The position numbers and the translations under genes were made by a program. This document shows positions 1 to 64,000 of a DNA stretch of 64,000 nt, piece after piece (the first letter of the stretch is position 1; every line of letters starts with the position of its first letter). The notes under the pieces are model-generated. The model was not told where the DNA came from. It worked only from the letters and a program-made list of their open reading frames with translations, and searched no databases. The DNA is from Lutibacter sp. B1 (GTDB lineage: Bacteria; Bacteroidota; Bacteroidia; Flavobacteriales; Flavobacteriaceae), in the NCBI RefSeq assembly GCF_012524075.1, contig NZ_JAAZUI010000011.1, forward strand, positions 1 to 64,000, in the 5' to 3' direction.

Positions 1-1
1 A

Positions 2-151
2 AGGGACTTCCCTAAAGGAACAGATTTTAACCTCATTGACGAAAAACAGCTCTTAAAACTCGAACATAAACTAAACAACAAACCCAGAAAAATCATTGGG
101 TATAAAACTCCTAAAGAAGTATTGGAACCTGAATTAAAAAACGTAGCTTAG
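2..151 (+). pseudogene. IS30-family transposase, C-terminal fragment
   Basis: A reading frame open from the window edge ends at the stop codon at 149-151 and gives 49 residues. It contains the signature of the C-terminal end of IS30-type transposases: FPKGTDF, then NNKPRKIIGYKTPKEV. The rest of the gene lies outside the window, so it may be an intact transposase or a remnant. It ends only 43 bases before an unrelated IS3-type transposase, which suggests a nest of insertion sequences. Family assignment is by motif recognition only. Confidence 0.75.
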
Positions 152-194
152 TAACTATTAAAAATTAAAACGCTTTGTTGCGTTACAACATTGA

Positions 195-1078
195 ATGCAA
201 GCAAGACCGTTTAAAAGAAAATGGTTGATCCAATGTTTTGGGATTAGTAAACAAGCCTTCTATAAACGCTTGAAATCACATAGAACCAAAGTAAACAATG
301 ACCAAATCGTAATTCAAATGATTAAGGATTATAGAGATGAAGTCGGACAAAGAACCGGTGGCATTAAGCTCCATGACAATCTTAAATCTAAAATGGAATC
401 ACTTGGAATAAAAATGGGAAGAGACAAGTTTTATAAACTATTAAGAGCTTATAACCTCTTAGTTCCAAAGACCAAAAGGTATTTTATAACAACTAATTCT
501 AAACATCATTTTTATAAATATGATAATCTGGTAAAGGACAAGGCTCCTACTCGATCTGAACAGCTTTGGGTAAGCGATATTACTTATATCAAAACAGAAA
601 ACAAACACTGTTACCTCGCACTGGTTACTGATGCCTATTCTAAGAAGATTATGGGCTATAAATTTGCCTCACATATGAAATAGATGCACTCGCTATGGCT
701 ATTAAAAATCGTAAATATCCTAATGAAAAACTGATACATCATTCAGATAGAGGAATTCAATACTGTAATCCAGCATATACCGAATTTGCTGAACAAAACA
801 ATATAACACTATCAATGACACAACAGTACGATCCTTATGAAAATGCAGTAGCAGAACGAATCAATAGAACATTAAAATACGAGTACGGACTTAAACAAAC
901 CATAAAAAATAGTACTTTAGCTAACAAGATGATCAAAAGAGCAGTGAGCATTTATAACAACAAAAGAACACATTTCAGCCTAAAATTAAAGACTCCAGAT
1001 TTTGTTCATATCAACCAAAATGTAAAATATCATTCTTACAAAAAGGATAAACAAAATTTAGAATATTTGACCTTTTAA
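195..1078 (+). pseudogene. IS3-family transposase OrfB, frameshifted
   Basis: Two consecutive frames encode the two halves of one DDE transposase. The first (195-683) has the N-terminal HTH-like region (ISKQAFYKRLKSH) and the first catalytic Asp in LWVSDITYIK, and stops after ASHMK. The second continues in another frame from about 683 (DALAMAIKNR) through the second Asp in HHSDRGIQY and the catalytic Glu region PYENAVAERINRTLK, ending at 1078. The break lies inside the rve catalytic core, not at the usual orfA/orfB slippage site, and a few residues seem to be missing at the joint. No orfA is visible upstream, where the in-frame codon before the first ATG is a stop. The element is therefore probably dead. 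Confidence 0.85.
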
Positions 1079-1571
1079 TTAACCAAAAATGAACCAAAAA
1101 AAGGTCAACCTATTTCAGTATAATACAATTAGAAATTGGTAGAGAAATTTTCTTTCAAAAATAATGATTTACTAAAACTGAAAATCAGATTGATTTTGAG
1201 CATTATTCCTGAATGAGTTTTGATCTATTTTTCTTCTAAAACTAAATTTCTGTTTCAACTGAAAATTCTCTGAGAACTCTTCTCTCCTGTTCTTAAATTC
1301 TGCTTAAAAATGAAAAATTAGATATGATTTTAAATGGTTACTTTAGACAAACTTAAGATGTGCACAATTCATTGATTTTCCTCATATTTGGAAAATCCTG
1401 TGGATTTTTCACCAGTTTGAAGCAATTTTAGTAATTTAGTTACGTAACAATACACAACGCAATCATGTACAAGACCGTTACAATGATAAGGGTATGATAA
1501 AGAAACAGAAATTTCTTATCGATTGTAACAAATTATAATCATTTCAGTCTTAATTGAAAGAATAAATTAAT
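1079..1571. other. Non-coding spacer after the IS3 relic
   Basis: About 490 bases without a convincing gene. The first part (roughly 1100-1125, GGTCAACCTATTTCAGTATA) resembles the terminal sequence often found at the right end of IS3-type elements and may mark the element boundary. The middle (1130-1430) is AT-rich with no recognised feature. The end holds a perfect 10-base palindrome GTTACGTAAC at 1439-1448 and a longer imperfect inverted repeat at 1477-1529, just upstream of the DUF4386 gene. Confidence 0.5.
1477..1529. repeat. Imperfect inverted repeat upstream of DUF4386 gene
   Basis: The arm GTTACAATGATAAG (1477-1490) is matched by CTTATCGATTGTAAC (1515-1529). The arms are complementary apart from one extra base, and are separated by 24 bases. 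It could be a regulator-binding site, the trace of a small mobile element, or an RNA hairpin in the leader of the following gene. The sequence does not decide between these. Confidence 0.5.
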
Positions 1572-2300
1572 ATGAACTCTATTATATCAACTACTCAAAT
1601 CAAGGAAAAAAATATATCCATAGCTAATGCTGCTTTAATATCTGGTTTAGGGTTATTAATTATGGTGTTAACAGTACCGTTTGCTGAATTTTACATTTTC
1701 CCAAAACTAATAACTGAAAATCCTGTCTTGACAGCTAATAATATTATAGATAATAGATTGTTATTCACTACAAGCATTTTTTTACACTTTATTACACTGA
1801 TTTGTGACGTAGTAGTTGCTTGGGCTTTGTATGTTTTTCTAAAACCTGTTTTCAAGTACCTTTCATTATTAACAGCTTGGTTTAGATTAATTTATGCTGC
1901 TATGTATTTAGTAGCATTGGTTAATCTAATCAAGGTTCTAAATCTTTTAGATATTAATAAACAATCAAAATTATTAGACCAAACTCAATTTTATGATTCC
2001 ATTACATTTTATATTAATTCATTCCACCATGAATGGTCTTTCGGATTAATCATTTTTGGAATTTATTTAATTCTTCTCGGTTATTTAGTTTTTAAAGCGG
2101 AATATGTCCCTAAAATATTTGGAATATTATTAATAATTGCTGGTTTTGGTTATTTAATAAATACTTTGGGATTATTTCTATTTCCAAATATAAATACAGA
2201 ATTCCTTTTGATTACATTCTTTGGAGAATTGATATTTATGATTTGGCTTTTAATAAAAGGCTCTAAAATTAAGACCATACAAAAAATACAAACTGATTAA
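1572..2300 (+). CDS. DUF4386 family membrane protein
   Basis: A 242-residue polytopic membrane protein of unknown function. Hydrophobic segments lie near residues 20-45, 62-90, 97-122, 150-172, 178-202 and 208-230, giving about six membrane spans. The pattern, including the NNIIDNRLLF segment after the first span followed by a second span, fits the DUF4386 family, which is common in Bacteroidota. The gene stands alone between the insertion-sequence relics and a DinB-like gene, with non-coding spacers on both sides, typical of accessory single-gene insertions. No catalytic motif is visible. Family assignment is from recognition of the sequence pattern, and the cellular role is unknown. Confidence 0.75.
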   Translation: MNSIISTTQIKEKNISIANAALISGLGLLIMVLTVPFAEFYIFPKLITENPVLTANNIIDNRLLFTTSIFLHFITLICDVVVAWALYVFLKPVFKYLSLLTAWFRLIYAAMYLVALVNLIKVLNLLDINKQSKLLDQTQFYDSITFYINSFHHEWSFGLIIFGIYLILLGYLVFKAEYVPKIFGILLIIAGFGYLINTLGLFLFPNINTEFLLITFFGELIFMIWLLIKGSKIKTIQKIQTD

Positions 2301-2411
2301 AAAAAACGAACGCACAACAACGCACATAAAAAATTGCTTCATTATGATAATCAACAAGATTAGTACTAATTTTGTGTAAACTATGTAACTTTAACTAACA
2401 TTATTTAAATA
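2301..2411. other. Spacer with cassette-like motif and -7 element
   Basis: This 111-base spacer contains ACGCACAACAACGCA (about 2309-2323), which loosely resembles short motifs flanking the two neighbouring accessory genes (TACACAACGCAATC near 1451-1464; TTGTTGCGTTACAAC near 176-190). It also holds TAATTTTG at 2367-2374, a match to the Bacteroidota -7 promoter consensus TAnnTTTG, 37 bases before the DinB-like gene. No TTG lies at the expected -33 spacing, so the promoter is only half supported. Confidence 0.35.
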
Positions 2412-2876
2412 ATGGAACTGACAAAAATTTTAGTAATTCGTTTAAACGAAATTTTACTCGATGGTAAATGGGTTACAGGTACAAACATAAAGAATGAAAT
2501 TATTGATTTGGATTGGAGAAAAGCTACAATGAAAATAGATTCATTAAATTCAATTGCAGATATTACATTTCATATTGATTACTATATAGCGGGAGTTTTA
2601 AACTTTTTTGAAAATGGAAAACTTGAAATTAAAGACAAGTACAGTTTTGATTCAAAACCAATTAATTCACAAAAGGATTGGAAAGATTTAATTGATAAAT
2701 TTTGTGATGATTCAGAAAAGTTTGTGAAAGTTGTAAGAAATATGACAGATAAAGAATTGGAAAAAACTTTTGCAGATGAAAAATACGGTACGATTCTTAG
2801 AAACATAAATGTGATTATTGAACACAGTTATTACCACTTGGGCCAAATTATTTTAATTAAAAAATTGATGAAATAA
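2412..2876 (+). CDS. DinB-like (DUF1572-type) protein
   Basis: A 154-residue soluble protein predicted to fold as a four-helix DinB/YfiT-type bundle. Three histidines are placed as in the family's metal-binding triad: H54 (ITFHIDYY) and the HxxxH pair H138 and H142 (EHSYYHLGQ) near the C-terminus. Despite the name, most members are not known DNA-damage proteins; many are thiol- or metal-dependent transferases of unknown substrate. No neighbour hints at a substrate. The full length and intact His triad suggest a working protein. Start chosen as the first ATG after the -7 element at 2367. Confidence 0.7.
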   Translation: MELTKILVIRLNEILLDGKWVTGTNIKNEIIDLDWRKATMKIDSLNSIADITFHIDYYIAGVLNFFENGKLEIKDKYSFDSKPINSQKDWKDLIDKFCDDSEKFVKVVRNMTDKELEKTFADEKYGTILRNINVIIEHSYYHLGQIILIKKLMK

Positions 2877-2972
2877 CTTTATTAGTCAAATCAATTTATA
2901 CTATTTTTAATTTTCATTATAATTTAATAATTGTAAATTTCATTCTATTTAGCACCATAAATATCAAACACA

Positions 2973-3263
2973 ATGCTTACATTAAATAAAAGATTTCTTT
3001 TCATAGTAATAGCAGTACTGTCCTTATTACTCATTCCTTTTATTGGCATACATTTCACTTCAGAAATAAATTGGTCAGTTTTTGATTTTATTGTTATAGG
3101 AATTTTACTTTTAATAACCGGCTTACTTATTAATTTTGCACTATATAAACTAAAAAACCCAATATTTAGAATAATTGCTGTTGTTACAATAATTTTACTA
3201 TTTATATTATTATGGATTGAACTTGCTGTTGGAATTTTTAATTCTCCATTGTCAGGAAGTTAA
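2973..3263 (+). CDS. Small membrane protein, unknown function
   Basis: A 96-residue hydrophobic protein with three predicted membrane spans (about residues 8-28, 36-58 and 66-92) and short polar loops. It has no recognised domain. It ends 7 bases before the convergent oxyR stop codon. A short dyad CACTTTTATAAAGGTG at 3266-3281 between and across the two gene ends may act as a weak shared terminator. Similar small three-span proteins are frequent in Flavobacteriia, but I cannot name a family. Confidence 0.55.
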   Translation: MLTLNKRFLFIVIAVLSLLLIPFIGIHFTSEINWSVFDFIVIGILLLITGLLINFALYKLKNPIFRIIAVVTIILLFILLWIELAVGIFNSPLSGS

Positions 3264-3270
3264 TTCACTT

Positions 3271-4206
3271 TTATAAAGGTGATACAACAAATTCTTCGCC
3301 CCTTGAATTTAACATAGGTTGTATTTTATCTTTTATTTCACGTTCCAATAAATTTAACAATTGTTTTTTAACAAAATGTTTATGAACTACAATTCCAATA
3401 GTTCTTACAGGAACCGGAGATTGAAAATGCGTAATTTTTTTATATTCAGCAGGTGATAAATCTAACGATGCTAAATAAGGTAACATTGTTAAACCTTTAT
3501 TTATTTTTACAAAACGAATTAGACTGGCAACTGAACCTGCTTTGAAATTAAAATTTATATTATTATTATTTCTATTACCTCCATAATCACAAATTTTTTG
3601 TACCTGAGTGTGTAAACAATGGCCTTCTTCCAATAACCAAAACTTGTTAAAATCAATATTCTCAATATTAACAAAACTATTAACATTATTTTTAGAACAA
3701 TCGTACAAAACAAAAGGCTCATTATACAAAGGTATTTCTTCTAAATCATTCATACCAACAGGTATTGCCAATATACCAATATCTAGCTCTCTCTTAATTA
3801 ACAATTCTGTTATAACATCAGTAGTTTTTTCACTAACTGAAAATGTTATTTTAGGAAACTTCTTTGCAAAATCATTTAAAAATTCAGGGAGTATAAATGG
3901 AGCTACCGTTGGTATAATACCAATTTTTAATTCACCTGATAATTCACCCTTTAAAGATTGAACAACTTCTTTTAATGTGGTTATTTCTTTTGAAATTATT
4001 TTTAATTGCTGAATAATAGCAATCCCCTCTTTTGTTAAAGAAATTGGTTTTGTTTTGCGGTCAAAAATTTTAATATTTATTTCATCTTCAAATTTACCAA
4101 TCATAGTACTTAGAGTAGATTGTGTAATACAGCTTTTATCAGCAGCGTTTCCAAAATTTCTTAACTCATTTACTGCCAGTATATAATCAATTTGTTGTAT
4201 ATTCAT
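3271..4206 (-). CDS. oxyR: OxyR-type LysR peroxide-sensing regulator
   Basis: A 311-residue LysR-family regulator. Residues 1-60 form the winged helix-turn-helix (FGNAADKSCITQSTLS), and residues 90-300 the periplasmic-binding-protein-like sensor domain. C197 and C206 sit in GHCLHTQVQKIC, matching in context and nine-residue spacing the redox-active pair C199/C208 of E. coli OxyR, which form a disulfide on hydrogen peroxide exposure. The gene is transcribed divergently from katG across a 104-base spacer, the classical arrangement for an activator and its target. The inference is that it activates katG under peroxide and may control its own transcription. Confidence in OxyR over a generic LysR protein rests on the cysteine pair and the neighbour. 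Confidence 0.92.
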   Translation of the reverse strand: MNIQQIDYILAVNELRNFGNAADKSCITQSTLSTMIGKFEDEINIKIFDRKTKPISLTKEGIAIIQQLKIISKEITTLKEVVQSLKGELSGELKIGIIPTVAPFILPEFLNDFAKKFPKITFSVSEKTTDVITELLIKRELDIGILAIPVGMNDLEEIPLYNEPFVLYDCSKNNVNSFVNIENIDFNKFWLLEEGHCLHTQVQKICDYGGNRNNNNINFNFKAGSVASLIRFVKINKGLTMLPYLASLDLSPAEYKKITHFQSPVPVRTIGIVVHKHFVKKQLLNLLEREIKDKIQPMLNSRGEEFVVSPL

Positions 4207-4258
4207 TGTGTTAAAATTTTAATCTATTTTATCAATACTAATATAGAAAATATCGTTT

Positions 4259-4287
4259 TTGTCAATCAAAAATAATAAATACATTTG
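4259..4287 (+). promoter_or_regulatory. Predicted katG promoter (-33/-7)
   Basis: TTG at 4259-4261 is followed after 18 bases by TACATTTG at 4280-4287, matching the Bacteroidota consensus TTG-N17-23-TAnnTTTG. Transcription would start near 4293, giving a leader of about 18 bases before the katG ATG at 4311. The overlapping complement CAAAAATA (4267-4274) could be a -7 element for oxyR on the other strand, but it has no matching -33 triplet. Confidence 0.65.
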
Positions 4288-4292
4288 AATAA

Positions 4293-6548
<2,256 letters not shown>

Positions 6549-6627
6549 AACCGAATTAAAACAAAGTTTTTCATATTAATTTCGATAAAAAATTTACATA
6601 AAAAGTAAACTTAATATTGTAATAACA

Positions 6628-6672
6628 AAAACTTGTATTAGTAGTTAGTAATAAACTATTAATGCAAGTTTT
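6628..6672 (+). terminator. katG terminator hairpin
   Basis: A 19-base-pair stem (6628-6646 with 6654-6672, two G-U wobbles) closes a 7-base loop and runs into the T-rich stretch TTTTACTTTTC. It lies 80 bases after the katG stop codon on the same strand. Confidence 0.7.
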
Positions 6673-6794
6673 ACTTTTCATCTTGTTTTTGATTTATTGA
6701 AATACATTTTCTTAGCCCAAATTTCAATCACAATTATTACCTTAGTACCATGCAGAATATCATAGTTGACTTTTACACAAAATAGGCATACAAA

Positions 6795-8228
6795 ATGAAA
6801 TTATTAAAACGAATTTTAAAAGTTGTTTTTACACTAGTAGGATTACTGATTATATTCATTCTTATCACGTTTACTGTTGATGAACAAAGAACAAGCTACC
6901 TCAAAATCAAAAAGAATGAAGCTGCAAATAACAAATCATACCTTATAGCCAATGTTAATGTTATTTCGATGACACAAGATACTGTTTTAACAAATAAAAT
7001 GGTATATATCAAAGAGGGTATAATTCAATCTATCAACGACAGTATTAAAATTCAGGATATTGAAGTGATAGATGCTAAAGGTAAATTTTTAATGCCCGGA
7101 CTTATTGATATGCATGTACATGTTTGGGATAACTACGAACTTGGTCTTTATTTATCTAATGGTGTTACGGCTATTAGAAATGTGTGGGGTATGCCAATGC
7201 ATTTGAGACTAAAAAATGAAGTTAACAATGAAGAAATTCTTTCACCTTTATTTTATACTACCGGACCTAAACTTACAGGTCCTGAGTTTATTGGTGATGA
7301 TAATTTACAACTGAACAATCCGGAAGAAGCTAAAAAAAAGGTACTTTCGTATAAAAATCGAGGATATGATTTTCTAAAAACGTACTACGGTTTACCTAAA
7401 AATATATATGACACAATAATAGAACAGGCTAAGATTTCTGATATGGATATTGTTGCACACCCTTCACAAAAAGTACCTTATTCATATCATTTTAAATCAC
7501 AAATAAAATCTATAGAACATGCAGAAGATATTGTACAACAGCCTCTAAATTATCAATTAGATACATTAAAACTCAATCAAGTAATAAACAATTTTCACAA
7601 TTCACCACATACCTCTTTCTGCCCTACCTTAATAGCTTACTATAATATTTACAACATGCTTCAAGATGATGAAATATTATCTTCGGAACCTGTTAAATTT
7701 ATGAACCCATCTATAAAAAAAGTTGACAGTAAAGGCCAATTTGAACGTTGGAATACAACTAAGAAAAAAGATTCATCTATAATTGACAGAATAAAAAATC
7801 AGCACGATTTTCACCTTTTAATTATAAAAAAACTTAACGATGCAAAAGCCAATATAATTTGTGGTACAGATGCCGGAATTGGAGTTACTGTTCCCGGTTT
7901 TTCAATCCATCAAGAATTATCTTTTTACAAAGAAGCCGGACTTTCTAATTATGAAGTTATTAAAACTGCCACAGTAAATGCTTCAAAAACTCATAAAATA
8001 ATGAGTAATATGGGTACAATTGAAAAAGGTAAGATTGCAAATCTTCTTCTTTTAGATGAAAATCCATTAATAGAATTATCAGCTTTACAAAAACCTAATA
8101 CTGTATTTATAAATGGTAGAAAATTAAATAGAGATATTTTAGATAACTTTGAAAAAAAGGCAAAAAACAGAACCAATTTTATTGCTTCCTTACTTAGATA
8201 TGTTGAGAATTTTATAGTTGAGAAGTAA
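6795..8228 (+). CDS. Membrane-anchored amidohydrolase
   Basis: A 477-residue protein of the metal-dependent amidohydrolase superfamily (imidazolonepropionase-like branch). Residues 8-28 are a membrane anchor or uncleaved signal, so the catalytic domain is probably periplasmic. The core begins with the beta-sandwich around 50-98, then the HxH metal pair H107/H109 in PGLIDMHVHVW. The likely bridging carbamylated lysine is K195 (FLKTYYG), further metal histidines are H222 (IVAHPS) and H242 (IEHAEDI), and the catalytic Asp is near residue 358 (CGTDAG). The C-terminal sheet is typical (GTIEKGKIANLLLLDENP). All key residues are present, so activity is likely, but the substrate (a cyclic amide, peptide or similar) cannot be told. 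The gene appears to stand alone. Confidence 0.85.
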   Translation: MKLLKRILKVVFTLVGLLIIFILITFTVDEQRTSYLKIKKNEAANNKSYLIANVNVISMTQDTVLTNKMVYIKEGIIQSINDSIKIQDIEVIDAKGKFLMPGLIDMHVHVWDNYELGLYLSNGVTAIRNVWGMPMHLRLKNEVNNEEILSPLFYTTGPKLTGPEFIGDDNLQLNNPEEAKKKVLSYKNRGYDFLKTYYGLPKNIYDTIIEQAKISDMDIVAHPSQKVPYSYHFKSQIKSIEHAEDIVQQPLNYQLDTLKLNQVINNFHNSPHTSFCPTLIAYYNIYNMLQDDEILSSEPVKFMNPSIKKVDSKGQFERWNTTKKKDSSIIDRIKNQHDFHLLIIKKLNDAKANIICGTDAGIGVTVPGFSIHQELSFYKEAGLSNYEVIKTATVNASKTHKIMSNMGTIEKGKIANLLLLDENPLIELSALQKPNTVFINGRKLNRDILDNFEKKAKNRTNFIASLLRYVENFIVEK

Positions 8229-8411
8229 ACCTACAGCTCAACCAATAAAATATTTCATTTAAAATTGAAAAAGATTGTACAATAATTGTTATAAACTTTT
8301 TTTCATCCATAAATTAATAACAGTTAATAAATTCAATATTTTTGATACAATTAATAGTTTGCTTTTTAAACAATTAGTTTAAGCATTGCTATATTAAAAA
8401 AATGAAAAAAA

Positions 8412-8981
8412 ATGAAAAAAATTATTAACTATTTCCTTCAAGGCTTATTATACATTGCACCACTAGGTGTTACAGCCTACATTATTTATTGGATATTTAA
8501 CTTTGCTGATAATTTACTTAATAATATTTTACAAAAATTTCTTAAAGTAGATATTCCCGGCTTAGGAGTAGTAGTATTAATACTGTTTCTTATAACAGTT
8601 GGTATTATTGGTCAAAGCATAATTTCAAAGCCTTTCAAAATACTTTTTAAACACGTATTAGAAAAGGCTCCTCTATTACAATTTATTTATCAGGCTGTTA
8701 ACGATTTATTTTCAGCTTTTGTAGGAAAAGAAAAAAAGTTTAACAAACCAGTATTAGTGCTTGTTAACCCAATTTCAAATCTTGAAAAACTAGGATTTAT
8801 TACTGAAGATGATTTGGCTCATATAGGCGAAAAAGATAAAGTAGCTGTATACTTTCCTCATTCTTATAATTTTTCAGGTGAGTTATTTATAGTTCCTAAA
8901 AATCAAATTAAATCTTTAGATATAAATCCGGCTGTTTTAATGAAGTTTATTGTATCTGCAGGTGTTTCAGATTTAAAATAA
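8412..8981 (+). CDS. DUF502 family membrane protein
   Basis: A 189-residue protein with two N-terminal membrane spans (about 8-30 and 48-70) and a cytoplasmic or periplasmic C-terminal domain. The opening LQGLLYIAPLGVTAYI and the later PLLQFIYQAVNDLF match the DUF502 family, whose biochemical role is not established. Two ATGs occur ten bases apart in different frames (8402 and 8412); only 8412 opens the long frame. A TerC-type transporter follows 39 bases downstream, so the two may share a transcript. Confidence 0.8.
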   Translation: MKKIINYFLQGLLYIAPLGVTAYIIYWIFNFADNLLNNILQKFLKVDIPGLGVVVLILFLITVGIIGQSIISKPFKILFKHVLEKAPLLQFIYQAVNDLFSAFVGKEKKFNKPVLVLVNPISNLEKLGFITEDDLAHIGEKDKVAVYFPHSYNFSGELFIVPKNQIKSLDINPAVLMKFIVSAGVSDLK

Positions 8982-9020
8982 AGTTGAAAAGTCTTTTTTT
9001 ATTAAATACATATCATCAAA

Positions 9021-9974
9021 ATGGAACATATAACTCCTTGGATTATTTTAATTATTTATGTACTTACACTTTTAGTGTTTGATTTTTTTGTACTTCACAA
9101 AAAAAATAAACCATCATCTGTAAAAAAGGCAATTTTTGAAACTTTATTCTTTATTATTAATGCCCTAATTTTTTGCTTAATCATATTTTGGAGCTACAAT
9201 AGTAACATTATCGATAATATTAACAATCTATCTCCAAACCAGGCAGTAATTAAATATTTGACCGGTTATTTAATTGAATTATCACTAAGTATTGATAATC
9301 TTTTTGTAATTGCAATTATATTTACTTCTTTCAAAATTCCAAATCAACATCAACATAAATTACTTTTTTTAGGAATTCTTGGTGCAATTGTATTTAGAGC
9401 AATTCTAATAAGTGTAGGACTGGTACTTATTCATAAAATTAAAGGAATGAATATAATTTTTGGTTTATTCCTTTTATTTACTGCATTTAAAATGCTAAAA
9501 AAAGAAACTGAAAACAAAGAAATTAAACAGCAAAAGTGGTTGATGAATTTTTTTAGATATAGTAATAACCTAGACAAAGGAAAATTTATAACAACTATTG
9601 ATGGGAAAAAAGTTTTTACAGCTTTATTTGGCGCATTAGTTACAATTGAGTTTACCGATTTATTATTTGCTTTAGACAGTATTCCGGCAATTTTTGCAGT
9701 AACTACAGATCCTTTTATTGTTTACAGCTCTAATATATTTGCAATAATGGGCTTACGATCTTTATACTTTTTCTTATCAAGTATGTTACAGAAATTTAAT
9801 TATCTGAAATATAGCATATTCTCAATTTTAGTTTTTGTTTCCGTTAAATTGATTACCGAGCCTTATGTTGATATTCCTGAATGGTTTTCACTTTTATTAA
9901 TTGCAATTTCATTAATAATTGGCGTGTATGTATCATTAATAAAAGCTGACAAAAATCAAATAAAAGAAAAATAG
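9021..9974 (+). CDS. TerC/Alx family membrane protein, probable Mn exporter
   Basis: A 317-residue integral membrane protein with eight to nine predicted spans. It has the two acidic signature helices of the TerC family: ELSLSIDNLFVIAIIF (about residues 90-105) and EFTDLLFALDSIPAIF (about 213-228), followed by GLRSLYFFL. The paired acidic residues are thought to bind divalent cation. Studied relatives (Alx in E. coli, MeeF/MeeY in Bacillus) export manganese, often loading secreted metalloenzymes. The name TerC comes from tellurite resistance, but no other ter genes are here. Placement after DUF502 suggests a shared transcript. Substrate is inferred from the family. Confidence 0.85.
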   Translation: MEHITPWIILIIYVLTLLVFDFFVLHKKNKPSSVKKAIFETLFFIINALIFCLIIFWSYNSNIIDNINNLSPNQAVIKYLTGYLIELSLSIDNLFVIAIIFTSFKIPNQHQHKLLFLGILGAIVFRAILISVGLVLIHKIKGMNIIFGLFLLFTAFKMLKKETENKEIKQQKWLMNFFRYSNNLDKGKFITTIDGKKVFTALFGALVTIEFTDLLFALDSIPAIFAVTTDPFIVYSSNIFAIMGLRSLYFFLSSMLQKFNYLKYSIFSILVFVSVKLITEPYVDIPEWFSLLLIAISLIIGVYVSLIKADKNQIKEK

Positions 9975-10072
9975 ATAAATTATTGAATTATTAGCAATAT
10001 TATATATTTTTACAACCTTTATCTTTTTTCTATTTTAATAAAAAGAATCAGTAATAATTAGTATAATTGTAC

Positions 10073-10900
10073 ATGCAAAAGAAAATATTTTATATAGTCC
10101 TATTTTTAATTTCAATTAAAGGATTTTCACAAGAACCTAAGACCGCCGATTCAATAATTAACCCTAGTAATATTGTATTTTTAAAAGGTCAGGTTGTAAG
10201 TAACTTAGATAAGCAACCATTAAAAGGTGCCCATTTATTTAATTTAAACTCCGTTATTGGAACAATCTCAGACGATGAAGGTAAATTTAGTTTAGCAACC
10301 AAAGTACAAGATACTATTTACATCTCTTATTTAGGATATCAATCAATTAAATTAAAAATTACAAATGATTTATTAAAGGGAAATGAGTTAGTAATTGAAC
10401 TACACGAAAAAGCTGAAGAAATAAAAGAAGTAGTGGTTAAATCGCATAAACTTATTGGGGTTTTAGAAATTGATGCTAAAAATGTGCCTAAAGATAAATA
10501 TGCTCGTATTCATATTGTTGGGTTACCTCAAACTTATGAAGTTGGTGTAAAACAGCAAAAAGAATTTAATTCTCCTGTTGATGCGCTGTTTCGTCCTATA
10601 GATTTTGTGTATAATATGTTTGGAAAAAAACCAAATCAATTAAAAAAATTGAAAAAACTTAAAGACGAAGATGACTTACGTAAAATGCTTGAAGACAAAT
10701 TCAATAGAGAATTGATGATGGAATATTTGGACATGGATGCTGAAGAATTGAACGAGCTACTTAACGAATGTAATTATTCTGATTATTTTATAAAATCGGC
10801 AAGTGACCTGCAACTTATTGAGGCTGTTTTACTTTGTTATGAAAATTATAAAGCCATTAAAAAAGGCAGTACCATTAAAGAAGAAGACAAAAAGCAATAA
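10073..10900 (+). CDS. Exported carboxypeptidase-like regulatory domain protein
   Basis: A 275-residue exported protein. A signal peptide (residues 1-20, ending ISIKGFSQ) precedes one CarboxypepD_reg-like beta-sandwich domain (about 36-115: GQVVSNLDKQPLKGAHL, ISYLGYQSIKL). This is the domain that usually heads SusC-type receptors, but here no plug or barrel follows. The rest is charged and helical (about 150-275) with no recognised domain. The first ATG in frame is at 10073; an upstream TTG at 10067 is less likely. It converges on the LacI-type gene with only 6 bases between. Function unknown; periplasmic or lipid-free surface association is possible. Confidence 0.75.
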   Translation: MQKKIFYIVLFLISIKGFSQEPKTADSIINPSNIVFLKGQVVSNLDKQPLKGAHLFNLNSVIGTISDDEGKFSLATKVQDTIYISYLGYQSIKLKITNDLLKGNELVIELHEKAEEIKEVVVKSHKLIGVLEIDAKNVPKDKYARIHIVGLPQTYEVGVKQQKEFNSPVDALFRPIDFVYNMFGKKPNQLKKLKKLKDEDDLRKMLEDKFNRELMMEYLDMDAEELNELLNECNYSDYFIKSASDLQLIEAVLLCYENYKAIKKGSTIKEEDKKQ

Positions 10901-10906
10901 TTTATT

Positions 10907-11944
10907 TTAAGTTGTAACTAAAGACTTAAAGGAAGATTCTCTAACAATTATATTTGTTTTTATAACAATTGTTTTATTGTTTACAGTATTATCATTATTG
11001 TTAATTTCATTAATTAAAGCTCTAAAAGCAACTTCTCCTATTCTATGTCCGGGTTGATCTATAGTTGTTAATTTAGGTTCAATAATTATTGAATTTTCTG
11101 AATTACTAAAACCTACTACTCCAATTTCTTCAGGTATCTTTATTTTATGCTTTTTTAAAGTTTTAATTACTCCTATAGCAGCACCATCGGTTACTGCAAA
11201 AACACCGTCCGGTCTATTTTGTAAACTTAACAATATACTTGTAAGCCTTTTCCCTTGATGCATAGAAATATCTTCAGTGCTTAAAATTAAATTCTCATCA
11301 ATTTCTAAATTGTAATTTTTTAAAGCCCTTAAATAGCCTGCAAATCTTTTTTCTGAATTGAATGATTTTTCTGTTTCTTTTATAATAGCAATTCTCTTTT
11401 TTCCTGTATTTATTAAATGTTCTACTGCTCTAAAGGCAGCATCTTCATCATCAATAACAACCTGTGTACAAGGCACTTTAGTTGATACTTTATCAAATAA
11501 TACCAAAGGTATATGTTCTAAAACTTTCAAAATACTATCTACGTTATGCGTTTTTCTCACTAACGACAGTAAAATACCATCAACACCAAACTGCTTCATT
11601 GTTTCTAACATTTCCGCTTCCTTTTGCACATTATTTCTAGATTCAGAAATAATAATTTTATACCCGTGAATTTCAGCTTCACTAATTACACCTTTAAGTA
11701 AAGTTGAGGTAAAGTAATGAGCTATATTAGGTACTATAACTCCAATTATATTTGTTTTATGAGATCTAAATCCTTTTGCAAATAAGTTAGGAGCATAATT
11801 AAATTTTTTTGAAACTGAGATAACTTTTTCTTTTGTTTTTAAACTTATATCAGGATGATCATTTAAAGCTCTTGAAACAGTTGATATCGACAAATTTAGT
11901 TCTTCTGCAATTTGCTTTAATGTAGTTATATTTTTTTTAGACAT
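10907..11944 (-). CDS. LacI-family repressor of the glycosylglycerate locus
   Basis: A 345-residue LacI/GalR-type regulator. The N-terminal helix-turn-helix (TLKQIAEELNLSISTVSRALND, about residues 8-28 with hinge to 60) is followed by a periplasmic-binding-like sensor domain (NIIGVIVPNIAHYF to the end) that should bind a sugar-related inducer. The ATG at 11944 was chosen because it places the HTH at the usual distance from the start; the longer frame begins only with a TTG. The gene is divergent from the sugar-uptake and breakdown genes starting at 12109. Two palindromes of LacI-operator type lie between them. The inference is local control, with the glycoside or a breakdown product as inducer. 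Confidence 0.9.
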   Translation of the reverse strand: MSKKNITTLKQIAEELNLSISTVSRALNDHPDISLKTKEKVISVSKKFNYAPNLFAKGFRSHKTNIIGVIVPNIAHYFTSTLLKGVISEAEIHGYKIIISESRNNVQKEAEMLETMKQFGVDGILLSLVRKTHNVDSILKVLEHIPLVLFDKVSTKVPCTQVVIDDEDAAFRAVEHLINTGKKRIAIIKETEKSFNSEKRFAGYLRALKNYNLEIDENLILSTEDISMHQGKRLTSILLSLQNRPDGVFAVTDGAAIGVIKTLKKHKIKIPEEIGVVGFSNSENSIIIEPKLTTIDQPGHRIGEVAFRALINEINNNDNTVNNKTIVIKTNIIVRESSFKSLVTT

Positions 11945-11995
11945 ATTTAATTTTACTGAATTTAATGTAAATATAGAATTAAAAAAATCAAGTTT

Positions 11996-12020
11996 CAAAC
12001 GTTTGCGGTAACGTTTGCGG
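11996..12020. promoter_or_regulatory. Tandem LacI-type operator-like palindromes
   Basis: CAAACGTTTG at 11996-12005 is a perfect 10-base palindrome with the central CG typical of LacI/GalR operators. A second AACGTT core lies at 12010-12015 within GGTAACGTTTGCGG, its centre 12 bases from the first, about one helical turn. Both contain the shared word ACGTTTGCGG or its start. The pair sits between the divergent LacI-type gene and the TonB receptor, as expected for a local operator. Confidence 0.7.
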
Positions 12021-12108
12021 AATTATTTTACGATTTTTTAAAAAATAGAAGGACTATTAACTTTAATTTAATCAAAAATTAATAAATTATTAATCAATAA
12101 TCACTCTT

Positions 12109-14697
12109 ATGAAAAAAATCATTTTACCTTTTTTAATGCTGATTGGTTTCATTTCTTATTCTCAAAATATAATTAAAGGAACTATTTTAGATAATACGGG
12201 AAACCCAATACCAGGAGTAAATATTATTATTACTGGAACTGATGTTGGAACAACAACCAACTTTGATGGTGTGTATGAATTATCAACTCAATTATCTGGT
12301 GAACAAGAATTAAAAGTCTCGTTTATGGGATATTTTACACAAACAAAAAAAATTACTTTATCGGGCGCACAAACAATAGATTTTATTTTAATTGAAAGCG
12401 TAGAAAGTTTAGATGACGTAGTTTTAACAGCTACATCTACTAGAAGATCGCAAAAAGAAACACCACTTTCAATTACATCATTTAGTGCAAAACAATTATC
12501 AAGAGTTAATACAAGTAGCCAGGCAGATGTACTTAGAAGTGTTCCGGGAATTACTGCAGAAGGTGGTGGTGGTGAAGTTGCTTCAAATATTTTTGTTAGA
12601 GGTTTACCTTCAGGAGGTCAATTCCAATTCAATCCATTACAAATTGATGGAATGCCGGTATTAAGCACTTTTGGTTTAAACTCATCTGCACACGATGTTT
12701 ATTTTAGAAATGATATTGGAATGAAGAGCTTGGAATTTGTTAGAGGTGGTTCTTCTATATTATATGGTGTAGGATCAGTAGCAGGTATTATAAATTATAC
12801 AAGTGTTACAGGTTCAGCAACACCTAAAAATATTATCCGATTAGAAACTGCTACAGATTCAAGATATAAAGGGGAGTTTTTAACCAGCGGACAAGTTGGT
12901 GGTGAAGACTCAAATACTTTTTATGCTTTAACCGGTTTTTACAGATATGATGATGGCCCAATTAAAACAGGTTTACCTACAGAAGGTTTTCAATTAAGAG
13001 GTAATATTAAAAAAGTTACAGAAAAAGGCTCGTTTACTGTTTATGGTCAATATATTGATGATCAAGTACAATATTATTTACCATATCCTTTAAAAGGTGG
13101 CTCAAGAGATAAACCTAAAGGAACTGATGGTGATGAAATTATGACATTACAAACATCTGAAGCTGCAGGATTTTCTTACGCAACTCCTGATGGAATTTAC
13201 AATTCTCCTCTTGAAGATGGAGTTTCTACAAAAGGTGGTTATATTATGACTAATTTTGTGCATAATTTTGAAGAAAACTTAAAATTAGATGCCAAATTAA
13301 GATATTCAAAATACGACCATCAATTTAATTTCTTTTTAGATGGTAGTGGTGTAAGCGGTGCAAAAGCTGTTGAAACCCAACAAGAATTCTTAGATGCAAG
13401 AAGTTTATCTAGTGGAACTTTCACTTATTTAAACGGACAACCTTTAGCTTCTAATGCTTTATTATACGAAAACAGAATTTTAGATAGAACAAGACCTTTA
13501 AGAGAATTGGTAGCCGACATTAAATTGACAAATGTAATTGGAGATCACAATATTACTGTTGGTACATTTTTATCTAGATCTAAAGCAGGTGATTTTAATT
13601 ATATCACAAGCTATTTAAGTGAATATAATAATAGCCCAAGATTAATAAATGTTTCTGATTATACAATTAACGGTATTACAAATAGAGGAACTTCTTATAC
13701 AAACAGAGATATAAGTAGTAATAAAATTGCATTTTTTGCTACAGATGAAATTAAACTGGAAAGATGGAATTTTGATATAGGTGTACGTTATGAAAGAGCT
13801 TCCGGAGATATTTCAAATGAAGGGACTGATACTTATACTGTTGACGATACAGGAATTGCTAATTTAGATAATGTAAAATGGGGTAATGGATCATTCACAA
13901 AAGGACATGTTTCTGCTGACGATTTTGCCGTTGCTTTAGCTGCTTTGTATAAACTAAGTGATGATTTAAGTGTGTATGGTAACTTCTCAAAAGGTTATTT
14001 CTTCCCTGAGTTAAGAGGTGTTCAATTTGATGCTTTTGGTAATCCTGCTTCTTATGAAACAGAAACAATTATACAAGGTGAACTTGGTTTAAAATATGGA
14101 ACTGAAAAGTTTTCAGGAACTTTTGCAGCTTACGCTACAACTTTAAAAGATAGAAGATCTATTAGTTTTGTAAATGCGCCAGGCGGTGGAACAACTGAAG
14201 AAGTGGATAAACAAGACACTGAAACTTTTGGTGTAGAAGGCACTTGGAACTGGAAATTCTATGACAATTTTAGTTTTAACGGAACTATGACTTATCAAGC
14301 TCATGAAATAACAAAATCTGAAAATGACCCAGAGTTAGAAGGTAATAAATTAAGAAGACAACCAGACTTTATAACCAAAATTGGTTTGGATTATGATAAT
14401 AATAAATTTGATGGTGGTTTAAGTTATAATTACACAGGAGATAAATATTCTAATGATGCAAATACTATAAAACTTGACGGTTTTGGAATTCTTAATCTAA
14501 ATTGTGGATACACTTTTGATATTGGAGAAAAAGAAGAAACGCTTCGTTTAGGTATGCAAGTATTTAATTTATTAGATGATGAAGGTGTTACTGAAGGATC
14601 TCCTAGACTAGGAAATAATCAAACTGATGAAGAATATTTTGTAGGTAGACCAATTTTACCAACAAGATTATTTTTTAATGTTACTTTCAATTTTTAA
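12109..14697 (+). CDS. TonB-dependent receptor of the glycosylglycerate locus
   Basis: An 862-residue outer-membrane receptor. It has a signal peptide (1-18, ISYSQ), a CarboxypepD_reg-like domain (about 21-105: KGTILDNTGNPIPGVNI), a plug domain (about 118-230: TPLSITSFSAKQL, VLRSVPGIT, NIFVRGLPS, FVRGGSSILYGVGS) and a C-terminal 22-strand-type barrel ending in the aromatic LFFNVTFNF. It is shorter than typical SusC (about 1000 residues) and no SusD gene follows, so it probably takes a small ligand. It is the first gene of a five-gene run (12109-20577) encoding glycosidase, symporter, phosphorylase and glycerate kinase. The inferred role is energy-driven uptake of the glycoside across the outer membrane. 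Confidence 0.9.
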   Translation: MKKIILPFLMLIGFISYSQNIIKGTILDNTGNPIPGVNIIITGTDVGTTTNFDGVYELSTQLSGEQELKVSFMGYFTQTKKITLSGAQTIDFILIESVESLDDVVLTATSTRRSQKETPLSITSFSAKQLSRVNTSSQADVLRSVPGITAEGGGGEVASNIFVRGLPSGGQFQFNPLQIDGMPVLSTFGLNSSAHDVYFRNDIGMKSLEFVRGGSSILYGVGSVAGIINYTSVTGSATPKNIIRLETATDSRYKGEFLTSGQVGGEDSNTFYALTGFYRYDDGPIKTGLPTEGFQLRGNIKKVTEKGSFTVYGQYIDDQVQYYLPYPLKGGSRDKPKGTDGDEIMTLQTSEAAGFSYATPDGIYNSPLEDGVSTKGGYIMTNFVHNFEENLKLDAKLRYSKYDHQFNFFLDGSGVSGAKAVETQQEFLDARSLSSGTFTYLNGQPLASNALLYENRILDRTRPLRELVADIKLTNVIGDHNITVGTFLSRSKAGDFNYITSYLSEYNNSPRLINVSDYTINGITNRGTSYTNRDISSNKIAFFATDEIKLERWNFDIGVRYERASGDISNEGTDTYTVDDTGIANLDNVKWGNGSFTKGHVSADDFAVALAALYKLSDDLSVYGNFSKGYFFPELRGVQFDAFGNPASYETETIIQGELGLKYGTEKFSGTFAAYATTLKDRRSISFVNAPGGGTTEEVDKQDTETFGVEGTWNWKFYDNFSFNGTMTYQAHEITKSENDPELEGNKLRRQPDFITKIGLDYDNNKFDGGLSYNYTGDKYSNDANTIKLDGFGILNLNCGYTFDIGEKEETLRLGMQVFNLLDDEGVTEGSPRLGNNQTDEEYFVGRPILPTRLFFNVTFNF

Positions 14698-14721
14698 ATT
14701 TTTAAGTTAATTGTTTTCTCA

Positions 14722-14764
14722 AAAGAATACATTAATAGTTGGGTATTCTATTAATGTATTCTTT
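14722..14764 (+). promoter_or_regulatory. Intercistronic hairpin between receptor and enzyme genes
   Basis: A perfect 17-base-pair AT-rich stem (14722-14738 with 14748-14764) encloses a 9-base loop, in the 81-base gap between the receptor and the GH63-type gene. There is no clean T-run directly after it (AAATTAAATT), so it may be a partial terminator or an mRNA-stabilising element that lets the receptor be made in excess of the downstream enzymes. Confidence 0.55.
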
Positions 14765-14778
14765 AAATTAAATTAATT

Positions 14779-16089
14779 ATGGATTATAAACTTAGTAATA
14801 CTGCTAAAGAAATCTTATTGAATAATTTTCAGGAAAAAGGGTTTACTATTCCCAGCAAAGGTTTATATCCTTTTCAGTGGTTATGGGACTCAGGCTTTAT
14901 TGCTATTGGTTTTGCTCACTTTGATATTGAAAAAGCTAAAACTGAAATAAAAACACTTTTAAATGCACAGTGGGAAAACGGTTTTATTCCTCACATCATT
15001 TTTCATGATGAAAGTAATACTTATTTTCCGGGACCAGATTTTCATCAAGCCAACTTACATGCACAAGCAAATAAAAAATATAAATCTACAGGAATGACAC
15101 AACCTCCTGTTACAGGATTTGTGCTTGAAAAAATCTATAAAATTGCGACTGAGAAAGAAGATATTCTAAATTTCATTAAAAATAATATTGATCAAGTTTA
15201 TAAAAATCATAGCTATTTTTATGAAAATAGAGATCCTCACAATGAAGGATTAGTTTATATATACCATAATTGGGAATCAGGTACTGATAACTCCCCTATT
15301 TGGGATGATATTTGGGAAAGCTTCGATGTCCCGGATTATGATTTTGAAAGAAGAGATACTTCACACGTTGATCCTTCTCAAAGACCAACAAAAAAAGAAT
15401 ACAATTATTATTTACACATTGTAGATATAGCTAAAGAGTGCAAATACAACGATTATAAAATAGCGGAATTATCACCTTTTTTAGTTCAAGATCCGTTATT
15501 TAATGCCATGCTTATTAAATCCAATAACTCTTTAATTAATTTGTATAAAATTATTGGCAATAATGATACTAAAATTGAGCAACTTCAAAAATGGCAAAAA
15601 AAGAGCATAACTTCTTTTAATTCTAAATTATATGATGAAGAATTGGGTGCTTATATTCATTTTGATTTAAGAAATAAAAAACCTATTCGCTTTATAAGTT
15701 CACCATCTTTTTCTCCATTATTTGCTGGAATACCAAATAAAGAACAAGCAGAAAAACTTATCAATACAATGATTACCAAGTTTGGCGGTGAAAATATGTA
15801 TTTATGTGCTTCTTTTGATCCAACAAGTAATCGCTTCGATCCAAAAAAATATTGGAGAGGTCCTGTTTGGGTAAATTTAAACTGGATTATTTATTATGGA
15901 TTACTTAATTATGGTTATAATGATATTGCCAAACAAATAAAGTCTGATACCCTTGAAATACTGGAAAAAGTTGGTTTTTATGAGTATTTTGATGCCAGAA
16001 AAAAAGCTTACACTAAAGAAATCAATGGGTATGGAGGCAGTAACTTCTCTTGGAGTGCTGCTTTATACCTAGATTTAATTAATAACTAA
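14779..16089 (+). CDS. GH63-type glucosyl/mannosylglycerate hydrolase-like glycosidase
   Basis: A 436-residue (alpha/alpha)6-barrel glycosidase (MGH1-like, GH63 group) without a signal peptide, so cytoplasmic. Conserved features match the bacterial mannosylglycerate and glucosylglycerate hydrolases: the sugar-site WLWDSGF with W36 and D37, TGMTQPP with Q108, and the proposed acid Asp in NWESGTDNSP (D170). A C-terminal Glu (E402 or E414 near NGYGGSNFSW) would be the base. Length is close to the roughly 420-450 residues of characterised members, far shorter than eukaryotic glucosidase I. With a glycerate kinase in the operon, hydrolysis of an alpha-glycosylglycerate to free sugar and glycerate is the best reading. 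Trehalase-type activity cannot be excluded from sequence alone. Confidence 0.78.
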   Translation: MDYKLSNTAKEILLNNFQEKGFTIPSKGLYPFQWLWDSGFIAIGFAHFDIEKAKTEIKTLLNAQWENGFIPHIIFHDESNTYFPGPDFHQANLHAQANKKYKSTGMTQPPVTGFVLEKIYKIATEKEDILNFIKNNIDQVYKNHSYFYENRDPHNEGLVYIYHNWESGTDNSPIWDDIWESFDVPDYDFERRDTSHVDPSQRPTKKEYNYYLHIVDIAKECKYNDYKIAELSPFLVQDPLFNAMLIKSNNSLINLYKIIGNNDTKIEQLQKWQKKSITSFNSKLYDEELGAYIHFDLRNKKPIRFISSPSFSPLFAGIPNKEQAEKLINTMITKFGGENMYLCASFDPTSNRFDPKKYWRGPVWVNLNWIIYYGLLNYGYNDIAKQIKSDTLEILEKVGFYEYFDARKKAYTKEINGYGGSNFSWSAALYLDLINN

Positions 16090-16106
16090 AATGTAAAACA
16101 AACAGT

Positions 16107-17726
16107 ATGAATTGGTTAGATTATTTAATTGTTATAGTATATTCTGCAGGTTTTTTAGGATTAGGGTATTTTTTCAAAGAAAATAAAAATGCTAAAGACT
16201 ACTTTTTAGGTGGTCAGGATATGGGTTGGTTTCCATTGAGTTTATCTACAATGGCAACCCAACTTTCAGCAATTAGTTTTATCTCTGCTCCGGCTTTTGT
16301 TGGACTGGCGCAAAATGGAGGTATGAAATGGTTAACCTTTGAATTTGCTGTTCCTTTGGCTATGGTTGGAATTATGTTGGTCATCATTCCTCCCCTTTAC
16401 CGATCAAATATTGTTAGTATTTATGAATATGTTGAAAGACGATTTGCAACATCAACAAGAATTGTTTTAAGTGTTGTTTTTCAAGTTAGCCGATCGTTGG
16501 CAACCGGTGTTATGGTATATACTATCGCAATGATATTACAAGCGGTTTTAAATATCAGTTTTCACTGGACAATTATAATAATTAGTGTTATAACCTTAAT
16601 CTATTCTTACCAAGGAGGTATGAAAGCTGTTGTTTGGGGAGATACTATCCAAATGATTATTTTATTTGCAGGATTGATTATATGTCTTATTTACGGATGG
16701 AATTTACTTCAAGAAACAGGTAATTTTACAGGATTTGATATTGAAAGATTACAAGTAGTTGATTTTTCTAACTATGGTTTTAGCGGAGATGAATTTGGCT
16801 TTTGGCCAATGGTTTTAGGTGGTTTATTCTTATATATTTCCTATTATGGAACCGACCAAACACAAGCACAACGACTACTTTCAGCCAAAAATGAAAAAAC
16901 CATAAAAAAATTACTGCTTGCCAACGGATTACTTCGTTTTCCGGTTGTTTTAGTATACTGCGTAATGGGTTTAATTATAGGATCATTAGTGTATTTAGCT
17001 CCAGATTTTTTAGGTGAAATTACAGCCATGACCAAAACTCATTATCCTGAACAATTTATGGCTAACGGTATAAAAGCCGATTTAATGATTCCTGTTTTTA
17101 TAACTAAGTATTTACCTCACGGTTTAATAGGTGTTTTAATTGTAGGTATCTTATCTGCAGCAATGTCATCATTAAGTTCAACAATAAACTCATTGGGAGC
17201 TGTAACTGTTGAAGATTTATTTAACAGAGGAAAAACCAAGTTAAGCACTGAAAAACACATGAAATATTCTAAATTTTTTGTATTGTTTTGGGGAATTGTT
17301 TGTATTGCCTTTGCCTATTTATTTGGAGGGAGCAAAGGAACTGTAATTGAGTTAATTAATATAATATCTTCACAATTCTACGGACCAATTTTAGCCACTT
17401 TTGTACTGGCAATTTTAGTAAAAAGGGTAAATCATATTGGCATGAATGTTGGCCTTATTGGAGGTGTACTCATAAATTTAATAGTAAAATACAATTTCGA
17501 TAATATTTTTTGGATTTGGTATAACCTTACTGGCTTTTTAATTACAACTATTTTAGCATTACTAGTTAGTGAAATTTACAAAACCAAAACCAATGAAAAT
17601 TTAAACATTAATTTTTCAATTAAAAGAGAAGATGTATTGTCAAAAGAAGTATTTATTCTACTCTTCTTTTTTATTGCAATCATTCTATTTAGTATTTATC
17701 TGCCAACCATTTTAGGAGGAATTTAA
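16107..17726 (+). CDS. Sodium/solute symporter (SSS family)
   Basis: A 539-residue inner-membrane transporter with about 13 hydrophobic spans of the sodium:solute symporter family (SGLT-type fold). The first span is preceded by a very short periplasmic N-terminus; the FLGGQDMGWFPLSLS segment and the later LSSTINSLGAVTVEDLF helix are typical of the family's sugar-transporting branch. It follows the GH63-type gene by 17 bases and precedes the phosphorylase by 15 bases, so it is clearly co-transcribed. The likely role is to import the intact glycoside from periplasm to cytoplasm, since neither degradative enzyme has an export signal. Confidence 0.88.
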   Translation: MNWLDYLIVIVYSAGFLGLGYFFKENKNAKDYFLGGQDMGWFPLSLSTMATQLSAISFISAPAFVGLAQNGGMKWLTFEFAVPLAMVGIMLVIIPPLYRSNIVSIYEYVERRFATSTRIVLSVVFQVSRSLATGVMVYTIAMILQAVLNISFHWTIIIISVITLIYSYQGGMKAVVWGDTIQMIILFAGLIICLIYGWNLLQETGNFTGFDIERLQVVDFSNYGFSGDEFGFWPMVLGGLFLYISYYGTDQTQAQRLLSAKNEKTIKKLLLANGLLRFPVVLVYCVMGLIIGSLVYLAPDFLGEITAMTKTHYPEQFMANGIKADLMIPVFITKYLPHGLIGVLIVGILSAAMSSLSSTINSLGAVTVEDLFNRGKTKLSTEKHMKYSKFFVLFWGIVCIAFAYLFGGSKGTVIELINIISSQFYGPILATFVLAILVKRVNHIGMNVGLIGGVLINLIVKYNFDNIFWIWYNLTGFLITTILALLVSEIYKTKTNENLNINFSIKREDVLSKEVFILLFFFIAIILFSIYLPTILGGI

Positions 17727-17741
17727 AAATAAAAGTAACTT

Positions 17742-19436
17742 ATGATTAAGTTTTTAGAAAAAGAAACCATTTTAAACACTTTAAAACCATTGTATGGAGA
17801 GCGTTCCATTTGGGTTTTTGAAAATATAGAAAAATTATTAAAAAAATACACGTCAAAAATTCAAGATGAAGAAATTCCTTTATCTGAAAAAGATGTAATT
17901 TTAATAACGTATGGTGATAATGTTCAAAAAAAAGGACAATCTCATTTAAAAACATTAAAAGAATTTGTTGACACCTTTTGCACACCCGAAATTAACAGTA
18001 CACATATACTTCCATTTTATCCATACACTTCAGATGATGGATTCTCGGTGGAAGATTATTTTAAAGTAGACAAAAATTTAGGAACTTGGAAAGATATTTC
18101 CAGTTTAGCAGAATCAAGTTATTTAATGTTTGATGCTGTTGTTAATCATATGTCAAAATCTTCTCAATGGTTTCAATCATTTTTAGCTGAAGAAAAAGGT
18201 TTTGAAAATTTCTTTATTGCTGTAAATCCAAAAGAAGACTTGTCAAAAGTAGTTAGACCAAGAGCTTTACCTCTATTAACTCCTTTCAACACAAAAAAAG
18301 GAGATCTAAAACACATATGGACAACTTTTAGTGAAGATCAGGTAGATCTAAATTATGCTGATCCGGAAGTATTTATAGCTGTATTGGAAGTATTGTTATT
18401 TTACGTTTCAAAAGGTGCAAAATTCATTCGTTTAGATGCCATTGCATTTTTATGGAAAACGATAGGAACCAACTGTATTCACCTTACAGAAACGCATTCT
18501 ATTATTAAGTTATACAAAAAAATTATTGGAGAGCTTACTCCAAATTTGGTTTTTATTACAGAAACCAATGTACCACACGAAGAAAATATTTCCTATTTTG
18601 GTAATGGTTTTGATGAGGCGGATATGGTGTATAATTTCACCCTTTCCCCGCTTTTAGTGTATTCTATAATGAAAGAAGATGTAACTACACTTATAAAATG
18701 GGCACAATCTTTAACATTTCCAAGTAATAAAGTCTGTTTTTTTAATTTTACGGCAAGTCATGACGGTGTTGGAGTACGCCCTTTGCAAAATATAATTCCA
18801 GATGAAGAAATTAACTTATTAGCCAAACGCGCAGAAAAACACGGCGGACAAGTTTCATATAAAAATAATGAAGATGGCTCACAATCTCCTTACGAGTTAA
18901 ATTGTAACTATATGGATTTGCTGAGTGCTCAAACAGATACAGATGATGTACGTGTAAAAAAAATGATGCTTACCCAAACTGTAATGTTAGCTTTCCCTGG
19001 TATTCCGGGTATTTATTTTCATTCTTTAGTTGGGTCTCGTAATTATTATAAAGGTGTTGAAGATTCGGGTATTAAACGAAGAATTAACAGAGAAAAACTC
19101 AATTTTGATTCACTTCAAAAAGAGCTGACAACTTCAACAACCTTACGAAACAAAATATACTCTACATATAAAAAACTTCTTAAAATCCGAACTCAAGAAA
19201 AAGCATTTCATCCTTTTGGTAAAACATCGTATACTTCAACCAATAACAATAAAATTTTTATTATAAAAAGAACACACGAAAATGAGGTTATTTTTACGAT
19301 ATTTAATTTTAGCAATTCAACTGTAAAAATGAATGCCTTAGTACCAAATGCAATTAACTTATTGAATGAAAATAAGGTAATGAGTGCTACTTGGGAATTA
19401 AGTCCTTTTCAATTCTATTGGTTAAAAGAACAATAA
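17742..19436 (+). CDS. GH13_18 glycoside phosphorylase, probable glucosylglycerate phosphorylase
   Basis: A 564-residue cytoplasmic enzyme of the sucrose phosphorylase subfamily GH13_18. Signature elements are HILPFYPYTSDDGFSVEDY (about 88-106), nucleophile D232 in RLDAIAFLWK, acid/base E274 in ITETNVPHEENI, and transition-state Asp D341 in TASHDGVGVRP. The FLWK and GTNCIHL segments after the nucleophile resemble the glucosylglycerate and sucrose-6-phosphate phosphorylase branch more than bifidobacterial sucrose phosphorylase, and the length (about 560 rather than about 500) agrees. The reaction would be glucosylglycerate plus phosphate to glucose-1-phosphate plus glycerate. The glycerate kinase gene 7 bases downstream supports this acceptor. 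Sucrose or glucosylglycerol specificity remains possible. Confidence 0.82.
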   Translation: MIKFLEKETILNTLKPLYGERSIWVFENIEKLLKKYTSKIQDEEIPLSEKDVILITYGDNVQKKGQSHLKTLKEFVDTFCTPEINSTHILPFYPYTSDDGFSVEDYFKVDKNLGTWKDISSLAESSYLMFDAVVNHMSKSSQWFQSFLAEEKGFENFFIAVNPKEDLSKVVRPRALPLLTPFNTKKGDLKHIWTTFSEDQVDLNYADPEVFIAVLEVLLFYVSKGAKFIRLDAIAFLWKTIGTNCIHLTETHSIIKLYKKIIGELTPNLVFITETNVPHEENISYFGNGFDEADMVYNFTLSPLLVYSIMKEDVTTLIKWAQSLTFPSNKVCFFNFTASHDGVGVRPLQNIIPDEEINLLAKRAEKHGGQVSYKNNEDGSQSPYELNCNYMDLLSAQTDTDDVRVKKMMLTQTVMLAFPGIPGIYFHSLVGSRNYYKGVEDSGIKRRINREKLNFDSLQKELTTSTTLRNKIYSTYKKLLKIRTQEKAFHPFGKTSYTSTNNNKIFIIKRTHENEVIFTIFNFSNSTVKMNALVPNAINLLNENKVMSATWELSPFQFYWLKEQ

Positions 19437-19443
19437 AAAATTT

Positions 19444-20577
19444 ATGAGAATTTTAGTTGCACCCGATAAATTTAAAGGTTCATTAACAGCAAACGAAGTA
19501 TGTTTAGCTGTTGAAAATGGTGTACACCTAATTGATTCGTCTATTGAAGTAATTAAACATCCTTTAGCCGATGGTGGTGAAGGTACATTAGAAATTTTAC
19601 AAAATTATTTTAAACTTGAAACCATTTCAGTTTTAGTAAAAAATCCTTTATTTAAAGATATTACAGCTAGTTACAAAATTTCTAAAAACACTGCTTATAT
19701 TGAAATGTCTAATGCATCAGGACTACAACTTTTAGAAAAAAATGAACAAAATTGCTTTTATACAACTACGTTTGGAACCGGAGAACTCATTTTAGATGCT
19801 ATTAAAAGAGGTTTTAAAAACATTATTTTATTTATTGGAGGAAGTGCCACAAATGATGCCGGAATTGGAATGGCTGCTGCTTTAGGATACGAATTCTGTA
19901 ATTCTAAAGGAGAAAAAATAAGTCCAATAGGTAAAGAGCTTTTAAATATTGCTGAAATTAAACGTAACCATTTAAAAATAGATGTAAACACCATCAATTT
20001 TACAGTTGTTTGCGATGTGAAAAATCCGTTATTTGGTATTAATGGAGCTGCTTACACCTACGGATCTCAAAAAGGTGCATCTACCCAAGAAATTGAATTA
20101 CTCGACCAAGGACTGCAAAATTTTAGCAATAAAGTTGAAAAATACTTACATACTTCTGTTTCAACTATAAAAGGTGCAGGGGCTGCAGGAGGTTTAGGTG
20201 CAGGAGCCGTTTGTTTTTTAAATGCGACTATAAAATCAGGTATTGATTTTGTAATTGAACAAACCAGATTAAAAGAACATCTAAAAAAAGGAATTGACCT
20301 TATAATTACCGGTGAAGGCAGCGTTGATAAGCAAACAATTCACGGAAAAGTTATTAAAGGAATTAGTGATATTGCCCAAGAAAATAACATCCCTTTTTAC
20401 ATAATTTCAGGTATAGCAAAAGATAGAGAATTGGTAGAAGAAAATTTAAAACCTAGCGCTATCAGTACTATAGTAGATTTAAATGTACCTGTTGAAGAAG
20501 CTGTCAAAAATGCTGATTTTTATGTAAGTTTAATTACTTCAAACATTATAAAAAGCATAAAAAAAGCCAACAAATAG
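19444..20577 (+). CDS. Glycerate kinase (GarK/GlxK family)
   Basis: A 377-residue cytoplasmic glycerate kinase of the bacterial type I family, which generally yields 2-phosphoglycerate, a glycolytic intermediate. Typical motifs are APDKFKGSLTA at the N-terminus, HPLADGGEGT (about 40-49), GGSATNDAGIGMAAALG (about 134-150), GAGAAGGLGAG (about 243-253) and TGEGSVDKQT (about 285-294). It is the last gene of the operon, 7 bases after the phosphorylase, and its stop codon lies inside the terminator loop. Because neither sucrose nor trehalose breakdown releases glycerate, its presence is the main argument that the operon's substrate is a glycerate glycoside. Confidence 0.93.
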   Translation: MRILVAPDKFKGSLTANEVCLAVENGVHLIDSSIEVIKHPLADGGEGTLEILQNYFKLETISVLVKNPLFKDITASYKISKNTAYIEMSNASGLQLLEKNEQNCFYTTTFGTGELILDAIKRGFKNIILFIGGSATNDAGIGMAAALGYEFCNSKGEKISPIGKELLNIAEIKRNHLKIDVNTINFTVVCDVKNPLFGINGAAYTYGSQKGASTQEIELLDQGLQNFSNKVEKYLHTSVSTIKGAGAAGGLGAGAVCFLNATIKSGIDFVIEQTRLKEHLKKGIDLIITGEGSVDKQTIHGKVIKGISDIAQENNIPFYIISGIAKDRELVEENLKPSAISTIVDLNVPVEEAVKNADFYVSLITSNIIKSIKKANK

Positions 20578-20587
20578 TTGGCTTTTA
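20556..20587. terminator. Bidirectional terminator after glycerate kinase
   Basis: GCCAAC (20566-20571) pairs with GTTGGC (20577-20582) around loop AAATA, followed by TTTTATG on the plus strand. An A-run (20560-20565) precedes it, so it also reads as a terminator for the convergent prohibitin-like gene. The glycerate kinase stop codon overlaps loop and stem. Confidence 0.75.
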
Positions 20588-20610
20588 TGTTCTATTAGAA
20601 GTGTTCTAAT

Positions 20611-21441
20611 TTATTGATTTCCTAAAATAATAGGCATTCCATCTTTTCCGGATCCAATAATAACTACTTTACTATTAGATGATTCAGATAATTTAATTGT
20701 TGCCTCAATACCTTTATCCTGTAAAATTTTATCGGTTAATGATGCACTTAATATTTTATTCGCATCTGCTTTACCTTGCGCCTCAATAATTTGCTTTTGT
20801 GCTTCTTTTTCAGCAGTTACCAATCTAAATTCATACTCTAAAGATTCTTGTTCTTGCTTTAATTTTCGTTCAATTGCATCTTTAATTGTAGGAGGTAAAG
20901 TTACATCTCTAACCAAAATTGCATTTAACTGAATAAATTGTGGCTCCACAATTTTTTTAGTTTCTTCATAAATTTCGGCCTGTATAGCATCTCTTTTTGT
21001 GGAGTATAATTGCTCTGGCGTATATCTACCAACTACACTTCTTGTTGCTGATCTAACAGCAGGCACTATTACACTATTAAGATAGTCAGTCCCTTTAGTT
21101 TGGTGTAATAATCCAATTGTTGACGCTGTAGGCTGATATAAAACAGAAGCATCTAATTTAATTTCAAGACCGTTAGAAGATAAAACTGACATTGATTTTT
21201 CTAATAACTCTTGTTGTCTAACATTGTATACAAACACCTTATTCCAAGGAGCTACTATATGAAAACCTTCTCCTAAAGGTTGTTCATCAGTTACAACACC
21301 TCCTCCAAAAGTTCTATATAAAACTCCCGCTTCTCCTGATCCTATGGTTACTGCTGATTTTGATAAAAATACAAGTGCTATAATTCCAACTATTATTAGC
21401 GGTATTAAAGTTTTTGGTAATTGTAATTGTCCGTTGCTCAT
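20611..21441 (-). CDS. Prohibitin-like SPFH/Band 7 membrane protein
   Basis: A 276-residue protein with one N-terminal membrane span (about 12-28, LIPLIIVGIIALVF) followed by an SPFH domain (about 30-190: GVLYRTFGGGV, GFHIVAPWNKVFVYNVR) and a coiled-coil helix (about 195-235, Glu/Lys/Ala-rich, KLKQEQESLEYEFR). This is the prohibitin-type branch. Such proteins assemble into large rings or cages at the inner membrane and in bacteria often associate with FtsH-type proteases, but no protease gene is beside it. A -7 box TATTTTTG (complement of 21465-21472) lies 24 bases upstream of the start, without a clear -33 triplet. It appears monocistronic. Confidence 0.88.
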   Translation of the reverse strand: MSNGQLQLPKTLIPLIIVGIIALVFLSKSAVTIGSGEAGVLYRTFGGGVVTDEQPLGEGFHIVAPWNKVFVYNVRQQELLEKSMSVLSSNGLEIKLDASVLYQPTASTIGLLHQTKGTDYLNSVIVPAVRSATRSVVGRYTPEQLYSTKRDAIQAEIYEETKKIVEPQFIQLNAILVRDVTLPPTIKDAIERKLKQEQESLEYEFRLVTAEKEAQKQIIEAQGKADANKILSASLTDKILQDKGIEATIKLSESSNSKVVIIGSGKDGMPIILGNQ

Positions 21442-21473
21442 TTTTGTTAATTTTTATAATTTATCAAAAATAC

Positions 21474-21500
21474 AAAACTGAGTTCATAAAACTCAGTTTT
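21474..21500 (-). terminator. Terminator of the metal-efflux operon
   Basis: AAAACTGAGT (21474-21483) and ACTCAGTTTT (21491-21500) form a 10-base-pair stem with a 7-base loop. On the minus strand the hairpin follows the adaptor gene's stop codon (21535) and runs into TGTATTTTTGA. Confidence 0.7.
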
Positions 21501-21534
21501 GACTCACAATTTAATATGTTATACCTATATTATT

Positions 21535-22668
21535 TTACTCTAAAGGCAAAAAAGCTCCTTTAATTAGTATTTGTTTATCTTTTAAAACAGTATCACCGTT
21601 AATAATTTCAACCCAATTTTCATTTTTTAAACCAATCTCAACTTGTGTTTTATCAAACTTGAATAAATCATCATTTTTATCATTTAAAGCCAAAATAAAG
21701 TAATTTTCATTTTCTTCTAAAACTGCACTTGATGGTAATGCATATTTTTGTTCAGAACCCGTAATAATCTCCGCTTCAACAAACATTCCAACTAAAAAAG
21801 GTTCGTTATCTTCTTCCATATGCCCATGAACTTTAACAGTTCTGTTTTTATCAATTGATTTTCCAATTAAATGAACTTTTGCCTGATATAAAGTTGAAGA
21901 AGACTCCGGTATTTTAAAATTTATAGCTTGTTCTTCTTTAATTTTTAAGGCATCTTTTTCAAATACAACTAATTCCAAATGTTTATGATCATCATTAATA
22001 ATTTCCATTAAAACATCCGATGTATTCATAAATTTTCCAACAGTTGTATAAACCGTAGCAACAACCCCGCTTATAGGCGCATAAATTGGAATTACTGATG
22101 TTATTTTACCTGCCTTTACACTTAACGGATTTATATTTAGCAATCTTAACTTTTGTTCTAATCCATTATATAAAGCTTTAGCACTTTTATAATCACTTTC
22201 AGCCTTTAAATAGTTTTTTTGAGAAGTGATTTTTTCTTCAAACAATGTTTTTTGACGTTCATACTCTGATTTTAAATATGTTAACTGTTCCGATACTTCT
22301 AAATAATTTTGTTGAATTTCAATAAAATCAGGATTTTCAATAGTTAAAAGTAATTGCCCTTTATAAACTTTATCACCAATAAGTAAGGGCGATTTTTTTA
22401 CATAACCTTCCATAAAAGCACTAACTTCAGCTTTATTTGCAGGAGGAACATCAATATAACCGTTTGTTTTAATACTTTCTGCAAAATTTTGAAGCGAAAT
22501 TTCTCCTAATTCCATTTTTGAATTATCAAATTGGTTTTTAGTAATTTCAACCAAATCATTGTTCGTTTTTACTAAATCAACTTTATTTTCTTCCGCTTTT
22601 GAACCACAAGAGATTGTTAAAGTTATAATTGAAATCAAGGATATGATTTTATATATGTAATTTTTCAT
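21535..22668 (-). CDS. RND efflux periplasmic adaptor (CusB/CzcB type)
   Basis: A 377-residue membrane-fusion protein. The N-terminus is a lipoprotein signal with lipobox LTISC (Cys near residue 21). Then come the barrel-sandwich lipoyl-like halves (IKTNGYIDVPPANKAEVSAF; VIPIYAPISGVVATVYTTVGKFM) flanking an alpha-helical hairpin (about 115-175), a beta-barrel domain and the membrane-proximal domain. It links the inner-membrane RND pump to the outer-membrane channel. The gene begins 4 bases after the fused pump/channel gene, so the two are translationally close. Substrate is probably a heavy metal, judged from the partner pump. Confidence 0.9.
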   Translation of the reverse strand: MKNYIYKIISLISIITLTISCGSKAEENKVDLVKTNNDLVEITKNQFDNSKMELGEISLQNFAESIKTNGYIDVPPANKAEVSAFMEGYVKKSPLLIGDKVYKGQLLLTIENPDFIEIQQNYLEVSEQLTYLKSEYERQKTLFEEKITSQKNYLKAESDYKSAKALYNGLEQKLRLLNINPLSVKAGKITSVIPIYAPISGVVATVYTTVGKFMNTSDVLMEIINDDHKHLELVVFEKDALKIKEEQAINFKIPESSSTLYQAKVHLIGKSIDKNRTVKVHGHMEEDNEPFLVGMFVEAEIITGSEQKYALPSSAVLEENENYFILALNDKNDDLFKFDKTQVEIGLKNENWVEIINGDTVLKDKQILIKGAFLPLE

Positions 22669-22672
22669 TTTT

Positions 22673-25600
22673 TTATAAGTTTAAATAATTTATTTCTAAA
22701 GCTATTTGGTTATAATCGTTCAAATAATTTAAATAGCTGATATTTATTTGATTTGAAGTTTCTATACTTTGAATGTATTGGAAAAAATCAATTTCACCAC
22801 TGCTATAACCTCTTGTAGCGGTTTTTAAAATTTCTGAAGCCAAATGCTCTCCACTTTCATAATAATAGTTTAATTGCGATTCACATTTTTTTAATTCTTC
22901 ATGCAAGCTATTATATTTTGATTGCAATTTTAAATTAACATCATAAGCCATTTCATTGGCAATATCCATATCTATTTTAGCAGCTGCTATTTTTGATGAT
23001 TTTCCAACAAAAAATAACGGAATTGAAATACCCGCCTGATAGCTGTCAATTGAAACATCCGATTTATCACTTTTACTGTTAAAATAATTGAATTGCAAAT
23101 CGGGTAATAATTGTTGCGTAATTACATTTTTCTTAGCTTTAAACAAGTTGGTATTTTTGGTATAATATTCGTTTATTAAATGGTTTTTTAAATCAATTTT
23201 AACAACAGTTACTTTAATTAAATCTGCCTGAGAAATTTTAATTTTATCATCTACTTGAAGTAGTAAATTAAGCTCCTCATAAGCTATATTAATATCATTT
23301 TTCAGCTGATTTAACTGAGCAGAATACTGTTTATATTTAGACTGTGAAGTTATCATTTCCAAATAGTTAGACTCTCCTAATTCAAACTTTCGTTTAGCTG
23401 CTTTTGAAAAATTACCATACAAACTATCAACATACATTAAATGTTTTAGTTTTTGATTTAAGTACACAATTTTATAGTATGCTCTTGAAACATTTTTGAT
23501 TAGATTATCCTTTGCTATTGTGTACTCTATGTCAGACAGATCAGCATCAATTTTAGTAGCTTTTTTCTTTGCAAAATATACAGTAGGAAACTCAATTGTT
23601 TGATCTATTCCATAGGTTTTGTAAGGATCGCCATCAACTCCTAAATTGGTTTTGTCGTATGTATAATACAGTTTGGTTTTATCCATCTCAAAAGCACTAT
23701 TCACCAATTTTTCACTTTTATTAAACTCAAGTTTTTTAATATTCAATTGTTTATTATTCTCTGTAGCAATAGAAATTGCTTCTTCTAATGAAATAACTTT
23801 TTCTTGAGAAAAACTAAAAAGAGGTGCTAACAATAACAATAGTATTGTTGCAGACTTAAACTTCTTTTTTCTTTTAGGTTTTATTTCTTTTGTGTCAAAA
23901 ATTGCATACAAAACAGGTAAAACAACTAATGTTAAAATTGTTGAAGTAACTAAACCTCCAATTACAACAGTTGCTAAAGGTCTTTGAACTTCAGCTCCGG
24001 CATTGGTTGAAATAGCCATAGGTAAAAACCCTAAAGCTGCTGCTGCTGCTGTCAAAATAACGGGGCGCAAACGTTCTTTTGTCCCTCTCAAAATTCTTTC
24101 ATATACATTATCCATACCTTGTTCTTTTAACGATTTTAAATGTTCTATAAGTACAATACCGTTTAAAACAGCTATACCAAACAGTGCTATAAATCCGACT
24201 CCTGCCGAAATACTGAAAGGTAAACCTCTTAACCATAAAAATAATATACCTCCTACGGCTGATAATGGAATTGCCGAATACACCATTAAGGCTTCTTTCA
24301 TTGATCTGAAAGCGAAGTGTAACATTATAAATATTAACAATAACGCAATTGGAACTGCAATTTTTAAGCGTGCTTTAGCACTGTTTAAATTTTCAAATTG
24401 TCCTCCATAAGTTACAGTATATCCTACAGGTAATTTAACTTGTGTATCTATAATATTTTGAACATCGGTAACAACCGACTGCATATCTCTGTTTCTAACA
24501 TTAATACCTATAACAATACGTCTTTTGGTATCATCTCTTGAAATTTTAGCAGGACCTTTTGTATAATCTATAGATGCCAACTCGTGTAAAGGAATTTTAT
24601 CACCATTTGGCGTATCAACATATAAATTTCTTAAATTTTCTATATTTTTTCGATAATCGGATTGTAATCTCACAACTAAATCGAATCTTTTTTCACCTTC
24701 AAAAACATTTCCTAAAGTATGCCCGGCAAATGCCATTGAAATCACTTTATTTAAACTTTCAATATCTAAACCGTAACGAGCCACTTTTTTTCTATTGTAA
24801 GTAACAGTCATTTGAGGTAAACCATCAACTTTTTCAACAATAATGTCAGAAGCACCTTCTACATTGGCAATTTTACGTTTAATTTCATCGGCTTTTGAAG
24901 CTAAAATTTCTAGGTTTTCGCCATAAACTTTTATGGCAACATCGGCTCTAACACCTGTTATTAACTCATTAAAACGCATTTCAATAGGTTGCGTAAATTC
25001 AAAATCTATACCTGGTATTACGGATAGTTTTTCTTTGAATTTATCAGCCAATTCATCTTTAGATTTTGCTGATACCCACTCGCCTTTTGGTTTAAGTTTA
25101 ATAATTACATCACTTTCTTCCATAGACATTGGATCGGTAGGAACTTCGGCAGCTCCAATACGCGAAACTACCTGATCTACTTCAGGGAAATTTTGAAGTA
25201 AAATTTGTTCAATTTGCGTAGTTATTTCGGTAGTTTTAGTAAGTGAAGTTCCTGTTTTTAAAACTGGCTGAATCACAAAATCTCCTTCATCTAATGTAGG
25301 AATAAACTCACCTCCCATTCTTGTAAATAATAAGCCGGAAGCTATCAATAAAACCATTGCTAAACCAATTACAGCTTTTTTATGATACAACGCCCATCTT
25401 ATAACCGGTTCGTACATCTTATAAAAAAATGCCATCAAGCGTTTTGAAATATTATCTTTTGTAACTTTTTCGGGCTTTAAAAATATAGAAGATACTACCG
25501 GAACGTATGTAAAACATAAAAACATGGCTCCAATTAAGGCAAAACTAAATGCCATAGCCATTGGCCTAAACATTTTACCTTCAACACCGCTTAAAGATAA

Positions 25601-27001
25601 TATTGGAATAAATACAATTAAAATAATAAGTTGTCCAAATACAGCTGAAATCATCATTTTAGAGCTGCTTTTATAGGTAATCTCATCAATACTATCTTGC
25701 CTGTCTTCTTTTGAAAGTAGCATCAACTCTTCTCTATTGCTGGTAATTTTATAGGCAATATATTCTACAATAATAACTGCTCCGTCTATAATAATACCAA
25801 AATCTATGGCTCCTAAACTCATTAAATTGGCATCAATTCCAAACACATACATCATAGACAATGTAAAAAGCAATGTTAATGGAATAACAGAAGCAACAAC
25901 TAAACCTGATCTAAAGCTTCCTAAAAGTAAAATCACAACAAAAATTACAATAAGAATACCTAAAATAAGGTTTTCGGCAATTGTAAATGTAGTTTTACCT
26001 ATCAGTTCACTTCTTTCTAAAAATCCGTTTATATAAACTCCTTCCGGTAATGTTTTTTGAATTTCGGCTACACGTTGTTTAACAGCTTCAATAACTTTGT
26101 TAGAATCTCCATCTTTAAGCATCATTACTTGTCCTAATACTTTTTCACCTTCTCCATTTCCTGTAATAGCTCCAAAACGATTAGCATACCCATAATTTAC
26201 ATCGGCTACATCTTTAATTAAAACAGGAACTCCTTCAACGTTTTTTACAACTATATTTTCAATATCTTCAATGGATTTAATCATACCTTCTCCCCGCACA
26301 AAATAACTTTCGTTAGTTTTCTCAATATAACCGCCACCTGCAACACTGTTATTTTTTTGAATTGCATCTAAAATTTGGGTATGTGTAATTTCCATTGATT
26401 TTAATTTCTCCGGATTCAAAGCAACTTCGTACTGCTTTAAATAACCGCCCCACGTATTTACTTCAACAACTCCGGGAATACCAGATAATTGTCGTTTTAC
26501 TATCCAATCTTGCATAGTACGTAATTCCATTGGCGAATATTTATCTTTAAATCCCGGTTTTGTATCTAATATGTATTGATAAATTTCGCCCAAACCTGTG
26601 GTTATTGGTCCCATTTCAGGCGCGCCAAATCCTTCCGGTATTTTTTCTGCAGCAGTTTTTATTTTTTCAGCAATTAATTGACGCGGTAAATAGGTACCTA
26701 AAGCATCATCAAATACGATAGTAACTACAGATAAACCGAATTTTGAAACAGAACGTATTTCTTTAACTCCCGGTAAATTAGCCATTTCCAATTCTACAGG
26801 GTAGGTAATAAATTGCTCAACATCTTGTGTTGAAAGATTTCTTGAAGTTGTTATAACCTGCACTTGATTATTGGTTATATCAGGCACAGCTCCTATTGGA
26901 ATTTGGGTTAATGAAAACAAACCAAATCCAAAAATGGCTGCCGTCATTAACAAAATGATAAGCTTATTGCTTATACTTACTTTAATAATTTTTTGTAACA
27001 T
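22673..27001 (-). CDS. CzcA-type metal RND pump fused to TolC-like channel
   Basis: A 1442-residue fusion. Residues 1 to about 1045 are a complete heavy-metal RND pump (12 membrane spans, two large periplasmic loops). The fourth span has the D-D-E pattern IDFGIIIDGAVIIVEY of divalent-cation (Zn/Co/Cd-type) pumps, and the loop has PTDPMSMEESD as in CzcA relatives. After a basic linker (KPKRKKKFK) comes a signal-peptide-like segment (about 1050-1064, LLLLLAPLFSFSQ), then an outer-membrane-factor domain to the end (about 1065-1442, with long helices and ISLEEAISIATENN). So pump and channel, normally CzcA and CzcC, are one gene, and the channel must be cleaved off or cross the membrane attached. 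Similar fusions are known in Bacteroidota. The frame is continuous with no stop at the junction. Confidence 0.92.
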   Translation of the reverse strand: MLQKIIKVSISNKLIILLMTAAIFGFGLFSLTQIPIGAVPDITNNQVQVITTSRNLSTQDVEQFITYPVELEMANLPGVKEIRSVSKFGLSVVTIVFDDALGTYLPRQLIAEKIKTAAEKIPEGFGAPEMGPITTGLGEIYQYILDTKPGFKDKYSPMELRTMQDWIVKRQLSGIPGVVEVNTWGGYLKQYEVALNPEKLKSMEITHTQILDAIQKNNSVAGGGYIEKTNESYFVRGEGMIKSIEDIENIVVKNVEGVPVLIKDVADVNYGYANRFGAITGNGEGEKVLGQVMMLKDGDSNKVIEAVKQRVAEIQKTLPEGVYINGFLERSELIGKTTFTIAENLILGILIVIFVVILLLGSFRSGLVVASVIPLTLLFTLSMMYVFGIDANLMSLGAIDFGIIIDGAVIIVEYIAYKITSNREELMLLSKEDRQDSIDEITYKSSSKMMISAVFGQLIILIVFIPILSLSGVEGKMFRPMAMAFSFALIGAMFLCFTYVPVVSSIFLKPEKVTKDNISKRLMAFFYKMYEPVIRWALYHKKAVIGLAMVLLIASGLLFTRMGGEFIPTLDEGDFVIQPVLKTGTSLTKTTEITTQIEQILLQNFPEVDQVVSRIGAAEVPTDPMSMEESDVIIKLKPKGEWVSAKSKDELADKFKEKLSVIPGIDFEFTQPIEMRFNELITGVRADVAIKVYGENLEILASKADEIKRKIANVEGASDIIVEKVDGLPQMTVTYNRKKVARYGLDIESLNKVISMAFAGHTLGNVFEGEKRFDLVVRLQSDYRKNIENLRNLYVDTPNGDKIPLHELASIDYTKGPAKISRDDTKRRIVIGINVRNRDMQSVVTDVQNIIDTQVKLPVGYTVTYGGQFENLNSAKARLKIAVPIALLLIFIMLHFAFRSMKEALMVYSAIPLSAVGGILFLWLRGLPFSISAGVGFIALFGIAVLNGIVLIEHLKSLKEQGMDNVYERILRGTKERLRPVILTAAAAALGFLPMAISTNAGAEVQRPLATVVIGGLVTSTILTLVVLPVLYAIFDTKEIKPKRKKKFKSATILLLLLAPLFSFSQEKVISLEEAISIATENNKQLNIKKLEFNKSEKLVNSAFEMDKTKLYYTYDKTNLGVDGDPYKTYGIDQTIEFPTVYFAKKKATKIDADLSDIEYTIAKDNLIKNVSRAYYKIVYLNQKLKHLMYVDSLYGNFSKAAKRKFELGESNYLEMITSQSKYKQYSAQLNQLKNDINIAYEELNLLLQVDDKIKISQADLIKVTVVKIDLKNHLINEYYTKNTNLFKAKKNVITQQLLPDLQFNYFNSKSDKSDVSIDSYQAGISIPLFFVGKSSKIAAAKIDMDIANEMAYDVNLKLQSKYNSLHEELKKCESQLNYYYESGEHLASEILKTATRGYSSGEIDFFQYIQSIETSNQINISYLNYLNDYNQIALEINYLNL

Positions 27002-27075
27002 AATTTAATTAATTAGTAGTGTATAATATTCAATATCAAATAATTGACATTAAAATTAAAAATCAGTAAATTAAA

Positions 27076-27462
27076 TTATGCTTGTTTAGGCGGTTGAAAA
27101 AAGCTATTTGTAAAAAGATGAGTTGAAGGCTCTTTGTATGCAAAGTTATTTTTTGCATTAATAAACTCTGTATATTTATTAGGATAATTGTTATTTCCAC
27201 AGATTATAAAAACTAATTGGAAATGCGTATCTAATTGTTGATGCTTAAAAGGCAATTTTTCATGTTCTTTATGTTTATCCTCGTGCTGTTTTTTTAAACT
27301 CCCATAATGCATTTCAAAAAAATCTGAAATACTATCTCCTGCTTGAATATGACAAGTAAAATGGCCAATAAGAGTTGGAATTTTATCAATATCACAAACA
27401 TCAAAGTTAAAACTTTGAATAAGTACAATGAATGATAAAAATGTTGCCAAAACTTTATTCAT
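27076..27462 (-). CDS. Small exported His-rich protein of metal-efflux operon
   Basis: A 128-residue protein with a likely signal peptide (about 1-18). The central part is rich in histidine and charged residues: H52, H60, H64, H67, H74 and H80 within 29 residues (KKQHEDKHKEHEKL), with Cys at 23, 37 and 88. It ends in FFQPPKQA. It lies 74 bases upstream of the fused metal pump on the same strand, so it is probably the first gene of that operon. I do not recognise a named domain. A periplasmic metal-binding or metal-sensing helper is a plausible inference from the His content and position. Confidence 0.65.
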   Translation of the reverse strand: MNKVLATFLSFIVLIQSFNFDVCDIDKIPTLIGHFTCHIQAGDSISDFFEMHYGSLKKQHEDKHKEHEKLPFKHQQLDTHFQLVFIICGNNNYPNKYTEFINAKNNFAYKEPSTHLFTNSFFQPPKQA

Positions 27463-27576
27463 GGGCTAAAAGTACTAATAATCAACATTATAAAATGTTA
27501 AATTTTATTAAATTATTTTAACAAAACCTTTTTAAACCCTTAGAATATGGTAACGAATGTTACAAAAGCATGAAAA

Positions 27577-28422
27577 TTATGTATTTTGATCTACAATATT
27601 TAGATTATTTTCAGAAATATATTCGAGGCATTTTTCCCAATCATCAGCATAATAATCTTTAACTACTTGAATTGTATTTTTATCAATTAAAGGCTTATCA
27701 TCAAACCAATTATCAGGTAATAGCTTAGCAGTGTACATAACTGAATATCTGATAGCATCTATATATAACCTATAACCAAAATTGGTGATTTTATTTGTTG
27801 ATATTTTCTTTCTTTCAATATTAACATATTTCATAGTTTTTTGGATTGCTTTTAGTTGTTTTAAACTATAAGAAGTATGTTTTTTATTTAAATCAATATC
27901 GCTTTCATTATAAGTAACATTGGTATATTGAGCTACTTTATCAATAAAATTGAAAGGTTTTTTGGTTAATTCTTCATAAAATAAGATCAATGGCTTTTGA
28001 TGAAAATATTTATTTAGCAACATCAATTTATTATAATACAACAAATCTGAACGATTATAAACCGACTCGTCGTTCTTCATATCCAAAAATTGATCAAAAG
28101 TTAAATTTCTACCATTTTTAACAATTCTTTTATAATGAGAAGCAATCCAACTATGTTGTTTTCTCATTACCATAATAACCTTAGTATCAGGATACAACTT
28201 TGAAAATTTTTTAATTTCTCGTTCAAATTGCGGACTCAAATTAAGTTCGAAAGAAACCAGATATTTACTATGAGCCTTTTTATCAATAATTTTTTGATAA
28301 TGTTTATACTTATCTTTATTTATATAGTGCAAATTTTTAAAAAAAGGAAATACTTTTCCTTGAACATATTTTGTACCGGTACGTTCCACACCTATATGAA
28401 AAAATATTTCACTTGAATTCAT
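27577..28422 (-). CDS. Sulfotransferase family protein
   Basis: A 281-residue protein with the two PAPS-binding signatures of sulfotransferases: a 5'-phosphosulfate loop near the N-terminus (HIGVERTGTKYVQ, residues 9-21) and a 3'-phosphate region (VIMVMRKQHSWIASHYKR, about 82-99), where an Arg and a Ser contact the cofactor. The fold is P-loop-like. No signal peptide is seen. The gene follows a VWA-domain protein by 10 bases and is probably the last of a fabG-VWA-sulfotransferase transcript. The acceptor is unknown; surface polysaccharide or lipid would be typical for the family. Confidence 0.75.
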   Translation of the reverse strand: MNSSEIFFHIGVERTGTKYVQGKVFPFFKNLHYINKDKYKHYQKIIDKKAHSKYLVSFELNLSPQFEREIKKFSKLYPDTKVIMVMRKQHSWIASHYKRIVKNGRNLTFDQFLDMKNDESVYNRSDLLYYNKLMLLNKYFHQKPLILFYEELTKKPFNFIDKVAQYTNVTYNESDIDLNKKHTSYSLKQLKAIQKTMKYVNIERKKISTNKITNFGYRLYIDAIRYSVMYTAKLLPDNWFDDKPLIDKNTIQVVKDYYADDWEKCLEYISENNLNIVDQNT

Positions 28423-28432
28423 ATCTTTTATT

Positions 28433-30463
28433 TTAAATCTGTCCGTGATATTTTCTTATAAACCATTCTAAACTAAGTAACAAAACAACAAAGCCTAAAA
28501 GCCATTTCCAATCAATTAATGGTGTTTTTATAATTTTTGATTTTTGAATATTTTTAAATCTGTCATCATTTACTAAGTCTTTGATTAATTGATCTTCTTG
28601 ATTGTTATAATATATTTTACCTTGTGTATTAATTGACAATTGTTTCAAATCGTTATCATTTGCATTTACAAACTGTTGCTCAACTTCAAAAGGTAGTATT
28701 TTAAATTTACCTGAAGTATTTTCTTTTTGATTCTCAACTGACACCGTATATTCATATTCTCCCGGTTCTATATTTGTTAATTCTATTACAAATCTATTTT
28801 GATTAACTGCAAAAGGTATTTTTTTATAAAAATTATTTTCAGTACCGGAAATAGTTAACCATAGCTTTGCCCTATTGTCAAAATTAAAATTTTTATCTAA
28901 ATAACTCGCTGAAAATTGTACAGCCTCATTAGCATAAAAGAAGGAATTAACAGCTACATTTAATTGTTTGCTTTTTTGATTTGACGATAAATATTGAATT
29001 AGATTAGAAAGAAATCCATCAAAATTTTCAAAAGTTTTAGTTTCATTAAAACTATTCATACGCCAGTTCCATATATTTTCACCCAATAAAACAGCTATTT
29101 TTTGATTATTATCTTCAAAGGTTACCAATAATGGTTTTTCTGTTTGAAAAGTACCTATTTTTTGAAATAATAGTGAGTTATACGGAACTGTAAAAGCTAC
29201 ATCTCCAAATTGATCCTGTAATGGTGCAAAGCCGGAAAAACCAATATCATCACTTAAAAAAACTGCATAATTGGGATTGTAAACAGGTTGGTAATTTTCT
29301 AATTCTGTAATACTATTTTTTGAAAAATAATTCTGGTTCTTATTTAAAAAATCCCAATTGGTACTTGAACCAGTTATAATAAAATAATTTAACTGTTTTT
29401 CTTTTATTTCTTTAAAAATATTTTGAAATTTTGTTGTTGGCTGATACAATATAATTAGTTTATAATCTGAATAATTGCCCTTAAAATCACTGATTTTATT
29501 TATTGTTACAGCACGTTGTTTATTACTTTCAATAGATCTTTTTAGCATTCCCAAATCAGGATGTGAAATTGAAGTAAGTATCGCTATTTTTGATTCTTCT
29601 TTAATTACATTTATACCAAAGTTTTTTGTGTTATTTATAACATTTTTTTCATTTGAAAGTTCTTCAATAGTTGTAGTATAATACTGCTTTCCTTCTGTTG
29701 TAGCGTTTAAATAAAATGATGCTGTTTTTACATTATCCGATTTAGAAAATTCAAACTGTTTTGAATAAATTCTAGTTCCTTTTGAATAAACGTTGAATTG
29801 TTTTTTTATCGAATTTTTGCCCAAATAATTTATAAAAACCTCTACAGGAAATTTATTGTTTATATAGGTATCTTTATTAACATTTAATTGGCTGATAAAC
29901 AAATCTTCAAAGGCTGTAGTATCTCCAACTATAATAGGAAAAACCGGGCTTTTATAATTCATAAATTCAACTGTATTCCCTATTGTTTGATTTCCGTCTG
30001 TAACAATAATTGTAGGGTTATTGACTGACTTATAAATATCATTAAATTCATAAAAAGGTTTAGCAATATTGGTTTGAGTTTCATTAAAATTTAATGAATC
30101 TAAAATACTTAAAGTATTTCCGAACTTATATAAGTTAACGTTATATTTTTCATTTAGCTCGGTATCAGATTTAATTTTATTAATGATAGTATTTACATAT
30201 TCATTTTGTGATGAATATTTAATTGAATTTGAATTATCTACAGCAATTAACAAATTAGGTTTAACAACTTCTACCAATTGTTTATTAAATGAAGGATTTA
30301 TAATTAGTAAAAGAATTAAAAAAATGGAAAGAAATCTTAAAAATGAAAGCCAATAATTTAATTGGCTTTTTTCATTTTTATTTTTATAAATATACTGAAA
30401 TACAGCAATTAGCAAAGCTACAGTTGCAGCTAATAGTATCCATAACAATGTTGCTGTTTTCAA
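28433..30463 (-). CDS. Membrane-anchored VWA-domain protein, unknown role
   Basis: A 676-residue protein with two N-terminal membrane spans (about 5-24 and 38-56), a von Willebrand A-like domain starting LLIAVDNSNSI, where D76, S78 and S80 form a MIDAS-type metal site, then a long periplasmic region with beta-rich domains (about 190-640) and a final membrane span (about 650-668, LLGFVVLLLSLEWF). The architecture resembles large VWA membrane proteins of Bacteroidota whose function is not established. It is 10 bases downstream of fabG. It is not one of the Bat aerotolerance proteins, as no batA-E or MoxR genes are adjacent. A role in envelope assembly is only a guess. Confidence 0.7.
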   Translation of the reverse strand: MKTATLLWILLAATVALLIAVFQYIYKNKNEKSQLNYWLSFLRFLSIFLILLLIINPSFNKQLVEVVKPNLLIAVDNSNSIKYSSQNEYVNTIINKIKSDTELNEKYNVNLYKFGNTLSILDSLNFNETQTNIAKPFYEFNDIYKSVNNPTIIVTDGNQTIGNTVEFMNYKSPVFPIIVGDTTAFEDLFISQLNVNKDTYINNKFPVEVFINYLGKNSIKKQFNVYSKGTRIYSKQFEFSKSDNVKTASFYLNATTEGKQYYTTTIEELSNEKNVINNTKNFGINVIKEESKIAILTSISHPDLGMLKRSIESNKQRAVTINKISDFKGNYSDYKLIILYQPTTKFQNIFKEIKEKQLNYFIITGSSTNWDFLNKNQNYFSKNSITELENYQPVYNPNYAVFLSDDIGFSGFAPLQDQFGDVAFTVPYNSLLFQKIGTFQTEKPLLVTFEDNNQKIAVLLGENIWNWRMNSFNETKTFENFDGFLSNLIQYLSSNQKSKQLNVAVNSFFYANEAVQFSASYLDKNFNFDNRAKLWLTISGTENNFYKKIPFAVNQNRFVIELTNIEPGEYEYTVSVENQKENTSGKFKILPFEVEQQFVNANDNDLKQLSINTQGKIYYNNQEDQLIKDLVNDDRFKNIQKSKIIKTPLIDWKWLLGFVVLLLSLEWFIRKYHGQI

Positions 30464-30473
30464 TATTATAATT

Positions 30474-31220
30474 TTATGTTAACATTCCTCCGTCAACACT
30501 TAATGTTTGTCCTGTGATATACGAACTCATGTCTGATGCTAAAAATACGCATGCATTTGCTACATCTTCAGGTGTTCCACCACGTTTTAAAGGTATACCT
30601 GACCTCCACTCTTTTACAGTTTCTTCAGGTAAAGCTGCAGTCATTTCAGTTTCTATAAATCCGGGTGCAATTACATTACTTCTAATATTTCTTGAACCCA
30701 ATTCTAACGCAACAGATTTTGAAAAACCTATAATTCCGGCTTTAGATGCTGCATAATTTGCTTGTCCGGCATTTCCTTTTAATCCAACTACAGAACTCAT
30801 ATTAATAATAGAACCTGCACGCTGTTTCATCATTGGTCTAATTACAGCCTTTGTTAAATTGAAAACCGATTTTAAATTAACTTCGATAACGCTATCAAAA
30901 TCTTCTTCAGAAATACGCATCAACAAATTATCTTTTGTAATTCCGGCATTATTAATTAATACATCAATAGTACCAAATTCCTTTAATACATTAGCTGCAA
31001 GTTCTTGCGCAGCTTCATAATTTGCAGCATTAGATTGATATCCTCTGGCTTTAATTCCATAAGATTCTAATTCTTTTTCCAGTTCTTTTGCTGCTTCAAC
31101 AGACGAACTATATGTAAAAGCTACGTTTGCGCCTTGTTTTGCAAAAGTTAATGCTATTCCTTTTCCTATACCTCTTGTTGCTCCTGTAATTAGTGCTGTT
31201 TTATTTTCTAAAAGTTTCAT
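30474..31220 (-). CDS. fabG: 3-oxoacyl-ACP reductase FabG
   Basis: A 248-residue short-chain dehydrogenase/reductase that reduces 3-oxoacyl-ACP to the 3-hydroxy form with NADPH in fatty-acid elongation. It has the cofactor loop TGATRGIGKG (12-21), NNAG (90-93), the catalytic tetrad N115, S143, Y156 and K160 (ANYAASKAG), and the C-terminal ITGQTLSVDGGM typical of FabG. Length is standard. It is the first gene of a minus-strand group with the VWA and sulfotransferase genes. A TATATTTG -7 box (complement of 31243-31250) lies 23 bases upstream. Confidence 0.93.
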   Translation of the reverse strand: MKLLENKTALITGATRGIGKGIALTFAKQGANVAFTYSSSVEAAKELEKELESYGIKARGYQSNAANYEAAQELAANVLKEFGTIDVLINNAGITKDNLLMRISEEDFDSVIEVNLKSVFNLTKAVIRPMMKQRAGSIINMSSVVGLKGNAGQANYAASKAGIIGFSKSVALELGSRNIRSNVIAPGFIETEMTAALPEETVKEWRSGIPLKRGGTPEDVANACVFLASDMSSYITGQTLSVDGGMLT

Positions 31221-31242
31221 TAATTCGATTATTTATAAGATT

Positions 31243-31250
31243 CAAATATA
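31243..31250 (-). promoter_or_regulatory. Predicted fabG -7 promoter element
   Basis: On the minus strand this reads TATATTTG, a full match to TAnnTTTG, placing the start of transcription close to 31237, about 17 bases before the fabG ATG. No TTG was found at the expected -33 spacing, so support is partial. Confidence 0.4.
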
Positions 31251-31274
31251 CATAGATTTAAGAAAAGTACATAT

Positions 31275-31298
31275 AAAAAAAACACCCTAAAAAGGGTG
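31275..31298 (-). terminator. Terminator of the M16 peptidase gene
   Basis: On the minus strand CACCCT (complement of 31293-31298) pairs with AGGGTG (complement of 31283-31288) around a 4-base loop and is followed by a T-run (complement of 31275-31282). It starts 11 bases past the peptidase stop codon. Confidence 0.8.
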
Positions 31299-31308
31299 CT
31301 TTATACAT

Positions 31309-34266
31309 TTAAAGTTTTATTTTATCTGGTTTTTCGTAGTTAAAGAGATAATCAACATCTAATTCCTTAACATCACCCAATTTACTTAATGCATTTAAAT
31401 CAACATCCTTTTTATTACCTATAACAAGAATATCATACGTATTTCCTTTAATATTATTATCAAAGAAAACTTTTAAGTCATCTATAGTCATATCTTTGAT
31501 TGCATTATAAATTTCTTCGTTATTATTTTTTGTTAAGCCTCTTTTTAATAATCTTTCATACGACCAAAAAATATTTGTTTTAGTTACTCTTTCTGCTGCT
31601 AACTTTTTAAGTGTTGCTGCCTTTGCGGCATTAAATTGTTCTTCAGCTTCAGGCATATTGGTCATTAATTCCATCATTGCATCTATAGCTTCAGGAATTT
31701 TATTTGCTTGTGTTCCTATATATGCATATACATAATTTGGTTTCTCTTTTTCAGAAGCATTTGAATATGCAGAAAATGCAGAGTAGGCCAATGATTTTGA
31801 TTCTCTTATCTCTTGAAATACTATTGACGATAAACCACTGCCAAAATAAGTATTGAACAATGTTGATGCTGCTATTTTCTCAGGATCAAAAGTATCTCCT
31901 TTAGCTAAAAACATCATTTGAGCTTGTACCATATCATAATCTACAAAAAACACATTATCGCCTGTTTCTTTATTTGCATATACAGTTTTTTCAGGATAGT
32001 ATAGTAAATCTTCAGGAATAGCATGTTTAGTATCTAATGCGGTAATAGCTTGATTTAAATCTTTACCATAATAAAAAATACGGTGTTTGTAATTTTTAAG
32101 ACTTTTAATCAAATTGGTTAATTCTTCGGGCTGAATTTCATTTAATTCTTCAATCGAATATATATTTCTCAATCCTGAATTCTCTCCATACATACCATAG
32201 TTCATTAAACCATTCCACATAATTTCACTTTTATTCGCTTTGGTATCTTCTCTGGTTTTTGAAATTTTTTGCACATATTTATCGTATGTTTCTTGATCCG
32301 GTTTTGCATTTTCCCATAAATGCTCCAGTAATTCTAATCCTTTATCTAAGTTTTCTCTTAATCCTGAAAGGTATAAGTACGACTTATCATCACCAGAACT
32401 AACTCCATAATCAATTCCTAATTTATAAAACTCTTTTTTTAGTTCATCAGGTGAATAGGTATCGGTTCCTAAATACTCCAAATATCCAACAGCTGTACTT
32501 AATTTTTTATTATGATCTTTTCCCATATCAAAAATAATATACAACTGCGCTAAATCATTTAGTTTATTTTCAATAAAAGAAACTTCAATTCCGTTAGCTG
32601 TTTTGGTTTTTTGTATTTCTTTTTCATAATCTACAAATTTTGGTTTTAATTCCGGAGATTCAATTTTATTGAAAGCAGTTAAAAAATTGGAAGATATATC
32701 TCTATTTAACTCATTAGGCGTAATTTTAGGGTTTTCAACTTTCACAAAATCATCAGCTTTTCCTTGTGTTTTATTTACAACCACATAATTATCTTTATAA
32801 AATTCATTTGCAAATTTTACCAAATCATCTTTCGTTATCTTTTTTAAATCATCTAAAAAAGTTACTCTACTCTTCCAATCTTGAAAATGAACAAAAGCAT
32901 CTACATATTCATAAGCTACAGCCGAAGCATACTCATAACGTCGTATTTTATTTAATTTTAAATCGTTAATAACTGCTTCAATCAACCAATCTTCAAACTC
33001 GCCTTTTTTTACTTTTTCAATTTCTCCTAAAATAAGATCCTTTACTTCATCTAAAGATTGATCATTTTTAGGTATTCCATAAAATGTATGCATTCCGTAA
33101 TCATTTAAAAAAGTAGTAGAACAACCGGCTCTTTGCACTTTTTGTTGTTGATTTAAATCTAAATCTATTAATCCGGCTGTGCTGTTATTCAATATCATAT
33201 CTATTAAAGTAACATACTTTTCATGTTCAGAGCCTATTCCTTCAGAACGAAATGCTATATTAACTCTTGCTGCTTCAGGTCCTTTAACTTCTTTAGTAAT
33301 TACATTTGTAAGTGGTACTTCGCTTGGTCTTTCAGGATGAATTACTTCTTTATATTTAAACGATCCAAATGCATTATCTACCTTTTGGATAGTTTCATCA
33401 AAATCCAAGTCTCCAACTAAAATAACTGCCATGTTATTTGGCACATAATAGGTGTTAAAATAATTATGGATAGCTTCCATTGAAGGATTTTTTAAATGCT
33501 CTGAAACTCCTATAGTTGTTTGCTGACCATATGGATGTTTAGGAAACAAACCATCCATTAAAGCAAAATTAGCTCTTCTAAAATCGCTATCCTGACTACG
33601 ATTAAATTCTTCGTAAACAGCTTCCAATTCGGTATGAAATAACCGTAAAACTAATTGACTGAAACGTTCTTTTTCTAAAGTAAGCCATTTGTCCAACTCG
33701 TTAGAAGGAATTTTATTTACATATACTGTTTCTTCATGCCAAGTCCAAGCATTTGTACCTTCTGCTCCTAAAGAGCTAACCATTTTGTCATATTCATTAG
33801 CAATTGCTATTGTTGAAGCTTCATGAGAAACACTATCAATTTTTCTATATATTTCTTTCTTTTTTTCAGTATCCTTTTCAGCTTTATGCTTCTCGTACAA
33901 ATCTGAAATTTCTTTTAAATATGTTTGCTCTTTTTCAAAATCGGATGTTCCTATTTCATCGGTACCTTTAAATACCATATGCTCTAAATAATGAGCTAAA
34001 CCTGTATTATCGGAAGGATCGTAAACGGAACCAGCTCTTACCGGAATAAATGTTTGTATTTTAGGTTCTTCCGAGTTTTGGCTTAAATACACTTTCATTC
34101 CGTTTTTTAAAGTATATAAACGTAAACCTGTAGGATCGTTCTCTACTGTTTCATAAGTATATCCATTTGCATCAGTATGCGTTTTTGTAGCATATTGTGA
34201 AGTTTTTTTACATCCTGCAACTACAAGAGCAAATGCAATTAAAAATAAAAAACCGCTTTTTTTCAT
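31309..34266 (-). CDS. M16-family zinc metallopeptidase lipoprotein
   Basis: A 985-residue peptidase of the insulinase/pitrilysin family with four homologous M16 domains. The start at 34266 gives a lipoprotein signal (LVVAGC, lipidated C19); the upstream extension in the same frame lacks a signal and is unlikely. The active site is the inverted zinc motif H92-x-x-E95-H96 (AHYLEHMVFKG), with a further glutamate in the ELEAVYEEFNR region. The third and fourth domains lack it, as usual. It is expected in the periplasm or at the inner face of the outer membrane, degrading peptides. It is a single-gene unit with its own promoter and terminator. Confidence 0.92.
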   Translation of the reverse strand: MKKSGFLFLIAFALVVAGCKKTSQYATKTHTDANGYTYETVENDPTGLRLYTLKNGMKVYLSQNSEEPKIQTFIPVRAGSVYDPSDNTGLAHYLEHMVFKGTDEIGTSDFEKEQTYLKEISDLYEKHKAEKDTEKKKEIYRKIDSVSHEASTIAIANEYDKMVSSLGAEGTNAWTWHEETVYVNKIPSNELDKWLTLEKERFSQLVLRLFHTELEAVYEEFNRSQDSDFRRANFALMDGLFPKHPYGQQTTIGVSEHLKNPSMEAIHNYFNTYYVPNNMAVILVGDLDFDETIQKVDNAFGSFKYKEVIHPERPSEVPLTNVITKEVKGPEAARVNIAFRSEGIGSEHEKYVTLIDMILNNSTAGLIDLDLNQQQKVQRAGCSTTFLNDYGMHTFYGIPKNDQSLDEVKDLILGEIEKVKKGEFEDWLIEAVINDLKLNKIRRYEYASAVAYEYVDAFVHFQDWKSRVTFLDDLKKITKDDLVKFANEFYKDNYVVVNKTQGKADDFVKVENPKITPNELNRDISSNFLTAFNKIESPELKPKFVDYEKEIQKTKTANGIEVSFIENKLNDLAQLYIIFDMGKDHNKKLSTAVGYLEYLGTDTYSPDELKKEFYKLGIDYGVSSGDDKSYLYLSGLRENLDKGLELLEHLWENAKPDQETYDKYVQKISKTREDTKANKSEIMWNGLMNYGMYGENSGLRNIYSIEELNEIQPEELTNLIKSLKNYKHRIFYYGKDLNQAITALDTKHAIPEDLLYYPEKTVYANKETGDNVFFVDYDMVQAQMMFLAKGDTFDPEKIAASTLFNTYFGSGLSSIVFQEIRESKSLAYSAFSAYSNASEKEKPNYVYAYIGTQANKIPEAIDAMMELMTNMPEAEEQFNAAKAATLKKLAAERVTKTNIFWSYERLLKRGLTKNNNEEIYNAIKDMTIDDLKVFFDNNIKGNTYDILVIGNKKDVDLNALSKLGDVKELDVDYLFNYEKPDKIKL

Positions 34267-34302
34267 AGTAAAATAAATTTTGAGTTGGTAAAATAGGCGC
34301 AT

Positions 34303-34342
34303 AAAAAAAGCCTGTTCTTCAAATATAACCAAGAGCAGGCTT
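34303..34342 (-). terminator. Terminator of sucD
   Basis: AAGCCTGTTCTT (34308-34319) and AAGAGCAGGCTT (34331-34342) form a near-perfect 12-base-pair stem with an 11-base loop. On the minus strand it is followed by a T-run (complement of 34303-34309). It lies 40 bases after the sucD stop codon. Confidence 0.75.
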
Positions 34343-34351
34343 TAAGTACAA
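34320..34351 (-). promoter_or_regulatory. Predicted M16 peptidase promoter overlapping sucD terminator
   Basis: On the minus strand TTG (complement of 34349-34351), 21 bases, then TATATTTG (complement of 34320-34327) matches the Bacteroidota promoter. The -7 element lies in the loop of the sucD terminator hairpin. The start would be near 34314, giving a leader of about 48 bases. Confidence 0.5.
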
Positions 34352-34382
34352 TAAATTTTATTATTTTATGTTAAAATTGTGT

Positions 34383-35255
34383 TTATTTTAACACTTCAGC
34401 AACCATATCACCTATTTTAGCCGGAGATTCAACAACATGAATTCCATTTTCTTTTAAAATAGCCATTTTTGCCTGAGCAGTATCATCTTTACCACCTACA
34501 ATAGCACCTGCATGTCCCATAGTTCTTCCTTTTGGTGCAGTTTGCCCTGCTATAAATCCGATAACAGGTTTTTTGTTTCCTGTTTCTTTTACCCAACGAG
34601 CAGCTTCAGCTTCTAATTGACCTCCAATTTCACCAATCATAACAATACAATCAGTTTCAGGATCATTCATTAATAATTCTACAGCATCTTTAGTTGTTGT
34701 ACCAATAATTGGATCTCCTCCAATACCAATAGCAGTTGTTATTCCATACCCTTTTTTCACTACCTGATCAGCAGCTTCATAAGTTAAAGTTCCTGACTTT
34801 GATACAATACCTACTCTACCTTTTTTAAATATAAAACCTGGCATTATACCTACTTTTGCTTCTTCAGGAGTAATAACTCCCGGACAGTTTGGCCCTACCA
34901 ATCTACACTCTTTATCCTTAATATAAGCCTTTACTTTAACCATATCAGCAACAGGAATTCCTTCAGTAATACAAATAATTACTTTGATTCCTGCAGCAGC
35001 AGATTCCATAATTGCATCAGCAGCAAATGCAGGAGGAACAAAAATAATAGATGTATCTGCAGCAACTTTATCAACAGCTTCTTGTACTGTATTAAATACC
35101 GGTTTATCTAAATGTGTTTGTCCACCTTTACCAGGTGTAACTCCACCAACTACATTTGTTCCGTATTCAATCATTTGAGATGCATGAAAAGTACCTTCGC
35201 TACCTGTAAATCCTTGGACAATTATATTTGAATCTTTATTAACTAAAACGCTCAT
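34383..35255 (-). CDS. sucD: Succinate-CoA ligase, alpha subunit
   Basis: A 290-residue subunit of the TCA-cycle enzyme that converts succinyl-CoA to succinate with ATP or GTP formation. The N-terminal CoA-binding Rossmann domain ([28 protein letters not shown]) and the ligase domain with GPNCPGVI and the phosphorylated His (about H248, in [11 protein letters not shown]) are complete. Length is standard. The beta-subunit gene sucC is not adjacent, which is usual in Flavobacteriia. It follows the lipid A gene block by 76 bases but has its own well-matched promoter. Confidence 0.96.
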
Positions 35256-35292
35256 TTAAGTGTATTTTTTATTTATAAAATGTATAGTATTA

Positions 35293-35324
35293 CAAATGTA
35301 ATTTTTTATATGCTTAAGGTGCAA
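35293..35324 (-). promoter_or_regulatory. Predicted sucD promoter
   Basis: On the minus strand TTG (complement of 35322-35324), 21 bases, then TACATTTG (complement of 35293-35300). This fits TTG-N17-23-TAnnTTTG. Transcription would begin near 35287, about 31 bases before the sucD ATG. Confidence 0.6.
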
Positions 35325-35331
35325 TAAAAAA

Positions 35332-36255
35332 TTATTTTTTTTGATTTTTAATTAGTTGTTTAATTTCCGCTATTTCTTTTAATTTTTTTCTGGATTCTTC
35401 TATTGGAGTACCAAAATAAGTTTTATTTCCTTGAATGGATTTTGTTACTCCTGTTTGTCCTAAAATTACAGCTCCTTTTCCAATTGTAATACCACTATTT
35501 GTTCCTACTTGTCCCCATAGCGTAACCTCATCTTCAATAACCACACATCCGGCAATGCCTGTTTGTGATGCAATTAAACAATTTTCACCAACTATGGTAT
35601 CATGTCCAACTTGTACCTGATTATCTATTTTGGTTCCTTTTTTAATGGTTGTATTTGCGGTAACTCCTCTATCAATAGTACAAAGTGCTCCTATATCAAC
35701 ATTATCTTCAATTAATACACTTCCGCCTGATAAAAGTTTATCGTACCCTTCTTTTCTTTTTTTATAGTAAAAAGCATCAGCTCCCAAAATAGTTCCTGAA
35801 TGTATGGTTACATTATTCCCTATTACACAATTATCATAGATAACCACATTGGAATGAATCAAACAATCATTTCCAATAATTACATTATTTCCTATAAATG
35901 CATTTGGTTGTATAATTGTACCTTCACCTATTTTAGCTGAGGGTGATACAACTGAACTCGATGCTTTAAACGGATTAAAGTATTTGGTTAATTTATTAAA
36001 ATCGGTAAATGGATCTTTTGAAATTAATAAAGCTTTATCCTTTGGGCATTTAACTTCTTTATTAATCAGTACAACTGTTGCTTTTGAATTTAAAGCCTTA
36101 TCGTAATATTTAGGATGATCAACAAAAACTATATCTCCATTTTCAACAACATGAATTTCATTAAAACCTAATACTGGAAATTCGGAAGGTCCTACAAAAG
36201 GTACTCCAATTAACTCTGCAATTTCTTGTAAAGTATATTTACGTGGAAATTTCAT
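35332..36255 (-). CDS. Second LpxD-like acyltransferase
   Basis: A 307-residue left-handed beta-helix acyltransferase related to LpxD (UDP-3-O-acylglucosamine N-acyltransferase). It has an N-terminal uridine-binding-like domain (about 1-95), hexapeptide repeats (about 100-270: IIGNDCLIHSNVVIYDNCVIGNN) and a helical C-terminus. The putative catalytic His is kept in QVQVGHDTIVGEN, like the QIQIAHN motif of the first LpxD. It is a diverged paralogue of the lpxD gene at 39015-40055, about 40 residues shorter. It follows efp by 7 bases in the same transcript. It may acylate lipid A precursors with a different chain or act on another nucleotide sugar. Confidence 0.85.
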   Translation of the reverse strand: MKFPRKYTLQEIAELIGVPFVGPSEFPVLGFNEIHVVENGDIVFVDHPKYYDKALNSKATVVLINKEVKCPKDKALLISKDPFTDFNKLTKYFNPFKASSSVVSPSAKIGEGTIIQPNAFIGNNVIIGNDCLIHSNVVIYDNCVIGNNVTIHSGTILGADAFYYKKRKEGYDKLLSGGSVLIEDNVDIGALCTIDRGVTANTTIKKGTKIDNQVQVGHDTIVGENCLIASQTGIAGCVVIEDEVTLWGQVGTNSGITIGKGAVILGQTGVTKSIQGNKTYFGTPIEESRKKLKEIAEIKQLIKNQKK

Positions 36256-36262
36256 ATACAGT

Positions 36263-36829
36263 TTATTCTTTAACTCTCTCTAAATAAGCTCCTTTTGCAG
36301 TATCAATTTTAATTTTATCTCCTTCATTAATAAATAAAGGTACATTGATACTTGCTCCTGTTTCAACTGTTGCAGGTTTAGTTGCATTAGTTGCTGTATT
36401 GCCTTTTACCCCAGGCTCAGTATGTGTAATTTCTAAAACTACACTTGCCGGCATGTCTACCGATAAAGGCATATTGTCTTCAGTATTAATAATTATAGTT
36501 ACAATTTCTCCTTCTTTTAAAAGGTCAGGAGCATCTAATACCGTTTTTTGTAAAGTTATTTGATTGTAATCTTGAGTATTCATAAAATGAAATGACTCTC
36601 CTTCTGCATATAAGTATTGAAACTTTTGTGTTTCAACTCTAATATCATCTATTTTTCTACCTGCAGGAAATGTATTATCCAACACTTTTCCTGATGATAA
36701 ACTTTTTAATTTAGTTCTAACAAAAGCAGGACCTTTACCCGGCTTAACATGTAAAAATTCTACTACTTTAAAAATATCATTATTATGCTTTATACATAAT
36801 CCATTTCTTATATCTGATGTTGTTGCCAT
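36263..36829 (-). CDS. efp: Translation elongation factor P
   Basis: A 188-residue EF-P that rescues ribosomes stalled at polyproline stretches. It has the KOW-like N-terminal domain with a lysine at the loop tip (K32 in HVKPGKGPAFV), then two OB-fold domains (ending GDKIKIDTAKGAYLERV). The ATG at 36829 gives the usual length and N-terminus (ATTSDIRNG); the frame extends eight codons upstream, overlapping lpxA. It lies between lpxA (13 bases upstream) and the second lpxD-like gene, so it is embedded in the lipid A operon, an arrangement common in Bacteroidota. Confidence 0.96.
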   Translation of the reverse strand: MATTSDIRNGLCIKHNNDIFKVVEFLHVKPGKGPAFVRTKLKSLSSGKVLDNTFPAGRKIDDIRVETQKFQYLYAEGESFHFMNTQDYNQITLQKTVLDAPDLLKEGEIVTIIINTEDNMPLSVDMPASVVLEITHTEPGVKGNTATNATKPATVETGASINVPLFINEGDKIKIDTAKGAYLERVKE

Positions 36830-36842
36830 ATTAAATTTAATT

Positions 36843-37625
36843 TTAACTTCCATTATAACCTTTCATTATTCCTCGTTGTGAATTTTTAATGAAAAGTATT
36901 ATTTGATCTCTTTCTTTAGTTGCTTCCATTTCGGCTTCAATTTTTTCTAAAGCCTGAGTTGTATTATAATTTTTCTGATATAAAATTCTGAAAATATCTT
37001 GAATTTCTCTAATCTTCTCAGTTTCAAACCCTCTCCTTCTTAATCCTATTGAATTTATTCCAATGTATGATAAAGGTTCTTTTCCGGCTTTTGTATAAGG
37101 AGGTACATCTTTTCTAACTAAAGATCCTCCTGAAACCATTGCATGCTCACCTATATGTATAAATTGATGCACAGCAACCAATCCACTCAAAATGGCATAA
37201 TCACCAATAGTTACATGGCCAGCGATTACAGAACCATTAGCTAAAATACAATTATTACCTATAATACAATCATGTGCAATATGTGTTGTTGCCATAATTA
37301 AGCAATTTTCACCTATTTCAGTTCTGCCTAAAGCTTTGGTTCCTCTATTTATTGTTACACATTCTCTAATAGTTGTATTATCACCAATAACAGCTAAAGA
37401 ATCTTCACCATCAAATTTTAAATCTTGTGGAATTGCTGAAATTACTGCTCCGGGAAAAATTCTACAATTTTTTCCAATTCTTGCTCCTTCCATAATAGTT
37501 ACATTAGAACCTATCCAGGTTCCTGAGCCTATTATTACATTATTATGAATAGTGGTAAATGGTTCTACAACTACATTGGTTGCAATTTTTGATCCCGGAT
37601 GTATATATGCTAAAGGTTGATTCAT
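36843..37625 (-). CDS. lpxA: UDP-N-acetylglucosamine O-acyltransferase LpxA
   Basis: A 260-residue enzyme for the first step of lipid A synthesis, moving a 3-hydroxyacyl chain from ACP to UDP-GlcNAc. It has hexapeptide repeats from residue 6 (YIHPGSKIATNVVVEPF) to about 185, the catalytic-His region ATTHIAHDCIIGNN (about 119-132), the HQFIHIGEHAMVSGGS segment and a helical C-terminal domain with GLRRRGF. Length and motifs are standard. Its ATG overlaps the stop codon of lpxC/fabZ by one base, indicating translational coupling. Confidence 0.96.
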   Translation of the reverse strand: MNQPLAYIHPGSKIATNVVVEPFTTIHNNVIIGSGTWIGSNVTIMEGARIGKNCRIFPGAVISAIPQDLKFDGEDSLAVIGDNTTIRECVTINRGTKALGRTEIGENCLIMATTHIAHDCIIGNNCILANGSVIAGHVTIGDYAILSGLVAVHQFIHIGEHAMVSGGSLVRKDVPPYTKAGKEPLSYIGINSIGLRRRGFETEKIREIQDIFRILYQKNYNTTQALEKIEAEMEATKERDQIILFIKNSQRGIMKGYNGS

Positions 37626-39028
37626 TATTCTTGTGTTTTTCTTGCAATTTGTGCCATTAATTCTGCTTCAACTACTAATCTGTTATTTGCATATCCACAA
37701 GCCTGCATATGACAAATTCCTCTTCTTATTGGAGTAATAAGTTCCGCTTTAAAAATTAAAGTATCTCCCGGTAATACTTTTTGCTTAAACTTAACCTTAT
37801 CCATTTTCATAAAATAGGTTAGATAATTTTCCGGGTCAGGTACAGAACTTAACACCAACACGCCTCCACATTGAGCCATAGCTTCAATTTGTAATACACC
37901 CGGCATTACAGGAGCTCCTGGAAAATGACCTATAAAAAAAGGTTCATTCATTGTTACATTCTTCATACCAACAACATGTTTATCAGACAATTCTAAAATT
38001 CTATCTATTAACAAAAATGGCGGCCTGTGCGGAAGGATACTCATAATTTTTTGTGTATCCATTAAAGGAGGTTGATCTAAATCAAATTTAGGAACATTAT
38101 TCCTTTTTTCTTGTTTTATGATCTTCTGAAGTTTTTTTGCAAAATTAGTGTTTACTAAATGTCCCGGTTTATTTGCTATTACTTTTCCTCTAACTCTTGT
38201 TCCAACCAGTGCCATATCTCCAACTACATCTAATAATTTATGGCGGGCAGCTTCATTTGCCCAACGCAAAGTAAGGTTATCAAGAACTCCATTTGGTTTT
38301 ACAGTTAAAGAGTCTTTTTTAAATACTTCTTTTAATTTAACCATAGTTTCATCAGAGATTTCTTTATCTACATAAACTATAGCATTATTTAAATCTCCGC
38401 CTTTTATTAAATTATTATCTAAAAGCATTTCTATTTCATGCAAAAAACTAAAAGTTCTTGCATCGGCAATTTCATCTTTAAAATCGGAAAGTTTTTCTAA
38501 TGTTGCATTTTGCGTTCCTAAAACCTTGGTTCCAAAATCAACCATTGCTGTTACTTGATATTGGTTGCTTGGCATTAAAATTATTTCACTTCCGGACTCT
38601 TCATCTTTATATGATATAATTTCTTTTACAATATACTCTTCACGTTCAGCTTCTTGCTCTTGTATTCCTGCTTTTTCAAGCGCTTGAATAAAATGTTTAG
38701 AAGAACCATCCATAATTGGAGGCTCAGCAGCATTAATTTCAATAATAATATTATCAATATCTAAAGCTACAATAGCAGCTAAAACGTGTTCTGAAGTGTT
38801 TATTGAAACTCCTTTTTTCTCTAGGTTTGTACCTCTTTGAGTATTTACAACATATTCAGCACTAGCTTCAATAATAGGTTTACCTTCTAAATCAATTCTA
38901 ACAAAAGCATAACCATTATTTATGGGAGCAGGTTTAAAAGTCATATCAACTTTATTCCCTGTATGCAAACCAACACCCGATAGTGTTACTTCTTTTTTAA
39001 TAGTCTTTTGTTTTTTACTCATTTTCAT
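37625..39028 (-). CDS. lpxC/fabZ: Bifunctional LpxC / FabZ fusion
   Basis: A 467-residue fusion of UDP-3-O-acyl-GlcNAc deacetylase (LpxC, about 1-305) and 3-hydroxyacyl-ACP dehydratase (FabZ, about 320-467). LpxC features are [18 protein letters not shown], the zinc region with [11 protein letters not shown] and [14 protein letters not shown]. FabZ features are [16 protein letters not shown], the catalytic-His loop [12 protein letters not shown] and the Glu-containing helix [10 protein letters not shown]. The fusion joins lipid A commitment to fatty-acid dehydration and is characteristic of Bacteroidota. Two in-frame ATGs (39028 and 39022) are possible starts; both overlap the end of lpxD. 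Confidence 0.97.
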
Positions 39029-40055
39029 TTTTTAAAGCTTTTAATTCTTTTTTTAATGAATTTATTGTTGCTACCAAATCTGGTAATTTTTTAAAATAAA
39101 CATACGATTTATTAAAATCAGAATATCCTATAGCCGGTGTTCCTTGTAAAACTTCGTTGTCTTTTACATTTCGTGCAATACCTGTTTGAGCTTGAACACG
39201 AACATTATTACCAATAGTTATATGACCAACAATACCTACCTGACCTCCCATCTCACAGTTTTTTCCAATTTTAGTTGAGCCTGCAATACCTGTTTGAGCT
39301 GCAATAACAGTATTTTCACCTATTTCAACATTGTGTGCTATTTGGATTTGATTATCTAATTTAACCCCTTTTCTAATAATTGTAGAACCTAAAGTAGCTC
39401 TATCAATTGTTGTTGCTGCACCAATATCTACATTATCTTCAATTACAACATTACCTATTTGTGGTATTTTACTGTAAGCACCTTCACTATTTGGCGCAAA
39501 TCCGAAACCATCAGCTCCTATAATTGCTCCAGAATTTATTATGCAATTATTTCCTATTTCAGTCTCAGAATATATTTTAGCACCGGCATAAATAATAGTA
39601 TTATCTCCTATTTTTACATTTTCACCTATATAAGTATTAGGATAAATTTTAACATTATTGCCTATTTTAACATTACTGCTAATATAACTAAATGCACCTA
39701 AATATAAGTTTTCGCCATAACTTGCGCTATCGCTTATGTATACATTAGGATCAATACCTGTTTTACTTAGTTTAACTTGATTGTAAAACTCCAAAAGTTT
39801 AGAAAATGATTTATAAGCATCTTCAACTTTAATTAGAGTTGTAAAAATCTCTTTTTCAGGTACAAAATCTTTATTTACAATAGCAATAGATGCTTTTGTA
39901 GAATATATATAATTTGTGTATTTTGGATTTGATAGAAACGTTAACGATCCTACTTCTCCTTCTTCAATTTTCGAAAGTTTATGCACTTCAACATTTTCAT
40001 TCCCGCAAATTTCACCTTCTAAAATTTCTGCTATTTGGTTTGCTGTAAATTTCAT
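39015..40055 (-). CDS. lpxD: UDP-3-O-acylglucosamine N-acyltransferase LpxD
   Basis: A 346-residue LpxD, adding the second hydroxyacyl chain to UDP-glucosamine in lipid A synthesis. The N-terminal uridine-binding domain (about 1-100: [26 protein letters not shown]), a left-handed beta-helix of hexapeptide repeats (about 105-300), the catalytic-His motif [13 protein letters not shown] and a C-terminal helix are all present. The ATG at 40055 is preferred over an in-frame TTG at 40064. It is the first gene of the lipid A block and overlaps lpxC/fabZ by 8-14 bases depending on the start used there. Confidence 0.95.
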
Positions 40056-40089
40056 CAATTGCAAAAGTAAAAAAAAAGTTGAACTCTAC

Positions 40090-41319
40090 CTATTTCTTTG
40101 GGTAGCAGATATAATACTTATACACTGGCTTTGATAGCGCTTTAATATTTAAATGGTCGGAAGCCTCTGTAACATCTTTAATATCACCGTTCTTATACAA
40201 AATGCGAATATTATTTTTAGTTGAATCGTAAGCCTGATTAAATATTTTACCATAGTAAACAAAATAATCAAGTTCTTTATTATTTAGTATAAAATTGTTT
40301 TTAACTTCCTTTTTTATAGTTGATAAATAACTTCCTGCATATTTTTTATTATGAATTTCTACCTTTGGTAATTTTCTGTTAATCAAACTTTCAGATAGTT
40401 TAGAAATTATTTTATCATCACATGAAATCCACTCTTTAATTGATGATAAAACGTCATAATCATCCATTCTTGCAAAAGTTTTTAATGTTTCTTTTGTAAA
40501 ATTATGATCATCAATTTGATTTTTTAGAAAGAATGAAAATGCTTTACTTGCCGGCATTTCTTTTCCCTGCAATGTTATTTCTTTGGCTCTTTTTAATATT
40601 TTTTCGAGCAATTTTTCTGCAACCAATCCTGTTTTATGCAAATATACTTGCCAATACATTAATCTGCGTGCCACAATAAATTTCTCAACAGAGTAAATTC
40701 CTTTTTCTTCAACAACCAAATTATCATCTTTCACATTAAGCATGGTAATTAATCGTTCCGAATTAATATTCCCTTCGGCCACACCTGTATAAAAACTGTC
40801 ACGTTTTAAATAATCTAACCTATCCATATCTAACTGACTGGAAATTAGCTGGAATAAAAATTTACGATGATAATTACCTTTAAAAATCTCAATTGCTAAA
40901 GAAAGTTTCCCATCAAATTCTTCATTTAAAGCTTCCATAAATTTTAATGATATTGCTTCATGATGAACTCCTGTAACAATACTACTTTCTAAAGCATGTG
41001 AAAAAGGACCATGACCAATATCGTGCAACAAAATTGCTATATAAACGGCATTTGCTTCATCTTCTGAAATTTCTACACCTTTAAATTGCAAAATTCTAAC
41101 TGCTTTTTGCATTAAATGCATACTCCCTATTGCGTGATGAAACCTGGTATGATGAGCTCCCGGATACACTAAATACGACAATCCCATTTGTGATATTCTC
41201 CTTAAACGCTGAAAATAAGGATGTTCTATTAAATCATAAATTAAAGGATTCGGAATTGTAATAAAACCGTAAATTGGGTCGTTTAATATTTTTAGTTTGT
41301 TCGTTTTTTTTTCGGTCAA
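40090..41319 (-). CDS. HD-domain phosphohydrolase
   Basis: A 409-residue HD-superfamily protein of the dGTPase-like (YwfO/SAMHD1-related) branch. Metal ligands are visible as H...HD: HHTRFHHAIGSMHL (about 56-69) and ILLHDIGHGPFSHALE (about 92-107). The N-terminus KLKILNDPIYGFITIP is typical of the family. No ATG precedes this motif; the TTG at 41319 (TTG ACC GAA) is the only suitable start. It is divergent from porX with 40 bases between starts, an order common in Flavobacteriia. A -7-like TATATTTG lies at the complement of 41344-41351. It probably hydrolyses nucleotides; the substrate is not known. Confidence 0.88.
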   Translation of the reverse strand: MTEKKTNKLKILNDPIYGFITIPNPLIYDLIEHPYFQRLRRISQMGLSYLVYPGAHHTRFHHAIGSMHLMQKAVRILQFKGVEISEDEANAVYIAILLHDIGHGPFSHALESSIVTGVHHEAISLKFMEALNEEFDGKLSLAIEIFKGNYHRKFLFQLISSQLDMDRLDYLKRDSFYTGVAEGNINSERLITMLNVKDDNLVVEEKGIYSVEKFIVARRLMYWQVYLHKTGLVAEKLLEKILKRAKEITLQGKEMPASKAFSFFLKNQIDDHNFTKETLKTFARMDDYDVLSSIKEWISCDDKIISKLSESLINRKLPKVEIHNKKYAGSYLSTIKKEVKNNFILNNKELDYFVYYGKIFNQAYDSTKNNIRILYKNGDIKDVTEASDHLNIKALSKPVYKYYICYPKK

Positions 41320-41359
41320 AACTCTTATTTTTAATAATCACTACAAATATAACAACAAT

Positions 41360-42907
41360 ATGAGCAAAATAAACATTTTATGGGTTGATGATGAGATAGA
41401 TATTTTAAAACCTCATATACTATTTTTAGAAAAAAAAGGATACACTGTTGAAACGTGCAATAATGGTGCCGATGCCATTGAAATGTGCGAACAAAATACT
41501 TACGACATTGTTTTTTTAGATGAAAACATGCCGGGTTTAAGCGGATTAGAAACGTTAACAGAAATTAAAGGCAAAAAACCTAATGTTCCTGTTGTAATGA
41601 TTACTAAAAGCGAAGAAGAATATATTATGGAAGAAGCTATTGGTAACAAAATAGCCGATTATTTAATAAAACCTGTAAATCCGCATCAAATACTTTTAAG
41701 TTTAAAGAAAAATTTAGATATATCGAGATTGGTTTCAGAAAAAACTACCTCAAACTACCAGCAAGAATTTAGAAAAATAGCAATGGATTTAGCTATGGTA
41801 AATTCTTATAAAGAATGGGTTGATATTTACAAAAAGCTCGTTTATTGGGAACTTGAATTAGAAAACATTTCTGATACCGGTATGATTGAAATTTTGGAAA
41901 GTCAAAAACAAGAAGCTAATTCTTTATTCTTCAAATTCATTAAAAAAAATTATAAAGATTGGCTATTTGATGATGATGTTCCTGTACTTTCAAACACTTT
42001 ATTTAAAAAAATAATACTTCCTGAAGTACAAAACTCTAACGGAACTTTAGTTGTTGTAATAGATAATTTACGCTACGACCAATTTAAAATACTCGAATTA
42101 ACAATAAATAGGTATTATAAAAAGCAAGAAGAAGTATCGTATTTCAGCATTTTACCAACGGCAACACAATATGCCCGAAATGCTATTTTTTCAGGTCTTA
42201 TGCCTTTAGAAATGGCACAAAAATATCCTAATTATTGGAAAGATGATATTGATGATGGCGGTAAAAATTTATATGAAGAAGAATTTTTAACAGAACAACT
42301 AAAAAGACTTAAACAACATATTAAAACCGATTTTTATAAAATAACCAACTTAAAAAACGGTAAACAACTGGCTGATAATTTTAATTCTGTGAAAGAAAAT
42401 GATTTAACTGTTATTGTTTATAATTTTGTTGATATGCTTTCTCACGCTAAAACAGAAATGGAAGTAATAAAAGAATTGGCAAGTGATGACAAAGCGTATA
42501 GATCACTTACCAATAGCTGGTTTAAAAACTCTCCTTTATTGGAAATAATTCAAAAAGCTCAAGGTCTTGGATTGAAATTAATTATTACAACAGACCATGG
42601 TACCATAAACTCTAAAACACCTGCAAAAGTAATTGGAGATAAAAATATAAGTTCCAATTTACGTTACAAAACAGGTAAAAGCTTAACCTACGATGAGAAG
42701 GAAGTATATGCAGTTAAAAATCCAAAAGAAATTTTACTTCCTTCAATAAATGTTAGCAGTTCATATATCTTTGCAAAAGAAGATTTCTTTTTTGCATATC
42801 CAAACAATTACAATCATTTTGTAAAATATTATAAAAATACCTACCAACATGGTGGAATTTCTTTAGAGGAAATGATAATTCCATGTGCTATATTTGTACC
42901 TAAATAA
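41360..42907 (+). CDS. porX: PorX, response regulator/PglZ-domain regulator of type IX secretion
   Basis: A 515-residue two-domain protein. Residues 1-120 are a receiver domain (ILWVDDEIDI) with phospho-acceptor D54 in VFLDENMPG and a conserved K in LIKPV. After a helical linker (about 130-215) comes a PglZ domain of the alkaline-phosphatase superfamily (LVVVIDNLRYDQ; TTDHGTINSK). This is the architecture of PorX, which with PorY controls type IX secretion genes and hydrolyses cyclic oligonucleotides in studied cases. The start at 41360 (MSKINILWVDD) is chosen over upstream in-frame codons that overlap the HD gene. It is followed by tsaE and ald. It implies that the organism has type IX secretion, though none of its structural genes are in this window. 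Confidence 0.95.
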   Translation: MSKINILWVDDEIDILKPHILFLEKKGYTVETCNNGADAIEMCEQNTYDIVFLDENMPGLSGLETLTEIKGKKPNVPVVMITKSEEEYIMEEAIGNKIADYLIKPVNPHQILLSLKKNLDISRLVSEKTTSNYQQEFRKIAMDLAMVNSYKEWVDIYKKLVYWELELENISDTGMIEILESQKQEANSLFFKFIKKNYKDWLFDDDVPVLSNTLFKKIILPEVQNSNGTLVVVIDNLRYDQFKILELTINRYYKKQEEVSYFSILPTATQYARNAIFSGLMPLEMAQKYPNYWKDDIDDGGKNLYEEEFLTEQLKRLKQHIKTDFYKITNLKNGKQLADNFNSVKENDLTVIVYNFVDMLSHAKTEMEVIKELASDDKAYRSLTNSWFKNSPLLEIIQKAQGLGLKLIITTDHGTINSKTPAKVIGDKNISSNLRYKTGKSLTYDEKEVYAVKNPKEILLPSINVSSSYIFAKEDFFFAYPNNYNHFVKYYKNTYQHGGISLEEMIIPCAIFVPK

Positions 42908-42916
42908 ATTTAGTGA

Positions 42917-43333
42917 ATGATTAAAAATTACTCTTTACAAGAACTGCCGGAAATAGCGAAGGAGGTTGTTAAAAATTCAAAACATAAAGTTTTACTTTTT
43001 TATGGTGAAATGGGTGTTGGTAAAACAACATTAATTAAAGAAATTTTAAAAGAATTAGATGTTATTGACAATGTAAGTTCTCCCACCTTTTCATTAGTTA
43101 ATGAATATCATACAAATAATGATGAAAAAATCTATCATTTTGATTTTTATAGAATTGATGATGAAGAGGAAGCTTTAGATATGGGTATTGAAGAATATTT
43201 TTACAGCAATAATTGGTGTTTAATAGAATGGCCAAATAAAGTTGAAAATTTAGTACCTTTAAATTCTGTAACTATAACAATTACATCAAACAAAAATCAG
43301 CTAAGAACCATAGAACTTAAAAATAATGAGTAA
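42917..43333 (+). CDS. tsaE: tRNA threonylcarbamoyladenosine synthesis ATPase TsaE
   Basis: A 138-residue P-loop ATPase that works with TsaB and TsaD to make t6A at position 37 of ANN-decoding tRNAs. The Walker A motif is YGEMGVGKTTL (about 30-40), followed by SSPTFSLVNEY and the Walker B-like HFDFYRIDDEEE, and the closing LIEWPNKV. Length is typical. It starts 9 bases after porX and overlaps alanine dehydrogenase by 8 bases, so the three genes are probably one transcript. Confidence 0.95.
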   Translation: MIKNYSLQELPEIAKEVVKNSKHKVLLFYGEMGVGKTTLIKEILKELDVIDNVSSPTFSLVNEYHTNNDEKIYHFDFYRIDDEEEALDMGIEEYFYSNNWCLIEWPNKVENLVPLNSVTITITSNKNQLRTIELKNNE

Positions 43334-44528
43334 AAAAATTACTTCACCTTTTAGTAAACAAGAACTAATACCACAAGAAGAAACCTTAGAAATTATTAAA
43401 CAAAAAGGTGAACTAGTAATTGGCATACCAAAAGAAACACATTATCAAGAAAAAAGAGTTTGCTTAACTCCAGATGCCGTTGCAGCACTTACAGCTCATG
43501 GACATAAATTTGTTATAGAATCAGGAGCAGGTGAAGGAGCAAATTTTTCGGATAATGAATACTCTGAAGCAGGTGCTAAAATAGCATACGATGTAAAAGA
43601 AGCTTTCGGGTGTCATATTATATTAAAAGTTGAACCTCCATCATTAGATGAGATTAAATTTATCAATCCACAAAGTGTCCTATTCTCTGCTTTACAATTA
43701 AAAACACAAACTAAAAAATATTTTGAGGCATTAGCAACTAAACGAGTTACAGCAGTTGCTTTTGATTATATTAAAGATGAACATGGTGTATATTCTATTG
43801 TAAAATCTTTAAGTGAAATTGCCGGTACAGCTTCAATTTTAATTGCTGCCGAACTTATGAGCAAAGTTAATGAAGGTAATGGACTTTTATTAGGTAATAT
43901 TGGTGGTGTACCTCCAAGTGAAGTTGTTATTTTAGGTGCCGGAACAGTTGGTGAGTTTGCTGCAAGATCAGCCATTGGTTTAGGTGCAAGCGTTAAAGTT
44001 TTTGATAACTCGTTAACAAAATTAAGAAGCTTAAAACATAGATTGGGCTATCAAATTTATACTTCAACCATACAACCAAAAACCTTACAAAAAGCCTTAA
44101 TGCGTTGTGATGTTGCTATTGGCGCCATTAGAGGAAACTCCCGAGCACCAATTATAGTTACCGAACAAATGGTAGAACAAATGAAAGATGGTGCTGTAAT
44201 AGTTGATGTTAGTATTGACAGAGGCGGCTGTTTTGAGACTTCGGAAGTAACAAATCATAAAAATCCAACACTTCAAAAACATGGTGTTATACATTATTGT
44301 GTTCCAAATATACCTTCAAGATATTCCAGAACTGCCTCAGTTTCAATAAGTAATATTTTTACTCCTTACCTTTTAAGCATTGCTGAAGAAGGTGGATTTG
44401 AAAATGCTGTTCGTTTTGACAAAAGTTTACAAAATGGTATGTACTTTTACCACGGTATTTTAACTAACAGAACAGTTGCCGATTGGTTTAATTTACCGTA
44501 TAGAGATATTAATTTATTGTTTTTGTAA
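43326..44528 (+). CDS. ald: Alanine dehydrogenase
   Basis: A 400-residue NAD-dependent dehydrogenase of the alanine dehydrogenase/pyridine nucleotide transhydrogenase family, interconverting alanine and pyruvate plus ammonia. Residues 36 onward show GIPKETHYQEKRVCLTPD, followed by the Rossmann loop VVILGAGTVGEFAAR (about 199-213), VDVSIDRGGCFET and a typical end (CVPNIPSRYSRTASVSI). It has about 35 extra N-terminal residues compared with the roughly 370-residue enzymes of Bacillus, as is common in Bacteroidota. Co-transcribed with porX and tsaE by position. Confidence 0.9.
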   Translation: MSKKITSPFSKQELIPQEETLEIIKQKGELVIGIPKETHYQEKRVCLTPDAVAALTAHGHKFVIESGAGEGANFSDNEYSEAGAKIAYDVKEAFGCHIILKVEPPSLDEIKFINPQSVLFSALQLKTQTKKYFEALATKRVTAVAFDYIKDEHGVYSIVKSLSEIAGTASILIAAELMSKVNEGNGLLLGNIGGVPPSEVVILGAGTVGEFAARSAIGLGASVKVFDNSLTKLRSLKHRLGYQIYTSTIQPKTLQKALMRCDVAIGAIRGNSRAPIIVTEQMVEQMKDGAVIVDVSIDRGGCFETSEVTNHKNPTLQKHGVIHYCVPNIPSRYSRTASVSISNIFTPYLLSIAEEGGFENAVRFDKSLQNGMYFYHGILTNRTVADWFNLPYRDINLLFL

Positions 44529-44529
44529 A

Positions 44530-44898
44530 ATGACTTTTAAACAACGTTTACCTTTTTTTTTAGTTGGATTAACTATTGGAATTATTGCTGTAATTTTCTT
44601 TTTTGGAAAAAAGAAAACTACTTTTGATTACGGTCCAAATGCACGAGTTTTAAAAAATATCAGCATTAAAAAACATATTTTTTCTGAAGAAATTTTGCAA
44701 TCAATTAATTCTAACAAAATAGATACTTCTACAATTTCTCTTATTTTAAAAGAAGGAAAAGCTGATATGTGGAATAAAATTAAACTTGATACTTGTACCG
44801 AATATAATATTAAAGGCACTAAAAGTTTGAAAAATATTATTTTAACTGTTAAAAATTGTGATTCAACTGCTATAATTGAAAAAGTTACTTTTGAGTAG
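44530..44898 (+). CDS. Small membrane-anchored protein, DUF4258-like
   Basis: A 122-residue protein with an N-terminal membrane span (about 7-24, FFLVGLTIGIIAVIFFF) and a small soluble domain outside or inside the membrane (YGPNARVLKNISIKK to the end) that resembles the DUF4258 family. The start at 44530, one base after the ald stop codon, is chosen; a longer frame would lie inside ald. It closes the porX-tsaE-ald run. Its last 14 bases overlap the end of trmH on the opposite strand. Function unknown. Confidence 0.7.
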   Translation: MTFKQRLPFFLVGLTIGIIAVIFFFGKKKTTFDYGPNARVLKNISIKKHIFSEEILQSINSNKIDTSTISLILKEGKADMWNKIKLDTCTEYNIKGTKSLKNIILTVKNCDSTAIIEKVTFE

Positions 44899-45568
44899 CG
44901 ATATCTGAATAATAGTGTTCTTTTATTTTTTTTACACTTTTAATTGATTTTTCTAACCATTCTAAATATTTTATATTTTTTTCTATTTCGGTAAGTTGCC
45001 AATTAACATCCGATTTTTTTAACCTTTCATTTAAGTTTTGAAGTATAATTGCTGCTGCAACCGATATATTCAAACTCTCGGTAAAACCTACCATTGGTAT
45101 TTTTAAAAACCCGTCAGCATTATCCATTACACCTTTTGATAATCCTGCTTTTTCTACACCAAAAAAGAAAGCCGATTTTTGTGTTATATCAAAATCATGC
45201 AAATAACACGATTCATTATGTGGTGTTGTAGCAATAATTTTATATCCTTTCCTTTTTAAGTTACTAATACAATCTAACGTATTGTTTGTATCTCTCTTTT
45301 TATAGTAAAAAAAATCCAGCCATTTTTGAGCTCCTTTAGCTACTTTATTTGAAGCATAAAATCTATATTTATTTTCAATAACATGTACATCTTGTATTCC
45401 AAAAACATCACAGCTTCTAACTACTGCACTCGCATTATGAGGTTGAAAAATATCTTCAATGGCAACTGTAAAATGTCTGGTACGTTCATTTAATACTTTT
45501 TGAAATAATTTTTTTCTGTTATCTGTCACAAATTGTTCCAAATAGGTTATTAATTTATAATCAATCAT
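44885..45568 (-). CDS. trmH: tRNA/rRNA 2'-O-methyltransferase (TrmH/SpoU family)
   Basis: A 227-residue SPOUT methyltransferase of the TrmH group, which methylates the ribose 2'-OH of a guanosine (position 18 of tRNA for TrmH proper). The three family motifs are present: NASAVVRSCDVFG (motif 1, with the catalytic Arg), FFFGVEKAGLSKGVM (motif 2) and IPMVGFTESLNISVAAAIIL (motif 3), forming the trefoil knot that binds S-adenosylmethionine. The start at 45568 (MIDYKL) is an ATG; the longer frame begins with TTG. It converges with the small DUF4258-like gene and overlaps it by 14 bases. Confidence 0.9.
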   Translation of the reverse strand: MIDYKLITYLEQFVTDNRKKLFQKVLNERTRHFTVAIEDIFQPHNASAVVRSCDVFGIQDVHVIENKYRFYASNKVAKGAQKWLDFFYYKKRDTNNTLDCISNLKRKGYKIIATTPHNESCYLHDFDITQKSAFFFGVEKAGLSKGVMDNADGFLKIPMVGFTESLNISVAAAIILQNLNERLKKSDVNWQLTEIEKNIKYLEWLEKSIKSVKKIKEHYYSDIATQK

Positions 45569-45612
45569 TTTAAATACTCTTTTATTCAAAGATAAAATTT
45601 TACATTTGAAAT

Positions 45613-46296
45613 ATGAAAAATATAGTTGTTCTATCTGGCGCCGGAGTTAGTGCTGAAAGTGGTATCAAAACTTTTAGAGATGCCGATGGCTTATGGGAAG
45701 GCCATAATGTTATGGAGGTAGCATCAACAATAGGTTGGGAACAAAATAAAAAAGTAGTATTGGATTTTTATAACAAACGCAGAAAACAATTATTTACCGT
45801 ACTGCCAAATGAAGCTCATAAAGCTTTGGCTAAATTACAAAACAACTACAATGTTACTATAATTACCCAAAATGTTGATGATTTACACGAACGTGCAGGA
45901 AGTAAACATGTTTTACATTTACATGGCGAATTACTTAAAGTAAGAAGCACTAAAAATCCTAATTTAATTTATAAATGGGAAAAAGATTTAAATATGGGTG
46001 ATTTTTGTGAAGAAAATTCTCAATTAAGACCTCATATTGTTTGGTTTGGAGAAACTGTTCCTCTTTTTGAAAATGCTATAAAATTAACTTCTAAAGCTGA
46101 TATTTTAATAATTGTAGGAACATCTATGCAAGTATATCCAGCAGCCAATTTAATTAATTATACAAAAAACAATATTCCTATTTATTTTATTGATCCAAAA
46201 CCAAATATTCAAAAAAATTATTTTTCTAACTTAACTGTAATTGCTAAAAAAGCATCGGTTGGTGTAACAAAAGTGGTTAGCTTATTAATTGCTTAA
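45613..46296 (+). CDS. Sir2-family NAD-dependent protein deacylase
   Basis: A 227-residue class III (SIRT5/CobB-type) sirtuin. NAD-binding motifs are VVLSGAGVSAESGI (residues 5-18), TQNVDDLHERAG (85-96) and GTSMQVYPAANLI; the catalytic His is H104 (HLHGEL). Y53 and R56 in DFYNKRRKQL match the acyl-lysine-recognition pair of desuccinylases/demalonylases, so short acidic acyl groups may be its substrates. Unusually, the segment that normally carries the zinc-binding cysteines (residues 108-140) has only one, C132. The gene follows trmH divergently and its end overlaps the DUF6495 gene on the other strand by 20 bases. Confidence 0.93.
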   Translation: MKNIVVLSGAGVSAESGIKTFRDADGLWEGHNVMEVASTIGWEQNKKVVLDFYNKRRKQLFTVLPNEAHKALAKLQNNYNVTIITQNVDDLHERAGSKHVLHLHGELLKVRSTKNPNLIYKWEKDLNMGDFCEENSQLRPHIVWFGETVPLFENAIKLTSKADILIIVGTSMQVYPAANLINYTKNNIPIYFIDPKPNIQKNYFSNLTVIAKKASVGVTKVVSLLIA

Positions 46297-46747
46297 CTTT
46301 ATTATATAACTCACCTTTAGAAATAACACTTCCCATTTCAATCAGTTCAAACAGTTCAGTATTTCGTTCTTTAGCATATTTTTTTGAAGCTTTGAAATAT
46401 TCAATACTGTCATCTAGCGGATGATTTAAAAACCAATTAAAATCGTTATCATTCAAAAAACTTTTTCCAGGATTGTTTAATTTGATGTAAATTCTGATGA
46501 TTTCTTTAGAATTACATCTAAACAAATTTATATGATTAGCTGAAATATGCTCCAGAAATTCTGTTTTAAACAGCACATCTTCCCAAACTATATCACTAAA
46601 AATATTCAACTCTTCTTCTGCAATTAAAGGTTTTTCTTTCTTAATTGTTTCCCATTCTTTTACATCAATTTGTTGCGAAGCTAAAAATTCAGCAAATTCT
46701 TTGTGTAACTCTAAAAATTGTTCTTTTGTTAACTGTCTGTATTTCAT
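46277..46747 (-). CDS. DUF6495 family protein
   Basis: A 156-residue soluble protein rich in charged and aromatic residues, with no signal peptide or membrane span. The opening MKYRQLTKEQFLELHKEFAE and the central FSDIVWEDVL match a family restricted to Bacteroidota (DUF6495) with no known function. It converges on the sirtuin gene with a 20-base overlap. The upstream 140 bases contain a small repeat-like sequence and the terminator of the Oar-like gene. Confidence 0.65.
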   Translation of the reverse strand: MKYRQLTKEQFLELHKEFAEFLASQQIDVKEWETIKKEKPLIAEEELNIFSDIVWEDVLFKTEFLEHISANHINLFRCNSKEIIRIYIKLNNPGKSFLNDNDFNWFLNHPLDDSIEYFKASKKYAKERNTELFELIEMGSVISKGELYNKVKQLIS

Positions 46748-46766
46748 TGTAAATGGTGATTAAGTT

Positions 46767-46801
46767 TTTCGATTTCGCTCAAAATAAACTTCATCGAAAT
46801 C
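46767..46801. repeat. Short inverted repeat, REP-like remnant
   Basis: GATTTCG (46771-46777) pairs with CGAAATC (46795-46801) in the spacer before the DUF6495 gene. The following CAGGTCACATCGAGACTTCT resembles the short palindromic intergenic elements scattered in some Flavobacteriia. One copy in the window cannot prove a repeat family. Confidence 0.3.
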
Positions 46802-46840
46802 ACAATATCAGGTCACATCGAGACTTCTCTCAGTAACCAT

Positions 46841-46866
46841 AAAAAAACCGCCCATTTTGGGCGGTT
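46841..46866 (-). terminator. Terminator of the Oar-like receptor gene
   Basis: AACCGCCC (46846-46853) and GGGCGGTT (46859-46866) form an 8-base-pair GC-rich stem with a 5-base loop. On the minus strand it follows the receptor's stop codon (46889) and leads into seven Ts. Confidence 0.85.
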
Positions 46867-46888
46867 CAAAGATATAAAAAATTAAATT

Positions 46889-49800
46889 TTAGAAAATATA
46901 ACGTAATCCAAATTGCATTTGCCATCTAGATAATAAACTAGAATCATACGCAAATGTTTTTTGTAAACTTGGATCAAATGTGTACGTTGGAGTTTGAGTT
47001 TCAGCATCAACTGTAACACCAACAGGCTGTAAATTTCTTGGTTGTTGCACTAAGCCCCAATCAGAATTAATTAAATTACCAAAGTTTAGAATATCAATAC
47101 TAAATTGAATAGTATTAGTTTTATCATCAGAAACTTTGATTTTATAATCTTGCATTATTTTCACATCCCAACGGCTTCTCCAAGGTGATGTAGCCCCATA
47201 ACGCTCAACATAATTTCCTCTTCTATCTTTTAAATAATCATCTTGTTGAATGAATTTTTCAAAAGCTTCAGCTTGTCCGGCTCCACTAAATTGCATTTGA
47301 GAAATTTCAGAAGCTGTTGGTACATACAATAAATCATTTGCTGAAGATCCGTCTCCGTTAATATCTCCTCCATAGGTGTAATTAAACCTACCTCCCTTAG
47401 CATATTCAAAGAATGTTGCTATAGAAGTTGTCCATTCATCTCTATTACCGTACGTAAAAGCTTTTGAAGCAACGCCAATAATTCTGTGTGTATCTCCATA
47501 TTTAGAGTGTGAACGCACATCGTTATTAGCATTTCCAACAATTGGGTTAAAATCAAAGGCATCACCTGTAATTTCAGCTTCAATAGAGTTTACATCTTTA
47601 GAATCAAGATAGTTATATGCTAAACTTGTAAACCATCCATTTTCAAATGTTTTTTGTATTTTAAATGTTGAGTTAAACGTTCTTCCCTTATCAGAATTTG
47701 TAAATACGTAGGCATTATTAACTTTATCAGAAGCTAAATAATAAGCTCTATTATCTACACCGGCTAAAGTTCCGGTTGGAGATTTAAGTCCCCAGTTTTG
47801 AACATGAGCTCCATTAATATCTTTAGTGTAAGCTAAATCAATTGTAGCTATAATTCCATTTTCAAACTTTTTATCAACTCCTAAACTTGTTCTCCAAACT
47901 TGAGGCCATTCAAAGTCAGGATCAACAATTTGTAAAAATCCATCATCAGCACCACTTACTTGGTTTCCTAACCATACAAACGGGAAACGACCTGTAAACA
48001 ATCCTGAACCTCCTCTTATTTGTAATGTTTTATCTCCTTTTACATCCCAGTTAAAACCTACTCTTGGTGAAATTAGAACATCATCAGTTGGAAGTTTTGT
48101 TGAAATTAATTTTACTGCTTTACCATTTGAAGGATCGTAATAATCAACACTTTGATCTCTTGTAGCACCATTTTCAGTATCCATGTACTTTTTGATTAAA
48201 TCGTCTGTATTAAAATACAAAGGTTGATCAAAACGGATACCATACGATAATTTGAATTTATCACTCACACTCCAATCATCTTGCAAATAAAATGAAAACT
48301 GACCTACATTTGATTCTGATAATTTCCATCCGCCGTCTTTTCCGTCACCTGCAGCATTTGAGCTTTCATATACACTTTGTGCATAAATTAAATTAGCCGC
48401 CAAAATTCCGTTTGGATCTTGAGCATCTTCTAAGAAAGCTGCTACTGAAGGATATGGGCCAAAAGTACCATAATAACCTCCATGAGTTCCGTATGTTCCA
48501 AAGTTCTCGTAACCTGTTAAGTTAAATGAGTTTTTAAAAGCAAACTTTTCAAATGAAAAACCTGCTGTAAATACATGATCACCACTAAAGTAGTTTAAGT
48601 TATCTGTAATTTGATATACTTTTTGATCTAACTTATTATTGATAGAAAAAGCTTCATGACCTGCAACTATATAATTACTTCCTCCTTCTAAAATGTTTAT
48701 AATTGGAGCAGGAGTTGAAAAAGGATTTCTGTAATCGTCAAAATATGAATAACCTACTTGTAATTTATTGGTTATTTTATCGGAAAAAGTTGAATTCAAT
48801 TCTGCTAAAAACGAATTTAAATTGTTATTTATCTGATAACCTGAGTTTTGAAACTGTAAAGTAGATGCGCTCGGTCCTCTGGATATTAACGCAGTTGGAT
48901 GTCCCGGTTTATCTTTTGAAGCATCTAAGAAATTATAAATTAAAGCCAAACGGTGTTTTTCATTAATATTCCAATCTAATTTAAATATTCCTTTAGTAGA
49001 TTTAGATTTGTGCATAAATCCTTCATAAGCTCCAGGATCATATCCTGCATTTAATAATGCTTGTTGTACAGCCATTAAATCAGATTCCATAACTCTTGAC
49101 TCGTTAATTGCTCCTGTACCTCTGTTTGGCAACCAAGTTTGTCCTAAATCTTCTCTGTCATCACTTTCAAAGTTCGCGAAGAAAAATAATTTGTTTTTAA
49201 TAATTGGTCCACCAATACTTGCTCCAAATTGTGTTTGTTCTAATTTAGGAACATAAATATCTTCTCCTTTTATTTTATCTCCCGTAAAATCCTGATTTCT
49301 GAAATATCCGTAAACAGTGCCTGTAAATTCGTTTGTACCACTTTTAGTAACCGCATTTACTGAAGCTCCTGTAAAACCTGATAATGTAACATCGTAAGGT
49401 GCAGTTGCTACTGAAATTTGCTCTATTGCATCTAATGATACCGGTTGAGAGTCTGTTTGCCCACCAGGTGTAGCAGCATCTAAACCAAACGGATTGTTAA
49501 AAATTGAACCGTCTAACGTAAAATTATTAAACTGATCGTTTCTTCCTCCAAAAGAACCTCCTGAAGCTGAAGGATCTAATCTTGTAAAATCAGAAGATGA
49601 TCTTGAAATAGAAGGTAAAGTAGTTAATTCTCTTTTCCCTACACTTGTTTCAGCACCTGTTCTATCATTATTAAATGTTGAACTCTTACCACCTGTGATT
49701 ACAACCTCATCTAATATTTCGCTTTCATTAGCTAATTGAACATTCAGGTCAAAGGCTTTCCCTAAATCTAAATATACTCCTGTATATTCAACAGTTTTAT

Positions 49801-50056
49801 AGCCTACATAGCTAATGGTAATTGTGTATGGACCTCCAACACGTAAGTTTGGAATGGTAAATCTACCTCCTTCTAAAGTCATAGTACCGGCTACAGTACC
49901 GGTAGGCATGTGCTTAGCTACTACATTTGCACCAAATAAGCCTGTTGAAGTTTCATCATTAACTACCCCTTGAATTTTTGATGTTGTTACCTGAGCAAAA
50001 CTTGTAACAATTGAAATTAAAGTAATTAAAAATGAAAATAATAGTTGTTTTTTCAT
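46889..50056 (-). CDS. Oar-like TonB-dependent outer-membrane protein
   Basis: A 1055-residue outer-membrane protein: signal peptide (1-21, SIVTSFAQ), a carboxypeptidase-like beta-sandwich (about 24-115: IQGVVNDETSTGLFGANVV, TISYVGYKTVEYTG), a plug-like region (about 118-260: LDEVVITGGKSS, RNDQFNNFTLDGSIFNN, TASVNAVTKSGT-type segments) and a very long barrel ending MQFGLRYIF. Size and plug sequence match the Oar branch (named for a Myxococcus adhesion/development protein), which in Bacteroidota is a major surface protein or receptor for large ligands such as peptides. It has no SusD or transport partner nearby and is a single-gene unit with its own terminator. Confidence 0.9.
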   Translation of the reverse strand: MKKQLLFSFLITLISIVTSFAQVTTSKIQGVVNDETSTGLFGANVVAKHMPTGTVAGTMTLEGGRFTIPNLRVGGPYTITISYVGYKTVEYTGVYLDLGKAFDLNVQLANESEILDEVVITGGKSSTFNNDRTGAETSVGKRELTTLPSISRSSSDFTRLDPSASGGSFGGRNDQFNNFTLDGSIFNNPFGLDAATPGGQTDSQPVSLDAIEQISVATAPYDVTLSGFTGASVNAVTKSGTNEFTGTVYGYFRNQDFTGDKIKGEDIYVPKLEQTQFGASIGGPIIKNKLFFFANFESDDREDLGQTWLPNRGTGAINESRVMESDLMAVQQALLNAGYDPGAYEGFMHKSKSTKGIFKLDWNINEKHRLALIYNFLDASKDKPGHPTALISRGPSASTLQFQNSGYQINNNLNSFLAELNSTFSDKITNKLQVGYSYFDDYRNPFSTPAPIINILEGGSNYIVAGHEAFSINNKLDQKVYQITDNLNYFSGDHVFTAGFSFEKFAFKNSFNLTGYENFGTYGTHGGYYGTFGPYPSVAAFLEDAQDPNGILAANLIYAQSVYESSNAAGDGKDGGWKLSESNVGQFSFYLQDDWSVSDKFKLSYGIRFDQPLYFNTDDLIKKYMDTENGATRDQSVDYYDPSNGKAVKLISTKLPTDDVLISPRVGFNWDVKGDKTLQIRGGSGLFTGRFPFVWLGNQVSGADDGFLQIVDPDFEWPQVWRTSLGVDKKFENGIIATIDLAYTKDINGAHVQNWGLKSPTGTLAGVDNRAYYLASDKVNNAYVFTNSDKGRTFNSTFKIQKTFENGWFTSLAYNYLDSKDVNSIEAEITGDAFDFNPIVGNANNDVRSHSKYGDTHRIIGVASKAFTYGNRDEWTTSIATFFEYAKGGRFNYTYGGDINGDGSSANDLLYVPTASEISQMQFSGAGQAEAFEKFIQQDDYLKDRRGNYVERYGATSPWRSRWDVKIMQDYKIKVSDDKTNTIQFSIDILNFGNLINSDWGLVQQPRNLQPVGVTVDAETQTPTYTFDPSLQKTFAYDSSLLSRWQMQFGLRYIF

Positions 50057-50102
50057 ACGTTAAATGTTAAGTTATGATTTATTTATTGTTAAGCCCAAAA
50101 AT

Positions 50103-50131
50103 AAAAAAAGCTCACTTTCAAAAAGTGAGCT
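50103..50131 (-). terminator. Terminator of the rpsF-rpsR-rplI operon
   Basis: AGCTCACTTT (50109-50118) and AAAGTGAGCT (50122-50131) form a perfect 10-base-pair stem with a 3-base loop. On the minus strand it is followed by a T-run (complement of 50103-50109), 33 bases after the rplI stop codon. Confidence 0.85.
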
Positions 50132-50163
50132 CTTATATAACTTTATTAACTAAATTTTGTTAA

Positions 50164-50616
50164 TTACTTTGCTTCAGCAACAATTTCAATTGGAAATTCT
50201 ACAACAACTTCTCTATGAAGTCTAATAGTTGTATTGTATTTACCAACTCTTTTTATGTTACCACCTTCAACTTTAATGTACTTTTTATCAATTTCTTGAC
50301 CGGCAGCGGCTAAAGCTTCAGCAACATCACTATTATTTATTGATCCAAATAATTTAGTATTATCGGCTGTTTTAGCAGTAATTTTAATATCTAATTCTTT
50401 AAGAGCATCTGCAATTTTAGTTGCATCTTTTATCAATTTCTCTTCTTTATATGCTCTTTGCTTCAAAGTTTCTGCCAATACTTTTTTAGCAGAAGATGTA
50501 GCTAATACTGCAAATCCTTGAGGAATTAAAAAGTTACGACCGTAACCATTTTTAACAGTAACAACATCATCTTTAAAACCTAAGTTTTCAACGTCTTGTC
50601 TTAATATAATTTCCAT
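50164..50616 (-). CDS. rplI: Ribosomal protein bL9
   Basis: A 150-residue large-subunit protein. The N-terminal RNA-binding domain (ILRQDVENLGFKDDVVTVKNGYGRNFLIPQ is the bL9 signature region, residues 3-32) is joined by a long helix (about 40-75) to the C-terminal domain (about 80-150: LFGSINNSDVAEAL). Length is standard. It is the last gene of the rpsF-rpsR-rplI operon, 14 bases after rpsR, and is followed by a strong terminator. Confidence 0.97.
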   Translation of the reverse strand: MEIILRQDVENLGFKDDVVTVKNGYGRNFLIPQGFAVLATSSAKKVLAETLKQRAYKEEKLIKDATKIADALKELDIKITAKTADNTKLFGSINNSDVAEALAAAGQEIDKKYIKVEGGNIKRVGKYNTTIRLHREVVVEFPIEIVAEAK

Positions 50617-50630
50617 AATTCCTTCCTCTT

Positions 50631-50924
50631 TTATTTTAACATATCACCAACGTATGGCATTAAAGCTAAGTGACGTGCTCTTTTAATAGCTACCGAAACT
50701 TTACGTTGATATTTTAATGAAGTTCCTGTTAAACGTCTAGGTAAAATTTTTCCTTGTTCGTTTACTAAATATAATAAGAAATCAGCATCTTTATAGTCAA
50801 TATATTTGATACCATTCTTTTTAAAACGACAGTATTTTTTTACTTGTTTAGTGTCAATATCTAACGGAGTAAGGTAACGTACTTCACCTTGTTTTCCACC
50901 TTTTGCTTGTTGTTCTATAGACAT
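50631..50924 (-). CDS. rpsR: Ribosomal protein bS18
   Basis: A 97-residue small-subunit protein with the usual core ([25 protein letters not shown], then [27 protein letters not shown]) and a Lys/Arg-rich C-terminus. Only one Cys remains of the four in zinc-binding versions, so this is a zinc-independent form. It sits 6 bases after rpsF and 14 before rplI in the conserved operon; bS6 and bS18 bind the 16S rRNA platform as a pair. Confidence 0.97.
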
Positions 50925-50930
50925 ACCCTG

Positions 50931-51272
50931 TTATTTTTTAGATGATTTAACTCTTTCTTTTCTTTTTTCTGCCCAAGCTGCTGCATGTTTATCTAACTTA
51001 ACAGTTAAATAACGCATAACGCTGTCATCTCTTCTAAATTCCAGTTCAAACGGTGCAATAACCTCACCTGCAACTTTGTATTCGAATAAGTGATAAAAAC
51101 CACTTTTTTTGTTTTGGATTGTGTAAGCTAATTTTTTTAAGCCCCAATCTTCTTTCCAAATCATTTCGGCACCTTTTGAAACAAGATAGTCCTCAAACTT
51201 CTGTACTGTTTCCTTTACCTGAACATCAGATAAAACGGGATTCAAAATGAAAACAGTTTCGTAATGATTCAT
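50931..51272 (-). CDS. rpsF: Ribosomal protein bS6
   Basis: A 113-residue small-subunit protein with the ferredoxin-like fold: NHYETVFILNPVLSDVQVKE at the start, the central EDWGLKKLAYTIQNKKSGFYHLFEY and RRDDSVMRYLTVK. Length is standard, with a basic tail (AEKRKERVKSSKK). It is the first gene of the operon with rpsR and rplI and has a well-matched promoter upstream (51305-51334, minus strand). Confidence 0.97.
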   Translation of the reverse strand: MNHYETVFILNPVLSDVQVKETVQKFEDYLVSKGAEMIWKEDWGLKKLAYTIQNKKSGFYHLFEYKVAGEVIAPFELEFRRDDSVMRYLTVKLDKHAAAWAEKRKERVKSSKK

Positions 51273-51304
51273 AATTAAGTATTTAAATTTTATTTTTAAG
51301 GCTG

Positions 51305-51334
51305 CAAATATACAATAATATTATTAATTAACAA
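51305..51334 (-). promoter_or_regulatory. Predicted rpsF operon promoter
   Basis: On the minus strand TTG (complement of 51332-51334), 19 bases, then TATATTTG (complement of 51305-51312), the ideal Bacteroidota spacing. The start would be near 51299, about 27 bases before the rpsF ATG. Confidence 0.7.
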
Positions 51335-51377
51335 GTCTTCTTCTAAAGAAATAAAACCTTTTATGTAACTTTTTTTA

Positions 51378-51408
51378 TTGTCTTTTAAAGCTTTAATTTC
51401 TAATTTTG
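51378..51408 (+). promoter_or_regulatory. Predicted promoter of the divergent TonB receptor
   Basis: TTG at 51378-51380, 20 bases, then TAATTTTG at 51401-51408, matching TTG-N17-23-TAnnTTTG. The start would be near 51414, giving a leader of about 39 bases before the ATG at 51453. It is back to back with the rpsF promoter. Confidence 0.6.
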
Positions 51409-51452
51409 ATTTTACTACTAACACTATTAATACAAAAAATAATTTAAAAATT

Positions 51453-53672
51453 ATGAACAAGTATTTCTTATGTGTCATTATATTTTTTTTTATTCAAACA
51501 AGTTGGGCACAAACGGTTAAAGGCAAAATTATCAATCATCAAAAAAAACCAATAGAAAGTGCATACATATTTCATCAAAAAAGTGGGAACCACGAACATA
51601 CTAATACTAATGGAGAGTTCACTTTTGAAAATATTTCAAAAGGCGATACTCTAAAAATCAGTCATATTGGTTATGAAAATACCTATATTGTTATTGATGA
51701 TTTTACAAAACCGAAAATTATTGAGTTAAATGATAAAACTATCCTTTTAAATGAAGTTACTATTTTACCCAAAATAAATGCTTTAAACTTAGTTACTAAA
51801 ATTGATATACAAACAAACCCGGTAAATTCATCACAAGAAGTTTTACGCAAAGTTCCCGGCTTAATAATCGGTCAACATGCCGGTGGTGGTAAAGCTGAAC
51901 AAATATTTTTACGAGGTTTTGATATTGACCATGGTACCGACATTAATATTATGGTTGATGACATTCCTGTAAATATGGTGTCGCATGCTCATGGACAAGG
52001 ATATGCCGATTTACATTTTTTAATTCCGGAAACTATTGACAAAATTGATTTTGGTAAAGGAACCTACTACGCAAATAAAGGAAATTTTGCAACTGCCGGT
52101 TATGTTACTTTTGAAACTAAAGAAAATATCAAAGAAAATACTATTAAAGTAGAAGCCGGCAAATTTGATTATTCACGAATTTTAGGTTTATTAAACTTCT
52201 TGAATACTGAAAATGAAACCGCTTATTTAGCTTCTGAATATATTTTAACTGACGGTCCTTTTGAAAGTTCTCAAAATTTCAGCAGAATTAATTTAATGGG
52301 GAAATATACAAGCTATTTAAAAAACAATAATAAAATTAACATTACAGTATCTCACTTTACCAGTAAATGGGATGCTTCTGGTCAAATACCTCAACGTGCT
52401 GTTAATAATGGTCTAATTAGCAGATTTGGAGCTATTGACGATACTGAAGGCGGTGAAACCAGCAGAAGTAATGTACTTTTTAACTATAAAAAATCGATAA
52501 ACGACAATTCTTTTATAAAAAATAGTGTTTTTTACTCAAAATACGATTTTGAGCTCTATTCAAATTTCACCTTTTATTTAGATGATCCTGAAAATGGAGA
52601 TCAAATTAAACAAAAAGAAAGCCGTGATATTTATGGATTTAAAAGTGAATACAATAAACTTACTGAAAATGTAGACAATAATACATTATTTCAAGCAGCT
52701 ATAGGTTTTAGAAACGATCAAATTAAATCAAACGAATTATCACATACGCTAAATAGAAAAACAACCTTAAATAATATTGCTTTAGGAGATGTTGATGAAA
52801 CTAATTTCTATAGTTATATTAATACAGAAATAAGCTTAGGAAAATGGGTTATAAACCCGGCATTACGATTAGATTATTTTAAATTTAATTATAATGACGC
52901 GTTAGTTGATGATTATAAAACACAATCAGAAAACAAAGCTATTTTAAGTCCGAAACTTAATTTTTTATACAATTATTCTACTAACTTACAACTGTATTTA
53001 AAAACAGGCAAAGGTTTTCATTCAAATGATACACGTGTAGTTGTTGCTGAAAATGGCAAAGAAATTTTACCTGCTGCTTATGGCGCAGATGTAGGTTTTA
53101 TATGGAAACCGACACCTAAACTTCTAATAAATAGCGCATTATGGTACTTACATTTAGATCAAGAGTTTGTTTATGTTGGTGATGCCGGTATAGTAGAACC
53201 TAGCGGAAAAACTGAACGAAAAGGTGTTGATTTTGGTGTACGTTATCAAGTAAATGATTGGATTTATTTTAATACCGATATAAACTATACATATGCACGT
53301 GCAAAAGAGGAACCCAATGGTGAAGATTACATACCATTAGCGCCGGATTTAACTATTTGTGGTGGAATTTATATACTCCATCCAAGTGGTTTTTATGGTG
53401 GAATAGATTACAGACATATAAAAGATCGCCCTGCAAATGAAGACAATTCAATTGAAGCTGAAGGTTATTTTATTACAGACATCAATGCAGGTTATAAATG
53501 GAATGATTTTGATTTTGGTATTACTATTGAAAATCTTTTTGATAATGATTGGAATGAAACACAATTTGCTACAGAATCCAGATTATATAATGAGCCTGAA
53601 AGTGTAGAAGAAATTCATTTTATACCTGGTACTCCATTTAATTTAAAAGGATATATCCGCTATATTTTTTAA
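51453..53672 (+). CDS. TonB-dependent receptor with His-rich plug
   Basis: A 739-residue outer-membrane receptor. The ATG at 51453 gives a clear signal peptide (1-20, IQTSWAQ); upstream in-frame codons do not. A CarboxypepD_reg-like domain (about 21-105: VKGKIINHQKKPIESAYIF) is followed by the plug (about 110-230: VLRKVPGLIIG, IFLRGFDIDHGTDINIMVDD, VSHAHGQGYADLHF) and a C-terminal barrel ending FNLKGYIRYIF. The plug carries several His residues (DIDHGTD, SHAHGQG), which suggests a metal or metal-complex ligand, but no cotransport gene is adjacent to test this. It is divergent from the ribosomal operon and converges on priA with 4 bases between. Confidence 0.88.
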   Translation: MNKYFLCVIIFFFIQTSWAQTVKGKIINHQKKPIESAYIFHQKSGNHEHTNTNGEFTFENISKGDTLKISHIGYENTYIVIDDFTKPKIIELNDKTILLNEVTILPKINALNLVTKIDIQTNPVNSSQEVLRKVPGLIIGQHAGGGKAEQIFLRGFDIDHGTDINIMVDDIPVNMVSHAHGQGYADLHFLIPETIDKIDFGKGTYYANKGNFATAGYVTFETKENIKENTIKVEAGKFDYSRILGLLNFLNTENETAYLASEYILTDGPFESSQNFSRINLMGKYTSYLKNNNKINITVSHFTSKWDASGQIPQRAVNNGLISRFGAIDDTEGGETSRSNVLFNYKKSINDNSFIKNSVFYSKYDFELYSNFTFYLDDPENGDQIKQKESRDIYGFKSEYNKLTENVDNNTLFQAAIGFRNDQIKSNELSHTLNRKTTLNNIALGDVDETNFYSYINTEISLGKWVINPALRLDYFKFNYNDALVDDYKTQSENKAILSPKLNFLYNYSTNLQLYLKTGKGFHSNDTRVVVAENGKEILPAAYGADVGFIWKPTPKLLINSALWYLHLDQEFVYVGDAGIVEPSGKTERKGVDFGVRYQVNDWIYFNTDINYTYARAKEEPNGEDYIPLAPDLTICGGIYILHPSGFYGGIDYRHIKDRPANEDNSIEAEGYFITDINAGYKWNDFDFGITIENLFDNDWNETQFATESRLYNEPESVEEIHFIPGTPFNLKGYIRYIF

Positions 53673-53676
53673 GTGC

Positions 53677-56121
53677 TTAGTAATTATCAACATCAATATT
53701 TATACGTATAGATCTAAATTCTTTTATTGCCTGAAAAGCATTTTTTACACGTAAAATAGCATTTTTTGTAGCTCCTAACTGTTGATTTTGAGGTATTTTA
53801 ATAATAATAGTTCGTATATAATAATTCCTGATTTTTGAAATTGCCGGTGTTGACGGGCCTAACACATTATCTTTAAATATATTAATTAATGCTTTTCCCA
53901 TCCATTGTGCACCATCATCTACCCTATTAAAATCTTTATGTCGTAAAGTAATTTTTATCAATCTGTAAAAAGGTGGATAATGGTATTGCCAACGTTCATC
54001 TATCTGTTCTTTGTACATTTCTTCATAAGCATTTGTAGAAACTTGTTGTAATATCTGATGATACGGATTAAATGTTTGTATGGCTACTTTACCTCTCTTT
54101 TTATCTCTACCTGCTCTACCAGCTACTTGCACCATTAATTGATAACTGCGTTCATGAGCTCTAAAATCAGGGAAATTAAGCATATTATCAGCATTCATAA
54201 TTCCAACTAAAGAAACATTGGCAAAATCCAATCCTTTAGAAAGCATTTGTGTACCCACTAAAATATCAATTTCCTGAGCTTCAAACTGACCAATTATTTT
54301 TTGGTAGCCGTATTTTCCACGAGTGGTATCTAAATCCATCCTACCTACATTAACATCGGGAAATAATTCTTGCAATTCAATTTCAATTTGTTCTGTACCA
54401 AAACCTTTGGTATTTAATTTTTCACTTCCGCACGCCCCACAATTATGTGGCATTGCCTGACGATGTCCACAATAATGACAACGTAATTCTTTTTTATAAC
54501 TGTGAAATGTTAAACTCACATCACAATGTGGACATTGAGGTGAAACACCACAAGTTTCACATTCAACAACTGGTGCATATCCTCTTCTATTTTGAAATAA
54601 AATTACTTGTTCTTTATTTTTTATAGCTTCAGTTATCAACTGAATAAGTCTGTCCGAAAAATGACCCGACATTCTTTTTTTTCTGTGTTTTTCCTTTATG
54701 TCAACCAATTCTATCTCGGGCAATAAAACATTACCATAGCGCTGATTTAGCTCAACAAAACCATATTTATCCTGTTTAGCATTGTAATATGTTTCTGTAC
54801 TTGGTGTTGCCGAACCCAACAAAACTTTTGCATTATGAAGTTTTGACAGCACAATAGCCGCATCTCGAGCATGGTATCTTGGAGCCGGATCAAATTGTTT
54901 AAACGACGGTTCATGCTCTTCATCAACAATTATTAAACCTAAATTAGAGAATGGTAAAAACATTGAAGAACGAGCACCTAAAATAAGCTGTGCTTTTTGC
55001 TTACTTTCCAATACATTGTTCCACACTTCTACACGTTCATTCATTGAATATTTTGAATGAAAAACAGAAAGATATTCTCCAAAATATAGTTGTAATCTTT
55101 CAATTAATTGTGCTGTTAATGCTATCTCCGGAAGCAGATAAAGTATTTGTTTTTTATTTTTAAGTAACTCTTTAATTAACTTAACATATATTTCTGTTTT
55201 ACCACTACTTGTAATTCCTTTTAATAAAACAGTTTGTTTGGTTTTAAAAAGTTCTTTAATTTTAGTAAAAGCTATTTTTTGAGGCTCTGTTAATTCTTTT
55301 ATATCATTAGAATCTCCATTAAAATTTATCCTGTCAGTTTGTATAAAATAGGTTTCAAAAATACCTTTATCAATTAAGGATTTTATAACAGCGGCAGAAC
55401 CTTTAATTTCATTTAAAAGAAGTTCATTTTTTACATTTTTGTGAGTTGCTTTTAATTGAAAGTAAACCAAAACAGCTTCTCTTTGTTTTGTAGCTCTGCT
55501 TAAATTTTCAAGTAAAAGAGTTAGTTTATTGTCAGAATTCCATTCATTAGTTATCCGTATATATTTAACCAATTTAGGTTTGTACTGTTCATAAATTTGT
55601 TCTTTTACAACAATCACATTTTTTTCAATTAGTTCTTTTATTATAGGAAAAACGGTTTTCTTTCCTAAAATCTCTACTATTTGATTGATTGTTAGCTGAG
55701 ATTGGTATTGTAACGCTTCATAAATTAAAAATTCATCATTAGAGAGTCCATTTTCATCATAAGAACCTTGTACTAATTGAACCACAGTTTCACTTTCCAA
55801 TAAAAAAGCTGATGGCATTGCCGCTCTATACACATCGCCTAAAGAACACATATAATAATTAGCAATCCAATCCCAATGCTTTAATTGAGTTTCATTTACA
55901 ACAGGTAATTCGTCTAATATTTGGTGAATTTCTTTAGCTTCATAGCCAATTGGCTGACTATTATGAATAGAATAAGCAAGTGCTGTATATATTTTAGATT
56001 TTCCAAATTCTACAGCTACCCTCATTCCTTTCTGTAAAAAACCAGCTTCAGCTTCAGTTATTTTATACGTAAATAACTTTTGCAATGGAATAGGTAAAAT
56101 AACATCTATAAAATAACTCAA
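53677..56121 (-). CDS. priA: Primosomal replication restart helicase PriA
   Basis: An 814-residue helicase that reloads the replisome at collapsed forks. It has an N-terminal 3'-DNA-end-binding domain (FIDVILPIPLQKLFTY), Walker A GITSSGKTEIY, the DEEH box IIVDEEHEPSFKQ, the conserved GSATPS, and a zinc-binding cluster with paired cysteines (CETCGVSPQCPHC, RCHYCGH, NCGACGS). Helicase domain 2 includes QMLSKGLDF and QVAGRAGR. No ATG fits the N-terminus; TTG at 56121 puts the conserved FIDVILP at residue 4 and is preferred over a TTG at 56163. It is a single-gene unit. Confidence 0.93.
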   Translation of the reverse strand: MSYFIDVILPIPLQKLFTYKITEAEAGFLQKGMRVAVEFGKSKIYTALAYSIHNSQPIGYEAKEIHQILDELPVVNETQLKHWDWIANYYMCSLGDVYRAAMPSAFLLESETVVQLVQGSYDENGLSNDEFLIYEALQYQSQLTINQIVEILGKKTVFPIIKELIEKNVIVVKEQIYEQYKPKLVKYIRITNEWNSDNKLTLLLENLSRATKQREAVLVYFQLKATHKNVKNELLLNEIKGSAAVIKSLIDKGIFETYFIQTDRINFNGDSNDIKELTEPQKIAFTKIKELFKTKQTVLLKGITSSGKTEIYVKLIKELLKNKKQILYLLPEIALTAQLIERLQLYFGEYLSVFHSKYSMNERVEVWNNVLESKQKAQLILGARSSMFLPFSNLGLIIVDEEHEPSFKQFDPAPRYHARDAAIVLSKLHNAKVLLGSATPSTETYYNAKQDKYGFVELNQRYGNVLLPEIELVDIKEKHRKKRMSGHFSDRLIQLITEAIKNKEQVILFQNRRGYAPVVECETCGVSPQCPHCDVSLTFHSYKKELRCHYCGHRQAMPHNCGACGSEKLNTKGFGTEQIEIELQELFPDVNVGRMDLDTTRGKYGYQKIIGQFEAQEIDILVGTQMLSKGLDFANVSLVGIMNADNMLNFPDFRAHERSYQLMVQVAGRAGRDKKRGKVAIQTFNPYHQILQQVSTNAYEEMYKEQIDERWQYHYPPFYRLIKITLRHKDFNRVDDGAQWMGKALINIFKDNVLGPSTPAISKIRNYYIRTIIIKIPQNQQLGATKNAILRVKNAFQAIKEFRSIRINIDVDNY

Positions 56122-56226
56122 ATCTTTTATTTTTTCTTGAAATGTAAAAATATTTAAAATCAAGTTAATAATTGAAGTTTACTCAATAAATTATATTTTA
56201 ACTATTACTTTATACTGTGATTAAAG

Positions 56227-56260
56227 TTGCATTTTATAAATTAATTTAGAATTAAATTTG
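56227..56260 (+). promoter_or_regulatory. Predicted cytochrome-c peroxidase promoter
   Basis: TTG at 56227-56229, 23 bases, then TAAATTTG at 56253-56260, at the long end of the Bacteroidota spacing range. The start would be near 56266, 20 bases before the ATG at 56286. Confidence 0.5.
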
Positions 56261-56285
56261 TATTTAATTTTAATCACAAAAACTC

Positions 56286-57305
56286 ATGAAAAAATTACTG
56301 ATAGTAGGAGTTTTATTTTTATGTATTGTAAGCTGTAAAAATAAAAAACAAGAGGAAGTAAAAATAGAAAATTCAGAATATACTGAGTTACAAAAAACAG
56401 CGAATGCAATGTTTGGAAAATTGCCGGAACAAGCTGAAAACCCTGCAAACCCAATTACTAAAGAAAAAGTTTTTTTAGGTAAAAAATTATATTTTGATAC
56501 TATGTTATCAAAAGACAATACACAAAGTTGCAATACTTGCCATAATATTGAAACTTATGGAGTAGATAATTTGAGTACTTCACCGGGTAACGATGGCGGT
56601 TTTGGATCAAGAAATTCACCAACTGTTTTTAATGCGGCACTTCATGTAGCACAATTTTGGGATGGTAGAGAGCCTGATGTTGAGGCACAAGCAGGTGGAC
56701 CTATGTTAAATCCGGTTGAAATGGCTATGCCAAGTGAAAAAGAGGTGATTAAAAGGTTAAGTGCTGTTGATGAATACACTAAATTATTTTCAGAAGCATT
56801 TCCAGATGAAAAAAATCCAATTTCATTTCAAAATATTCAAAAAGCGATAGGAGCTTTTGAACGCACCTTAATTACTCCGTCTAAATTTGACGATTTTTTA
56901 GATGGTGATTTAGAAGCACTTACAGATACTGAAAAAGAAGGATTACAATTATTTATAAGTAAAGGTTGTATTGCTTGTCATTCTGGAAAAACTTTAGGTG
57001 GTAATATTTTTCAGAAATTTGGAATTTATGATGATTATTGGAAACACACAAATAGCAAAAAAATTGATGAAGGTAAATTTGAAGTTACTAAAAATGAAGC
57101 CGACAAATATATTTTTAAATCGCCTTCTCTCCGCAACGTAGCTAAAACTTATCCATATTTTCATGATGGAAGTGTTACAGATTTAAAAGAAGCTGTAAGT
57201 ATAATGGCTAAAATTCAATTAAATAAAGATCTTACCGATACTGAATTAAATGCATTGGTTGCTTTTTTAAATTCGTTAACCGGAGAACTACCTAAAAGCA
57301 GTTAA
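56286..57305 (+). CDS. Di-haem cytochrome-c peroxidase lipoprotein
   Basis: A 339-residue periplasmic lipoprotein (lipobox LCIVSC, Cys at residue 17) of the bacterial cytochrome-c peroxidase/MauG family. Two covalent haem sites are visible: CNTCH at residues 82-86 and CIACH near residues 229-233. It also has the segments KLYFDTMLSKDN, NSPTVFNAALH, FWDGREPDVEAQA and the late TYPYFHDGSV, which provides a distal haem ligand. It reduces hydrogen peroxide with electrons from small cytochromes. It complements KatG as a second, periplasmic peroxide-removal route. It has its own promoter and terminator. Confidence 0.93.
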   Translation: MKKLLIVGVLFLCIVSCKNKKQEEVKIENSEYTELQKTANAMFGKLPEQAENPANPITKEKVFLGKKLYFDTMLSKDNTQSCNTCHNIETYGVDNLSTSPGNDGGFGSRNSPTVFNAALHVAQFWDGREPDVEAQAGGPMLNPVEMAMPSEKEVIKRLSAVDEYTKLFSEAFPDEKNPISFQNIQKAIGAFERTLITPSKFDDFLDGDLEALTDTEKEGLQLFISKGCIACHSGKTLGGNIFQKFGIYDDYWKHTNSKKIDEGKFEVTKNEADKYIFKSPSLRNVAKTYPYFHDGSVTDLKEAVSIMAKIQLNKDLTDTELNALVAFLNSLTGELPKSS

Positions 57306-57342
57306 AATAAAAACCAATTAAATATCTGTTTTTCAATTACTT

Positions 57343-57373
57343 AAAAGCTCTTAATTTAGAGCTTTTATTTTTT
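57343..57373 (+). terminator. Cytochrome-c peroxidase terminator
   Basis: AAAAGCTCT (57343-57351) and AGAGCTTTT (57358-57366) form a 9-base-pair stem with a 6-base loop, followed by ATTTTTT. It lies 38 bases after the stop codon and directly before a sigma-54-like promoter. Confidence 0.8.
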
Positions 57374-57388
57374 GGCACGCTGTTTGTA
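57372..57388 (+). promoter_or_regulatory. Sigma-54 (-24/-12) promoter-like sequence
   Basis: TTGGCAC, 5 bases, TTGTA. The GG (57374-57375) and the GT at 57386-57387 are 10 bases apart as in the RpoN consensus TGGCACG-N4-TTGC; only the final C of GC is replaced by T. The start would be near 57399, about 46 bases before the ATG at 57445. Confidence 0.5.
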
Positions 57389-57444
57389 TTTAAGAGGTTG
57401 TAATACTAGCCAAAAATTTAGTATTAACATTAAAACCTTTTATT

Positions 57445-58503
57445 ATGAAAAACAAGATATTATTATTCGCAACTTTAGTATTAGTAAGTATAGGATCTTT
57501 TGCATCTACAAATACAACAACTAATACACCTTTAACTAACAACACTTATTACAATGGTTATGGAGAATCATTCACTTTTGTTGAAGGCGGAATAACATTT
57601 GCTGTTTTTCAAAATGGAGAGTTCGATTTCTATATTAACCCAAGAGCCGGATTTAATTTTGGATACCACAGTAACAATGTAAATATAACTTTCAACTCAG
57701 GTTACAACTATGATGCTTATGTTCAATATGATGATTTTGGAGCTATCATTCAAGTTGAAAACATTCCTGTATTTTACGATTATTATGGACGAGTTACAAG
57801 AATTGGTAATATTGATATAAATTATAACTACGGAAGATTAGTAAGATTAGGTGGATTACATGTGTATTACGACAGAAATGGGTATTACTCTCATTATTCA
57901 GGATATATAAATGTTTATAACCGAAGATATGTTTACCATCCTTATCATGTATATTTTGCCAGACCTCTATTTGATTTTAGAATTGTAAGTAATGTTGCTT
58001 ATAGAAATCATTATAAACCTATTAGACATAAATATTACAGAGATCATTCTAGAAATAAATATTATAAAAACAACAACTCTAGAAACAGTTATACAACTAC
58101 TAGAAGAAGAGTAGCTACTAATAATGTACCAAAACATAAAAATAATACTGTTTCAAGAATAGAAAGAACCAATACAAACAGAAATTACAGTTACAATACT
58201 AACAGAAATTCTAACAACAATACCATAAAAAGAACAACTGAAAGAAATACAACTGTAAAAAGAACAAATGGTAATTCAAGTATCAAAAATACGAAATCAA
58301 GAACTGTAATAAAAAGTACGCCTAACAGAACAATACAAGAAAAAAGAACAGTTACAACCAAAAAACCGGTTAAAGTTCAAGAAAGAAAAACGGTTAACAC
58401 TCGTAAACCTGTTAAAGTTCAAGAGAAAAAAAATACTGTTAAAAACAATACAAGAACACCTGTAAAAAAACAAAGTAGAACTGAATATAAAAGAAGAAGT
58501 TAA
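57445..58503 (+). CDS. Exported Tyr-rich, basic low-complexity protein
   Basis: A 352-residue protein of unknown function. A signal peptide (1-20, SIGSFAS) precedes a Tyr/Asn/Gly-rich region (about 35-185) with repeated short motifs (YDYYGRVTRIGNI, YNYGRLVRLGGL, YYDRNGYYSHYSGY), predicted beta-rich. From about residue 195 to the end it is strongly basic and disordered, rich in Arg, Lys, Asn and Thr, with the tandem unit KPVKVQERK / KPVKVQEKK at about 305-333. Similar exported proteins occur in Flavobacteriia but have no named domain that I can recall. It is a single-gene unit behind a sigma-54-like promoter. Its high positive charge suggests binding to acidic polymers such as lipopolysaccharide, DNA or peptidoglycan teichoates. 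Confidence 0.7.
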   Translation: MKNKILLFATLVLVSIGSFASTNTTTNTPLTNNTYYNGYGESFTFVEGGITFAVFQNGEFDFYINPRAGFNFGYHSNNVNITFNSGYNYDAYVQYDDFGAIIQVENIPVFYDYYGRVTRIGNIDINYNYGRLVRLGGLHVYYDRNGYYSHYSGYINVYNRRYVYHPYHVYFARPLFDFRIVSNVAYRNHYKPIRHKYYRDHSRNKYYKNNNSRNSYTTTRRRVATNNVPKHKNNTVSRIERTNTNRNYSYNTNRNSNNNTIKRTTERNTTVKRTNGNSSIKNTKSRTVIKSTPNRTIQEKRTVTTKKPVKVQERKTVNTRKPVKVQEKKNTVKNNTRTPVKKQSRTEYKRRS

Positions 58504-58524
58504 TATAGTGTTTTGAGTTAAATT

Positions 58525-58556
58525 AAAAAGCTTTGCGTTACTGCAAAGCTTTTTTT
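58525..58556. terminator. Bidirectional terminator
   Basis: AAAAAGCTTTGC (58525-58536) and GCAAAGCTTTTT (58543-58554) form a 12-base-pair stem with a 6-base loop followed by Ts. It closes the gene ending at 58503 and, on the minus strand, overlaps the stop codon (58538-58540) of the convergent methyltransferase gene. Confidence 0.85.
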
Positions 58557-59701
58557 GTTTTTCGAGTTCCTTCATACATATCATACCGAACAAAACGGCA
58601 ATCCAAATCGCCATTTTTTAAAGGAATTCGCTTAGAAGTTCTTAATCCAACATATTTTAATGCTTCAATATCTGAAGTTATAAACCAAACTGTAGAATTA
58701 GGATATCCGTTTTTAAGTGTGTCTCCAATCTTTTTATAAAATTCTTGAACATCAATATTTAATCGTTCCCCATACGGAGGGTTAAATAATATATACGTAG
58801 GCCCAAATACTTCTTTAACCGAATTAAAAAAGTTTACATGATGTACACCTATAAATTCACTTAAATTGGCATTTTTTATATTTTCATTCGCTTTTCTAAT
58901 TGCAGAAGGAGCTTTATCAAACCCCATTATTTTAAAATAAGAATTTCTTATTTTTTTTAATAAAGAATCTTGAATGGTAAAAAATAAGTCTTCGTCATAA
59001 TCTCCCCATTTTTCAAAACCGAATTCATTTCTATTAATATTTGCAGGAATATTATTGGCAATCATAGCCGCTTCAATTAAAATAGTACCCGAACCGCACA
59101 TAGGATCAATAAAATTACAATCGCCCGTATAACCTGATAATAATATCAATCCTGCCGCTAATACCTCGTTTATAGGCGCTATGTTTGTTGCGCTTCTATA
59201 ACCTCTTTTATGCAAAGAATCGCCCGAGCTATCTAAAGAAACAGAGCACATATCTTTTTGAATATGAACATGAATCTTCAAATCCGGATATTTTACATCA
59301 ACATTGGGGCGTTTATGATATTTATGCCTAAAATAATCAGCTATGGCATCCTTCGATTTTAATGTGATATAATGAGAATTAGAAGTGAAATTTTTAGAAT
59401 TAACAACTGCTCCAATTGAAAAAGTACTATCGGCATTCATATACTTTTCCCAATTAATTAATTGCAGTTTTTTATATAGTTCATCTTCATCAAAAACCTT
59501 AAAATTTTTTATTGGTTTTAAAATTCTGATTGCTGTTCGAAGTGCTATATTAGCTTTATACATAAATCCTTTATCGCCCACAAAAGAAACACTCCTCACT
59601 CCTGTTTCAATATTTTGAGCTCCTAAATTTTTCAGCTCAGTTGCCAACACTTCCTCTAGTCCAAACATTGTGGTAGCAACCATTTTAAAATTAGCATTCA
59701 T
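58538..59701 (-). CDS. THUMP-domain RNA methyltransferase (RlmL-like)
   Basis: A 387-residue class I S-adenosylmethionine methyltransferase with an N-terminal THUMP RNA-binding domain (about 45-155). The start TTMFGLEEVLATELKNLGA is typical. The methyltransferase domain includes the SAM-binding site FIDPMCGSGTILIEAA (about 195-210) and the base-flipping motif NPPYGERL (about 310-317), as in N2-guanine methyltransferases of 23S rRNA (RlmL N-terminal half) and tRNA. Length matches the single-domain bacterial family. It shares a bidirectional terminator with the preceding gene. Confidence 0.9.
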   Translation of the reverse strand: MNANFKMVATTMFGLEEVLATELKNLGAQNIETGVRSVSFVGDKGFMYKANIALRTAIRILKPIKNFKVFDEDELYKKLQLINWEKYMNADSTFSIGAVVNSKNFTSNSHYITLKSKDAIADYFRHKYHKRPNVDVKYPDLKIHVHIQKDMCSVSLDSSGDSLHKRGYRSATNIAPINEVLAAGLILLSGYTGDCNFIDPMCGSGTILIEAAMIANNIPANINRNEFGFEKWGDYDEDLFFTIQDSLLKKIRNSYFKIMGFDKAPSAIRKANENIKNANLSEFIGVHHVNFFNSVKEVFGPTYILFNPPYGERLNIDVQEFYKKIGDTLKNGYPNSTVWFITSDIEALKYVGLRTSKRIPLKNGDLDCRFVRYDMYEGTRKTKKALQ

Positions 59702-59845
59702 AAAAAGTAAATTTGTACAAAAGTACTGAAAGATTTTAGATTAAAGTTAATAGTATTTTAGGGCTTATTGGCAATTAAACATCCTATTATAAAATAGTAT
59801 GTAAAACTAAAAACAATTCATTAGTTTTGTAAGCATTTAAGTATT

Positions 59846-60574
59846 ATGACAAATAATAAAGATTGGTTTGCTTCGTGGTTTGACACTTGTTATTATCACA
59901 TTTTATACAAGCACAGAGATTATACTGAAGCTCAAGAATTTATGCAAAATTTGATTTCCTTTTTAAATCTAAAAAAAGGCGACTTATTATTGGACTTAGC
60001 TTGTGGAAAAGGTCGACATTCCATTTATTTAAACTCATTAGGGTTTAATGTTGTAGGTGCCGATTTATCAAAAAACAGCATACAATTTGCAAAACAATTT
60101 GAAAATGATACATTAAAATTTGTTGAACACGATATGCGGGATCCTTTTAAAACTAAGTTTAACGCTATATTAAATTTGTTTACAAGTTTTGGTTTTTTTG
60201 AAGACGATACTGAAGATATTGCCATTTTACAGAACATTAAAAATGGTTTAAAACCTAACGGTATTGCTGTTATTGATTTTTTAAATGTTAAAAACGTAAT
60301 CGCCAATTTAATACCTGAAGAAGTTCAAACCATTGACAATATTACTTTTAACATAAAGCGCTATGTTAAAAATGGATTTATAATTAAAGAAATAAACTTT
60401 GATGATAACGGTAAACATCATACTTATTTTGAAAAAGTAAAATGTTTAAATTTGAGTAAAATAAATTCGTATGTTAAAGCTGTAGGGTTTAGAATAAAAC
60501 ATACTTTTGGTAATTATTATTTAGATGAATTTAATGAAGAAACATCTGATAGGCTAATTTTAATTTTAGAATGA
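59846..60574 (+). CDS. Class I SAM-dependent methyltransferase
   Basis: A 242-residue methyltransferase with SAM-binding motif I LLDLACGKGRHS (about 48-59), motif II VVGADLSKNSIQFA and the motif-IV-like ILNLFTSFGFFEDD. The substrate is unknown; the opening WFASWFDTCYYHILYKHRD is characteristic of a conserved Bacteroidota subgroup. It overlaps the ZIP transporter by 4 bases (ATGA), so the two are translationally coupled. A TAGTTTTG -7 box at 59822-59829 lies 16 bases before the ATG, without a matching -33 triplet. Confidence 0.85.
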   Translation: MTNNKDWFASWFDTCYYHILYKHRDYTEAQEFMQNLISFLNLKKGDLLLDLACGKGRHSIYLNSLGFNVVGADLSKNSIQFAKQFENDTLKFVEHDMRDPFKTKFNAILNLFTSFGFFEDDTEDIAILQNIKNGLKPNGIAVIDFLNVKNVIANLIPEEVQTIDNITFNIKRYVKNGFIIKEINFDDNGKHHTYFEKVKCLNLSKINSYVKAVGFRIKHTFGNYYLDEFNEETSDRLILILE

Positions 60575-61242
60575 CATATATTGCACTTATACTTTCAGTT
60601 TTAATTGGAATTGTTATTGTTTTTGGGCTAAAACCCGGTAATAAAACCATACAATTATTATTATCTTTCAGTGGAGCTTATTTATTGTCAATTACCATTC
60701 TACATTTATTTCCGGAAGTATATGCCTTTAATAAATCAAATGTTGGTTTATTTATTCTTATCGGTCTTTTACTGCAATTAATCTTAGATTTTTTCTCTAA
60801 AGGTGCAGAACACGGCCATATGCATGCGCAAGAAAGCACAACTTTTCCTTGGGCATTATTTATAAGTTTAAGTATTCATGCGTTTATGGAAGGTATTCCT
60901 TTAGCTCATAATCTTCACCATGAGTATTTACTTTGGGCAATTGTAGTGCATAAAATACCTATTTCGATAATTTTAGCTACATTTTTTGTAAAATCAAATT
61001 TCTCTAAAACTACAGCAGTAGCTTTTTTAGTCATTTTTTCGTTAATGTCTCCTTTAGGAAGTTTTTCAGGCGAAAAAATTCAATTTTTAACCACCTACAA
61101 AACGGAAATTACAGCTATTATAATTGGAATATTTTTACATATTTCAACAATTATATTATTTGAAACTTCTAAAGATCATAAATTTAATCTTTACAAATTT
61201 ATTGCAATTTTAATAGGAATGCTTGTAGCTTATTTGGCTTAA
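60571..61242 (+). CDS. ZIP family metal transporter
   Basis: A 223-residue membrane protein with seven to eight predicted spans, shorter at the N-terminus than many ZIPs. The binuclear metal-site helices are present: SIHAFMEGIPLAHN (about 109-122) and VVHKIPISIILAT (about 132-144), with a His-rich loop (EHGHMHAQE, about 79-87). The family imports zinc, iron or other divalent metals. It is coupled to the upstream methyltransferase gene and overlaps the convergent recQ stop by 4 bases. Substrate is not determined by sequence alone. Confidence 0.88.
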   Translation: MTYIALILSVLIGIVIVFGLKPGNKTIQLLLSFSGAYLLSITILHLFPEVYAFNKSNVGLFILIGLLLQLILDFFSKGAEHGHMHAQESTTFPWALFISLSIHAFMEGIPLAHNLHHEYLLWAIVVHKIPISIILATFFVKSNFSKTTAVAFLVIFSLMSPLGSFSGEKIQFLTTYKTEITAIIIGIFLHISTIILFETSKDHKFNLYKFIAILIGMLVAYLA

Positions 61243-63437
61243 TTAGCAACTTCACTAATAAATTTAATACGCATTAATCTAAGTTCTTCCTCTTCATATT
61301 CACCATCAAACTCATCAATGGCATCTTGTATTCTATCATTGTCAGATTCCATAAAATACTCAAAAATCTCTTCTTGTTGGTCTTCATCCAGCATTTCATT
61401 AATACAATAATCTATATTAATTTTAGTACCGCTGTAAACTATTCTTTGCATTTCCATTATAAGTTCATGAAATTCCAATCCTTTTGATTTAGCAATATCA
61501 ACCAATGGAATTTTTCTATCAGTATTTTGAATGATAAATAATTTTAAAGCCGAACTTTCTCCTGTACTTTTTACAATAAAATCATCCGGTCTAATAACAT
61601 CATTTTCTTCTACATATCTAGCAATAAGTTCTACAAATGGTTTTCCGAATTTTCTTGCCTTACCTTCACCAACACCAAAAATATTTTTTAATTCATCCAT
61701 TGTAATTGGATATTTTAAAGCCATATCTTCTAATGAAGGCTCTTGAAAAACAGCATACGGTGGCACACCATTCTTTTTTGCAACAGATTTTTGCAGATCT
61801 TTCAACATTTTCAGTAACAATTCGTCTGCTACTCCTCCTCCACCTTTTGCACTTGCTACAATTGCAGCATCATTGGTTTCATTGTATTTATGATCTTCAG
61901 TCATCATAAAAGAAGCAGGTTTATTAATAAAATCTAACCCTTTTTCAGTTATTTTTATTACACCATACTGCTCAATTTCTTTTTTCAAATATCCGGCAAC
62001 CAACGCTTGTCTAATCAATGCAGTCCAATAATACTTATCCTTATCTTTTCCACATCCAAAGAACGATTGTTCATTTGTTTTATGAGATTTTAAAAGCGCA
62101 TTTACTTTTCCCATTAACGTATTTACAAGTTCTTTTGCTTTATACTTTTGAGTGGTATCTCTAACAACTTCTAATAATTTTTTTAGTTCGTTTTGAGCTT
62201 CAAATTTTTTCTTTGGGTTTCTAACATTATCATCCATATCAGCGCCTAAACCATTCGCCTCATCAAATTCTTCACCAAAATAGTGCAATAGATATTTTCT
62301 GCGCGACATAGAAGTTTCGGCATAACCTACTACTTCTTGTAATAAAGCGTTACCTATTTCCTGCTCTGCAACAGGTTTACCTGATAAGAATTTTTCAAGT
62401 TTTTCAATATCTTTATAAGAATAGTATGCTAAACAATAACCTTCTCCTCCATCTCTACCTGCTCTACCGGTTTCTTGATAATAACTTTCTAAACTCTTAG
62501 GAATGTCATGATGTATTACAAATCGAACATCGGGCTTATCTATTCCCATACCAAAAGCAATGGTTGCAACAACAACATCAACATCTTCCATTAAAAACAT
62601 ATCTTGATGTTTCGCACGTGTTTTAGCATCTAAACCAGCGTGATATGGAACTGCTTTAATTCCATTTACCTGTAATAATTGTGCTATGTCTTCAACTTTT
62701 TTTCTACTTAAACAATAAATGATTCCTGATTTGCCTAAATGCTGGTTGATAAAACGAATTATGTCAGAATTTACATTCGTAGTTTTTGGGCGCACTTCAT
62801 AAAATAAATTAGGGCGATTGAACGACGCCTTAAATGTATTAGCATCAGACATACCCAAGGTTTTTAAAATATCTTCTTGCACTTTTTGAGTAGCTGTTGC
62901 AGTAAGTCCAATAATTGGTACATTATCAATCTTTTCAATTATGGTTCTTAAATTTCTGTATTCCGGTCTAAAATCATGTCCCCATTCCGAAATACAATGT
63001 GCCTCATCAATAGCAACAAAAGATATATTTTGATCTTTTAAAAAATCAACATATTCTTCTTTTATAAGGGATTCAGGAGCTACATACAATAGTTTTGTTA
63101 TACCCTTTTCTATATCGTTTTTAACTTGCGTTACTTCTGTTTTATTTAATGATGAGTTAAGTACATGTGCTATACCAAATTCTGCAGAAATACCTCTAAT
63201 AGCATCAACCTGATTTTTCATTAAGGCAATTAATGGAGATACTACAATAGCTGTACCTTCTTTAACCAATGCCGGTAATTGGTAGCACAAAGATTTTCCT
63301 CCTCCTGTAGGCATAATAACAAACGTATCATTGCCCTCAATTATACTTTTTATTACACCTTCTTGTAACCCTTTGAATTCATCAAATCCAAAATATTTTT
63401 TTAAAGCTTTGTGTAAATCAATTTCTATGTTATTCAT
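61239..63437 (-). CDS. recQ: ATP-dependent DNA helicase RecQ
   Basis: A 732-residue 3'-5' helicase for recombination and fork repair. Walker A is MPTGGGKSLCYQ (residues 42-53), followed by the DEAH box IDEAHCISEWGHDFR, GLTATAT, helicase domain 2 with AFGMGIDKPDVR and QETGRAGRDG, an RQC winged-helix domain and an HRDC domain (near 585-660). The RQC zinc motif is altered: where other RecQ proteins have paired cysteines, this one has ETSMSRRKYLLHYFGEEF and NGLGADMDDN with no Cys. The extra acidic C-terminus (about 660-732) is typical of Bacteroidota. It converges on the ZIP gene with a 4-base overlap and is divergent from kdsD. Confidence 0.95.
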   Translation of the reverse strand: MNNIEIDLHKALKKYFGFDEFKGLQEGVIKSIIEGNDTFVIMPTGGGKSLCYQLPALVKEGTAIVVSPLIALMKNQVDAIRGISAEFGIAHVLNSSLNKTEVTQVKNDIEKGITKLLYVAPESLIKEEYVDFLKDQNISFVAIDEAHCISEWGHDFRPEYRNLRTIIEKIDNVPIIGLTATATQKVQEDILKTLGMSDANTFKASFNRPNLFYEVRPKTTNVNSDIIRFINQHLGKSGIIYCLSRKKVEDIAQLLQVNGIKAVPYHAGLDAKTRAKHQDMFLMEDVDVVVATIAFGMGIDKPDVRFVIHHDIPKSLESYYQETGRAGRDGGEGYCLAYYSYKDIEKLEKFLSGKPVAEQEIGNALLQEVVGYAETSMSRRKYLLHYFGEEFDEANGLGADMDDNVRNPKKKFEAQNELKKLLEVVRDTTQKYKAKELVNTLMGKVNALLKSHKTNEQSFFGCGKDKDKYYWTALIRQALVAGYLKKEIEQYGVIKITEKGLDFINKPASFMMTEDHKYNETNDAAIVASAKGGGGVADELLLKMLKDLQKSVAKKNGVPPYAVFQEPSLEDMALKYPITMDELKNIFGVGEGKARKFGKPFVELIARYVEENDVIRPDDFIVKSTGESSALKLFIIQNTDRKIPLVDIAKSKGLEFHELIMEMQRIVYSGTKINIDYCINEMLDEDQQEEIFEYFMESDNDRIQDAIDEFDGEYEEEELRLMRIKFISEVAN

Positions 63438-63565
63438 GTAGTTTATATATAAATCTCAACTTAATTAAATTATTAAAATAATTTTCGTTTATATTAAAAT
63501 TAAGCCTTTTTTAAAATTTGACTTTTATTTTTCACTTGTTTATTCAATTTCTAACTAAATAAATT

Positions 63566-63573
63566 TATTTTTG
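63566..63573 (+). promoter_or_regulatory. Predicted kdsD -7 promoter element
   Basis: TATTTTTG matches TAnnTTTG and lies 46 bases before the TTG start at 63620. The nearest upstream TTG (63536-63538) is 27 bases away, beyond the usual spacing, so support is partial. Confidence 0.35.
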
Positions 63574-63619
63574 CTTTTATTAAAGGTAAAACATTTTTTT
63601 AATTCAAAAAACCTAATCT

Positions 63620-64000
63620 TTGAAAAATAAAAATACAATTATAGAAACTGCCAAGCAAACTATTACTGTTGAAAGTAAAGCAATAGCTAATTTAATAAAT
63701 TATATAGATGAAGGATTTGAAAAAGCTGTAAAATTTATTCACAACTCAAACGGTAGAGTTATAGTTTCCGGTGTTGGAAAAAGCGCAAATATAGCTACAA
63801 AAATTGTTGCAACGCTTAATTCTACCGGTACACCTGCCATTTTTATGCATGCTGCAGACGCTATTCATGGAGATTTAGGCACCATACAAAAAAATGATGT
63901 GGTTATTTGTATCTCTAAAAGCGGTAATACTCCCGAAATTAAAGTTTTAGTGCCTCTAATTAAAAATTATGGTAATAAAATTATTGCTTTAACAGGAAAT
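63620..64000 (+). CDS. kdsD: Arabinose-5-phosphate isomerase (KdsD/KpsF), 5' part
   Basis: A reading frame open to the window edge encodes the first 127 residues of a SIS-domain sugar-phosphate isomerase. VSGVGKSANIATKIVATLNSTGTP (quoted in part: GVGKSANIA), FMHAADAIHGDLG and ICISKSGNTPEI are characteristic of KdsD/KpsF, which makes arabinose 5-phosphate, the precursor of the lipopolysaccharide sugar Kdo. The start is a TTG at 63620 (TTG AAA AAT); no ATG fits. The C-terminal CBS domains, if present, lie outside the window. Divergent from recQ, as in many Flavobacteriia. Confidence 0.9.
   Translation, partial: MKNKNTIIETAKQTITVESKAIANLINYIDEGFEKAVKFIHNSNGRVIVSGVGKSANIATKIVATLNSTGTPAIFMHAADAIHGDLGTIQKNDVVICISKSGNTPEIKVLVPLIKNYGNKIIALTGN

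Follow-up and report, generated by a model that had tools for sequence, protein, structure and literature searches.

Gene content and predicted operator of the locus

The window, a 64,000-nucleotide stretch of DNA from Lutibacter sp. B1, contains a lacI gene that diverges from a five-gene run encoding, in order, a TonB-dependent receptor (TBDT), a GH63 glycosidase, a Na+/solute symporter, a GH13_18 enzyme, and a glycerate kinase. The features are as follows:

10907-11944, minus strand: LacI-family repressor, 345 aa (Pfam LacI 45.9 bits, cut-off 27; Peripla_BP_3 101.2 bits)
11995-12006, no strand assigned: predicted LacI operator, TCAAACGTTTGC (consensus GCAAACGTTTGC), with a tandem second copy at 12007-12018
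12109-14697, plus strand: TBDT (Pfam CarbopepD_reg_2, Plug, and TonB_dep_Rec barrel; signal-peptide-like N-terminus)
14779-16089, plus strand: predicted GH63 glycosylglycerate hydrolase, MgH-like (MGH1-like_GH, PF22422, 296.8 bits, cut-off 27)
16107-17726, plus strand: sodium/solute symporter, SSS family (SSS, PF00474; TIGR00813 210.3 bits, cut-off 184)
17742-19436, plus strand: predicted GH13_18 glucosylglycerate phosphorylase (GGaP) (Alpha-amylase, PF00128; TETN and PYELN fingerprints)
19444-20577, plus strand: glycerate kinase, Gly_kinase family (PF02595 420 bits; TIGR00045 391.5 bits, cut-off 168.45)
20562-20586, no strand assigned: bidirectional terminator-like hairpin with a 10-bp stem, at the end of the run and common to a convergent gene

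A sequence-only reading of this DNA had described a divergent lacI and a five-gene run with enzyme-gene gaps of 7-17 bases. All six genes were found where it had placed them, the Pfam families agree, and the gaps between the enzyme genes, computed from the coordinates, are 17, 15, and 7 bases; the TBDT and GH63 genes are separated by 81 bases. The most likely start codon of lacI is the ATG at 11944, rather than the TTG at 11998 that opens the mechanical open reading frame: the 345 aa that result fall in the range of many relatives (340-347 aa). By a crude hydropathy check, the TBDT has a signal-peptide-like N-terminus, and GH63, GH13_18, and the glycerate kinase have none. Nine terminator-like sites were found in the region, against a mean of 3.7 in shuffled sequences; the window yielded no tRNA and no Rfam match at the gathering score.

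The gap between lacI and the TBDT gene contains the predicted operator. We derived the 12-mer GCAAACGTTTGC from 57 lacI-divergent gaps, reduced to 50 by the removal of 7 repeats (near-identical species pairs were kept). Of these same 50 gaps, 33 contain an exact copy and 15 a copy with a single mismatch; the remaining 2 differ from it at two or more positions. Two controls lie outside the gaps from which it was derived: the remainder of the same loci holds 3 such sites in 992,792 bases, and in the 3.42-Mb Lutibacter genome the sole site with at most one mismatch is that at 11995-12006 of the window, compared to 10 per strand for the reversed pattern. The window operator, TCAAACGTTTGC, is followed directly by the tandem copy GGTAACGTTTGC, which has two mismatches. 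Because the genome holds this single site, the repressor most likely controls this operon alone, through predicted binding to the operator. The -33/-7 pattern, which we take to be the Bacteroidota promoter, was not found in the lacI-TBDT gap of the window and was found little in that of 11 relatives, and sigma-70-type matches were fewer than in shuffled sequences (39 versus a mean of 51).

Predicted substrates of the two glycoside-active enzymes

The closest solved relative of the GH63 protein is TTHA0978 of Thermus thermophilus (2z07/4wva; 316.6 bits), followed by the glucosylglycerate hydrolase of M. hassiacum (MhGgH). Of the 19 ligand-contact residues of MhGgH listed in the accessible text of PMC6608630, 18 are identical in the window protein, among them the catalytic D182 and E419 and the direct glycerate contacts Y36, W40, Y88, R216, and Y375. 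The catalytic Asp/Glu pair and the glycerate-binding residues that characterize GH63 mannosyl- and glucosylglycerate hydrolases are thus present, and they argue for the identity proposed from sequence alone, even though the protein scores 321.6 bits against the NCBIfam equivalog for glucosylglycerate hydrolase (NF047898), below its cut-off of 550. The one changed position is Q434, which is Phe in the window protein and also in the Thermus chain. Across 90 rows labeled Bacteroidota (some genomes entered twice, and one row Balneolota) and 11 Deinococcota rows, every row has the M. hassiacum residue at 16 of the 19 positions, position 434 is always Phe, and H78 and F89 vary. According to the same accessible text (PMC6608630), glucosylglycerate is the preferred substrate of the M. 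hassiacum enzyme, whereas the MgH enzymes of Thermus and Selaginella act on glucosyl- and mannosylglycerate alike; Phe at position 434 may bear on this equal treatment. The window protein differs from MhGgH at residue 434 and in its sub-cut-off score, and from both MhGgH and Thermus MgH (PDB 4wva) in sitting in a predicted TBDT uptake operon.

The GH13_18 protein had been read as a glucosylglycerate phosphorylase. As far as the available part of a review (PMC7178133) goes, two features mark GGaPs, a (T/S)ETN motif on the tip of strand 5 and a loop A that contains Glu, and the available part of another study (PMC10608839) calls a GGaP by TETN and PYELN. Both fingerprints are present in the window protein, with TETN at residues 273-276 and a PYELN loop A that supplies the Glu. 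Among 16 distinct proteins compared, 15 (the window protein and 14 other GGaP-like proteins) have TETN and PYEL; the odd one is a sucrose phosphorylase from the same Lutibacter genome (L213), which reads NLDLYQ and has neither mark. The best NCBIfam match of the window protein is the sucrose-phosphorylase model TIGR03852 (cut-off 334.4), which it fails at 204.6 bits and which the L213 protein passes at 471.2 bits; no GGaP model was among its NCBIfam matches. These results support its assignment as a predicted GGaP. The L213 enzyme is encoded in a lacI-TBDT-sucrose phosphorylase-MFS-PfkB kinase locus elsewhere in the genome and provides a control from within the genome, laid out alike but for a different sugar. 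With known GGaPs (EC 2.4.1.352, GH13_18) the window enzyme shares TETN, the loop A Glu, and a glycerate kinase neighbor; the accessible part of PMC7178133 gives glycerate kinase and biosynthesis genes as the usual neighbors, whereas the window GGaP lies in a TBDT operon beside a hydrolase.

Distribution of the locus and apparent exchange of cleaving enzymes

We searched 397 Flavobacteriaceae genomes, including that of Lutibacter sp. B1, and found GH63 (E ≤ 1e-30) in 57; the named relatives are mostly of marine genera. Within four genes of GH63 lie an SSS symporter in 56 of the 57 genomes, a glycerate kinase in 49, lacI in 31, a TBDT in 29, and GH13_18 in 2, counts that are lower bounds (several contigs end near the gene, and identity thresholds were applied). 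The lacI, TBDT, GH63, SSS, and glyK genes are clustered in 28 of these genomes, more often than chance would give; GH13_18 is absent from 26 of the clusters and present in 2, and one further genome lacks glyK alone of the set, at a contig end. Cellulophaga, Algibacter, and Polaribacter are examples of genera with the core locus. The set that had been taken as one unit is hence recurrent across Flavobacteriaceae, but the phosphorylase is not a normal part of it (2 of 57): GH13_18 adjoins GH63 in the window and in genome G181 (locus L064). In its usual form the locus has the hydrolase and no phosphorylase; this pattern, set against the double form in the window, is the new element here. Outside the family, 5 of 11 Deinococcota loci (L046, L048, L049, L051, and L052) have a GH13_18 gene following GH63; two of the other six (L043 and L044) end soon after GH63.

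The TBDT was sought independently in the 397 genomes, with at most two candidates scored per genome. Relatives at E ≤ 1e-120 were found in 30, and in 29 of these the gene is directly upstream of GH63 (Fisher p 5e-27, relatedness ignored), which supports the claim of a dedicated receptor. In the exceptional carrier (G303), the TBDT gene reaches the contig end, and GH63 was not found in the genome. Because 28 of the 57 GH63 loci have no such TBDT nearby (for some, the contig ends), the receptor may be dispensable or replaced in some of them. The window TBDT is not a SusC by model (TIGR04056 97 bits, cut-off 368.25), and, in line with the absence of SusD noted earlier, a Pfam scan of ten proteins of and around the locus found no SusD family; on these two results we rejected a SusCD-type polysaccharide utilization locus.

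GGaP (at least 50% identity) is present in 10 of the 397 genomes. Four have SSS-GGaP-glyK loci (L150, L151, L152, and L157) and no GH63 match in the genome, and in four clusters (L153-L156) GGaP accompanies a GpgS-like gene and a glycerate 2-kinase-like one; the family scan covered L154, and the other three were assigned from the sizes of their ORFs and, in L155, also from N-termini. Two genomes with GpgS-like clusters (G002 and G180) have a GH63 locus elsewhere. The window GGaP groups with the four symporter-linked GGaPs, apart from the GpgS-linked ones (fork support 82/93, not starred). GGaP and GH63 co-occur weakly (4 of 10 GGaP genomes have GH63 versus 53 of 387 others, p 0.04), so that what links them is the common core and the pairs of adjacent genes, not co-occurrence.

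We built a symporter tree of 83 rows by a quick method, leaving out five loci that were duplicated or truncated as well as rows that were identical or of low identity, and flagging three very long branches. The symporters of the four GGaP-only loci group as a single clade within the hydrolase-type ones (fork support 97), and the clade of the window, L064, and L158 lies in the other deep lineage. GGaP-only loci again fall among hydrolase-type rows in the kinase tree (77 rows), where the exact grouping is weak. L158 (genome G113) has the sister symporter and kinase, and neither GGaP nor TBDT; the window form may reflect a gain of GGaP, or L158 a loss. The simplest reading is that a single core of uptake and kinase genes has carried a hydrolase, a phosphorylase, or both.

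Proposed pathway and its relation to known systems

Glucosyl- and mannosylglycerate are salt-protection molecules of algae and microbes. Many marine cyanobacteria produce glucosylglycerate, and red algae produce mannosylglycerate (which we take to be digeneaside); to our knowledge, their consumers have been little studied. We consider it very probable that the cluster forms a regulated operon for the import and breakdown of alpha-glycosyl-D-glycerates (glucosylglycerate and mannosylglycerate/digeneaside), both of which it probably takes in as food. The substrate class and the cytoplasmic cleavage, both part of the sequence-only reading, draw support from the active-site residues, the phosphorylase fingerprints with their sucrose-phosphorylase control, the single-copy operator, and the exchange of enzymes on one core.

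In the proposed pathway, the glycoside would cross the outer membrane through the dedicated TBDT and, intact, the inner membrane through the Na+ symporter, a presumed importer. Cytoplasmic glycoside would then relieve repression by LacI at the predicted operator in the lacI-TBDT gap. GH13_18 would phosphorolyze glucosylglycerate to glucose 1-phosphate and D-glycerate, saving one ATP over hydrolysis plus a kinase step, and GH63 would hydrolyze mannosylglycerate and part of the glucosylglycerate. The cluster would thereby have a second, energy-saving enzyme that is absent from most relatives' loci. Glycerate kinase would feed the glycerate into glycolysis, and free hexose would be handled by genes elsewhere in the genome. 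Encoded there are a protein resembling polyphosphate glucokinase (293.8 bits, cut-off 250) and, with a match to the catalytic model PF20511, a type I mannose-6-phosphate isomerase; PF01238, the C-terminal part of such isomerases, had no match in the genome.

With two enzymes for one substrate class, one of them could have another substrate. It is possible, if rather doubtful, that the locus is in practice a digeneaside locus, in which the TBDT, symporter, and LacI recognize mannosylglycerate, with the phosphorylase acquired as an extra to handle a minor substrate. This would fit the commonest form of the locus, an MgH-like GH63 without a nearby phosphorylase (55 of 57 genomes), the mannose-6-phosphate isomerase of the genome, and the Phe that the window protein shares with the Thermus chain at position 434, given that MgH enzymes treat both substrates alike in the accessible text of PMC6608630. 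It would also fit the digeneaside loci or genes predicted, in what is available of the two sources, for North Sea Flavobacteriia (PMC6298971) and Maribacter (PMC8072126). The phosphorylase, however, sits inside the operon, and phosphorylase-only symporters nest in one hydrolase-locus lineage, which probably carries glucosylglycerate; the window symporter belongs to the other deep lineage.

Three further explanations carry much less weight. Turnover of self-made glucosylglycerate, with the TBDT and symporter merely recapturing leaked solute, is brought to mind by the GGaPs in GpgS-like clusters of four Flavobacteriaceae genomes, yet it is quite unlikely here: a GpgS-like query, itself lacking a positive control in this genome, found no match there, the window GGaP groups with the symporter-linked enzymes, and a divergent LacI with its own operator suggests induction by substrate. 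Another small alpha-glucoside (sucrose, glucosylglycerol, or trehalose) is a very improbable substrate. GH13_18 relatives include sucrose and glucosylglycerol phosphorylases, and GH63 passes the Pfam Trehalase cut-off (61.6 versus 21 bits), but we rejected all three as main substrate on the loop A and acid/base fingerprints, which are those of GGaP, a glycerate kinase as the aglycone kinase, the separate sucrose locus in the same genome, and the far higher MGH1-like_GH score of GH63; glucosylglycerol, moreover, is not cleaved by MhGgH according to the accessible part of PMC6608630. We find it scarcely credible that the TBDT has nothing to do with the locus and is a receptor for siderophores or vitamins that lies upstream by chance. 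Its best NCBIfam match is a siderophore receptor model, but at 130.8 bits (cut-off 223.5), and it reaches the cut-off of none of the NCBIfam models listed. Searched by profile against solved structures, it gave only partial matches, the best to the N-terminal part of a SusC homolog, and the gene faces the lacI operator; we rejected this reading on the sub-cut-off scores and the linkage to GH63 in 29 of 30 carriers.

For the preferred reading, an operon for glycerate glycosides, we see an even chance that it extends to a modular, high-affinity scavenging system of Flavobacteriaceae. In such a system, a core of TBDT, Na+ symporter, LacI, and glycerate kinase would be combined with a hydrolase cassette for mannosylglycerate or a phosphorylase cassette for glucosylglycerate, and the window would carry a rare double form that serves both osmolytes under one repressor and a single operator.

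Digeneaside loci had already been predicted, SusD-free TBDT uptake of sucrose had been shown, and clusters of this kind were suspected in bacteria associated with seaweed. Barbeyron et al. reportedly predicted a digeneaside locus in Zobellia in 2016, and the sugar transporter of the Xanthomonas sux locus is presumably an MFS protein. In the available text of PMC1790865, sucrose transport is demonstrated for SuxA, a TBDT of Xanthomonas, and no SusD-like protein was found in that genus. The sux locus (SuxR, SuxA, SuxB, and SuxC; PMC1790865) resembles ours in having a repressor, a SusD-free TBDT, a single-component transporter, and a glucoside-active enzyme; it differs in its substrate, sucrose, whose transport was shown experimentally, in its amylosucrase and non-SSS transporter, and in belonging to another phylum. 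Available portions of two further sources name digeneaside among the possible substrates of flavobacterial loci from the North Sea (PMC6298971) and describe digeneaside genes of Maribacter dokdonensis as homologous to those of Zobellia (PMC8072126). Two Maribacter contigs in our sample (L031 and L034) carry the lacI/TBDT/GH63/SSS/glyK locus, and we infer that these are the published digeneaside loci. Relative to such loci of marine Flavobacteriia, which share its family and substrate class, the locus in the window adds GGaP between symporter and kinase. The suggestion that a SusD-free TBDT for so small an osmolyte was new is thus weakened: SuxA (PMC1790865) and the predicted digeneaside loci (PMC6298971 and PMC8072126, as far as accessible) precede it, while our literature search, of partial coverage, found no description of a TBDT for a glycerate glycoside or of MgH and GGaP together. 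The gain is incremental, the enzymes and the TBDT principle being known already. The combination of TBDT, MgH or GGaP, and the GCAAACGTTTGC operator may nevertheless offer a genetic marker for the use of glycerate glycosides, and the locus would be a case of hydrolytic and phosphorolytic enzymes sharing one uptake system.

Neighbours of the enzyme cassettes

Downstream of the GGaP-only loci (L150, L151, L152 and L157), which encode a symporter, glucosylglycerate phosphorylase (GGaP) and glycerate kinase in genomes without a GH63 match, lie opposite-strand genes of ~290-310 aa and a TonB-dependent receptor (TBDT) of ~790-830 aa; their order deviates in L151. A matching downstream set accompanies several TBDT-less GH63 loci (L194, L196 and L205). 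A family scan, run on L150 alone, assigned its ~290-310 aa gene to DUF4249. These neighbours are common to both kinds of locus, as if enzyme cassettes had been exchanged at a single chromosomal site.

Variation within GH63 loci

Two additional genes were located in relatives:

L014:11418-12020, ~200 aa gene between GH63 and symporter, a GNAT acetyltransferase by family scan of L014 alone
L033:14009-14920 (Emticicia aquatica), ROK sugar kinase directly 3' of glycerate kinase in a GH63 locus

In many relatives, a ~200 aa gene separates GH63 from the symporter (at the equivalent position also in L016, L018, L020, L027, L031, L034 and L042), whereas the window has none there. The ROK kinase is consistent with free hexose being released by hydrolysis. 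In L189 (genome G150), the symporter gene adjoining GH63 reads as three distinct ORFs, the kind of pattern that gene decay or an assembly error would leave.

Loci for sucrose and possibly for glucosylglycerate synthesis

Lutibacter sp. B1 itself carries a sucrose locus whose layout is identical in kind to that of the window operon, with no SusD evident between its genes:

L213 (C183:84000-103000), 5853-13438, lacI, TBDT, sucrose phosphorylase, MFS permease and PfkB kinase

Four other Flavobacteriaceae loci (L153-L156; genomes G002, G383, G180 and G228) cluster GGaP with a HAD phosphatase, a MOFRL glycerate 2-kinase-like protein and a GpgS-like glycosyltransferase, families assigned by scanning L154 alone. 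There, the glycosyltransferase scored 319 bits against the GpgS_Meth model, below the cut-off of 700. Such clusters could possibly support glucosylglycerate synthesis in Flavobacteriaceae.
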